From a virus, in the IMG/VR virus record IMGVR_UViG_3300037847_002848, positions 1 through 34,065 of that record: 34,065 nt of DNA. One strand, 5' to 3'. Of this stretch, positions 1 to 34,065 are shown in pieces. Position 1 is the first letter of the stretch. Each line of letters starts with the position of its first letter. Both the position numbers and the translations under genes were made by a program. The notes below the pieces were generated by a model. It saw nothing but the letters and a program-made list of their open reading frames with translations. It did no database searches and was not told where the DNA came from.

Positions 1-126
1 CTTATTTTTATTTGGCCTCATGAAAGGTTTTTTATCGTTGCCTGTTTTGCAAACAACGTCATACCCCTCAAGCTCTTCAGGCATATAAACATTTAAGACA
101 ATCGGTTTTATTTTATTAAAAAACAT
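1..126 (-). CDS. hypothetical protein, 3' part beyond window
   Basis: An open frame begins with ATG at 126 and runs off the left edge, giving 42 visible residues (starts MFFNKIKPIVLNVYMPEELE). The start lies 2 bases after the TAA of the upstream gene (129-131), so the two are probably translationally coupled as the last genes of the leftward operon. No motif is recognised in the visible part, which is basic and polar with no membrane segment. Function unknown. The call rests on the tight spacing and an uninterrupted frame. Confidence 0.5.
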   Translation of the reverse strand, partial: MFFNKIKPIVLNVYMPEELEGYDVVCKTGNDKKPFMRPNKNK

Positions 127-128
127 AA

Positions 129-512
129 TTATTTTCTATTTCGCAGTTCTTGTATGTACAGGCACTCGTTGCACCTGTCCTGACTTTCACCTTTTCTAAT
201 TCGTTTTGATCTTAGCATCAAAAAATTTCCGCACGCACATTTGCAAACCCACATTGTACCGTTGCAATTTTTCTTTGCTTTTAAGTCTCTGCCTAGAACT
301 GTTATGCGTCCGAATTGTTTGCCAACCATTTCCTTATAGAGTTTTTTCTCTGAGCCCACTGCAAACGGGTCTACCTTACGAAAATAAATTGGGTCCTTAT
401 AGACGTTTCTAAACTGCCTCTTAGGCTTGAAGTGTACACCCTTCGATAACACTACTCTTGCTGCGTTACCGTTAATAGGCGTGAAGTGTTTATTAGCTTT
501 ACTTGTGGTCAT
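129..512 (-). CDS. small zinc-ribbon protein
   Basis: This 127-residue protein has a basic N-terminal half and a Cys-rich C-terminal half: C90, C92/C94, then C114 and C117 in CNEC. The stretch from residue 64 (GKQFGRITVLGRD) through WVCKCACG resembles the zinc-ribbon found at the N-terminus of many phage HNH/AP2-type homing endonucleases. No nuclease domain follows here. A nucleic-acid-binding role is therefore inferred; it may be the remnant or free-standing form of such a domain. The start at 512 has an AGGGAGA ribosome-binding site about 7 bases upstream. It belongs to the leftward accessory gene block. Confidence 0.7.
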   Translation of the reverse strand: MTTSKANKHFTPINGNAARVVLSKGVHFKPKRQFRNVYKDPIYFRKVDPFAVGSEKKLYKEMVGKQFGRITVLGRDLKAKKNCNGTMWVCKCACGNFLMLRSKRIRKGESQDRCNECLYIQELRNRK

Positions 513-563
513 TTCAAAATCTCCCTATGACTAATTTTATCTTACCACACAAAATATTAAAAT

Positions 564-797
564 TTACGGGTCGGTGTTATTTTTTTTATTAAGTTTTTGT
601 ATTGCCTCATTTATTTCTTTATCTGACCCGTCAGTTTCGATAATTCTACCATCACTTTTATTATAGTATCTTTTAAATTTTGGGTGCTTGTATCCATTAT
701 AATCATAATAAAAATGAAATTGTAAATTTTTCTTTTTCTTATTTTTGGCGACGAGCTCCCACTCGTCGCCGTTGTTAACAAACAAAGCATAAGCCAT
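564..797 (-). CDS. hypothetical protein, 77 aa
   Basis: A small polar protein rich in Lys, Asn and Tyr. It begins MAYALFVNNGDEWELVAK, which reads like paired beta-strands, and ends in a lysine-rich helix. No family is recognised. Its ATG overlaps the TAA stop of the preceding gene (TAATG at 797), so translation is probably coupled. It is the fourth gene of the leftward operon that starts at 2104. The frame is uninterrupted and the overlap is typical of phage genes. Confidence 0.65.
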   Translation of the reverse strand: MAYALFVNNGDEWELVAKNKKKKNLQFHFYYDYNGYKHPKFKRYYNKSDGRIIETDGSDKEINEAIQKLNKKNNTDP

Positions 798-985
798 TAC
801 TTTACCCCCTTACGTTTAGACGCTGCCTCTGCACGTCTGGCAGCTCTGTTTGTCGAGCCCCTTAGAACTCTGTTTTTCCTCCCGTGGCCTCGCCCAGATA
901 GACAGAAACTATGTCCGAACTGAGAAAGGTTTAAGGAGCTATCAACTACATCTGCGTAGCCTTTTATGTTGCCCTTCTTTTTCAT
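797..985 (-). CDS. small basic protein, 62 aa
   Basis: The start is placed at ATG 985 (MKKKGNIKGYADVV) rather than the longer frame start at 1000. This ATG overlaps the upstream TGA as ATGA and has GGAGGGAAT at good spacing. The C-terminal half is strongly basic (GRGHGRKNRVLRGSTNRAAR, then KRKG), suggesting nucleic-acid or capsid contact. There is one cysteine. No family is recognised. It lies directly downstream of the cysteine peptidase gene; whether it is a substrate or partner is unknown, and no double-glycine leader is seen. Confidence 0.6.
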   Translation of the reverse strand: MKKKGNIKGYADVVDSSLNLSQFGHSFCLSGRGHGRKNRVLRGSTNRAARRAEAASKRKGVK

Positions 986-1725
986 TGAGATTCCCTCCAA
1001 TCTTTGATCTCTTCGAGCTTGCCATAAACCTCACACCAATCGTATGAGCAATGGCCGTCGATAATACCATCTTGAGAAAAGTCTACGTCGCTGCCGTCGT
1101 CATACTTATCGTCGTAGTCGCCGATCCAATACTGAGATACCATACCGTCATAATCATAGAACCTTTCTATTTCTATTTTTATGCCGAGCTGTGCAGCCAG
1201 CCTCTGAGCCTTTGACCGGTCAGAATTATAACCGCTCTTAGGCTTCCTAGCCTCAGACGGTATGGTGACCTTACCTTCGGCTGTAAGCTCCCACACGTGA
1301 GACACACGAGCCCGTCGCTTCACGCGCTTGCCTCGTATGGATGTTGGGTCCCACAGTATGCCGCACACGATGCGTCGGCCTTGAACTAGCTGGTAGTGCC
1401 AGCCAGCCACGATTAGGAAAACACGATTAGCTGTGCGCTCCTTAACGGTAGCCTTGAGCCAGCCGGCCAGCGTGGGCCCAGTGCGGCGGTGTAAGTTTAG
1501 ACCGAAAGTCATTGGCGTACTTTTGATGCCGCAATACTGAAGAGCTTGACGCACTTCCCAGTTGTAAGAGCCTTTGACTGACTTACGGCCACCGACGTGA
1601 CGTATTAGCCTAGCAGCTTCACCGGTAGTCATGCCGGTGATGCAACTAATTGCTGACGGACCACAGTAGCGGTTACGGTCACCCCGTGGGCCTTGGTTAA
1701 CTGATTTGATTTTAAGATTTGCCAT
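982..1725 (-). CDS. papain/C39-like cysteine peptidase
   Basis: This 247-residue protein carries the hallmarks of a C39-like cysteine peptidase fold. NRYCGPSAISCITGMTTGEA supplies nucleophile Cys21 in the CGPSA motif. GWHYQLV supplies His110 and ILWDPTS supplies Asp126, in the expected order and spacing. The C-terminal ~100 residues are acidic and of unknown role (a run of Asp and Tyr around 190-225). The usual upstream oxyanion Gln is not obvious; Asn18 may replace it. No transporter domain is attached, unlike bacteriocin exporters. Possible roles are processing of a host or phage protein, or deubiquitinase-like chemistry, but the sequence does not decide. GAGGGAGA precedes the start, inside the end of the previous gene. 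Confidence 0.7.
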   Translation of the reverse strand: MANLKIKSVNQGPRGDRNRYCGPSAISCITGMTTGEAARLIRHVGGRKSVKGSYNWEVRQALQYCGIKSTPMTFGLNLHRRTGPTLAGWLKATVKERTANRVFLIVAGWHYQLVQGRRIVCGILWDPTSIRGKRVKRRARVSHVWELTAEGKVTIPSEARKPKSGYNSDRSKAQRLAAQLGIKIEIERFYDYDGMVSQYWIGDYDDKYDDGSDVDFSQDGIIDGHCSYDWCEVYGKLEEIKDWRESQ

Positions 1726-1726
1726 T

Positions 1727-2104
1727 TTATTTCTCCCTCACAAGGAACCCGTCTGAAGTCATGGCTCCTGATAGTTGTAAACGCAATTTTTGCTCTTTAA
1801 GAATAAGTTTGAGCATTTCCTCAGCTTCTGATTTTTGACCAGATACTAATTTATCCAAAGCCCATCTAGCCCAGCTATATGTATCGGATGTTAGTAATTC
1901 AGAAGTAGCCTCTGGCTCATATTGACCAGCGACACTATCTTCCGGCTTGTTGTATCCACCTCCGACTTTATTAGCACACAGCCAGTTAATTAGATCCTGC
2001 TTAGATGTAGGCACGTCAACCTCAGTCCAATCGCGAGGAGCGCCTCGTTGAGCGTCCCTCTGTGTTCCAAACCACTGACCATTACTGCTTTTGTATAAAC
2101 GCAT
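1727..2104 (-). CDS. hypothetical protein, 125 aa (first gene of leftward operon)
   Basis: It begins MRLYKSSNGQWFGTQRDAQR, an SH3-like or beta-hairpin-looking start that recurs in small phage proteins. A helical middle and C-terminus follow, rich in Glu, Lys and Leu. No membrane segment or motif is recognised and the function is unknown. The ATG at 2104 has AAAAGGAT upstream. A good sigma70-type promoter lies about 35-65 bases further up, making this the leading gene of the block that continues with the cysteine peptidase. Confidence 0.65.
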   Translation of the reverse strand: MRLYKSSNGQWFGTQRDAQRGAPRDWTEVDVPTSKQDLINWLCANKVGGGYNKPEDSVAGQYEPEATSELLTSDTYSWARWALDKLVSGQKSEAEEMLKLILKEQKLRLQLSGAMTSDGFLVREK

Positions 2105-2140
2105 ATTTTAAATCCTTTTAAAAAATTAACTTATAGTATT

Positions 2141-2168
2141 AATATAGTTATTATTTTGTTAACGTCAA
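2141..2168 (-). promoter_or_regulatory. sigma70-type promoter of leftward operon
   Basis: On the minus strand, TTGACG (2168-2163) is followed by a 16-base spacer and TATATT (2146-2141). These match the bacterial -35 and -10 consensus at 5/6 each. A GTTAAC palindrome (2158-2163) overlaps the -35 end and spacer. The transcript would lead into the gene starting at 2104. Confidence 0.6.
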
Positions 2169-2240
2169 GTGAACAGGGTAAAATAATGCACTAAATTGCA
2201 AAAAAAGTTTTAAATAAAATCAATGACTTACAAATTATTT

Positions 2241-2579
2241 TTATTTTTTTTCTTCGTAATGAAAAATGCGATGACAGTTTGCACACAATATCTGGCATTT
2301 AGCAGCTTCCTCATACGCACGTTTCCACTGCTTATGAGATATATATTTACTGACTTTTGTGTCGCCTTTTGCTTCTGGGTGGTGGAAGTCGATAGCTGCC
2401 GGATGAGAAAAACCACATTTTTCGCATTTTAGTGTTGACTTAAATTCCCACCATTTTTCTCTATGTCTTTTGACGTTTTCTCTAGTGCTCTGCAAAACCT
2501 TCTCCCTATTTTCCAGATACCATTTCATACCGTAAGACCTGTTGTAAGTCTTACGCCGCTCTTTATCTTTATACGGCAT
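2241..2579 (-). CDS. HNH endonuclease
   Basis: A 112-residue protein with a basic helical N-terminus (about 1-48) followed by a compact zinc-containing HNH domain. C52xxC55 and C99xxC102 form the structural zinc knuckles. DFHH (H66/H67) supplies the first His of the active site, and the ANCHRIFH segment (N101, H103, H107) completes it. Such small free-standing HNH proteins are phage homing endonucleases or packaging-associated nickases. No terminase is visible next to it, so a homing-type role is slightly favoured. CAGGAG lies upstream of ATG 2579. An out-of-frame ATG 4 bases earlier stops after four codons and is ignored. Confidence 0.85.
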   Translation of the reverse strand: MPYKDKERRKTYNRSYGMKWYLENREKVLQSTRENVKRHREKWWEFKSTLKCEKCGFSHPAAIDFHHPEAKGDTKVSKYISHKQWKRAYEEAAKCQILCANCHRIFHYEEKK

Positions 2580-2626
2580 TCATTACTCCTGTTGGTGACA
2601 GACTTTATAACTTACAAAAACTAAAA

Positions 2627-2655
2627 TTGAAAACTTGCGCCAAAAATGAGACAAT
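2627..2655 (+). promoter_or_regulatory. promoter of the late-operon leader
   Basis: TTGAAA (2627-2632), a 17-base spacer, then GACAAT (2650-2655) preceded by TGA, which fits an extended -10 element. Predicted initiation is near 2661-2662. No gene starts before the strong terminator at 2705-2744, so the direct product would be a short leader or small RNA. Confidence 0.5.
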
Positions 2656-2660
2656 AGGTT

Positions 2661-2744
2661 AGCGGTTTTTTTAGTTTTACCGCGAGAGCTTTTTTCCTCA
2701 GCTCCCCCGTGCGTAGCCCTCCCCTCACGCACGGGGTTCCTTTT
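2661..2744 (+). ncRNA. candidate leader/small RNA upstream of virion operon
   Basis: From the predicted start the sequence can fold into three consecutive stem-loops. The first is GCGGT/ACCGC at about 2662-2683. The second is GAGCT/AGCTC at about 2686-2704. The third is the perfect 10-bp terminator stem at 2705-2736 followed by TTCCTTTT. The RNA would be about 84 nt. The unit has its own promoter and terminator and no reading frame with a ribosome-binding site. It may be a small RNA or an antiterminated leader for the late genes at 2791. This is inferred from sequence only. Confidence 0.4.
2705..2744 (+). terminator. intrinsic terminator before virion operon
   Basis: A perfect 10-bp stem, CCCCGTGCGT (2705-2714) with ACGCACGGGG (2727-2736), has a 12-base loop and is followed by TTCCTTTT. 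The T-rich tail lies on the plus-strand side, so it stops rightward transcription. All genes to its left are on the minus strand. It therefore most likely acts on a transcript starting inside this same intergenic region. Confidence 0.8.
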
Positions 2745-2754
2745 ATGTTAAAAT
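2744..2754 (+). promoter_or_regulatory. extended -10 late promoter / TATGTTAA element
   Basis: TATGTTAAAAT contains TGT followed by TAAAAT, an extended -10 (TGnTATAAT-like) with no convincing -35. It lies immediately after the terminator and about 37 bases before the first late gene, so transcription would begin near 2761. The TATGTTAA core recurs in other intergenic regions of the window. Confidence 0.45.
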
Positions 2755-2790
2755 GCTGTATTATGGGGTAAACTTATTTGGAGGATTATT

Positions 2791-2907
2791 ATGCCTAAAG
2801 TTGGCGGTAAGCACTATTCCTATTCTAAAAAAGGTATGGCAGCGGCAAAGAAAGCTGCTAAGAAAACAGGTAAGAAAATGACCTACAAGAAGAAAGGTAA
2901 AAAGTAA
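2791..2907 (+). CDS. small lysine-rich phage protein, 38 aa
   Basis: A 38-residue protein starting MPKVGGKHYSYSKKGMAAAK, with lysine making up about 40% of its residues and a helical (AAKKAAKK) core. Tiny proteins with this MPKVGGKH start are familiar at the head of structural operons in marine podoviruses; their function is unknown. The charge suggests DNA or RNA binding, possibly in the virion. A GGAGG ribosome-binding site lies at 2780-2785. Its TAA overlaps the next ATG (TAATG at 2907), so this and the next two genes form a tightly coupled trio. Confidence 0.85.
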   Translation: MPKVGGKHYSYSKKGMAAAKKAAKKTGKKMTYKKKGKK

Positions 2908-3077
2908 TGCCTAAAAAGCGCGGCCTCTATGCCAATATCCATGCTAAACGTGAACGTATCAAACGTCAGAAGGCAGCCGGCAAAACACCGGAGAAAATGC
3001 GTAAGAAAGGTGCAAAGGGTGCACCAACTAACAAAGCATTTAAACAAGCCGCCAAAACAGCCAAGAAGAAAAAGTAA
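2907..3077 (+). CDS. small lysine-rich phage protein, 56 aa
   Basis: A 56-residue basic protein, MPKKRGLYANIHAKRERIK then GKTPEKMRKKGAKGAPTNKAF and a Lys-rich tail. The YANIHAKR and KGAPT motifs are characteristic of a conserved family of short proteins in podoviruses, typically placed next to the portal or terminase region. Function is unknown; a charge-neutralising, nucleic-acid-binding virion protein is one possibility. Start and stop overlap both neighbours by one base (TAATG). Confidence 0.85.
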   Translation: MPKKRGLYANIHAKRERIKRQKAAGKTPEKMRKKGAKGAPTNKAFKQAAKTAKKKK

Positions 3078-3328
3078 TGCCATCGAAGCGTAAGAAGGGC
3101 CCCAGTTTATCAGTTGGCCGTGGAGAGAAACTTTCTGTTAAGCGTGGGGGCGGCTTAACAGCTAAGGGGCGTGCCAAATATAATCGGGCTACGGGTTCGA
3201 ACCTTAAAGCGCCGGCTCCAAACCCTAAGACTAAAAAAGATAAAGCTAGAAAGAAAAGTTTTTGTGCGCGCAGCCGTGGCTGGACGGGTGAGCGTGGAAA
3301 AGCTGCTAGACGTAGGTGGAAGTGTTAG
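3077..3328 (+). CDS. conserved basic phage protein (DUF6321-like)
   Basis: An 83-residue, highly basic protein. Residues 25-65 read GGLTAKGRAKYNRATGSNLK and onward to ARKKSFCARSRGW, matching what I recall of the DUF6321 family in podoviruses; the family number is from memory. A single conserved Cys sits in KSFCARS and another at the C-terminus. Together with the two preceding genes it forms a trio of very basic polypeptides leading the virion operon. Its TAG directly abuts the next ATG. Confidence 0.8.
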   Translation: MPSKRKKGPSLSVGRGEKLSVKRGGGLTAKGRAKYNRATGSNLKAPAPNPKTKKDKARKKSFCARSRGWTGERGKAARRRWKC

Positions 3329-4465
3329 ATGGCTAATCCTTTAGACTTATTAGACTTACTACGTTTTACTATGAAGGGCTCTAACTATTTTAAAAAACCC
3401 AGATTAGACACTAGCAGACTAAAAGACTCAGCTCTTTATTCTGGTTATTCTATAAATAAACATAGAACTGCTCCATTTAATTATAATGTTGAAGGTGATT
3501 TACTTGGTAATTTAATAAAACCTAAAACTGTTAGCCCTTCTGACTTACAGGGTAAAACAATGTATTTTGCCGCTGGAGATAGAACTTCTAACGATAGATT
3601 AATAAAAAAAGTAAATGATAGCTTATTAGAAAACCCTGTAAGAACTTACGGCGGTCCTGAATATATGGATCAAATAAAAAGAGGATCTTGGGCCTCTGAG
3701 CCCACAGCAATGAGATCTAAGGCAAATGCATTTAAAGAAGCCGCTGCTAGAGGCGAAGATGTTGTATTAAGTTATATGCCTATGGGTGAAAGATCAGGAG
3801 ATTTTTCTAAACATATGGCAGAAGTTTATGGCGAGATGTTAAAGTCTAGTCCTGTAGGATCTAACAGCTTTCCATTAATAGACGAAGCTATTGCTAATAA
3901 ATTTCCTAAAATAAAAGATATACCAAGTTTTAAAAATAAAACAAAATTTGCTGAATGGTTATCTAATCAAAAAGGCGGCAGACGTGCAGCTTTTATAAAA
4001 TTTTTTGATAGTAGCCTAATGCAAGATTTAGGTTTGCCTGATGTTGGCGCTGCACGCTTTGCAGTTACTAATCCAGATCTAGTAAACTCAAAAGCTTTGA
4101 GTGTTGGCTACAGAATGAGCCAACCAGATCTTTTATCAGGTATAATTAAAAGTTCTGACCACCCATCCTACGGTGCATTTGTTCCTAAAAGAGAGGGCAC
4201 TGGTAGTATGACTTTTGAAGGTCAATTACCATTTATTATAGGCGCAAGGGACACAGCTTTACCTAAAATTGCAGCCGGTAAAATGGATGCTTTACCAAAA
4301 GATATAAAATCTTATATGGGTAACCCAAGGTTAAACCAGAATATAGATCAACAATTTGTAGACGAAGCATCTACCTATTTTGATAAATTAAAGAACGAAG
4401 GTGCAGATCGAGCTGAAGCTTATACGTTTGATTTGTTAGAAAGTTACCTTAGAGGTCTTCAATAG
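3329..4465 (+). CDS. hypothetical virion-operon protein, 378 aa
   Basis: A soluble-looking 378-residue protein without membrane segments or a family I can name with certainty. Notable segments are PVRTYGGPEYMDQIKRGSWA near residue 105, RRAAFIKFFDSSLMQDLGLPD near 225, and ALSVGYRMSQPDL near 262. They resemble a domain found within large polyvalent, internal-virion-type phage proteins, but this is a similarity of style only. The gene is AT-rich and uses AGA for most arginines, unlike the portal and capsid genes and like the ejection-type genes at 23314-26702. It lies between the basic trio and an ART-like gene. Confidence 0.75.
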   Translation: MANPLDLLDLLRFTMKGSNYFKKPRLDTSRLKDSALYSGYSINKHRTAPFNYNVEGDLLGNLIKPKTVSPSDLQGKTMYFAAGDRTSNDRLIKKVNDSLLENPVRTYGGPEYMDQIKRGSWASEPTAMRSKANAFKEAAARGEDVVLSYMPMGERSGDFSKHMAEVYGEMLKSSPVGSNSFPLIDEAIANKFPKIKDIPSFKNKTKFAEWLSNQKGGRRAAFIKFFDSSLMQDLGLPDVGAARFAVTNPDLVNSKALSVGYRMSQPDLLSGIIKSSDHPSYGAFVPKREGTGSMTFEGQLPFIIGARDTALPKIAAGKMDALPKDIKSYMGNPRLNQNIDQQFVDEASTYFDKLKNEGADRAEAYTFDLLESYLRGLQ

Positions 4466-4592
4466 TGTCTTTTATTAATTCCATAATATCGTCTATTGCT
4501 TCCTCAGCTTCTTTTGGCAAGTCTTCTTTATTAGGCCAAGTCAAATATGCTAAAGCAGTAATTTCGTTTCTTATTGTTTCTAGTTCTTCCAT
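4449..4592 (-). CDS. small acidic helical protein, antisense in late operon (moron-like)
   Basis: A 47-residue protein, starting MEELETIRNEITALAYLTWP and ending in an acidic helix. It has a very good ribosome-binding site (AAAAGGAGAGAG) 7 bases before ATG 4592. It sits opposite to the surrounding virion genes and its end overlaps the previous gene's end by 17 bases. A TATGTTAAC element lies just upstream (4625-4617). Opposite orientation, its own signals and position between structural genes are moron features. Plus-strand translation of the region (4465-4656) is a Ser-rich shadow. Function unknown; no family recognised. Confidence 0.7.
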   Translation of the reverse strand: MEELETIRNEITALAYLTWPNKEDLPKEAEEAIDDIMELIKDTIEDL

Positions 4593-4616
4593 TTTACTCT
4601 CTCCTTTTAACAAGGT

Positions 4617-4625
4617 GTTAACATA
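4617..4625 (-). promoter_or_regulatory. TATGTTAAC element upstream of antisense gene
   Basis: On the minus strand TATGTTAACA reads toward the gene starting at 4592, about 25 bases away. TATGTT could serve as a weak -10, but no good -35 is seen at 15-19 bases. The same core precedes transcription units at 2744, 30196 (minus) and 30255. Confidence 0.35.
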
Positions 4626-4648
4626 TAAATTTAGCAAGGTAAAGTATA

Positions 4649-5755
4649 ATGGCTAGATTACCTGTACAACGTCCACCTTATTCTCAGTCTATACTAGATG
4701 AAGTGTCAGAAATTTCTCGTAGAGCTGGCGGCTTTGGCCCAGAAATAAGACCTAGAGATACGACTTTCTCTGAAGACATGACTGACCTACTTACGCCTTA
4801 CATTGGTAAAGATACATCAAGAAGTTTATTCGGCGGCAGACGTGTCGGCGGCGATATATTATCCAGATTTGCTGACAGCGCCGGACTAGCTAACATTATG
4901 CCTGTAAGCGCTGGCATAATGTCAGGTGGCCAAGCCGGAAAAGATTTTAAAGCCGGCAACTATAGTGACGCCGCATTAAATACAGGCTTTGCCGGTTTAG
5001 ATCTTGGGCTTAGTGGTTTTGGATTAAAACAAGCTTTAAAAACGTCAGCAAGACCTACTAAACCAGTAAAATCTGAGAATAAAATGCCTAAATACGAAGA
5101 TGCAGCTCATTTTATGAAAGTAAACGAAATGATGGGTAATGTGCTCAGGCCGCCATCTGCAACAAATTTAAATTATATACCAAGTCGTTTTGATCGTTTA
5201 GGCGTACATCTTGGAAGCCCATCTCAAGCTGAAGATAGATTTAAACATTTTGCAGGAAGTGACCCAAGCATTAATAAAGATGTAAAAGGTCAAACTTTTC
5301 CTTTAAAAATTAGAACAGATAAACCATTTGAAATAAAAGATTTTGAAGAGTTTGGAATTAAACCAGATTTAAGATTTGATATGACTGAAGTCATAGACGG
5401 TAAAACGGTTTTAACTGAAGATGGCGTTAGAGAAGTTATGAATGCTTATGCTGATGCAAAAAATGTAGATTTAGATACAGGCGTTGATTTATTTAGAAAA
5501 GAACTTACAGATAAAGGCTACACTAATGTTCCTTATATTAATCTTATAGAAGGCATGACTAAATCAGTTGGTAGAGTTGGTATTGATACTCCTTTTACAA
5601 AAGAAAATATAAGTAACATCATGTTAGTTGACAGAACTGCTAACGATCCGGCGGTAATAAAAAGCCGGTTTGCAAAATTTAAAGACGTATATGACCCAAA
5701 CATAATGGCTGGCATTGCCGGTATGGGTTTGTTATCCCAGTTGGAAGGTGAATAG
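4649..5755 (+). CDS. putative ADP-ribosyltransferase-like virion protein
   Basis: A 368-residue protein. Residues about 1-135 are Gly/Ala-rich and may pack against membrane or virion (NIMPVSAGIMSGGQ, GFAGLDLGLSGFGL). From about 180 the order of motifs resembles ART domains of phage polyvalent proteins: RLGVHLGSPSQAEDRF, then FPLKIRTDKPFEIKDFEEFG, then DKGYTNVPYINLIEGM, then a C-terminal SNIMLVDR and SRFAKFKDVYDPNIMAG. In such proteins GVHLG lies on a core strand and a Glu in the Y-INxxEG segment is a catalytic candidate. The usual first-motif Arg/His is not evident, so activity is uncertain. The gene is AT-rich and AGA-rich. It immediately precedes the portal. Confidence 0.5.
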   Translation: MARLPVQRPPYSQSILDEVSEISRRAGGFGPEIRPRDTTFSEDMTDLLTPYIGKDTSRSLFGGRRVGGDILSRFADSAGLANIMPVSAGIMSGGQAGKDFKAGNYSDAALNTGFAGLDLGLSGFGLKQALKTSARPTKPVKSENKMPKYEDAAHFMKVNEMMGNVLRPPSATNLNYIPSRFDRLGVHLGSPSQAEDRFKHFAGSDPSINKDVKGQTFPLKIRTDKPFEIKDFEEFGIKPDLRFDMTEVIDGKTVLTEDGVREVMNAYADAKNVDLDTGVDLFRKELTDKGYTNVPYINLIEGMTKSVGRVGIDTPFTKENISNIMLVDRTANDPAVIKSRFAKFKDVYDPNIMAGIAGMGLLSQLEGE

Positions 5756-5756
5756 C

Positions 5757-7883
5757 ATGGAAAAAGAAATAAACGAATTAGCGCAAAGCCTCGAAGCTGA
5801 ATTAAATCCTGAGGTAATGGACGACGACGAGCTCCAAGGCATTCTTGGTAAAGAGATCGACGACGCAATCGATTATTCGGATAACTGGGTATCTCCGGTC
5901 AGAGCATCTGCTACTGAGTATTATCAGGGTAAGCCGTTTGGTAACGAGGAAGACGGGCGCAGCCAAGTTGTCAGCATGGACGTACGGGATACCGTACAGG
6001 CTATTATGCCATCTTTGATGCGTATTTTTAATTCTACTGAGCGAACAGTTGAGTATGCCCCTCAGGGGCCAGAAGATGTAGCGGCAGCCAAACAAGCTAC
6101 AGAGTATGCAAATTTTATTATTAATAGAGATAATAATGGCTTTGTGGAGCTCCACGCAGCTTTTAAAGATGCGTTAATACGTAAAGTTGGTATTTTAAAA
6201 TGTTACTGGGACGACAGAACAAAATACGAGACACACGATTTAAGTGGATTAGACGATAACGCTCTAAACGCTCTTATGGCTGACCCAGCCGCCGACGTAG
6301 AAATAGTTGCGTCTGAGCCTATGGGCGATCCTATAATGGATCAGAATACAGGCGAAATATTACCATCTCCCATGATGCACGCTGTTAGAGTTACTTACAC
6401 GCACCCAGACGGACGTGTAAAATTAGAAGCTGTACCATGTGAAGAGTTTCTCATTTCACGTGAAGCAAAGTCTATCGAGCAAAGTGACTATGTAGCACAC
6501 CGGCGTATTGTCACAGTATCTGAGCTTGTGTCTATGGGCTATGACTTCGACGAAGTTTCATCATTAGCGTCAGCTCACGACGACATGAATACAAACGTCG
6601 AGAGAACTACACGTAACCCAGCCTTAGCTAATGAGATGAATGAGCGTGACGACGACGCAATGAAAAAAGTTCTATATGTCGAAAATTACATAAAAGTCGA
6701 TTACGACATGGATGGCATTGCAGAGCTCAGAAAGATATGCACAGCCGGCGACGGTAATAAAATTTTAGCTAACGAGCCTTGCGGCATGGCCCCGTTTGCG
6801 TCGTTTTGCCCAGATCCAGAAGCCCACGACTTTTACGGTATGTCAATCGCTGACGCCGTAGCCGACGTCCAGCGCATTAAGTCTAACATTATGCGTAACA
6901 CGTTAGATAGCTTAGCTATGTCTATTCACCCACGGGTTGCCGTGACTGAAGGCATGGTAAATTTAGACGACGTTTTATCAACTGAGGTAGGCGCTATAAT
7001 CAGGCAAAGAAGCGCCGGTCAGGTTCAGCCACTTTCTATGCCGTTTGTTGGCCAACAGGCATTCCCAGTTTTACAATATATGGACGAAGTCAAAGAGGCA
7101 CGTACAGGCATATCTAAAGCATCTGCCGGCTTAGATGCTTCAGCTTTACAGTCTTCTACAGCGGCAGCCGTAAACGCTACCGTTACGGCGGCGCAACAAC
7201 ACATAGAAATGATTGCTAGAATTTTTGCTGAGACAGGCATGAAGCGCCTGTATCAAATTGTTTTATACTTAATAACCACGCACCAAGACGCCCCTAGGAT
7301 GGTTCGCCTTACAAATGAATTTGTGCCAATCGATCCTCGTGTATGGAATTCCAACATGGATGTATCTATAAACGTGGCGCTTGGCCGTGGTTCAGATAGC
7401 GAGCGCATGATGATGTTGCGCCAGATTGGCGAAATGCAGAAAGAAGCAATGCAAACTATGGGCGCTGTCAACCCACTTACTGATATAAATAAGTTGGCAA
7501 ACACATTAAAAGCTATGACTGAGTTAGCTGGTTTTAAAGACACGTCACAGTTCTGGAGTGACCCAGCCCAGTTTCAGCCTCCACAGCAAGAAGAGAAGCC
7601 AGACATTAACGAGCAACTTATCGCGGTTCAAATACAGCAAATACAGGCAGACATACAAAAGAAAGCGGCTGAGCTACAGTTAGAACGTGAGAAAATGATT
7701 ATGGAAGATGATCGTAAGCGTGACGAGCTGGATGCAGATCTGTTTGTAAAAGCTGAAGAAATGCAAGCTAAATATGGCACACAACTTAACGTCGAAAAGA
7801 TTAGATCTGATTTAGCTATTAACAGAGAAGTGATGAAATCTCAGGCTGACATAATTAAAGGGTCTATAGATGACGAAGAGTAA
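5757..7883 (+). CDS. portal protein (head-tail connector)
   Basis: A 708-residue portal forming the dodecameric ring at the capsid vertex through which DNA is packaged and ejected. ATG 5757 is chosen over an in-frame ATG at 5715 because GGAAGGTG precedes it and the upstream stop (5753-5755) is 1 base away. Acidic N-terminus; podoviral portal core with VADVQRIKSNIMRNTLDSLA near 365-385; long helical segment STAAAVNATVTAAQQHIEMI near 475-495. A charged coiled-coil tail (about 610-700) ends the protein. Length and the tail match large portals of HMO-2011-type phages. It overlaps the next gene by 14 bases. Confidence 0.9.
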   Translation: MEKEINELAQSLEAELNPEVMDDDELQGILGKEIDDAIDYSDNWVSPVRASATEYYQGKPFGNEEDGRSQVVSMDVRDTVQAIMPSLMRIFNSTERTVEYAPQGPEDVAAAKQATEYANFIINRDNNGFVELHAAFKDALIRKVGILKCYWDDRTKYETHDLSGLDDNALNALMADPAADVEIVASEPMGDPIMDQNTGEILPSPMMHAVRVTYTHPDGRVKLEAVPCEEFLISREAKSIEQSDYVAHRRIVTVSELVSMGYDFDEVSSLASAHDDMNTNVERTTRNPALANEMNERDDDAMKKVLYVENYIKVDYDMDGIAELRKICTAGDGNKILANEPCGMAPFASFCPDPEAHDFYGMSIADAVADVQRIKSNIMRNTLDSLAMSIHPRVAVTEGMVNLDDVLSTEVGAIIRQRSAGQVQPLSMPFVGQQAFPVLQYMDEVKEARTGISKASAGLDASALQSSTAAAVNATVTAAQQHIEMIARIFAETGMKRLYQIVLYLITTHQDAPRMVRLTNEFVPIDPRVWNSNMDVSINVALGRGSDSERMMMLRQIGEMQKEAMQTMGAVNPLTDINKLANTLKAMTELAGFKDTSQFWSDPAQFQPPQQEEKPDINEQLIAVQIQQIQADIQKKAAELQLEREKMIMEDDRKRDELDADLFVKAEEMQAKYGTQLNVEKIRSDLAINREVMKSQADIIKGSIDDEE

Positions 7884-8115
7884 GCAACAAATTATTGACG
7901 ACGGCCGGTATGCTGAGCGCTTACTCGATGACGCCGACTTCAATAGAATGCTTGATGAAATAAAAGGGGATTGCCACTTGCAGTTTGAATTAACTGACAT
8001 TGGCGATAAGGATGGCCGTGAGGCTATTTATATGAAATTGCGTGGTGTTGAAGCCGTCAGGCAGGCACTGCGTGCAATGATTGATAACGCGAGTATTGAA
8101 ATAAAAGCAAAATAG
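7870..8115 (+). CDS. conserved hypothetical between portal and scaffold, 81 aa
   Basis: An 81-residue protein, mainly helical and acidic (DDGRYAERLLDDADFNRMLD), ending in a helix with AVRQALRAMIDNASI. Small proteins of this kind commonly sit between portal and scaffold genes in podoviruses; no function is established to my knowledge. It overlaps the portal gene by 14 bases, so translation is likely coupled. Confidence 0.75.
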   Translation: MTKSKQQIIDDGRYAERLLDDADFNRMLDEIKGDCHLQFELTDIGDKDGREAIYMKLRGVEAVRQALRAMIDNASIEIKAK

Positions 8116-8137
8116 TCGCATAATAGGAGATAATTTG

Positions 8138-9154
8138 ATGTCAGAAGTCAACAACCCACAAGGGAATGATCTGCAATCAGCACAAAATGCAATTAGGCAA
8201 CTACTTACGCCCCAAGAGGATAACGTAACGGAGCCGAACGCGCTTGAGGCCGAAGAGACACAAGAAGAAGTTGTCGAAGAAGCCGAAATGCCTGAAGAGG
8301 AAGTTTCTTTAGAAGAAGCTGAGCCGGAAGGCGAACTTGAAGTCGAAGAGGAAGCTGAAGAACTTGAAGACCAATCTTTTGACATACTTGCACATACTGT
8401 GGAGGTAGACGGTGAAGAGATTACAGTTGAAGAGCTCCGACGTGGAAACCTAAGACAGAGAGATTACACACGTAAGACGCAAGAGTTAGCTGACGCAAAA
8501 CGTAATATGCAAGCTCAATTCGAAGAAGTCGAGCGTGAACGTGCTCAATATGCTCAACTACTTCCAGCTTTGGAAGAGCGGTTGAACCAACCAGCGGAAC
8601 AGGAGCCAGATTGGGATAAACTGTACGACACAGACCCCGTGATGGCAGCGAAAGCAGAGCGTCAATGGAATAAGCAGAAGGAAGAACGTAAAGGTCAACT
8701 GGAAGCTGTACGCCAAGAGCAAGAAAGAATGAGTAGAATTAACGAAGAGAGGAACGCGCAAATGCACGCTCGATACGTTGATGAACAAAGACAGATCTTG
8801 CCTGACCTCATACCTGAATGGCGCGATACTAAAGTCGCCAAGAAGGAAGCTACAGAGTTACGTGATTTTTTGTTAAACGAAGGTTTTACAGAAGAAGACG
8901 TAAGTGGACTAGCAAATGCTTCGCTCGTAAAGTTAGCTCGAAAAGCCATGTTATATGATCGAGGACAAACTCGCGCAATTAAGGCAAAGACTAAGCCTAA
9001 GCCGAAGTCCAAGACACTTAAAACTGGTTCTCGAAACTCACAACCTAAACCGAAAGCGGCACACACACAAGCGCTTCAGCGCGTAAAACAAACTGGCCGT
9101 GTGCAAGACGCAGCGGCTGCAATTAACACGTTACTAAGTAATAGGAGGCCATAA
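8138..9154 (+). CDS. capsid scaffolding protein
   Basis: A 338-residue scaffold that would guide procapsid assembly and then leave. Architecture is typical: a very acidic Glu-rich N-terminus (about 25-90), a central coiled coil rich in Glu, Arg and Gln (about 105-215, RKTQELADAKRNMQAQFEEV), and a basic Lys/Pro-rich C-terminus (KAKTKPKPKSKTLK) that could bind the capsid shell. ATG 8138 is preferred over TTG 8135 because AGGAGA lies 7 bases upstream. It sits between portal and major capsid genes and overlaps the capsid start (TAATG). Confidence 0.88.
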   Translation: MSEVNNPQGNDLQSAQNAIRQLLTPQEDNVTEPNALEAEETQEEVVEEAEMPEEEVSLEEAEPEGELEVEEEAEELEDQSFDILAHTVEVDGEEITVEELRRGNLRQRDYTRKTQELADAKRNMQAQFEEVERERAQYAQLLPALEERLNQPAEQEPDWDKLYDTDPVMAAKAERQWNKQKEERKGQLEAVRQEQERMSRINEERNAQMHARYVDEQRQILPDLIPEWRDTKVAKKEATELRDFLLNEGFTEEDVSGLANASLVKLARKAMLYDRGQTRAIKAKTKPKPKSKTLKTGSRNSQPKPKAAHTQALQRVKQTGRVQDAAAAINTLLSNRRP

Positions 9155-10104
9155 TGGCTATTGTAGCAAACACATTTACCGGCTATTCGGCGGTTGGTAT
9201 TCGAGAAGAATTATCGAATATTATCCAAAATATTTCGCCCGAACAAACGCCCTTCATTTCTAATGTTGGTTCAGAAAATGTGACCAACACTTACTTCGAG
9301 TGGCAGGAAGATAGTCTTTCAGCCGTTCAGACTACGGCGCAGATTGACGGCGACGATGTGACAGCATTCGACGCAACAGCGGCGACTACTCGAAAAGGTA
9401 ACTACACACAGATCTTGCGTAGAACCACAATCGTTGCAGACAACCTTGCAGACCAAGATACTGCCGGCCGCACCAACGAATTAAGTTACCAACTAGCTAA
9501 GCGCGGAAAAGAAATTCGCAGAGACTTAGAGGCTACAATGCTTCTGAATAATGCAAGCGTAGCAGGTGCAGCGGCGACAGCTCGTGAAACTGGTGGCTTA
9601 GGTGCTTGGATTGCAACTAACGAGAATGTCGGTACAGGCGGCGGTTTAACAACCGGTGACGGTACAACAGCTCGTACAGATGGTACTCAGCGTGCATTCA
9701 CAGAAACCATCTTAAAAGATGCAATGCAGCAAGCATTCGTGTCTGGTGGTGAGCCTTCAATCTTAATGGTTGGTCCGGTTAACAAGCAGACAGTATCAGG
9801 TTTTGCTGGTGTTGCAGCGCAACGCTACCAAGCTCCATCTGATAGCCCAACCACAATTATCGGAGCGGCTGACGTCTATCTATCTGATTTTGGTACATTA
9901 AATGTGGTTCCAAACAGGTTCCAGCGTGAGCGTGACGGATGGTTACTAGACCCAGAATATGCGTCAGTAGCTTACCTACGTCCGATCCAACAGGTTGAGC
10001 TTGCAAAAACTGGTGACGCTGAGAAGTCAATGATCTTAGTCGAAGCTGGTTTGAAAGTTTCAAACGAAGCTGCACACGCAATCTGTGCAGACTTAACTAC
10101 ATAA
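9154..10104 (+). CDS. major capsid protein (DUF5309 / SU10-like HK97 fold)
   Basis: A 316-residue major capsid protein. Recognisable family features are SNIIQNISPEQTPFISNVGS at the N-terminus, RGKEIRRDLEATMLLNNAS around 125-145, and PSILMVGPVNKQTVSGFAG near 208-226. DGWLLDPEYASVAYLRP near 270 is another. These match the SU10-like DUF5309 group of HK97-fold capsid proteins used by many podoviruses. It follows the scaffold and is followed by a strong hairpin. GGAGG lies just upstream of the start. Confidence 0.92.
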   Translation: MAIVANTFTGYSAVGIREELSNIIQNISPEQTPFISNVGSENVTNTYFEWQEDSLSAVQTTAQIDGDDVTAFDATAATTRKGNYTQILRRTTIVADNLADQDTAGRTNELSYQLAKRGKEIRRDLEATMLLNNASVAGAAATARETGGLGAWIATNENVGTGGGLTTGDGTTARTDGTQRAFTETILKDAMQQAFVSGGEPSILMVGPVNKQTVSGFAGVAAQRYQAPSDSPTTIIGAADVYLSDFGTLNVVPNRFQRERDGWLLDPEYASVAYLRPIQQVELAKTGDAEKSMILVEAGLKVSNEAAHAICADLTT

Positions 10105-10112
10105 TAATAGTT

Positions 10113-10132
10113 AGGGCGGCGCAAGTCGCCCT
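10113..10132 (+). terminator. post-capsid hairpin with GNRA loop
   Basis: An 8-bp stem (AGGGCGGC with GTCGCCCT, one G-U pair) closed by a GCAA tetraloop lies 9 bases after the capsid stop. It is followed by ACTTTAACT, a weak T tract. It probably causes partial termination or protects the capsid mRNA 3' end, giving capsid higher expression than downstream genes. Confidence 0.6.
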
Positions 10133-10153
10133 ACTTTAACTCAGGGGAAACTT

Positions 10154-10459
10154 ATGGGTCAAAGACGTTTATTTGATAGAGATCCTATGATGGGGACAAC
10201 CACCTACTGGCACGTTACAGATAAGGGTGAGTATATGCTTGAGACTATTCAAGACGTTACAGAAATAGCTAATAGAAATAAAAGAGAGTACAACGAAACA
10301 CCCAATAAATATAGAGATGTAAATAAGGTAGCATCTATTCCACTTTCCGTGTATTATGAATTAAAGCGTCAGGGCATCGTTGATGATCCTAAGGCTTTAC
10401 GTAAGTGGTTAAATGATGGCGATAATAGAGTTTTTAGAACAAGGGCAGGCACACTGTGA
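10154..10459 (+). CDS. conserved hypothetical head protein, 101 aa
   Basis: A 101-residue protein (MGQRRLFDRDPMMGTTTYWH start; NKVASIPLSVYYELKRQGIV near 65-85; WLNDGDNRVFRTRAGTL end). Proteins with this RVFRTRAGT ending directly follow the capsid gene in related podoviruses and are probably minor head or connector proteins, though no activity is known. CAGGGGA precedes the start. It overlaps the adaptor gene by 4 bases (GTGA). Confidence 0.75.
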   Translation: MGQRRLFDRDPMMGTTTYWHVTDKGEYMLETIQDVTEIANRNKREYNETPNKYRDVNKVASIPLSVYYELKRQGIVDDPKALRKWLNDGDNRVFRTRAGTL

Positions 10460-11076
10460 GTATAGCAAATTACACTGATCTAAAAAATACAATCGCTGAT
10501 TTTCTTAACAGAAGTGATTTAACGGCGGTTATCCCGACATTTATAAGTTTAGCTGAAGCAGATATTAACAGAAATTTGCGGCACAGACTTATGGAAAACA
10601 GAGCTACGGCTACAATCAATTCTAGATACAGTGTCTTACCCACAGACTTTGTGGAGCCCATTAGATTGCATTTAGAAGGAACTAGCCACAATCCTTTGGA
10701 GCTCATAGGTCTATTTGAAATGCAAAAGAAACGAGCTGCTTCTCAAGACGTGGCAAATAAGCCATTATTTTATGCATTAACACAAAGCGAAATAGAATTA
10801 TTCCCGACGCCTAATGTTAATTATGATTTAGAAATGTATTACTATGCAAAAGTTCCAACTTTAAGTTCAAGTACGACGACTAATAATATTTTAACTAATC
10901 ACCCAGATATATATTTGTACGGCAGCCTTAGCCACAGTGCACCTTACCTAGCAGAAGACCCAAGAATACAGGTGTGGGCTGGCTTGTATAAAAATGCTGT
11001 AGACGGCGCTAATCAGGAAAGCCAGAGATCTAAAACTAGTGGATCCGGCATGAGCATGAAGATAGAGGCGTACTAA
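10456..11076 (+). CDS. head-tail adaptor (connector) protein
   Basis: A 206-residue protein starting at GTG, overlapping the previous TGA (GTGA). The pattern YTDLKNTIADFLNRSDLTA then IPTFISLAEADINRNLRHRL then SRYSVLPTDFVEPIRL, with PLFYALTQSEIELFPTP near 110, is characteristic of the adaptor family that sits below the portal and docks the tail. No other candidate adaptor is present, which supports the role. It overlaps the first fibre-like gene by one base (TAATG). Confidence 0.8.
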   Translation: MSIANYTDLKNTIADFLNRSDLTAVIPTFISLAEADINRNLRHRLMENRATATINSRYSVLPTDFVEPIRLHLEGTSHNPLELIGLFEMQKKRAASQDVANKPLFYALTQSEIELFPTPNVNYDLEMYYYAKVPTLSSSTTTNNILTNHPDIYLYGSLSHSAPYLAEDPRIQVWAGLYKNAVDGANQESQRSKTSGSGMSMKIEAY

Positions 11077-11984
11077 TGGTAACTATCGTAAAACGTGCAA
11101 CTAAGGGCGCTCCTCTTACACACGATGAAGTTGACGCTAACTTTGAGAACTTAAACACAGGTAAAATTGGTGCTACTGGCGGTACAGTAAATGATGACGC
11201 CATTGTAAACTTTGGTAATAATACTGATTTACAAATTTATCACACAACGACTGGCAACGATGGTTATATTAAGAATAACACTGGCGAATTGTATATTCGC
11301 GGTGACAACATTACGCTAGGTGCGGTAGACCCAACAAGCCCAACATTTATTACAATGGATGAGAATGGCGCTGTTGAGTTATTTTTTAATAATAGCAAAA
11401 AGTTAGAAACAACGACAGATGGCGTAACCATCAATGGTGGTCTTACTGTTACTGGTGGCTTTACTACAGCTAGTCTAGGCGTAACAGGCGCTTTGACTGT
11501 TGATAGTATGACTGTAACAAATGCTCTAACGGCAGGCTCAGTTATAACAGGATTAATTACAGCTAGTGGTGCGGTAACAAGCGCAGGGCTTACGTCAACT
11601 GGCGATGTATCGGTAACAGGTAATGTAACGGCAAGCGGAGATATGTCTGTAAGCAATGTTTCAGCAACATCTGTTACCTCAACAGGAAATATTAGTGGTG
11701 GTCATATATCGGCTACCACAGTGACAACAACAGGCGATATTACGTCTGGAAGTAATGTTATTGCTACTGGAAGCGTAACTTCTGATAGCATAGCAGCAAA
11801 TGGTTCCATCTCTGGTGGGGCTATCAGTTCAACAGGTGCGATAACGTCAGGCGGCGGTATTAACTCTGTTGGCGATGTAACTGTAACTGGTGCGTTAAGC
11901 GTAACAGATGCAGAAACAACTAGGTCAAACCTCGATGTCGATAGGGCAGGCGAGGCATTGGCATTCAGTATAGCCTTGGGTTAA
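11076..11984 (+). CDS. repetitive tail-fibre / beta-structure protein
   Basis: A 302-residue protein. Its N-terminus (VKRATKGAPLTHDEVDANFE) is a virion-attachment module seen at the start of many phage fibre proteins. From about 115 to 285 it consists of degenerate Gly/Ser/Thr/Val repeats (TSTGDVSVTGNVTASGDMSV), typical of trimeric beta-helical fibre shafts. It ends SNLDVDRAGEALAFSIALG, without a receptor-binding head, so it may be a shaft or a platform for the separate heads encoded downstream. First gene of the fibre array. Confidence 0.8.
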   Translation: MVTIVKRATKGAPLTHDEVDANFENLNTGKIGATGGTVNDDAIVNFGNNTDLQIYHTTTGNDGYIKNNTGELYIRGDNITLGAVDPTSPTFITMDENGAVELFFNNSKKLETTTDGVTINGGLTVTGGFTTASLGVTGALTVDSMTVTNALTAGSVITGLITASGAVTSAGLTSTGDVSVTGNVTASGDMSVSNVSATSVTSTGNISGGHISATTVTTTGDITSGSNVIATGSVTSDSIAANGSISGGAISSTGAITSGGGINSVGDVTVTGALSVTDAETTRSNLDVDRAGEALAFSIALG

Positions 11985-12001
11985 ACGAAAAGGAGAAAAT
12001 C

Positions 12002-12451
12002 ATGGCTGACGCAGCGAAAGCTACAATGGAAGTTACAGTCCTTCCAGACGAGATTGCAAAAACATTCTCAGCAACAATGACTGTCACACCTGAAGACGCA
12101 AACGACAAATGGTATTACAAGCTATCTTCAGTAGATAACACAAGCTCTGACCTTATGGCAGGGTCTTTTACAGACTATACCGCTGTAGATAGCTCTACAG
12201 CGCCAACAGCCGTTGCAGGCACAGATAAAGTTAAGTTTCTATACATCAAGAATGTTGATGGAAACGGCGGCTCTATTTATGTTATTTTTGATGGTGCGGC
12301 GGTAACTTCAGCTTCGACTGATGCCATTGTTTTAGGGCCAAACGAAAGTTTTGCGGCACGTTTGCCGAATACAACTGTGGCAGATGTTCATGCAATTTCG
12401 TCAGCATCTACTGTTGAGTGTGTTGTTTGCGCTTTGCTTGACGACATCTAA
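12002..12451 (+). CDS. beta-rich structural protein, 149 aa
   Basis: A 149-residue Thr/Ser/Ala/Asp-rich protein with alternating hydrophobic residues suggesting a beta-sandwich (KATMEVTVLPDEIAKTFSAT, VKFLYIKNVDGNGGSIYVIF). No exact family recognised. The position between a fibre shaft and other fibre genes suggests a virion decoration or fibre accessory role. AAGGAGA precedes the start at proper spacing. Confidence 0.7.
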   Translation: MADAAKATMEVTVLPDEIAKTFSATMTVTPEDANDKWYYKLSSVDNTSSDLMAGSFTDYTAVDSSTAPTAVAGTDKVKFLYIKNVDGNGGSIYVIFDGAAVTSASTDAIVLGPNESFAARLPNTTVADVHAISSASTVECVVCALLDDI

Positions 12452-12468
12452 GTAAGAGGTAAGCACAT

Positions 12469-12777
12469 ATGGCTAATACGTTTAAAAACTACACGGCAGC
12501 TAATGTAGGCAAGTCTGAAGAAACTGTCTACCAAGTGCCGCAAGGTACGACTTCAGTGGTTATTGGATGTAATTTAGCCAATGTGCATACCGCTCAAGTA
12601 AAAATATCTGTCAAGGCTGCATATGTTCATTTGGTTAAAGATGTACCTTTACCAAGTGGCGCGGCCTTGTCAGTGCTTGATGGAAAAGTTATTCTTCAAG
12701 CAGGCAACACTATCACAATAGAAAGTGATACGGATGAAAGCGTTGATGTAATCGTGAGTGTGTTGGAGCAAACATGA
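12469..12777 (+). CDS. small conserved virion protein, 102 aa
   Basis: A 102-residue all-beta protein: MANTFKNYTAANVGKSEETV, then VPQGTTSVVIGCNLANV, then VLDGKVILQAGNTITIES. This pattern is shared by short structural proteins in marine cyanophages and other marine phages. Its role there is not settled. AAGAGG lies upstream of the start, and it overlaps the next gene by 4 bases (ATGA). Confidence 0.72.
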   Translation: MANTFKNYTAANVGKSEETVYQVPQGTTSVVIGCNLANVHTAQVKISVKAAYVHLVKDVPLPSGAALSVLDGKVILQAGNTITIESDTDESVDVIVSVLEQT

Positions 12778-13934
12778 GCAAGCAGAATGAGTTAGTTGAA
12801 CTTGCAAGAACTGGCGCATCAGGCGGTGGTGGGCAGAATGTTGTCATTAACGGTGCAATGCTAGTGGCTCAGCGCCAAACCACATCTACAAATGTCAATA
12901 ATAAATATGTATTAGACAGATTTTATGTTTATAGACAAAATACTGGCAGCACATATACTTGTTCTCAAAATTCTGTTTCAGACTTAGCTGGGTTTACTAA
13001 ATCATTAAAGATGGACGTAACAACAGCCGATACTTCTCTAGCATCTAATGAACAGGTTTATATTCAAACAAAATTTGAAGGCCAAATGGTGCAAAGATTT
13101 AGAAAAGGACATTCTGACGCTAAAGGTTTTCAACTTTCATTTTATGTTAAAACGAACAAAACTGGCATATATACAGTAAGATTGTACGACAGAGATAATA
13201 ATAGAAATGTATCTGGTTCATATACCGTTCCTGACGCTAACTGGAACAGATACACAGTCAGTTTTCCAGCCGACACAACAGGAAAATTTGACGATGATAA
13301 TAATAGTTCTTTAGAGTTATTTTTTCATCTTGTTAATGGTTCAGATACAACAACAGGAACTTTGCAAACTACTTGGGCTACTTCAACGGATGCTGGTAGT
13401 GCAACAGGGCAAGTTAATTTAGCTGATAGTACCAGTAACGATTGGGAAATTACTGGCATACAATTACAAGCAGGCGATAAAGCTTCAGATTTTGAACACG
13501 AACATATTTCTGAAACGGAAAATAAATGTAAAAGATATTATAATGTGTATGGCCGATCAACTGGTACAAACCAAGGCTCTTCTGCTCACGCAGGATGGTG
13601 TTATAGCACCCAAGGTGGCAGCATAAGAATACCATCAGTAGGTGGCCCTCAAATGAGAATACGCCCTGCATTAGGTTTAGTTGGAACACCATCTAATTCT
13701 GGCACTGTAGGTTCTGGCGGCACAATGGGAGTTTATACAAGTGGAGCTTGGCAACCTGCTTCGGGTAATACTTGGTATGTTACTGATGCGTCACTAGACC
13801 CAACTTTTAGAATAGATTTTAATGTATCAAGTGGCTTGCCTACTGACGGATGCTGTGGTGTTTATTTTTATAGTAGCAGTGTGCTTCCTACAGACAGTAG
13901 TTTTGCAGGCGTTACTTTAGATGCGGAGTTGTAG
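12774..13934 (+). CDS. tail fibre with carbohydrate-binding-like domain
   Basis: A 386-residue protein. Residues about 20-235 form a jelly-roll-like domain (GQNVVINGAMLVAQRQTTST, FQLSFYVKTNKTGIYTVRLY, WEITGIQLQAGDKASDFEHE), a layout typical of phage receptor-binding or carbohydrate-binding modules. The ISETENKCKRYYNVYG segment (about 242-258) is a frequent linker to a variable C-terminal head, here about 130 residues of Gly/Ser/Thr-rich beta structure. It likely contacts host surface glycans. It starts in ATGA overlap with the preceding gene and ends directly before a small gene at 13935. Confidence 0.78.
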   Translation: MSKQNELVELARTGASGGGGQNVVINGAMLVAQRQTTSTNVNNKYVLDRFYVYRQNTGSTYTCSQNSVSDLAGFTKSLKMDVTTADTSLASNEQVYIQTKFEGQMVQRFRKGHSDAKGFQLSFYVKTNKTGIYTVRLYDRDNNRNVSGSYTVPDANWNRYTVSFPADTTGKFDDDNNSSLELFFHLVNGSDTTTGTLQTTWATSTDAGSATGQVNLADSTSNDWEITGIQLQAGDKASDFEHEHISETENKCKRYYNVYGRSTGTNQGSSAHAGWCYSTQGGSIRIPSVGGPQMRIRPALGLVGTPSNSGTVGSGGTMGVYTSGAWQPASGNTWYVTDASLDPTFRIDFNVSSGLPTDGCCGVYFYSSSVLPTDSSFAGVTLDAEL

Positions 13935-14111
13935 ATGAATATTGCGAGCGCACAATATTACCAAGATTTTGATGGTGTAATTAACACTGTAAGGGTGGTA
14001 ATGGATGATGATGAAGTTCTAATGGTTCCAAAAGATGAAGTAGGTAACAGACATTGGGATGCTCTTATGGAATGGGTTGCAGACGGTAATACTATAGCGG
14101 AGGCTGACTAA
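13935..14111 (+). CDS. small acidic protein in fibre array, 58 aa
   Basis: Starts with ATG directly after the previous TAG and ends 1 base before the next ATG. The 58-residue product begins MNIASAQYYQDFDGVINTVR, continues MDDDEVLMVPKDEVGNRHWD and ends WVADGNTIAEAD. The VPxDExNxxWxxxxxWVADGN pattern is the one seen in short fibre-associated or assembly proteins of marine phages. A chaperone-like role for the flanking fibre genes is inferred. Confidence 0.7.
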   Translation: MNIASAQYYQDFDGVINTVRVVMDDDEVLMVPKDEVGNRHWDALMEWVADGNTIAEAD

Positions 14112-14112
14112 T

Positions 14113-15078
14113 ATGGCAGGCTATATAGGTGCAAACACTAGCTCAGTAAACAACAATCAAAATGCGGCTGAACGTAGAAAGAAGTTTACGTTTACAGCTA
14201 ATACGACTGTGCTATCTGGTTTAAATTTTGCGCCTGAAAAAATACACATATTCCATAACGGAATTAGGTTGGTCAGGACGACAGATTATACCGAGGCCGC
14301 AGATGGGCGAAGTGTAACCCTTGTAAACGCTGCACAAGCAGGCGATGAGGTGGTAGCTATTACGTTTGCACAAGACCCTGCGTCTGGTGCGTATACTGAT
14401 GCAGATGTTGACGCACATTTATTAGACGCAGGCGTTACGCTCGATGCAACGAATGATAGAATAGGCGTTGGTATAGCAGCTCCTACTGCACCTATTCATA
14501 TAGAAGCACCCGATAACACTGAACTTATGAACTTTACTGTAACAGGTAATGAAAAGTGGGCGCTAAAAGGTGCGTCTGGTGTTGGCTCAGATGATTACGT
14601 TTCTTTTGGTATATCTGGTGGAACTGAAGCAATTAGATGGCATGAAACAGGTTATGTTAGAATGCCGCAAACGCCAATGTTTTCTTATTTAGGTTCTAGA
14701 ACTCACACTATGGGTACTGGTGATATGGTTTGGTCTAGTGCTAATGTTTGGTCTAGTTCTGTAAATCATTCTATGAATAATGGGTCACATTTTAATCCAG
14801 CAAATGGACGTTTTACCGCTCCGATTACGGGGCTGTATCATTTTCAAATACAAGCTCAAGTTTATGGGCATAGCTCTGGTTATTTTTACACATACTTAGA
14901 TTATAACGGAAGTGTTAGGTCATACATTCAAATTAGTCAGGGTAATGTTTATTACCTTTCAACGCATCATATATACATAGAGCTTAATGCAAACGATTAT
15001 GTGAACGCTTCAAGCACAAACAATTACACAGGGTCCCAAATTCTATACCCAGCATTCAGTGGCGCATTAGTAGGTTAG
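14113..15078 (+). CDS. tail fibre with C1q-like head domain
   Basis: A 321-residue fibre protein. The N-terminus (MAGYIGANTSSV, then FTANTTVLSGLNFAPEKIHI and FHNGIRLVRTTDYTEAADGR) is a phage fibre attachment module. The middle TNDRIGVGIAAPTAPIHIEA is a common linker. Residues about 200-321 resemble a C1q/TNF-type jelly roll (GRFTAPITGLYHFQIQAQVY near 227-246, AFSGALVG at the end), used by many phages as a trimeric receptor-binding head. Its N-terminus is partly duplicated by the gene at 15354, and its LVG ending recurs in the genes at 16890 and, as LIG, at 17799. Confidence 0.82.
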   Translation: MAGYIGANTSSVNNNQNAAERRKKFTFTANTTVLSGLNFAPEKIHIFHNGIRLVRTTDYTEAADGRSVTLVNAAQAGDEVVAITFAQDPASGAYTDADVDAHLLDAGVTLDATNDRIGVGIAAPTAPIHIEAPDNTELMNFTVTGNEKWALKGASGVGSDDYVSFGISGGTEAIRWHETGYVRMPQTPMFSYLGSRTHTMGTGDMVWSSANVWSSSVNHSMNNGSHFNPANGRFTAPITGLYHFQIQAQVYGHSSGYFYTYLDYNGSVRSYIQISQGNVYYLSTHHIYIELNANDYVNASSTNNYTGSQILYPAFSGALVG

Positions 15079-15087
15079 GAGAAAACT

Positions 15088-15354
15088 ATGCCAGATATAA
15101 CAGTAACGATAACAGCAACCGAGCAAAAGTGCATGGAGTATGTGGCTGCCGATGTTCAAGATTGGGCAGATAATGCTTTAACAAATAGAGCTAGAATAGC
15201 AAAAGATGAGATTATTGCTCTGCTCGTAGCTCATTGCAACGCAAATGACGTAGCTATAGCGACAGGTGAAGATGCACAAATTACGCAAGCCTACGAATTA
15301 GAAGTTGTTAAAACGGCGGCGGCTAGAAACGCAGAAATGAGTACACCAGAATAA
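15088..15354 (+). CDS. conserved fibre-array protein, 88 aa
   Basis: An 88-residue protein (VTITATEQKCMEYVAADVQD, then WADNALTNRARIAKDEIIAL and HCNANDVAIATGEDAQITQA). Helical proteins of this pattern are common beside fibre genes in marine phages, sometimes described as fibre assembly proteins. A chaperone role is plausible but unproven. AGGAGA precedes the start; its stop overlaps the next ATG (TAATG). Confidence 0.72.
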   Translation: MPDITVTITATEQKCMEYVAADVQDWADNALTNRARIAKDEIIALLVAHCNANDVAIATGEDAQITQAYELEVVKTAAARNAEMSTPE

Positions 15355-15809
15355 TGGCAGGCTATATCGGAACATCAGGCTCTACGCCCCAAGCTACCCA
15401 AACGCGAGATAGCTTTACTTGTGTTGGCGGTGAGACTTCCTTTGCAACAGGGGGTTATAGCCCCAACTATGTTGACGTATTTTTAAATGGCATAAAAATG
15501 CAAGTGGGTACGGACGTAACGGCAACTAATGGTTCCGATGTGGTGTTTGCTAGTGCTTGTTCTGCTTCTGATATTGTAGAAGTTATAGCGTATAAGACAT
15601 TTGAAGTTGGCGGCGCGGCAGGCGGTGGATTGTTCAAGGGTGATAACGGAACATCTGGAAGCAGCGCAGGCGATATATTTAGATGTAATGAGCAAGAGCT
15701 AAACACAGACGTAGAGATTACAGCTACAGAAAATGCTAGTGCGACAGGGCCATTGACTGTAGCCTCTGGTACAACGCTCACAGTTAATGGAAACTTGGTG
15801 ATTATATGA
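15354..15809 (+). CDS. short fibre-like protein sharing attachment module
   Basis: A 151-residue protein with the same MAGYIGT/A start as the gene at 14113 and the DVFLNGIKMQVGTDVTATNG version of the attachment module. Instead of a receptor-binding head it ends in a Thr/Ala-rich beta tail (ITATENASATGPLTVASGTT, then LTVNGNLVII). It looks like an adaptor or a head-less fibre. The last codons overlap the following fibre gene (ATGA). Confidence 0.75.
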   Translation: MAGYIGTSGSTPQATQTRDSFTCVGGETSFATGGYSPNYVDVFLNGIKMQVGTDVTATNGSDVVFASACSASDIVEVIAYKTFEVGGAAGGGLFKGDNGTSGSSAGDIFRCNEQELNTDVEITATENASATGPLTVASGTTLTVNGNLVII

Positions 15810-16381
15810 GTACGTTAATAGTAGAAAACCTAAAGGGGCCAACAACAGGCAGTAATGCTAATAAGATTATCGTGCCGTCTGGGCAGACATTAGATGCTAG
15901 TGGTGGAACGCTTGTGCCGAGTGCAGGGCAAGTTATTCAAACTGTTGTTGCTGAAGACGATCAAACGCAATCTAACCAAGTAGTAGTTTCTTCTTCTGCT
16001 ACTTGGGTAAACACTGGAAACACTGCAACAATCACTCCAAAGTTTGCAACAAGTAAAATTTTAATTAACATACATGACCCTATGGTTGGGGACTCTGATC
16101 AAGATGGTCATAATGTATATGCAGGGTGGAGATTGTACAGAGGCACTTCTACAGTTTTAAAAACTTTTGCTTATAACGGTAGCGAAAATACGACTATTCT
16201 TATTTCAAGAGGTGGACAACAGTCAGCTACTACAATGAGTACATTTCATTTAGATAGTCCTGCGACAACAAGTGCAGTAACTTACAAGACTATGGTGCAA
16301 CGTAATTCTCCAAGTAATAGAGAGTTGCGAATTAATTGGCCTAGCACACAATCCATGACACTTATGGAGATAGCCCAATGA
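15806..16381 (+). CDS. short tail fibre / receptor-binding protein
   Basis: A 191-residue protein. The N-terminal module (STLIVENLKGPTTGSNANKI, then IVPSGQTLDASGGTLVPSAG) is common in marine phage fibres. The C-terminal ~140 residues are an all-beta head (ATWVNTGNTATITPKFATSK, LMEIAQ end). Its last codons, encoding EIAQ, and the overlap with the next gene share the string ATAGCCCAATGA with the next gene's end. This suggests the two heads are paralogues or were exchanged. Confidence 0.78.
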   Translation: MSTLIVENLKGPTTGSNANKIIVPSGQTLDASGGTLVPSAGQVIQTVVAEDDQTQSNQVVVSSSATWVNTGNTATITPKFATSKILINIHDPMVGDSDQDGHNVYAGWRLYRGTSTVLKTFAYNGSENTTILISRGGQQSATTMSTFHLDSPATTSAVTYKTMVQRNSPSNRELRINWPSTQSMTLMEIAQ

Positions 16382-16893
16382 GCATCTTAAAGGTAGACAC
16401 CATCAACGAAAAGACGAGTGGTAATGGTGTGCAGATTGCAGGGCATGTTATTCAAAGAGTATCTACTAAATTTAGTACTGAAACTATTAATAGTACACAA
16501 TCTTTTGCTGATATATCTGGTGCTTCAATAACTTTTACTCCAAAGTCAGCATCAAGTCTTTTATATATAACTTTTAATTGGAGTATGAATGCCTATACTT
16601 CAGGCACAAATACTAATGCTGGTGGTATAGTAAGAATAATACATGACGGAAGCGCTTTAGACTATAATGCTGCAGGAAACTATGAGTGGTATTTTCAAAA
16701 TGATGCTGGTGCCGGAGTTGGTCCTAATCAGTATGCAAGACAAGTTAAAATAGCAACGGTTGCCGCTAGTAACACTAATGCTAGGGTGATAAAAGCACAA
16801 GGAAGAATATATGCTTCTCCAACTGTTGCCATACGTATTAACCAAGCTGGTTATTACACTTCATACTTTATGGTTGAGGAAATAGCCCAATGA
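16378..16893 (+). CDS. short tail fibre / receptor-binding protein
   Basis: A 171-residue protein: MSILKVDTINEKTSGNGVQI attachment module, a short linker (AGHVIQRVSTKFS), then a beta head (ISGASITFTPKSASSLLYIT, ending VEEIAQ). The head is of the same type as in the preceding gene (FTPK/ITPK followed by a hydrophobic strand, and the EIAQ end) with diverged surface-facing segments. It overlaps both neighbours by 4 bases (ATGA). Confidence 0.78.
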   Translation: MSILKVDTINEKTSGNGVQIAGHVIQRVSTKFSTETINSTQSFADISGASITFTPKSASSLLYITFNWSMNAYTSGTNTNAGGIVRIIHDGSALDYNAAGNYEWYFQNDAGAGVGPNQYARQVKIATVAASNTNARVIKAQGRIYASPTVAIRINQAGYYTSYFMVEEIAQ

Positions 16894-17399
16894 CTTCTAT
16901 TTTAAAAGTTGATGAAATACAAAACACTGGCGGCACTACTGCCTTAACCATAGATAGCAGTGGCAGAACAATAACTCCTACAAAACCATCTTTTTTAGCT
17001 TACGATGGTTCAACTGGTTGGCAAACTTTAGGTGGTACAGGTAACACTAAACTTCCTTTAGATGCTACACAGCATAATCGTGGTTCACATTATGATACAT
17101 CAAATTATAGATTTGTCTGCCCTTGTGACGGTGTTTATTCTTTGCAAGGACAAATTTATCATGATGCCAATACCGAATTTAAGTTAAGAATAATATTAAA
17201 CGGTTCAACAGACATTTCGTTTGTAAGCAATAGTACTCAAGGAGACTCAGCAACTACTTCTATCACAAGAGAATTTACTACAAATGATTATGTAGAGTTG
17301 TGGGGGCAAATAAGTAATAGTGATGCATCAGATTTTTATGCTGGTAATACTTCAGCAGACCACAGTTATTTATTTTTTAGCGGATTTTTAGTAGGATAA
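16890..17399 (+). CDS. short tail fibre with C1q-like head
   Basis: A 169-residue protein. The MTSILKVDEIQNTGGTTALT module is followed by a head of C1q-like pattern: PSFLAYDGSTGWQTLGGTGN, then SNYRFVCPCDGVYSLQGQIY, then FFSGFLVG at the end. It carries the same attachment module as the gene at 16378 but a different head class, one resembling the genes at 14113 and 17799. That mixing is direct evidence of modular shuffling in the array. Confidence 0.8.
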   Translation: MTSILKVDEIQNTGGTTALTIDSSGRTITPTKPSFLAYDGSTGWQTLGGTGNTKLPLDATQHNRGSHYDTSNYRFVCPCDGVYSLQGQIYHDANTEFKLRIILNGSTDISFVSNSTQGDSATTSITREFTTNDYVELWGQISNSDASDFYAGNTSADHSYLFFSGFLVG

Positions 17400-17403
17400 A
17401 CAG

Positions 17404-17790
17404 ATGACAGATATAGCAACAGCATTAACAGAATTAGGAATTGATGAATGGGTTTTGCGCGGCGAACCTACTTCTGAAGCAGAGTTTAACGAAATGTTTC
17501 GCAAGGTAACTGGCGCAGACGAAAACGGTTCTGCAATAGAAAGCAGTAACCCTAGCGACTTTGGCACAACTTGGTCGGCAGTATCAGCTAAAAAGACTGA
17601 GCTAGTCAATGCAGAACCAATGAGGCTACTGCGTGAAGAGCGTAACCGTAGATTAGCTGAGACAGATTGGTGGGCGTCTAGTGACCTAAACATGAGTTCT
17701 GAGCGTACAACCTATCGTCAAGCTCTTAGAGATATAACAGACAGCGCAACTAGCTTAGACGATGTAACGTGGCCTACTAAACCATCTTGA
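17404..17790 (+). CDS. tail fibre assembly chaperone-like protein
   Basis: A 128-residue protein. The C-terminal segment with LREERNRRLAETDWWASSDL, then SERTTYRQALRDIT and a WPTKP end matches the phage tail assembly chaperone pattern (RNxxLxxTDW...YRQALRD...WP). Such proteins help trimerise or attach fibres. The N-terminal half (TELGIDEWVLRGEPTSEAEF) is of the type found next to fibre genes in marine phages. It lies between two C1q-like fibre genes, which are its likely clients. Confidence 0.82.
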   Translation: MTDIATALTELGIDEWVLRGEPTSEAEFNEMFRKVTGADENGSAIESSNPSDFGTTWSAVSAKKTELVNAEPMRLLREERNRRLAETDWWASSDLNMSSERTTYRQALRDITDSATSLDDVTWPTKPS

Positions 17791-17798
17791 GGTAAATA

Positions 17799-18644
17799 AT
17801 GACTAAAGCCAGAGACTTAGCAAATTTAGTTAGTTCAAGCACCGATGATTTTCGTGTATTAGGTAAAGATACTGACACAAGTACACAGTTAGTTGTGCAA
17901 TCCGATGACACTGCGAATGCGGTGGCGTCTGTAAAATTAATGTCTCGTGATAGCAGTAATGTTAATAAAACAACAAATATTTCAAACGAAGCAGGAGTAG
18001 TAAAATTAGATAGCGATACGCTTATTTCCACAACTACTCAAAACCAACTTAGATTAGAAAACACAGCCGCTAATAGTTTAGGTTCTTATTTAAAAATACG
18101 CGATGGAAACTCAACAGCTAATGAATATACTTGGATAGGGCGTTCCACAAACGATACTTATTTTTATGCTAATAATAGTGACCTAGGAATGAAGATTACT
18201 GGAGGTTCTACTAATGGTGGAATTGTAACAAAACCTAATCAGCCTGCTTTTGGCGCATTCGGTTATAGCGGAACTACAACCCAACTTGGGGGATACAATC
18301 CTTTGTTGTTTAGTACCGTCCATACAAATATTGGAAACTGCTTTAGTAATAGTACTGGTAAATTTACTTTTCCTGTCTCTGGCCGTTATTACTATTTCTG
18401 TAACGTAAACCTAAAATCGACTGATGGTAGCTGGCTGGGTTTGTACCTTATTTATAATGGAACTGGGCAAATTAATAGTTGGAGTAGGAATGCAACTAAT
18501 TTTGATTATAATAACACAATAGTTAGTGGTGTAACTGACGCAACAGCTAATGATTATCTGGCTTTTGCTTGGCATCCTAGCTATGTTTCGCCAGTACTAA
18601 ATAATAGTAGCTACATCCACGCCAGCATACACTTAATAGGTTAA
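17799..18644 (+). CDS. tail fibre with C1q-like head
   Basis: A 281-residue protein. MTKARDLANLVSSSTDDFRV is a widespread fibre attachment module in marine phages. A linker of short beta segments (about 40-150) leads to a C-terminal C1q-like head (QPAFGAFGYSGTTTQLGGYN, GKFTFPVSGRYYYFCNVNLK, then ASIHLIG). GAGG lies upstream of the start. The head matches the class in the genes at 14113 and 16890. Confidence 0.82.
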   Translation: MTKARDLANLVSSSTDDFRVLGKDTDTSTQLVVQSDDTANAVASVKLMSRDSSNVNKTTNISNEAGVVKLDSDTLISTTTQNQLRLENTAANSLGSYLKIRDGNSTANEYTWIGRSTNDTYFYANNSDLGMKITGGSTNGGIVTKPNQPAFGAFGYSGTTTQLGGYNPLLFSTVHTNIGNCFSNSTGKFTFPVSGRYYYFCNVNLKSTDGSWLGLYLIYNGTGQINSWSRNATNFDYNNTIVSGVTDATANDYLAFAWHPSYVSPVLNNSSYIHASIHLIG

Positions 18645-18651
18645 GGCATAA

Positions 18652-18867
18652 ATGACTGCACTAAACCCATATGTCGAACGTGACCCAAATGCTTCTGGGG
18701 CGAATGTTGTATTTGCAGGAAAGCGTTACTGGCTAGTAGGATATTGTGAAGGTGATGGCATTTGGAGCGACGACGCGCAAGACCAAGGCACATGGGCTAA
18801 TGACAGTGCGGCAACAGGTATATGGGTGGATGACAGCGCAGCGTCAGGAACGTGGACGGATGCTTAG
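18652..18867 (+). CDS. small tandem-repeat protein, 71 aa
   Basis: A 71-residue protein. From residue 36 it consists of 3.6 decapeptide repeats (GIWSDDAQDQ, GTWANDSAAT, GIWVDDSAAS, GTWTDA). Regularly spaced Trp and Asp suggest a small beta-solenoid or a metal/sugar-binding surface. The N-terminal part (PYVERDPNASGANVVFAGKR) has one Cys. No family known to me. It lies between a fibre and the collar gene, so it is probably a virion or fibre accessory protein. Confidence 0.65.
   Translation: MTALNPYVERDPNASGANVVFAGKRYWLVGYCEGDGIWSDDAQDQGTWANDSAATGIWVDDSAASGTWTDA
18757..18864 (+). repeat. 30-base coding tandem repeat
   Basis: Three full 30-base units (18757-18786, 18787-18816, 18817-18846) and a partial fourth, each starting GG[C/T/A]A..TGG, encode the decapeptide repeats. 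The units differ mostly in wobble and variable residues, so the array is old or under protein-level selection. Confidence 0.85.
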
Positions 18868-18904
18868 AAAAATGGTACGTTAAGTTTAATAAAAGGAATT
18901 TAAT

Positions 18905-19558
18905 ATGTCTACGACAACAAATTTAGGTTTAACGAAGCCGACTGTGGGGGGTAGCGACTCAACATGGGGAAATACGCTCAATTCTAATTTTGATTTACTT
19001 GACACAGCCGTTAACACGGCAATGCCTACTGGCGGCATTATTATGTGGTCTGGTACGATTGCAACGATACCGACAGGGTGGGCATTATGTGATGGTACAA
19101 ACGGCACACCTAACTTAACAGGTAAGTTTATTGTTCACGCAGACGCAGACAGTAGCGGAACGTACAACGTAGGCGCGACAGGCGGTGCAAATGATGTGAC
19201 ACTAGCAACTAGCGAACTGCCTGCTCACAGCCATACAGGTACGGCGGCAAGCGGTGGCGCGCACACGCACACTGGAACGACAAGCAGTGACGGAGCGCAC
19301 ACGCATACTTATACTGATAGTTATGTCCTGCAAAGCTCTCTCGTTCCAGGAATTGATATCGATTTTAACGCGACAACTTGGAACCCAAATGGCTCACAAA
19401 CTGGCACTACATCTTCGGCAGGGTCGCACTCTCACACTGTAACCATTGCTAGTGGCGGCGCACATACTCATACATTATCTGTCGATAATGCAGGCGGTGG
19501 TGGCGCACACGAAAACAGACCACCTTACTATGCACTTGCCTATATTATGAAAACGTAA
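18905..19558 (+). CDS. phage tail collar domain protein with HxH motifs
   Basis: A 217-residue protein. NLGLTKPTVGGSDSTWGNTL is a fibre N-terminal module. Residues about 41-75 (PTGGIIMWSGTIATIPTGWA, then LCDGTNGTPNL) are the phage tail collar domain. The C-terminal half has five His-x-His motifs at 108-110, 120-122, 132-134, 175-177 and 187-189, and ends in the usual HENRPPYYALAYIMKT. In T4 gp12 and gp37, HxH motifs bind metal ions along the trimer axis; the same is inferred here. It is likely a short fibre or host-contact tip. Confidence 0.88.
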   Translation: MSTTTNLGLTKPTVGGSDSTWGNTLNSNFDLLDTAVNTAMPTGGIIMWSGTIATIPTGWALCDGTNGTPNLTGKFIVHADADSSGTYNVGATGGANDVTLATSELPAHSHTGTAASGGAHTHTGTTSSDGAHTHTYTDSYVLQSSLVPGIDIDFNATTWNPNGSQTGTTSSAGSHSHTVTIASGGAHTHTLSVDNAGGGGAHENRPPYYALAYIMKT

Positions 19559-19560
19559 AC

Positions 19561-21450
19561 ATGACATTAGTACCACTTGATATACCATCTGGATTTTACC
19601 GAATAGGCACAGACTACGAGCAATCTGGCAGATGGCGTGAAGGTAGTTTAGTTAGATGGCTCGACGGTTCATTGCGTCCTATTGGCGGTTGGCAAGATAG
19701 AAAGCAAGATTTTGCCTTGCAGCCAATAAGAGGTATGCACGCTTGGGAAGCTCTTAACCAAAGTACATGGTTAGCAGGCGGCTCACATAATTCATTAGTG
19801 GCAATGACAGGTGGTGGATTATGCTACGACATTACACCAGAAAACTTAGCAACTGGACGTATAGATGCGGCTGTAAGCGCAGGCTATGGTAAAGGTGCTT
19901 ACGGTGTTGGTTTTTGGGGTACGCCAAGACAGCAACTTTCTAACGCAATTCCAGATCCTGCTACATTCTGGACTTTAGACAATTTTGGCGAATTAATGGT
20001 TGGTTGCCATTATGATGACGGTAGACTTGTCGAGTGGGATTTAAATATTGTTAGCGGCTCAGAGCTAATAACGAACAACAGCTTTACCACAGGCACAGAT
20101 TGGACGCTAGGCACTGGTTGGGCTATTAACTCTGGGCAAGCAGAGTGGACAGGCACAACGGCTGCAAACCTTGAGCAAGCTATAACAGGCCTAACAAGCG
20201 GTAAAAAATATCACTTTACTATAAATGTCACTGACCCTGATGCAGATAATGATGCAACTACAATACCGTCATTAAAAGTTAAGATTATCGGCACGACAAC
20301 AACGACAGTTTTACTTGATAAGACATTACCCATTGGTAATAGCTTTTTTAGATTTGACACAGATGATACTGGCGTCACAATACAAATTTATCCTGCTACA
20401 AATGCAGAGCAAAATGTTAATGTCACAGAAACATCTCTTAAATTAGCTGTGGTAGCTACACCAATAACAAACGCACCTATTAATAATCTTGGGTTAGTTG
20501 TCACTGAAGAGCGTTTTATCTTTGCGCTAGGAGCTGGAGGCAATAGTCGTAAAGTACAATGGTGCTCGTTTGAAGATAGAAATCTGTGGGCTCCGGCAAG
20601 CACTAACCAAGCTGGGGATACAGAGTTACAAACTTCTGGCCAGATCATGGCCGGCATAAGAACTAGAGGACAAATTTTAATACTTACTGACGTAGATGCC
20701 TTCACAGCGGTATATTCAGGGCCGCCCGAAATTTATCGGTTTACTAGGGTTGGCACATCTTGCGGAACTGTAACCAGCCGTGGAGCTGTAGATACAGATA
20801 AAGGCGTGTTCTTTATTGGCCAAGAAAATTTCTTTTTGTTTAACGGCAACACAGTACAGCCTATTAAATGCGATGTTCACGATTATATTTTTGGTGATAT
20901 TAATACTTCTCAGCAAACTAAGATATGGGCGATGGGCATACCTCAGTATGGCGAAGTCTGGTGGTTTTATCCATCAGCTAACAGCATAGAAATAGATCGT
21001 TATGTGGCTTACGATTACAATGAAAATCACTGGATGATTGGCGAGCTATCAAGAACGTCTGGCGTTCAACGTGGCGTGTTTAGATATCCTATGATGGCTG
21101 ATTGGGATACGACACACGCTAATATAAAAGAGCATGAAGTTGGTTTTAACGTAGATAACGGTGCAATCTTTGCAGAGACAGGTCCTATTAGCATTGGTAA
21201 TGGTGACCAGATAGCTAAGGTAACCTCTGTTATTCCTGACGAAGTTACGCAGGGTGACGTAAATATGACTTTTAAAACACGATTTCACCCTAACGACACA
21301 GAAACATCACACGGGCCCTTTACGCCAGCCAACCCTACAGACGCTAGGTTTAGTGGCAGACAGTTACGCATGAAAGTGCAAGGTGTAAGACCAGCTAATT
21401 GGCGTGTAGGCGTTATGAGATTACAAACAGTAGCCGGAGGTAACAGATAG
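19561..21450 (+). CDS. tail nozzle-like protein with inserted carbohydrate-binding-like domain
   Basis: A 629-residue protein. The start (IPSGFYRIGTDYEQSGRWRE, then GSLVRWLDGSLRPIGGW) is shared by large tail proteins of marine podoviruses. The body has many short W/Y-rich strands like a beta-propeller (FEDRNLWAPASTNQAGDTEL, then GVFFIGQENFFLFNGN), suggesting the tubular tail or nozzle. Residues about 163-297 (20047-20452) break this pattern with a CBM4/9-like jelly roll: SELITNNSFTTGTDWTLGTG, AINSGQAEW, LTSGKKYHFTINVT. That domain may add a glycan-binding site. It starts 2 bases after the collar gene. Confidence 0.7.
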   Translation: MTLVPLDIPSGFYRIGTDYEQSGRWREGSLVRWLDGSLRPIGGWQDRKQDFALQPIRGMHAWEALNQSTWLAGGSHNSLVAMTGGGLCYDITPENLATGRIDAAVSAGYGKGAYGVGFWGTPRQQLSNAIPDPATFWTLDNFGELMVGCHYDDGRLVEWDLNIVSGSELITNNSFTTGTDWTLGTGWAINSGQAEWTGTTAANLEQAITGLTSGKKYHFTINVTDPDADNDATTIPSLKVKIIGTTTTTVLLDKTLPIGNSFFRFDTDDTGVTIQIYPATNAEQNVNVTETSLKLAVVATPITNAPINNLGLVVTEERFIFALGAGGNSRKVQWCSFEDRNLWAPASTNQAGDTELQTSGQIMAGIRTRGQILILTDVDAFTAVYSGPPEIYRFTRVGTSCGTVTSRGAVDTDKGVFFIGQENFFLFNGNTVQPIKCDVHDYIFGDINTSQQTKIWAMGIPQYGEVWWFYPSANSIEIDRYVAYDYNENHWMIGELSRTSGVQRGVFRYPMMADWDTTHANIKEHEVGFNVDNGAIFAETGPISIGNGDQIAKVTSVIPDEVTQGDVNMTFKTRFHPNDTETSHGPFTPANPTDARFSGRQLRMKVQGVRPANWRVGVMRLQTVAGGNR

Positions 21451-21800
21451 TGCCGGTTCCTATTCTTCCTATTATTGGCCCAGATATTACGCAATGGGGT
21501 AGGCAGATAAATACTTATCTGCAAAGAAATTTAGGTAAGTTGTATTTTAAAACTCCTGAGGATAACCCGTCAGAAGACGGGGTTGTGCTTTGGGATAAGA
21601 CTAAAAAGTATGCTGTTGTATCCAGCGACAATGCGTTTAGACAGTTAGCAACTAAACAAGCTGTGCCCAGCGCTAATATAGGGTCGGCTGGAGATGTAAC
21701 TGGAATGATAACTTGGGACACTAATTACATATATATTTGCACTGCCGATCACGATGGATCGACTGCAATTTGGAAAAGAGTAGCATTAGCTACGTGGTAG
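21450..21800 (+). CDS. conserved structural protein, 116 aa
   Basis: A 116-residue protein starting at GTG in overlap with the preceding TAG (TAGTG). The N-terminus PVPILPIIGPDITQWGRQIN, then TYLQRNLGKLYFK, is followed by beta segments (MITWDTNYIYICTADHDGST) of the kind found in small tail or fibre-tip proteins of marine podoviruses. No activity is recognised. Its place between the nozzle-like and GNAT-like genes suggests a tail component. Confidence 0.7.
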   Translation: MPVPILPIIGPDITQWGRQINTYLQRNLGKLYFKTPEDNPSEDGVVLWDKTKKYAVVSSDNAFRQLATKQAVPSANIGSAGDVTGMITWDTNYIYICTADHDGSTAIWKRVALATW

Positions 21801-21809
21801 GCTCGACGA

Positions 21810-22256
21810 ATGATTGATAATGTTGTAGAATTTGTATCAAAGCCAAAGATTAGGGTTGAGCCTGTAGTCGAAAATATTAATGATATTTTGCCTAAGGTTA
21901 TAAATATCCTGAAGCCGGCTATAGATAACAATAATCGTAACGCATCATTAGATGATGTTGTAGGCGACATACTAAGCAATCAGTCTCTTATGTGGGCTGT
22001 ATACATCGAGGACACGTTAGCGGCGGCATTTACAACCAGCGTCGTAAAGCACCCTCAAAGACACACACTTTTTATAGAGTTTATGGGTGGAGTAGAAATG
22101 AATGTTTGGATGAGGGCAGCTTTAAATGTGCTAAAAGAATTAGCAAAAGAAGCTAACTTATCTGGTATTGAAGCTGACGGACGTATCGGCTTCTCAAAAT
22201 TTGCAGAAAGTGTGGGCTTTAAGGAAACCTACAGACACTATGAGATGGAGATTTAG
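21810..22256 (+). CDS. GNAT acetyltransferase-like phage protein
   Basis: A 148-residue protein. MWAVYIEDTLAAAFTTSVVK and TLFIEFMGGVEMNVWMRAAL fit GNAT core strands beta-4 and beta-5 with the intervening helix. The end GIEADGRIGFSKFAESVGFK, then ETYRHYEMEI matches the C-terminal part of GNAT-like phage proteins next to internal virion genes. A clear acetyl-CoA-binding Q/RxxGxG/A loop is not seen, so catalysis is doubtful. Counterparts occur before ejection-protein genes in T7-like phages. Confidence 0.65.
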   Translation: MIDNVVEFVSKPKIRVEPVVENINDILPKVINILKPAIDNNNRNASLDDVVGDILSNQSLMWAVYIEDTLAAAFTTSVVKHPQRHTLFIEFMGGVEMNVWMRAALNVLKELAKEANLSGIEADGRIGFSKFAESVGFKETYRHYEMEI

Positions 22257-22258
22257 TC

Positions 22259-23314
22259 GTGGGCAAAAAATCAACAACAAAGGAAATGCCTCAATTTCAA
22301 GAGGATTTACTTGTAAATACAATTATTCCTTTTGCAGATAAAATAAAAAATACTGAGTTTGAGAGTTATTCCGGTGACAGAGTTGCAGGGTTATCTGGGC
22401 TAGAAAGGCAAGCAATGGGCGGTTACGGAGCCCTAACGCTTCCTTCTGAGATACAGCAAGCATCTGATATATTTGGTGATATGGCTAACAGAACGCCGGC
22501 ACAGAGAGCCGCTGACATACAAGAATATACAAATCAATTTACAGATAATGTCGTAGACCCAACTATAAATCGTATGCTTAGAGAAAGGGCTCAAGCTCGT
22601 GTAGGTGAAGACGCTGACATGATTAAACGTAAAGCTTTTGGTGGAGCTAGACGCGATTTATATGAAGGTGAACGTCAAGGCGCTTTTGAAGCTAACATGG
22701 GGCAAACTATCGGTAATTTACAATCACAAGGTTACTTAGGGGCTGTGCAACGAGCAAACGCTGAAGATATGTCAAGAATGAACGCTGCCAAGTCTATGCT
22801 TGCCGCTGGCATATCAGGTCTAGGAGCTCAGACGGATATACTTGGCAGACAACTTGCGGCTGGAGGTATTGAGAGAGGAATAGAGCAAGCAGATCTAGAC
22901 GCTCAGTACCAAGAATTTTTAAGAGGTTATGCAGACCCACTAAGAAAATTTGGAGTTCTTACAGGAGCTGCCGGAGCTATACCAACCGGATATGGGACTA
23001 CAACAGAAAAAGATCCTATGGGTACAATTGGTAAATTATTAGAAGCTGGTGGAGCAGTTGGATCTGGCGGCGGATTTCCAGCGATCTTTTCTGACATTCG
23101 TTTAAAAGAAAATGTAATAGAAGTAGGCGTGGACCCTACAACAAATTTAAATCTTTATGAATTTAATTACATTGGTGATAAAGAACGTCGTTTTCGTGGT
23201 GTAATGGCTCATGAAGTTGAACGTGTTTATCCAGAAGCTGTGGTGGACACTGATTTAGGATTTAAAGCGGTTCATTATGATCTTCTTAATATAAAATTTA
23301 AGGAGGTTAACTAA
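22259..23314 (+). CDS. virion protein with C-terminal peptidase S74 domain
   Basis: A 351-residue protein beginning at GTG. A helical, Gln/Ala-rich body (about 40-240) carries TNQFTDNVVDPTINRMLRER and RKAFGGARRDLYEGERQGAF. Residues 278-351 form a peptidase S74 intramolecular chaperone: SDIRLKENVIEVG with candidate autocleavage Ser278 and a nearby Lys, then GVMAHEVERVYPEAV. S74 domains trimerise and then cut themselves off phage fibres. Here one is fused to a mostly helical, ejection-like body rather than a beta fibre. It precedes the two other ejection-type genes and overlaps the next by one base. Confidence 0.78.
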   Translation: MGKKSTTKEMPQFQEDLLVNTIIPFADKIKNTEFESYSGDRVAGLSGLERQAMGGYGALTLPSEIQQASDIFGDMANRTPAQRAADIQEYTNQFTDNVVDPTINRMLRERAQARVGEDADMIKRKAFGGARRDLYEGERQGAFEANMGQTIGNLQSQGYLGAVQRANAEDMSRMNAAKSMLAAGISGLGAQTDILGRQLAAGGIERGIEQADLDAQYQEFLRGYADPLRKFGVLTGAAGAIPTGYGTTTEKDPMGTIGKLLEAGGAVGSGGGFPAIFSDIRLKENVIEVGVDPTTNLNLYEFNYIGDKERRFRGVMAHEVERVYPEAVVDTDLGFKAVHYDLLNIKFKEVN

Positions 23315-24537
23315 TGTCAGCTTATCTACTAACTCAAGAAGACATAGATATTCTTGAAGAATCTGGAAGAAATGTTAATGGCATTCCTGTTGGAGCTGAA
23401 GCTACGGCTGAAGAGTTAGCAATTTTAAATATAGTTCCACCCTTACCTACGTCAGCCGGCAATGGTGGAGGCAGCAATTCTAGTGAACTTGTAGTTGAAA
23501 ATGTAACGCCTAGACCTGAAGTTACAGACGTACCTCAAAACACTTTTGATGCTACAGCTATGCAAAAAATTTTAAGTCAATTTCAAAAAAGCCAGACGCC
23601 GGCACAACAAACTCTATCTAAAGAACAAAAACGTATGCTTGCATTTGCTGGCCTTAGAGATGCCGGTAGAGCATTGCAGGGTAAAGAAGGCACGGCAGTA
23701 ACTAGCTTAATGGGAACTTTTGAAAAGTTAGCTGACCAAAATAGAAAAGCCACGGCAGCGGCGGCTAGAAATACAATGATGCAGCAAATGTTAGGTGGGG
23801 CAGGCAGTATGCTTGCTGGTCTAACAACGGCTGAAGATTATAGGAAAGCAGCTCAACAGTTAATGATGCAGGCTCCATTTATGGGGGATGCTGGAGCTGG
23901 CTTAGTTCAAACTGCAACAATGATGATAACTGAAGCTAACAGACTGCAAGCTTTAGAAACTCAAGAGAAAGATACAGTTACAAGTACTGTTCAAGGTATA
24001 GAAACTATAGATGATTTATTTAATACTGTTCAACAAAATGATAGTGTAACCGGTTTTTGGGGAATGGTAACAGGAGTTTTACCTTTTACTAAAGCTGGTG
24101 AAGCTAGAATAGACGTAGACACAATTAGATCTAATATGGCATTAGACGCCTTAAAAAGACTTAAAGCTACTGGCGCTACATTAGGCTCAGTGTCAGAAAA
24201 AGAGCTTACTCTTTTGGAAGCAGATATTAAAAGATTAGATTTAAATCAAAGTAAAGAAAAAGTTTTATCTGATCTTAATTTAATAAGACGAAGATATTTA
24301 GAAATAATACAAAAAGCATTTTCAACAACTAATAACAGGCAAGAACTAGTTGACGCTTTAGGAGGAGAAGATAAAGTTTCTAAACTTCTTAATCCAGAAA
24401 AATTTTATATAAAATTTGAAGATGCAGAAGTTGGTGATGTTATAAGAGATTATGATCAAGCAACAGGTAAAATAGTATATTATAAATATTTAGGGGGAGA
24501 TAAAGGTAAAGGAAGTTCTTGGGAGAAAGTAAGATGA
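23314..24537 (+). CDS. internal virion / ejection-type protein, 407 aa
   Basis: A 407-residue protein with a disordered N-terminus (Gly/Ser and Pro-rich to about 100) and then a helical body (KEQKRMLAFAGLRDAGRALQ near 122). RIDVDTIRSNMALDALKRLK, then ATGATLGSVSEKELTLLEAD (about 266-306) is a pattern shared by many podovirus internal proteins. The C-terminus resembles a short beta tail (FEDAEVGDVIRDYDQATGKI). Likely ejected with DNA or lining the portal interior. AGGAGG precedes the start, and it overlaps the next gene as ATGA. AT-rich, AGA-dominated arginine codons. Confidence 0.7.
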   Translation: MSAYLLTQEDIDILEESGRNVNGIPVGAEATAEELAILNIVPPLPTSAGNGGGSNSSELVVENVTPRPEVTDVPQNTFDATAMQKILSQFQKSQTPAQQTLSKEQKRMLAFAGLRDAGRALQGKEGTAVTSLMGTFEKLADQNRKATAAAARNTMMQQMLGGAGSMLAGLTTAEDYRKAAQQLMMQAPFMGDAGAGLVQTATMMITEANRLQALETQEKDTVTSTVQGIETIDDLFNTVQQNDSVTGFWGMVTGVLPFTKAGEARIDVDTIRSNMALDALKRLKATGATLGSVSEKELTLLEADIKRLDLNQSKEKVLSDLNLIRRRYLEIIQKAFSTTNNRQELVDALGGEDKVSKLLNPEKFYIKFEDAEVGDVIRDYDQATGKIVYYKYLGGDKGKGSSWEKVR

Positions 24538-26702
24538 GTGGGCCCTCTTGGACAACAGATGGCGGTTCAGGTTCTGGGCCGTCTTGGACACAGCAAGAAA
24601 CACCGGAAGTTCAGGTTCCTGAAGGTTTTAAACTTGTCGAGCAGTATGACGATGGTAGCTACGTAGCTAGTAATGAAGATAGTGGCCAACTTACTTTTGT
24701 TGATCCTAGTGGATATACGACAACTAATTTATCTCAAATTACAGAGATTATGAACTCTAAAGAAGGATCTAAAAGAGCTGGAGATATAGTTAAAGGTGAA
24801 ACAGCTCAGGAGATAGCTGGCGAAATACCAACTAGAGCTACATCTGCGTTTGAGTTTTTTCCATTTTTAAGAAGTTATGTTGACAGAGGTGGAGCATTAG
24901 CAAGAAGTTATAATACAGGTGTTCCATACGAAACAGCTTTAGACACTATACAAACTGCCGTAGATAGAAGAACGCAAGAAGCTCCTATAACTTCAACAGC
25001 TTCAAGGCTTGGTACAAGTATTGTAGGCGCAGCTCCTTTTGTTCCTGCCTTATCATCTAGCAGTTTACTAGGGCAAATAGGTCAAGGCGCTACTTACGGA
25101 GGTATATTAGGCGGCGCTGAAAGCGCAGTTTCAGGATTGCCTGAGTTAGTAAATACAGGAGATTTTAGTGATTATGTCGCCGGAGTAAAAGCTGGTACTA
25201 GTTCAGGAACTTTATTTGGAGGGGCTGGCGTTCCAGTTTCAAAAGGAGTTGGATTTTTATTTAATAAATACTTGCAACAGCCAATCTCTGATATTGTAGA
25301 AAAAATTGGATTTAAAAAAGACGCCGGAAAAGTTGTAGAAGATTTTCTAGCAATGGATGCGGCCGACGCTGTAGAAAGTGCTCAAACATCTGGGCCCTAT
25401 GGCTCTATATCAACACTAGGTCCTAATACTTCAGCATTGCTAGATGTTGTTGTAAACTCTCCAAGTTCAGGAGCTAGAATAGCAAAAGAAAATATTACAG
25501 ATACATCTATAGTAGCTGCAAATGATTTAGATGATGTTTTAACTCAGTTACTAGGGCCAATAAGTAGAGGTATAAAAACTCAAAAAGCTGAAATAATGTC
25601 AGACACTGCAAAAGCTAGAAGAGAGCTTTACGGAGATGCATACGATTTCTCTATTAACAGCGCTGACGAAGGCGGTCAGGCTGTTATAGACCTACTTGGT
25701 AGAGTTGACCCAACAGATTTAAGCGGTGCTAAAACTTTACTTAGAGAAGCTGGAGAAGCTATAGATTTTGATAATCCATCAGTGGCAACAATAGATTATA
25801 TTACCAGACAACTTTATAGCAGGGGTGAGGCATTACGTAGAGCTGGAGAAGATGCGGCATCACAATCTAAATTTAACTTAGCTAGACTGTTAAGAAATTC
25901 ATTAGATGAAATAAACCCATCTTATAAAGCAGCTAGAGCCGCTGGTAAGGACGCTATAGATCAAAAACTAGCAGCTCAGCTAGGTAACGACATATTAAGT
26001 CCTAGAATAACTAGAGAAGACGTTACAATCGCTCTTGAGACAGTTGATGAAGTTGGATTGAAACAACTTAGACAGGCATTAAGAAATAGAATAGATGAAA
26101 TAGCTGCAAATGCTAGAGTAAACCCAAGAGGTGATAACGAAGCAATCGTTATAGAAAATCTAGCAATTTTAAAATCTTTAAATACTAGAGCTGTAAAAGA
26201 AAAAATGGCTATGGTTTTGGGCGATAGAGCTATGGAAACTTTATCTGAACAAATTAACAATACATCATCTGCACTTATGCAAGCTGCAATGGTTAATGCT
26301 AATTCCAAAACAGCTATTCGTGGCTTAGTAATGGAAAGAATGAAACAAATAGTAGGTCAAAATTTAAGTGAAACTGTTGGTCAGCAAGGCGTCGCATCAA
26401 CTGCCGCATCTAGCTTGTTAGATAGTGTCTCTGGGCCTAATCAAGCTACAAGAATACAAGAAGTATCTTCTGAAATTGCGCCTATACTTACGCAGCGCAT
26501 GGCTCCTGAGCAATTAAGAAAGCAAGCAGAATTAATGGAAGCGCTTGTACCAGCTATTGAAAGAGCGCGACAAGGATCTAGAGCTGCAACGTCTGGAACA
26601 CAAAAACTTGCTACTTCGATGGGTTTAAACCCAGAAAATAAAGATAGAGATGCCAGAACCCAAATGTTGTTAAATCAATTTGGGCTCGGCGCTTTTAGAT
26701 AA
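24534..26702 (+). CDS. large internal virion / ejection-type protein, 722 aa
   Basis: A 722-residue protein. ATG 24534 is chosen over an upstream TTG (24519) because it makes the usual ATGA overlap. The N-terminus has a repeated SGPSW..DGGSGSGPSW linker and EGFKLVEQYDDGSYVA. Small-residue-rich segments about 165-245 (SIVGAAPFVPALSSSSLLGQ, GAGVPVSKGVGFLF) could insert into membrane. The remainder is helical (NPSYKAARAAGKDAIDQKLA near 470). This is the layout of podovirus ejection proteins that form a trans-envelope conduit. The largest of the three ejection-type genes and last of the virion operon. AGA-dominated arginine codons. Confidence 0.72.
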   Translation: MSGPSWTTDGGSGSGPSWTQQETPEVQVPEGFKLVEQYDDGSYVASNEDSGQLTFVDPSGYTTTNLSQITEIMNSKEGSKRAGDIVKGETAQEIAGEIPTRATSAFEFFPFLRSYVDRGGALARSYNTGVPYETALDTIQTAVDRRTQEAPITSTASRLGTSIVGAAPFVPALSSSSLLGQIGQGATYGGILGGAESAVSGLPELVNTGDFSDYVAGVKAGTSSGTLFGGAGVPVSKGVGFLFNKYLQQPISDIVEKIGFKKDAGKVVEDFLAMDAADAVESAQTSGPYGSISTLGPNTSALLDVVVNSPSSGARIAKENITDTSIVAANDLDDVLTQLLGPISRGIKTQKAEIMSDTAKARRELYGDAYDFSINSADEGGQAVIDLLGRVDPTDLSGAKTLLREAGEAIDFDNPSVATIDYITRQLYSRGEALRRAGEDAASQSKFNLARLLRNSLDEINPSYKAARAAGKDAIDQKLAAQLGNDILSPRITREDVTIALETVDEVGLKQLRQALRNRIDEIAANARVNPRGDNEAIVIENLAILKSLNTRAVKEKMAMVLGDRAMETLSEQINNTSSALMQAAMVNANSKTAIRGLVMERMKQIVGQNLSETVGQQGVASTAASSLLDSVSGPNQATRIQEVSSEIAPILTQRMAPEQLRKQAELMEALVPAIERARQGSRAATSGTQKLATSMGLNPENKDRDARTQMLLNQFGLGAFR

Positions 26703-26948
26703 TTACTCCCAAGCCTCATTTACTTCCGGAGTAGACGGGTCATCAGCTTTGAGCCTCCCGTTTTCGTCACGAGCTCGCTTTTTTTTTGAGCCTGTAGACT
26801 TCTTTGGCGCTTTCTCTTCTGCGCCAGCCATTAAACTTTCTATCAATGCAGCCGCATCTGCACACTTTTGGTGAAGTGCAAATTTATTTTGTATTCTATG
26901 TGGACGCTTCATAGCGTCTAAAATTTCATCTATTTGATCTTGGTTCAT
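26703..26948 (-). CDS. hypothetical protein, 81 aa
   Basis: An 81-residue protein with a helical N-terminus (MNQDQIDEILDAMKRPHRIQ) and one Cys (C30). The basic, probably disordered C-terminus carries KKSTGSKKKRARDENGRLKA, then DDPSTPEVNEAWE. The RDENGRLxADDPSTPExNEAW ending is a conserved-looking tail that I recall from other marine phage proteins, function unknown. AGGGGAT precedes the start. Its stop is immediately adjacent to the stop of the convergent ejection protein gene. Confidence 0.7.
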   Translation of the reverse strand: MNQDQIDEILDAMKRPHRIQNKFALHQKCADAAALIESLMAGAEEKAPKKSTGSKKKRARDENGRLKADDPSTPEVNEAWE

Positions 26949-26989
26949 AAAAGATCCCCTTTACTAAAATACCGCAAGTTTACGACGTA

Positions 26990-27018
26990 TTGTGTTTAAA
27001 TGCAAATGTAACTACAAT
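26990..27018 (+). promoter_or_regulatory. promoter of second leader-like unit
   Basis: TTGTGT (26990-26995), exactly 17 bases, then TACAAT (27013-27018). The -10 matches 5/6 and the -35 3/6. Predicted start about 27024-27026. It reads into the hairpin and terminator at 27031-27097. Confidence 0.45.
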
Positions 27019-27023
27019 ATCTT

Positions 27024-27097
27024 GCATACAGTAGAGCTCTCTCCCTGTCTCTACGACACTGCCGAACTGCCCCACCTAAACAGTGGGGCATTTTTTT
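27024..27097 (+). ncRNA. candidate small RNA / antiterminated leader, ~74 nt
   Basis: A short unit with a promoter and a strong terminator but no reading frame. Stem 1 is GTAGAG (27031-27036) with CTCTAC (27049-27054) around a 12-base pyrimidine-rich loop. Stem 2 is the terminator. The loop contains CTCTCTCC (27037-27044), the exact complement of GGAGAGAG. That octamer is the ribosome-binding site of the gene at 27156 (27146-27153) and of the antisense gene at 4592 (4604-4597). The unit lies about 60 bases before the next plus-strand gene. Confidence 0.45.
27068..27097 (+). terminator. intrinsic terminator, perfect stem and T7 tail
   Basis: Stem TGCCCCAC (27068-27075) with GTGGGGCA (27083-27090), 7-base loop, then seven T residues (27091-27097). 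It would end any transcript reading rightward from the virion operon or from the promoter at 26990. Confidence 0.9.
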
Positions 27098-27155
27098 CTT
27101 GTGTTTATTTTAAGCTAACACTAAGTTAACGCTATGAACAAATCAGGAGAGAGAT

Positions 27156-27311
27156 ATGAATGAAGAAATAGAAATAATTCTTAAAAGGCTAGAGCGTAAA
27201 ATAGAGATTGTTAAAGATGATCAGAAGCGCACCGGCAGTCCTAACGTACACCATAGCAGTGAAATGCTTACATTAGTGGCAATGCTTAGGAGAAAACTAG
27301 ATGGCAAATAA
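27156..27311 (+). CDS. small helical protein, 51 aa
   Basis: A 51-residue, charged helical protein (MNEEIEIILKRLERKIEIVK, then SSEMLTLVAMLRRKLDGK). AGGAGAGAG lies 5-10 bases before ATG 27156. It overlaps the start of the HTH gene by 11 bases, so the two are co-translated. A TAAGTTAAC element (27122-27130) sits about 25 bases upstream. No family recognised; a coiled-coil partner of the HTH protein is conceivable. Confidence 0.65.
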   Translation: MNEEIEIILKRLERKIEIVKDDQKRTGSPNVHHSSEMLTLVAMLRRKLDGK

Positions 27312-27612
27312 GTTAACAACTGAGCAATTTGAATATGCTTATCGCAGGGCTTGGGAAGAATTACGTAAAAAAGAACGCAAAGATAAAAGAGAAAAGCGTA
27401 ATTCATACCAGCCAAACAAAGTTATTAGCGATATAAATTTAGAAGAAGAAAAAGTAGAGGATCGAGAAATAAAATTAGAGCTTTCTGAAAAAGCCGAAAA
27501 AGTTAATCTACTTTTAAAAAAGGGCTTATCTCCTAAGGAGTGTGGTCAGGTGCTAGGTTGTTCGAGGCAGGCAGTGCTACAAGTGAAAAACAGATACGGG
27601 TTACCTAGGTAA
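27301..27612 (+). CDS. helix-turn-helix DNA-binding protein
   Basis: A 103-residue protein: a highly charged helical N-terminal two-thirds (ELRKKERKDKREKRNSYQPN, possible coiled coil), then a C-terminal HTH at about 70-100 (LLKKGLSPKECGQVLGCSRQ, then AVLQVKNRYGL). The AVLQVKNRY recognition helix is typical of homeodomain-like/resolvase-type HTHs. Likely a phage transcription regulator. Its nearest potential targets are the inverted repeat directly downstream (27618-27672) and the intergenic TATGTTAA elements. Confidence 0.72.
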   Translation: MANKLTTEQFEYAYRRAWEELRKKERKDKREKRNSYQPNKVISDINLEEEKVEDREIKLELSEKAEKVNLLLKKGLSPKECGQVLGCSRQAVLQVKNRYGLPR

Positions 27613-27617
27613 TTCGT

Positions 27618-27672
27618 GCGGCAGCGCTTTATGTGTTACAATACACCCAGAGTATTACAACGGCGCTGCCGC
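27618..27672. repeat. perfect 10-bp inverted repeat bracketing a promoter
   Basis: GCGGCAGCGC (27618-27627) and its exact complement GCGCTGCCGC (27663-27672) are separated by 35 bases. The arms are very GC-rich compared with the AT-rich surroundings. Outer bases TTCG and GAA extend the pairing with one bulge. The enclosed sequence holds an extended -10. It could be an operator pair, or an RNA stem if transcribed through. Confidence 0.8.
27634..27642 (+). promoter_or_regulatory. extended -10 promoter inside inverted repeat
   Basis: TGTTACAAT fits an extended -10 (TGn then TACAAT, 5/6). No good -35 is present. Transcription would start near 27649 and serve the small exported-protein gene at 27707. 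The arms of the inverted repeat lie on either side. Confidence 0.45.
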
Positions 27673-27706
27673 GAACTTCTATCTAACAGAAAGATGGGTT
27701 GAAACA

Positions 27707-27925
27707 ATGGAATTTATTACTGGACTTTTTATTTATTACACTGTTGCAAGCACAAATGTTTACAGCGTGATTTGGTACGAAAGCGAAAAGAAATGTTTAG
27801 AGGCAATGATAGACAATGGGCCACTTTACATACGATTAAATGCAGAGGCGATGCTTTGCAAAAAATCAGATAAAATTAGTAAGCCTATACCTAGGCCAAA
27901 GATACGGCCTGAGGCAGATACTTAG
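27707..27925 (+). CDS. small exported/membrane-anchored protein with Cys pair, 72 aa
   Basis: A 72-residue protein. Residues 1-22 (MEFITGLFIYYTVASTNVYS) are hydrophobic and could be a signal anchor. The rest is hydrophilic with C30 and C51, a possible periplasmic disulfide, and a Pro/Lys-rich tail. The layout matches the minus-strand gene at 29135-29308 (C30 and C50). The start has a weak purine-rich region upstream. It overlaps the endolysin gene end to end by 4 bases. Function unknown; an envelope-located role is inferred. Confidence 0.6.
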   Translation: MEFITGLFIYYTVASTNVYSVIWYESEKKCLEAMIDNGPLYIRLNAEAMLCKKSDKISKPIPRPKIRPEADT

Positions 27926-28395
27926 TCTATAAGCTCGAAGTGAGGGCCATCTATGAAAGGCCGCCTACCTTGTGACCTTCGAAGGTCTATGTAAGCGTTC
28001 ATAGCCTCTTCCATTGTGCCTTCCCACTTACGAATATCCATTGGGTATGGCATTTCTGGTGTACCCCATGCGGCCCCCCAACAGATTGGAACGCCGATTA
28101 CAGTAGCAGCTTCTTTAATTGCATCAGCTAAATCGTCATATAATTGCAGCTCCCAACTTGCCCGTCCGTTTACATACGCCATAATGTCGAAAGCTTTGCC
28201 TTCAAGGTGTTTTGATCGCATCGTTTGAGATGCACCTTTGGCTACCAATTCTTCTTGTTGTTTTTTGGTTCTTAAACCTTGGATCACTCCGAAATCGGTT
28301 TTAGAGAGCGTGATAGCCATTTTCACAACTTCTTGTAATCCCTCGTCAATACCTTCTAACCTGTCTAGGCTACGTCTGCTTAATTTAAAACTCAT
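27922..28395 (-). CDS. endolysin, M15 family L-Ala-D-Glu/D-Ala peptidase
   Basis: A 157-residue peptidoglycan peptidase of the M15 (VanY/endolysin) type that cuts stem peptides. GVIQGLRTKKQQEELVAKGA is the usual strand-helix start. SKHLEGKAFDI gives zinc ligands H63 and D70, and PHFELID gives H152. CWGAAW near 105-110 is also typical. A ~35-residue segment (WEGTMEEAMNAYIDLRRSQG) lies between CWGAAW and the final His. No signal peptide, so a holin is needed; the preceding gene encodes a candidate, overlapping as ATGA. Confidence 0.9.
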   Translation of the reverse strand: MSFKLSRRSLDRLEGIDEGLQEVVKMAITLSKTDFGVIQGLRTKKQQEELVAKGASQTMRSKHLEGKAFDIMAYVNGRASWELQLYDDLADAIKEAATVIGVPICWGAAWGTPEMPYPMDIRKWEGTMEEAMNAYIDLRRSQGRRPFIDGPHFELID

Positions 28396-28733
28396 CTGTT
28401 AAATCCTCTCATTGCTCTAAAACCGAATGAACTTGCGATTGAGGCATACATTCCCCACATGATCCAGTCGGGGCATTTCTGCAAATTCTCGAAGCCTTGA
28501 GCCATAAATGGTTGAAGTGAAGGGACGAAATTGGCAGCCAAAATCAGGACGAAAACACCCGTCCAAAGTTCATCTTTAAGAGAATCCTTAGATGCGTTAA
28601 TGGCTGCTTGCTCCCAGTTGATCTCACCAGTTGCAAGTTTCATCTTAGTCTCAGCCTCGGCTGCTTTTACCTTAGCCTTGCTATCAATAAATGTAGTAGC
28701 CAAATTTGCTACGCTTGAAAGTATACCTATCAT
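28392..28733 (-). CDS. holin, GTA/3TM-holin-like
   Basis: A 113-residue membrane protein. An amphipathic, charged N-terminal helix (VANLATTFIDSKAKVKAAEA) is followed by two hydrophobic spans, about 57-75 (LWTGVFVLILAANFVPSL) and 90-108 (WIMWGMYASIASSFGFRA). The DELWTGVF and CPDWIMWGMY motifs resemble the three-TM holin family first described in gene transfer agents. Directly upstream of the endolysin (ATGA overlap), which supports the holin role. The first helix would be the third span. Confidence 0.78.
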   Translation of the reverse strand: MIGILSSVANLATTFIDSKAKVKAAEAETKMKLATGEINWEQAAINASKDSLKDELWTGVFVLILAANFVPSLQPFMAQGFENLQKCPDWIMWGMYASIASSFGFRAMRGFNR

Positions 28734-29044
28734 TTTTTATTTCCCATGTTTGTGAAACCAAAGTACGCGCCGACTAGAGCCGACACACTGACAATATATA
28801 TATTTGCAATGTCAGCTATTAGCTCAGCGGCTGTGTCATAGCCAGCTATAGACGCCGCAACGATGCCAAGCGGATAGAAAATGAGGCCACTGATAGCTAC
28901 CCACGTCATTTTAAGCTGGGCATTGCGCTTGTGGTCCATGTCTTCAATTTCTCTTTTTTTGTTATCTAAGAGTAATTCACGCTCGTCAGGATCTATGACC
29001 CCGTTTCCGTTTAGGTCCCAAGCTTCTCTTTCTTCCTTGTCCAT
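28730..29044 (-). CDS. EF-hand-containing two-TM membrane protein
   Basis: A 104-residue protein. Residues 10-21 (DLNGNGVIDPDE) are a complete EF-hand loop, with D10, N12, N14, D18 and E21 at ligand positions 1, 3, 5, 9 and 12. A charged helix (25-45) and two transmembrane spans (about 47-66 and 76-97) follow. Similar EF-hand plus membrane proteins occur in marine podoviruses; I know no assigned function. Lying between holin and spanin-like genes, it may sense Ca2+ or modulate lysis. Overlaps the holin gene as ATGA; AGGG precedes the start. Confidence 0.8.
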   Translation of the reverse strand: MDKEEREAWDLNGNGVIDPDERELLLDNKKREIEDMDHKRNAQLKMTWVAISGLIFYPLGIVAASIAGYDTAAELIADIANIYIVSVSALVGAYFGFTNMGNKK

Positions 29045-29162
29045 CTACATACCCTTTTACTACTTTTGAGCTGTGGCTCAGTATGAGCAGTTTACCGTTT
29101 TTATCGTAAGCTGCAAACTTGCCATTACGCTCCTCTATTGTTGTGGATTTACGGGGAGGCAC
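28986..29162 (-). CDS. possible overlapping small ORF, 58 aa (doubtful)
   Basis: From GTG 29162 an open frame encodes a protein-like sequence, MPPRKSTTIEERNGKFAAYD and KNGKLLILSHSSKVVKGYVD. It then runs 59 bases into the EF-hand gene in another frame before TGA. It covers the otherwise empty 90 bases between two cassette genes. There is no ribosome-binding site and the last ~20 residues are a shadow. It could be translated by coupling or by -1 slippage from the preceding gene, or be spurious. Confidence 0.35.
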   Translation of the reverse strand: MPPRKSTTIEERNGKFAAYDKNGKLLILSHSSKVVKGYVDGQGRKRSLGPKRKRGHRS

Positions 29163-29308
29163 GTCAGGGCCATACTTGAATGCGTCACCATAATCTCAGC
29201 TTTTTCTTTTTCAATCTCACAGCTTTCTAGATCGCCGTAGGATCCTATTTGGTAATGCCTAAGATTATCTGTGTTTACAAAATGTAAAAAGATTAAAACG
29301 TATACCAT
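29135..29308 (-). CDS. small exported/membrane protein with Cys pair, 57 aa
   Basis: ATG 29308 overlaps the TGA of the previous gene by one base (TGATG). The 57-residue product has a hydrophobic N-terminus (MVYVLIFLHFVNT), then HYQIGSYGDLESCEIEKEKA and MALTCLPVNPQQ. C30 and C50 may form a disulfide outside the cytoplasm. The Y-x-x-L-x-x-C plus A-L-x-C-L pattern recurs in tiny proteins near phage lysis genes as I recall them. Function unknown. Confidence 0.65.
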   Translation of the reverse strand: MVYVLIFLHFVNTDNLRHYQIGSYGDLESCEIEKEKAEIMVTHSSMALTCLPVNPQQ

Positions 29309-29784
29309 CACCACTGACCTTTAGCCTTGCCTATCATATATATGATACCGCCAAACAATACAAACCCGACGATAACAATGGCTATACCTACAGCCCAGTT
29401 TATCAAGTTGTCGATCTTTTCTTGGCGCTTGTATACAGCTTCTTTCTGCATCTTTCTTTGCTCTGCCTCAATGGCGACAATACTTTCCCAAGCCGAGGGC
29501 CCGTAATATAGACTGATATAATCCTTGAGCTCGGAGCGCATGGATCTAGCTTTCTCTTGTGCCGCCCAAATCTCTACGGCTGAGGTATCAAAATTAGGGC
29601 TCACCTTTTTCCACAGCGGTGGATCTTTAGCCTTGTTGCCTAAATAATCTAAGTCAGAAATAGCTTTACCAAACGACGATAGGTCTTTGCCTAACTCGCT
29701 AATTTCCTTGCCGGCGCTTACGGCACGCTTGATGCCAGAAAAAGCAGCCGTGGCCAATGCTATAGCTGATGCCGGTTCTATCAT
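29308..29784 (-). CDS. C-terminally membrane-anchored lysis-cassette protein, 158 aa
   Basis: A 158-residue protein. The N-terminus MIEPASAIALATAAFSGIKR is a small-residue helix. A helical charged middle (AQEKARSMRSELKDYISLYY, then AIEAEQRKMQKEAVYKRQEK) leads to a strong transmembrane span at about 130-152 (AVGIAIVIVGFVLFGGIIYM). The conserved MIEPASAIALAT start appears in many phages beside lysis genes, function unassigned. It may tether to the inner membrane with its body in the cytoplasm. ATGA overlap with the upstream gene. Confidence 0.72.
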   Translation of the reverse strand: MIEPASAIALATAAFSGIKRAVSAGKEISELGKDLSSFGKAISDLDYLGNKAKDPPLWKKVSPNFDTSAVEIWAAQEKARSMRSELKDYISLYYGPSAWESIVAIEAEQRKMQKEAVYKRQEKIDNLINWAVGIAIVIVGFVLFGGIIYMIGKAKGQW

Positions 29785-30164
29785 CTACCATCTGAAAAGT
29801 TAGGAGTTCTAGTTAAGTATTCCAATGTATTCTCAAGCGTTTTAACTCTTGCTTGTAACTGAACTAATTGAGTGAAGTAGTTAACCATATTGTCTACCTC
29901 ATCCCATAATTCTTTGTCGGCCTCTTCAAATTCTTCTTGCCATTCAACAAGTACATCTATCATTTCTTCAATGTTTTCACTGTTTTGTTCTACATCACGA
30001 ATTAGATTAGTCTTCTCAGAGGCGTCGTTAGCCGCCGTGAGTACCTCAATATCTTCTGTGAGTGTTTCTATAGTCGCAGCCTGTTGGCTCACCCACCACA
30101 CGCCTCCGGCGAGCTGCATAGCTAATACACCCACTAATGCTATAGGCAGACGCATATTTTCCAT
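29781..30164 (-). CDS. spanin-like membrane coiled-coil protein, 127 aa
   Basis: A 127-residue protein: N-terminal transmembrane span (about 5-24, LPIALVGVLAMQLAGGVWWV), then a long acidic coiled coil (about 28-115, with Ile/Leu heptads such as IETLTEDIEVLTAANDASEK). This N-in/C-out layout is that of an i-spanin, though no lipoprotein o-spanin is seen. ATG 30164 has GGAG at 7 bases. First gene of the lysis cassette, reading away from the divergent promoter region. Confidence 0.65.
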   Translation of the reverse strand: MENMRLPIALVGVLAMQLAGGVWWVSQQAATIETLTEDIEVLTAANDASEKTNLIRDVEQNSENIEEMIDVLVEWQEEFEEADKELWDEVDNMVNYFTQLVQLQARVKTLENTLEYLTRTPNFSDGR

Positions 30165-30188
30165 AGATAAACTCCATTTTTTATCTTT

Positions 30189-30196
30189 TTAACATA
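30189..30196 (-). promoter_or_regulatory. TATGTTAA element, leftward
   Basis: On the minus strand TATGTTAAAA lies about 25 bases before the lysis cassette start. TATGTT could be its -10, with a poor -35 (TTTATT at 16 bases). It mirrors the element on the other strand at 30255. Confidence 0.35.
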
Positions 30197-30231
30197 TTTT
30201 GAAAATAATTAAAATAAATGCTTTTTAGGTG

Positions 30232-30260
30232 TTGATATTTGTATGTGTTAGCATTATGTT
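30232..30260 (+). promoter_or_regulatory. rightward promoter of replication operon
   Basis: TTGATA (30232-30237), 17-base spacer, TATGTT (30255-30260), overlapping the recurring TATGTTAACA element. Start predicted near 30267, giving a leader of about 23 bases before ATG 30290. Confidence 0.6.
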
Positions 30261-30289
30261 AACAGTATAGAGTTTTAAGGAGATAAAAA

Positions 30290-30430
30290 ATGACATACTA
30301 CGGATACGAAATTTACGATGAGCGCGAAGTAGGTAAGGGTTTTGAGGTAGCGATGTTTGGATGGGTTTACAATTTTGAAACCGTCGAAGAGGCAAAAAAA
30401 TTTATTAAGGAAAATAGAAACGGGGGCTAA
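30290..30430 (+). CDS. small protein, 46 aa, first of replication operon
   Basis: A 46-residue protein (MTYYGYEIYDEREVGKGFEV, AMFGWVYNFETVEEAKKFIK). It reads as beta-hairpin plus helix, a layout common to tiny early phage proteins; no function known. It has a very strong ribosome-binding site, AAGGAGATAAAAAATG, that is repeated exactly at the next gene. Its stop codon lies in the loop of a GC hairpin (30422-30437). Confidence 0.75.
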   Translation: MTYYGYEIYDEREVGKGFEVAMFGWVYNFETVEEAKKFIKENRNGG

Positions 30431-30437
30431 GGCCCCC
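30422..30437 (+). terminator. stop-codon hairpin (attenuator-like)
   Basis: GGGGGC and GCCCCC form a 6-bp stem whose loop TAAG contains the TAA stop (30428-30430). It is followed by ACTTTAAAGG, not a T tract, so it is more likely a partial terminator or RNA-stabilising element than a full terminator. Confidence 0.5.
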
Positions 30438-30456
30438 ACTTTAAAGGAGATAAAAA

Positions 30457-31299
30457 ATGTCAATAGATTGGTCAGATTTAGAAGATAAAGATTTCATGAA
30501 AACTTTAAACGATGAGCCTACACCTGAAGAGGACACTCGTGAAAAATTTTCATGTCATCAGTGTAATGGCACTGGTAACTGGAGAGGTGGCACTAATCGT
30601 AACGGTGAGAAAAAATGTTTTTCTTGTGGCGGTAAAGGCTTTTTCTATAGCAGCTACGCAGACCGATTAAAGAAGCGTCAGCAAGCTGCAAAGCGTAAGG
30701 CTGCTAAAAAGCAAGCTGAACGTGAGGCGTTTACTGATAGCAATCAGGAGTTAGTCGAAGCTCTTACACGTATGCAGTGGCACAACATTGCACGCTCACT
30801 TCTATCAAGCATTAATGATTATGGCTCATTAACTGATAAGCAAATTGCATTGGCTCATAAAATTGTAACTGAGCAGGCTAAGCGTGAGGCTGCACGCGAC
30901 AATGAACCTAAGCCAGAGGTAGATCTGTCTCGCGTTAAAGAGCTTTTCGAAACAGCTAACAAGTCAGGTATCAAATCACCAAAGCTTCGATTAGCTGGCA
31001 TGGTTTTGTCACAAGCCAAAGCTCACAGCAAAAATGCTGGTGCGATATATGTGAAAGCTGGATCTAGCTTTGAGAGTGAGTATTACGGGAAGGTACTTAA
31101 TGGTCAGTTCTATAAGATGCGTACAGCCCCTGACAGCGTCACTGAGGCACTACAAGGGCTTGCTTCTGACCCTACAGCTACAGCGGTAGCTTACGGACGT
31201 GAGACAGGTATATGCTCATGCTGTGGGCGCACTCTTACAGATCCTGAGAGTATTGCTAGAGGTATCGGCCCAATATGTGCAGATAACTGGGGACTTTAG
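30457..31299 (+). CDS. zinc-finger protein with DnaJ-like and DUF6011 zinc motifs
   Basis: A 280-residue protein. C33xxC36NGTG and C54xxC57GGKG are paired DnaJ-type zinc motifs. A basic helical region (about 70-90, KKRQQAAKRKAAKKQAER) and a helical middle follow. The C-terminus ICSCCGRTLTDPESIARGIG, then PICADNWGL (C253, C256, C274) is the DUF6011 zinc knuckle. Phages often carry DUF6011 in early or replication regions; its activity is not known to me. It sits in the replication operon, so nucleic acid binding is inferred. Its stop lies in a hairpin loop. Confidence 0.78.
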   Translation: MSIDWSDLEDKDFMKTLNDEPTPEEDTREKFSCHQCNGTGNWRGGTNRNGEKKCFSCGGKGFFYSSYADRLKKRQQAAKRKAAKKQAEREAFTDSNQELVEALTRMQWHNIARSLLSSINDYGSLTDKQIALAHKIVTEQAKREAARDNEPKPEVDLSRVKELFETANKSGIKSPKLRLAGMVLSQAKAHSKNAGAIYVKAGSSFESEYYGKVLNGQFYKMRTAPDSVTEALQGLASDPTATAVAYGRETGICSCCGRTLTDPESIARGIGPICADNWGL

Positions 31300-31307
31300 G
31301 TCCCCAG
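31287..31307 (+). terminator. stop-codon hairpin (attenuator-like)
   Basis: CTGGGGAC (31287-31294) pairs with GTCCCCAG (31300-31307), an 8-bp perfect stem. The 5-base loop TTTAG includes the TAG stop (31297-31299). A small palindrome CCTTGCAAGG follows. No T tract, so probably partial termination or mRNA end protection. Confidence 0.5.
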
Positions 31308-31372
31308 CCTTGCAAGGGTTGTGAAACTAATAACTAGGTGTTAACAAGTTGCTGACAAATACGGAGATAAAT

Positions 31373-31579
31373 ATGCAAGTACAACTTACTAAAGATGGCG
31401 GCAAGTGGAACAAGCGCAAGAAAAAGCAGATTGGCCCTCGCATGGAGGAAGAGCTTGTTGATCACATCAAAGAGGAAGCAGCTAGAGTTGGCGTGTCAGA
31501 AAATGAGTACGTCAAAATGTTAGTTGTTAAAGATGCAAAGGCTAAGGGCAAGAGCTTACAGTATGATTATTGGCATTGA
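31373..31579 (+). CDS. ribbon-helix-helix-like small protein, 68 aa
   Basis: ATG 31373 is chosen over an upstream TTG because CGGAGATAAAT precedes it. A basic N-terminus (KWNKRKKKQIGPR), then a strand and two helices (MEEELVDHIKEEAARVGVSE, NEYVKMLVV) fit a ribbon-helix-helix fold, with the VGVSENEYV turn typical of it. Probable DNA-binding regulator, possibly of the adjacent early promoters. A GTTAAC palindrome lies upstream at 31340-31345. It overlaps the RuvC-like gene by 17 bases. Confidence 0.65.
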   Translation: MQVQLTKDGGKWNKRKKKQIGPRMEEELVDHIKEEAARVGVSENEYVKMLVVKDAKAKGKSLQYDYWH

Positions 31580-32027
31580 TTGCGGCTACAGGACGGGCGG
31601 CGTTGCCCTGATATCACCCAGTGACAACTGGGCTGAGGTCCACGACTTACCCGTGTACGACGAGGGCGGCGTGGACGTAGCTGCATTAATGGACCTAATT
31701 ACCAGCGGAAACAAAGTCGATCACATTTACGTAGAGCGTCAGCACGCTATGCCTAAGCAGGGCGTCGTATCTACATTTAAAATCGGTTTTGCATTCGGAC
31801 AGATAACAAGCACGTGTGCACTATCTAGATCGCCTTACACAATAATAAGTGCCAACACTTGGAAACGAGCATTAGGCTTGGCAAAAGATAAAGACGCAAG
31901 TAGACGTCTAGCACAGCAGTGGTATCCTGACGTAACGTCAGACTTAAAAAGAAAAAAAGATGAACACAGAGCTGAAGCTCTACTCATTGCACATTATGGG
32001 AGAAAACAACATGAGTATAAAACTTAA
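31563..32027 (+). CDS. RuvC-like Holliday junction resolvase
   Basis: A 154-residue RuvC-type nuclease. IIGIDCGYRTGGVAL carries catalytic D6, IYVERQHAMPKQG carries E58, and KKDEHRAEALLIA near the C-terminus supplies D133 and E138 as the last two acidic residues. NTWKRALGL near 98-106 is also typical. It would resolve branched DNA before packaging or during recombination. ATG 31563 gives the compact core; the longer frame from 31524 adds only a shadow of the previous gene. Its end overlaps the nuclease gene by 17 bases. Confidence 0.85.
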   Translation: MIIGIDCGYRTGGVALISPSDNWAEVHDLPVYDEGGVDVAALMDLITSGNKVDHIYVERQHAMPKQGVVSTFKIGFAFGQITSTCALSRSPYTIISANTWKRALGLAKDKDASRRLAQQWYPDVTSDLKRKKDEHRAEALLIAHYGRKQHEYKT

Positions 32028-32808
32028 CCTCGACAATGAGGAGTATCACCTATCGCCAGCGTTAAGCGCGTCAGGTGCAAAAATTATAGCGCAGAAGTCA
32101 TTAGCGCATTACAAGTATGGCGAATATAAAAGCTCGGCAGCTTTTGATCTTGGCACAGCTACGCATACGTTATGTCTAGAGCCGCACCTATCTAACAAGG
32201 TATGGTGTGGACCTGAGACTAGACGAGGCAAGGCGTGGACTGAGCGTAAAGATGAGGCAGACGCTGCCGGCGCAGTCCTACTGACAGAAGCAGAATACAA
32301 AATTGCACACGACATGGCTAAGTCTGTGTGGGCAAACGAGGAAGCTGCTAAACTTCTTACCGGCGACATTGTCATAGAGCCCAGCGTGTTTGTAAAAGAT
32401 AACGTCAGGAATGCTGACCTACGATGTAGGCCGGACGCATGGCGGAAAGATATTGCCGCCATAATAGATTTAAAGACAACGATAGATCCGTCGCCTGCCG
32501 GCTTTGCGTCGCAGGCTGGCAAGTTAGGCTATCATATACAAGACCAGTTCTACCGTATGTGTATGGCACTAGAAGGTCACGAGGTAGACCGGTTTGTATT
32601 TATCGCTGTAGGAAAAGACGCGCCTTACACTGTGGGCGTCTACGAGCTCGACGAGCGGTCACTGCAAGAGGGCAGGGCAGCCGTTGACTATGCGCTGGAT
32701 AAATTTGTTTCAGCGCAAAAGAGCGGTGTGTGGGGGTATGATTATGGAGAGTTGCAAACAATCCAAATACCGCCGTACACTTTTAAATTCACTAATGAGC
32801 AAACGTAG
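32011..32808 (+). CDS. RecE-like PD-(D/E)XK exonuclease
   Basis: A 265-residue nuclease. LSASGAKIIAQKSLAHYKYG is the characteristic N-terminus, with FDLGTATHTLCLEP (motif I His). RCRPDAWRKDIAAIIDLKTT holds the PD...DLK active site (D of RPDAW, D and K of IDLKT), and YHIQDQFYR supplies the downstream Gln/Tyr motif. This is the exodeoxyribonuclease VIII-like family that resects 5' ends for single-strand annealing. ATG 32011 is preceded by GGGAGA. The adjacent SSB-like and RuvC-like genes form a recombination set with it. Confidence 0.85.
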   Translation: MSIKLNLDNEEYHLSPALSASGAKIIAQKSLAHYKYGEYKSSAAFDLGTATHTLCLEPHLSNKVWCGPETRRGKAWTERKDEADAAGAVLLTEAEYKIAHDMAKSVWANEEAAKLLTGDIVIEPSVFVKDNVRNADLRCRPDAWRKDIAAIIDLKTTIDPSPAGFASQAGKLGYHIQDQFYRMCMALEGHEVDRFVFIAVGKDAPYTVGVYELDERSLQEGRAAVDYALDKFVSAQKSGVWGYDYGELQTIQIPPYTFKFTNEQT

Positions 32809-32823
32809 TCAAGGAGACACATT

Positions 32824-33426
32824 ATGCCAATTTCTTTTCAAGATGAAACACAAGCTTCTGATATGTCGTATGTCAGGGTTAACTTGCCACAGAATAAGTG
32901 GACGTTAAAAACCCCGACAGGTGATATTGAGGATATTGATATGACTAAGGGGATAGCCATTGACGTTAAAAACGTCGTCTTTGGCTGGCTTCACATTGAC
33001 GTCGGTGTACGCGAATTTTTAGCGTGGCCGTCGCCTGCACAGCCGTTAGTTAAGCCTGAGGGGAGCCCACATAAAAAGGGGTTCGAGGTAAACTGTTGGG
33101 CTAACGGACGTGAAGCACAATTTAGCAACAATAGCTACGGCGCTGGAGCGTTTATAGCTAAGTTGTATAACCAGATCGAGAATGATCCAAATTTCGCAAC
33201 AAAAATACCGGTGGTGCAAGTTACAACTAGCACGCCAGTTGTGATAGGTAAGGGAACTTCTTATGATGTGGGCTTCAACATTGCACAGTGGATTGATCCA
33301 CCCACTGGCAATGAGCAACCCGTTGCACAAGCTGCGACTACTTATGAGGCAACGCCTGCCGCCACGCAACCTCCCAGTGCACAACCGGCAGGGGACAGTG
33401 GTCAAGGTAAAGACTTCGGGTTCTAA
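32824..33426 (+). CDS. single-stranded DNA-binding protein-like
   Basis: A 200-residue protein. The core (WTLKTPTGDIEDIDMTKGIA, VKNVVFGWLHIDVGVREFLA, VGFNIAQWID) is beta-rich, compatible with an OB-type fold but not a clear bacterial SSB. A Pro/Ala/Gln-rich linker (about 160-190) ends in GDSGQGKDFGF, which resembles the SSB C-terminal tip with an aromatic last residue. Next to the RecE-like nuclease, an ssDNA-binding or annealing role is inferred. AAGGAGA precedes the start. A strong hairpin follows the stop. Confidence 0.65.
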   Translation: MPISFQDETQASDMSYVRVNLPQNKWTLKTPTGDIEDIDMTKGIAIDVKNVVFGWLHIDVGVREFLAWPSPAQPLVKPEGSPHKKGFEVNCWANGREAQFSNNSYGAGAFIAKLYNQIENDPNFATKIPVVQVTTSTPVVIGKGTSYDVGFNIAQWIDPPTGNEQPVAQAATTYEATPAATQPPSAQPAGDSGQGKDFGF

Positions 33427-33432
33427 GAAGAC

Positions 33433-33463
33433 GCGCCCTGCCGTTGCGGATGTGGCAGGGCGC
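33433..33463 (+). terminator. strong hairpin between SSB-like and primase genes
   Basis: A perfect 10-bp stem, GCGCCCTGCC (33433-33442) with GGCAGGGCGC (33454-33463), has an 11-base loop 6 bases after the stop. ACGTAATTTTGGG follows, with only four T, so termination is probably partial and lowers primase expression relative to the SSB-like protein. Confidence 0.65.
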
Positions 33464-33484
33464 ACGTAATTTTGGGAGATAAAA

Positions 33485-34065
33485 ATGTCAGAAGCTTATT
33501 TCGAAAAAGTAAAAGAGAGTGCTGTCGGCGACGTTATAATGACGTTAAAAGGTGGCCGTAATGAAACATTAAACAAAGCTGCATACTTGCTGGGCAGGCA
33601 CGCGCACCTAGCGCCGTCTAATATTGACCTAGCGATTATGGAGCTGCACACGGCTGCAAAGTCAGTCGGGCTAACTGAGCCAGAAATAAAAGCCACAATC
33701 GGATCAGGTTTTAAACGTGGCGGCGAAAATCCAAAAATTTTAGAAAACTCAGACGCAATGCCTTACACAGTGTCAGAGTTTGACAGGTTAATCAGTCGGC
33801 TGGCTGGTAAGGAAATGCTGGTACGGGATCAGGAAACACGTAAAGACAAAATTAAAAAGGCTAAGGAAGCGTGGGACAGGGCCGTACCTATCAGTCGTGA
33901 TAATAAGGACGCAATACGTCCGGCGTTGCTTTACCTTAACTCACGGGGCCTCAGAGCGTCTACAGCAACGAATGTAGCACGCTTTAGTCCTAACGTGTAC
34001 GACGGGCCAGCTATTATCTTTCCGGCGCTCAGTTCGGAGGGTGAGGTGCAGGGCATACAGGCCGT
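33485..34065 (+). CDS. DNA primase (Toprim type), N-terminal part
   Basis: 193 complete codons are visible before the window ends. The first ~80 residues (LKGGRNETLNKAAYLLGRHA, and LTEPEIKATIGSGFKRGG) match the small helical domain attached to phage primases. From about 135 (KEAWDRAVPISRD, then ALLYLNSRGL, then GPAIIFPALSSEGEVQGIQA) the pattern is that of the region leading into a Toprim primase domain. It presumably continues as primase or primase-helicase. GGGAGATAAAAATG provides the start. First visible replication enzyme; polymerase probably follows outside. Confidence 0.75.
   Translation, partial: MSEAYFEKVKESAVGDVIMTLKGGRNETLNKAAYLLGRHAHLAPSNIDLAIMELHTAAKSVGLTEPEIKATIGSGFKRGGENPKILENSDAMPYTVSEFDRLISRLAGKEMLVRDQETRKDKIKKAKEAWDRAVPISRDNKDAIRPALLYLNSRGLRASTATNVARFSPNVYDGPAIIFPALSSEGEVQGIQA

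Follow-up and report, generated by a model that had tools for sequence, protein, structure and literature searches.

Why should a promoter that leads straight into a terminator lie directly ahead of the virion genes of a phage? The question is raised by a short region of the IMG/VR virus record IMGVR_UViG_3300037847_002848, which was analysed over its whole length of 34,065 bases (the window). The virion genes, encoding portal, scaffold, major capsid and tail proteins, are located on the plus strand from 5757 onward. It had originally been predicted that everything to the left of the unit is encoded on the minus strand, and this holds for the assigned genes, which extend to 2579 and of which the nearest encodes an HNH endonuclease; the plus-strand ORFs left of 2579 are short and overlap minus-strand genes. 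A unit of promoter-like sequences and hairpins, here called the leader, takes up the space between the HNH gene and the small basic ORFs with which the virion operon begins (Table 1).

Table 1 Features of the leader and of the second unit of the window
Feature	Position	Strand	Basis
P1, -35 TTGAAA	2627..2632	+	Sequence; comparison across lineages
P1, extended -10 TGA-GACAAT	2647..2655	+	Sequence; comparison across lineages
RNA1, predicted structured RNA of ~84 nt	2661..2744	+	Fold, covariation; covariance model match 2657-2744
HP1, stem GCGGT 2662-2666 / ACCGC 2679-2683	2662..2683	+	Pairing, covariation
HP2, stem GAGCT 2686-2690 / AGCTC 2700-2704	2686..2704	+	Pairing; abuts HP3
HP3, terminator-like, stem CCCCGTGCGT 2705-2714 / ACGCACGGGG 2727-2736	2705..2736	+	Pairing, covariation
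U-tract TTCCTTTT	2737..2744	+	Start coincides with P2 -35 slot
P2, conserved box CTGTATTATG (-10 TATTAT 2759-2764)	2756..2765	+	Sequence; 20 lineage representatives
Shine-Dalgarno GGAGG of first virion-operon ORF	2780..2784	+	Sequence
First operon ORF, 38-aa basic protein, phrog_33179 (unknown function)	2791..2907	+	PHROGs
RNA2, unit of promoter, hairpin (loop motif CUCUCUCCCUG) and terminator, ahead of next small ORF	27022..27097	+	Fold, relatives

The virion operon begins with three very small lysine/arginine-rich ORFs of 38, 56, and 83 amino acids (2791-3328). Similar small basic ORFs lie between the scaffold and capsid genes of the pelagiphages Eistla and HTVC031P. The nearest annotated phages, including Sinorhizobium phiM5 and Pelagibacter HTVC106P, are distant, with portal identities below 60 %. 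Several relatives carry an ExoVIII-like gene (31960-32808 in the window) on the same strand as the leader and approximately 8-11 kb upstream of it, which suggests a gene order of replication genes, minus-strand block, leader, and virion operon.

The original prediction consisted of a plus-strand promoter, TTGAAA-17-TGA-GACAAT, followed by two smaller stem-loops and a terminator with a perfect 10-bp stem, and each of these elements is present. P1 (2627-2655) has a spacer of 17 nt, a TG at 2647-2648 and the -10 sequence GACAAT at 2650-2655, from which a transcription start near 2661 is predicted. The stems of HP1 and HP2 measure 5-7 bp, while HP3 has a loop of 12 nt on its perfect 10-bp stem and is followed by the tail TTCCTTTT. 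No unpaired base separates HP2 from HP3: HP2 ends with the first of five conserved C's and HP3 begins with the remaining four, so that the two helices abut. An automatic terminator scan did not pick up HP3 because the loop exceeds the 8-nt limit of that scan. Folding of 2661-2750 gave a z of -4.9 against dinucleotide shuffles, a value equalled by none of 200 shuffles, and HP3 by itself reached -5.4; the opposite strand of the wider stretch 2600-2790, used as a control, was not unusual (z = -0.45). A leader peptide was considered and rejected, as 2661-2737 is devoid of ATG and TTG and contains only a GTG, at 2709, that lacks a Shine-Dalgarno sequence. Ribosome-mediated attenuation is therefore unlikely.

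The leader was first seen in diverged phages in a blastn comparison with portal-anchored relatives. A scan pattern built from it, CCCCCG...CGGGGTT...TGTATTAT, matched 109 IMG/VR stretches exactly, and all of these except L187 carry the leader unit. Wherever leader and portal gene could both be located on a contig, the leader precedes the portal gene by 1.5-4.3 kb, and the intervening genes differ. Its apparent absence from L030 was discounted, as this contig begins inside the block of genes between leader and portal. The covariance model R1, also built from the leader, matched 31 and 82 times in the loci that were fetched, and each of 14 larger records contained a single match. The R1 match in record G005 is the counterpart of RNA2, the second unit of Table 1; the leader of G005 is a diverged form missed by R1.

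The leader unit was found in virus contigs only. Scanning of 84,980 cellular species genomes (257 Gb) yielded 17 pattern matches, all of them unrelated chance hits, and R1 matched once in 190 genomes of the class of a roseobacter (G019), apparently within a coding frame that was judged by eye to be that of a Mu-like transposase. Six isolate phages among the best portal relatives (less than 60 % identical) gave no R1 match. Rfam 15 contained no match to RNA1 at either gathering or relaxed thresholds when the window and 13 relatives were searched. Little is known about the small RNAs that marine phages make; RNA1, predicted to be one of them, is widespread, has a structure supported by covariation and is absent from Rfam 15.

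Covariation was measured in a MAFFT alignment of 23 sequences, which was not fitted to the structure and for which sequences that aligned well in MAFFT had been selected. In this alignment, 95.7 % of the cells were paired, 7 of the 20 pairs had changed on both sides, and the covariation score was 0.197 against 0.119 ± 0.009 for shuffles, none of 500 being as good. Sliding the partner by one to three columns made the signal collapse to at most 0.05, and a model-fitted alignment with 50 distinct rows agreed on the covariation. HP1 (96-97 % of cells paired, three to four pairs with a change on both sides) and HP3 (99 % paired, three such pairs) are well supported. HP2 is the weakest helix, with 85-87 % of cells paired, mostly one-sided changes and some misalignment. 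The original prediction had been made to depend on conservation and covariation of the stems in relatives, and the stems are both conserved and covarying. We are highly confident that RNA1 is a real, conserved, structured phage RNA.

The loops carry a motif of their own. CUCCC occurs in the HP1 loops of 10 of the 20 lineage representatives and in the HP3 loops of 16, whereas shuffling the letters within these loops gives an expectation of 2.3 and 2.0, respectively; it is present in none of the 20 HP2 loops. The letters that flank CUCCC in the HP1 and HP3 loops vary. CCUCC is the core of the anti-Shine-Dalgarno sequence, which ribosomes use for recognising Shine-Dalgarno sites. In the window phage, the motif is part of the HP3 loop, AGCCCUCCCCUC, as CCUCCCC, and UCCUC is located on the loop side of HP2; the HP1 loop is U-rich and lacks CUCC. 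The HP1 loop of L008 is nearly absent. Retention of the motif on unlike stems was seen in L083, with UUUUCCUCCCUGU and CCCUCCCA in its two loops, and in the L071 group, which has CUCC in a loop and ACCUCCCUCAA, noted also as ACCUCCCU, in the linker. In the diverged RNA of L083 (L083:2407-2480), whose stems are different and whose two loops each contain CCUCCC, the P2 flank differs as well.

The same loops are approximately 74-82 % pyrimidine, and G accounts for only 6 % of the HP1 loops. Such C/U-rich loops could instead bind a host or phage protein of the cold-shock, ribosomal or chaperone type, the RNA acting as a sponge or a binding site. The shuffled loops, however, keep their pyrimidine content and lose CUCCC, so that it is the order of the letters that counts, in keeping with base pairing. 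The observation could also fit a protein with sequence specificity, and we consider protein binding to be an improbable function of RNA1.

By itself, P1 is an unremarkable match (9 of 12), the window containing 10 promoter-like sites where 6.1 are expected, so that its support is comparative. P1-like sequences directly 5' of HP1 have a mean score of 5.9 in the 20 lineage representatives against 2.6 ± 0.5 in shuffles. Most representatives have TG-n and then a -10-like hexamer just 5' of HP1, and TTGAAA or TTGCGA at a 17-nt spacing was found in 8 of the 20 with the scorer used.

A second promoter had been predicted to follow the terminator immediately. A promoter-like box does exist there, at a different position: the conserved box is CTGTATTATG, six bases past a TAAAAT that is not conserved. 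It has a single exact copy in the window; TATTAT was found in all 20 lineage representatives and a TG ahead of it in 19. This box, TGTATTAT, hardly varies and is 22-25 nt away from the last stem base of HP3; as it was part of the scan pattern, its presence in the loci so recovered is partly built in, and portal-anchored loci carry it too. The distance from stem to TATTAT is 22 in 117 of 151 leader matches, and the value of 7 in 18 rows is an artefact of an inner GGGTT. As a consequence of the near-fixed spacing, the -35 slot of P2 falls in the first bases of the terminator tail. Such an overlap is a compact regulatory layout, present at RNA1 and possibly also at RNA2. As P2 is conserved at a near-fixed distance past the stem, expression of the operon need not rely on terminator read-through. 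The tail after HP3 is U-rich in 13 of the 20 lineages, and that of the window phage is reasonable for a terminator. In the other seven the tail is weak, as in TTACACTG and TTCCGTAG, so that termination at HP3 may be partial or absent in these lineages, where the operon mRNA may carry the RNA as its 5' leader. P2 was also considered as a promoter of the T7 type, which would be repeated along the genome and require a phage single-subunit RNA polymerase; PF00940 gave no match in 11 records, but neither did the control, so this silence is uninformative.

Natural deletions of RNA1 were found in four contigs (L073, L282, L285, and L289). P1, the hairpins and the HP3 stem are gone, P2 and the operon start are kept, and an upstream TTGTTA-16-TATAAT is joined directly to the terminator tail. 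RNA1 is thus dispensable in that clade. Since this upstream promoter-like box, which could replace P1, is retained, the deletions are no proof of an operon driven by P2 alone. That four phages manage without RNA1 would agree with HP3 being an insulating terminator with an incidental promoter upstream and with functionless HP1 and HP2. An insulator has no need of the conserved P1, though, and HP1 covaries on both sides of its stem and has an enriched loop motif, which makes this the least credible of the explanations, and a very improbable one.

The same observations bear on the parallels drawn in the original prediction with λ pR'/tR' and with the put leader of HK022. In an antitermination leader, P1 would correspond to pR' and HP3 to tR', and either a Q-like protein or a put-like HP1-HP2 would allow passage into the operon. 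The gross order of promoter, short leader, terminator and late operon fits, and two hairpins at the extreme 5' end are reminiscent of putL (PMC9378689). The λ parallel nevertheless finds no support: the promoter-like P2 follows the terminator in 20 of 20 representatives and is kept without RNA1 in the four deletion contigs, which also have the upstream promoter-like box. Nor did a PHROGs scan of window proteins, which covered part of the ORFs of a record that may be incomplete, reveal a Q-type antiterminator. The put parallel is not supported either, given the short stems of HP1 and HP2, where those of putRNA are long, the loops with their enriched motif and the terminator that follows HP2 without a gap. 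Antitermination is therefore given little credence here.

Already listed in the original prediction as an alternative, a phage small RNA of ~84 nt has become the best reading. We propose, with somewhat better than even confidence and by analogy with NfeR1 and the cuckoo RNAs, that the leader encodes a phage small RNA of about 85 nt that blocks ribosome-binding sites, and that P2 is the operon promoter. P1 would transcribe RNA1 as a discrete non-coding RNA of ~84 nt with HP1 at its 5' end, with HP3 serving as the intrinsic terminator at its 3' end. CUCCC/CCUCCC, the sequence with which ribosomes themselves recognise Shine-Dalgarno sites, would be exposed in the loops of HP1 and HP3, and RNA1 would pair in trans with GGAG(G) sites in mRNAs of the host, the phage or both, lowering their translation during infection. 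The virion operon would be driven separately by P2, provided that P2 is active. Action of RNA1 on ribosome-binding sites, as read from its sequence, is a claim that we hold with moderate confidence. The recurrence of the unit in phage contigs, its covariation, the CUCCC enrichment of the loops, the P1-like sequences 5' of HP1, preservation of the motif on unlike stems, the occurrence of P2 without RNA1 in four contigs and the sharing of the motif by RNA2 were counted in favour of the small RNA. Counted against it were the constant place before the operon, which a trans-acting RNA does not need, the weak tails in 7 of 20 lineages, the HP1 loops of the window phage and of L008, the upstream box in the deletion contigs that could stand in for P1, and the possibility that the pyrimidine loops bind protein.

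Pairing of the RNA1 loops with the ribosome site of the adjacent gene was compared for cognate and swapped combinations. The cognate pairs were no better than the swapped ones (p = 0.49 and 0.93), and specific pairing of the RNA1 loops with the first virion gene was rejected. This lack of a match to the adjacent gene favours generic targets or targets in trans.

A different result was obtained with RNA2, located after the virion genes at ~27.02-27.10 kb. This unit, which folds with a z of -3.95, comprises a -10-like TACAAT, a CUCUCUCCCUG-containing hairpin and a strong terminator. Its counterparts in relatives, which precede the following gene, differ in sequence and contain a CUCCC-type motif. 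Pairing between the RNA2 loop and the ribosome site of the small ORF that follows amounts to -15.3 kcal/mol, the best among the window sites tested. In eight phages, some of them close relatives and with hand-picked segments, cognate pairing gave -15.4 and swapped pairing -11.9 (p = 0.001), the cognate site ranking first in two of the eight. RNA2 and its pairing with the neighbouring gene are regarded as a lead.

The TTG that closes the U-tract of RNA2 (26990-27100) may be the -35 sequence of the next operon. The RNA2 counterpart of G005 (20572-20643 on the minus strand; in L330) matches the RNA1 covariance model with an E value of 5.5e-5 and consists of a GAGCC/GGCUC hairpin and CCCCGAG...CUCGGGG with the loop UUCCUCCCAAUU. 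As R1 also recognises this counterpart, RNA1 and RNA2 may share an origin. In the window, at 27616-27676, a long inverted repeat, GCGGCAGCGC ... GCGCTGCCGC, surrounds the promoter-like TTATGTGTTACAATACACC; it is possibly an operator or an RNA.

The RNA2 result (n = 8) indicates that pairing with an adjacent gene may occur in cis, and it can be joined to the constant place of the leader ahead of the operon in more than 100 contigs and to the weak U-tract of seven lineages. All three would suit a cis-acting leader, in which transcripts from P1 partly pass HP3, the hairpins tune translation or stability, P2 produces a leaderless mRNA and the choice of promoter acts as a switch. On the other hand, the RNA1 loops do not prefer their cognate gene, most lineages, the window phage included, have a reasonable terminator tail, and P2 would bypass the leader. 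A leader acting in cis is unlikely in our judgement, and the small RNA acting on ribosome-binding sites is retained as the preferred reading.

A wider proposal, which we put forward as a tentative and rather doubtful one, is that marine phages encode RNA1 as a general damper of Shine-Dalgarno-dependent translation and RNA2 as an RNA tuned to its neighbour gene, the two flanking the virion module and both imitating the sequence by which the ribosome recognises mRNA. If true, such a pair would, to our knowledge, be the first phage RNA family of that type to be described. The testable prediction is one of competition between phage and ribosomes for Shine-Dalgarno sites, by means of exposed anti-Shine-Dalgarno loops.

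Among known systems, the pR'-tR' leader/6S RNA of λ resembles RNA1 as predicted in being made from a late-region promoter and ending at a nearby terminator. The late operon of λ depends on Q-mediated read-through. In the unit described here, by contrast, a conserved promoter-like P2 follows the terminator. In the putRNA of HK022, too, a phage transcript has a pair of hairpins at its 5' end: the RNA is ~70 nt long, forms two long stem-loops, binds RNA polymerase and suppresses termination (PMC9378689). HP1 and HP2 would also lie at or near the 5' end, given the predicted start. Compared by description, the long put stems that contact the β' zinc-binding domain differ from the 5-7 bp stems of RNA1 (PMC9378689).

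Other short phage-encoded RNAs are c4 of P1/P7, sar of P22 and OOP of λ. The c4 RNA pairs around a ribosome-binding site, probably via its loops (PMC12197685). These three RNAs have specific targets in temperate immunity or lysogeny genes, whereas RNA1 has a generic motif and is located before virion genes. Our literature searches, some of which were narrow and hence constitute weak evidence, yielded no phage anti-Shine-Dalgarno RNAs. RNA1 is probably, judging from its sequence, a new phage-made regulator of translation that lacks a match in the RNA-family library.

In bacteria, the CcsR RNAs of Rhodobacter sphaeroides carry an anti-Shine-Dalgarno loop motif. They are alphaproteobacterial cuckoo sRNAs encoded at the CIN1 locus and share this motif with RNA1. 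CcsR is processed by RNase E from the ccaF1 operon transcript and is linked to a DUF1127 protein (PMC10253847), whereas RNA1 has a predicted promoter of its own and no DUF1127 gene was recognised nearby.

The closest likeness in layout is to NfeR1/αr14 (SmelA075; cuckoo family) of alphaproteobacteria. Like the predicted RNA1, these RNAs have three successive hairpins with anti-Shine-Dalgarno sequences in unpaired loops, divergent stems and their own σ70-type promoter (PMC10746234; PMC3927594). The three (or four) consecutive hairpins of the αr14/cuckoo family are thus present in RNA1. Each hairpin of NfeR1/αr14 displays the identical, ultraconserved CCUCCUCCC on differing stems (PMC10746234; PMC3927594), while RNA1 has CUCCC/CCUCCC in HP1 and HP3, never in HP2, and some lineages lack it. 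αr14 RNAs are encoded by alphaproteobacterial genomes; RNA1 is phage-borne, always precedes the virion operon and has a terminator tail that overlaps the -35 slot of another promoter. As it does not carry CCUCCUCCC in all its loops and is phage-borne, RNA1 is not classed as a member of the αr14/cuckoo family, and the likeness is one of layout rather than of demonstrated sequence homology. By analogy with NfeR1/αr14, RNA1 probably resembles these RNAs in its action.
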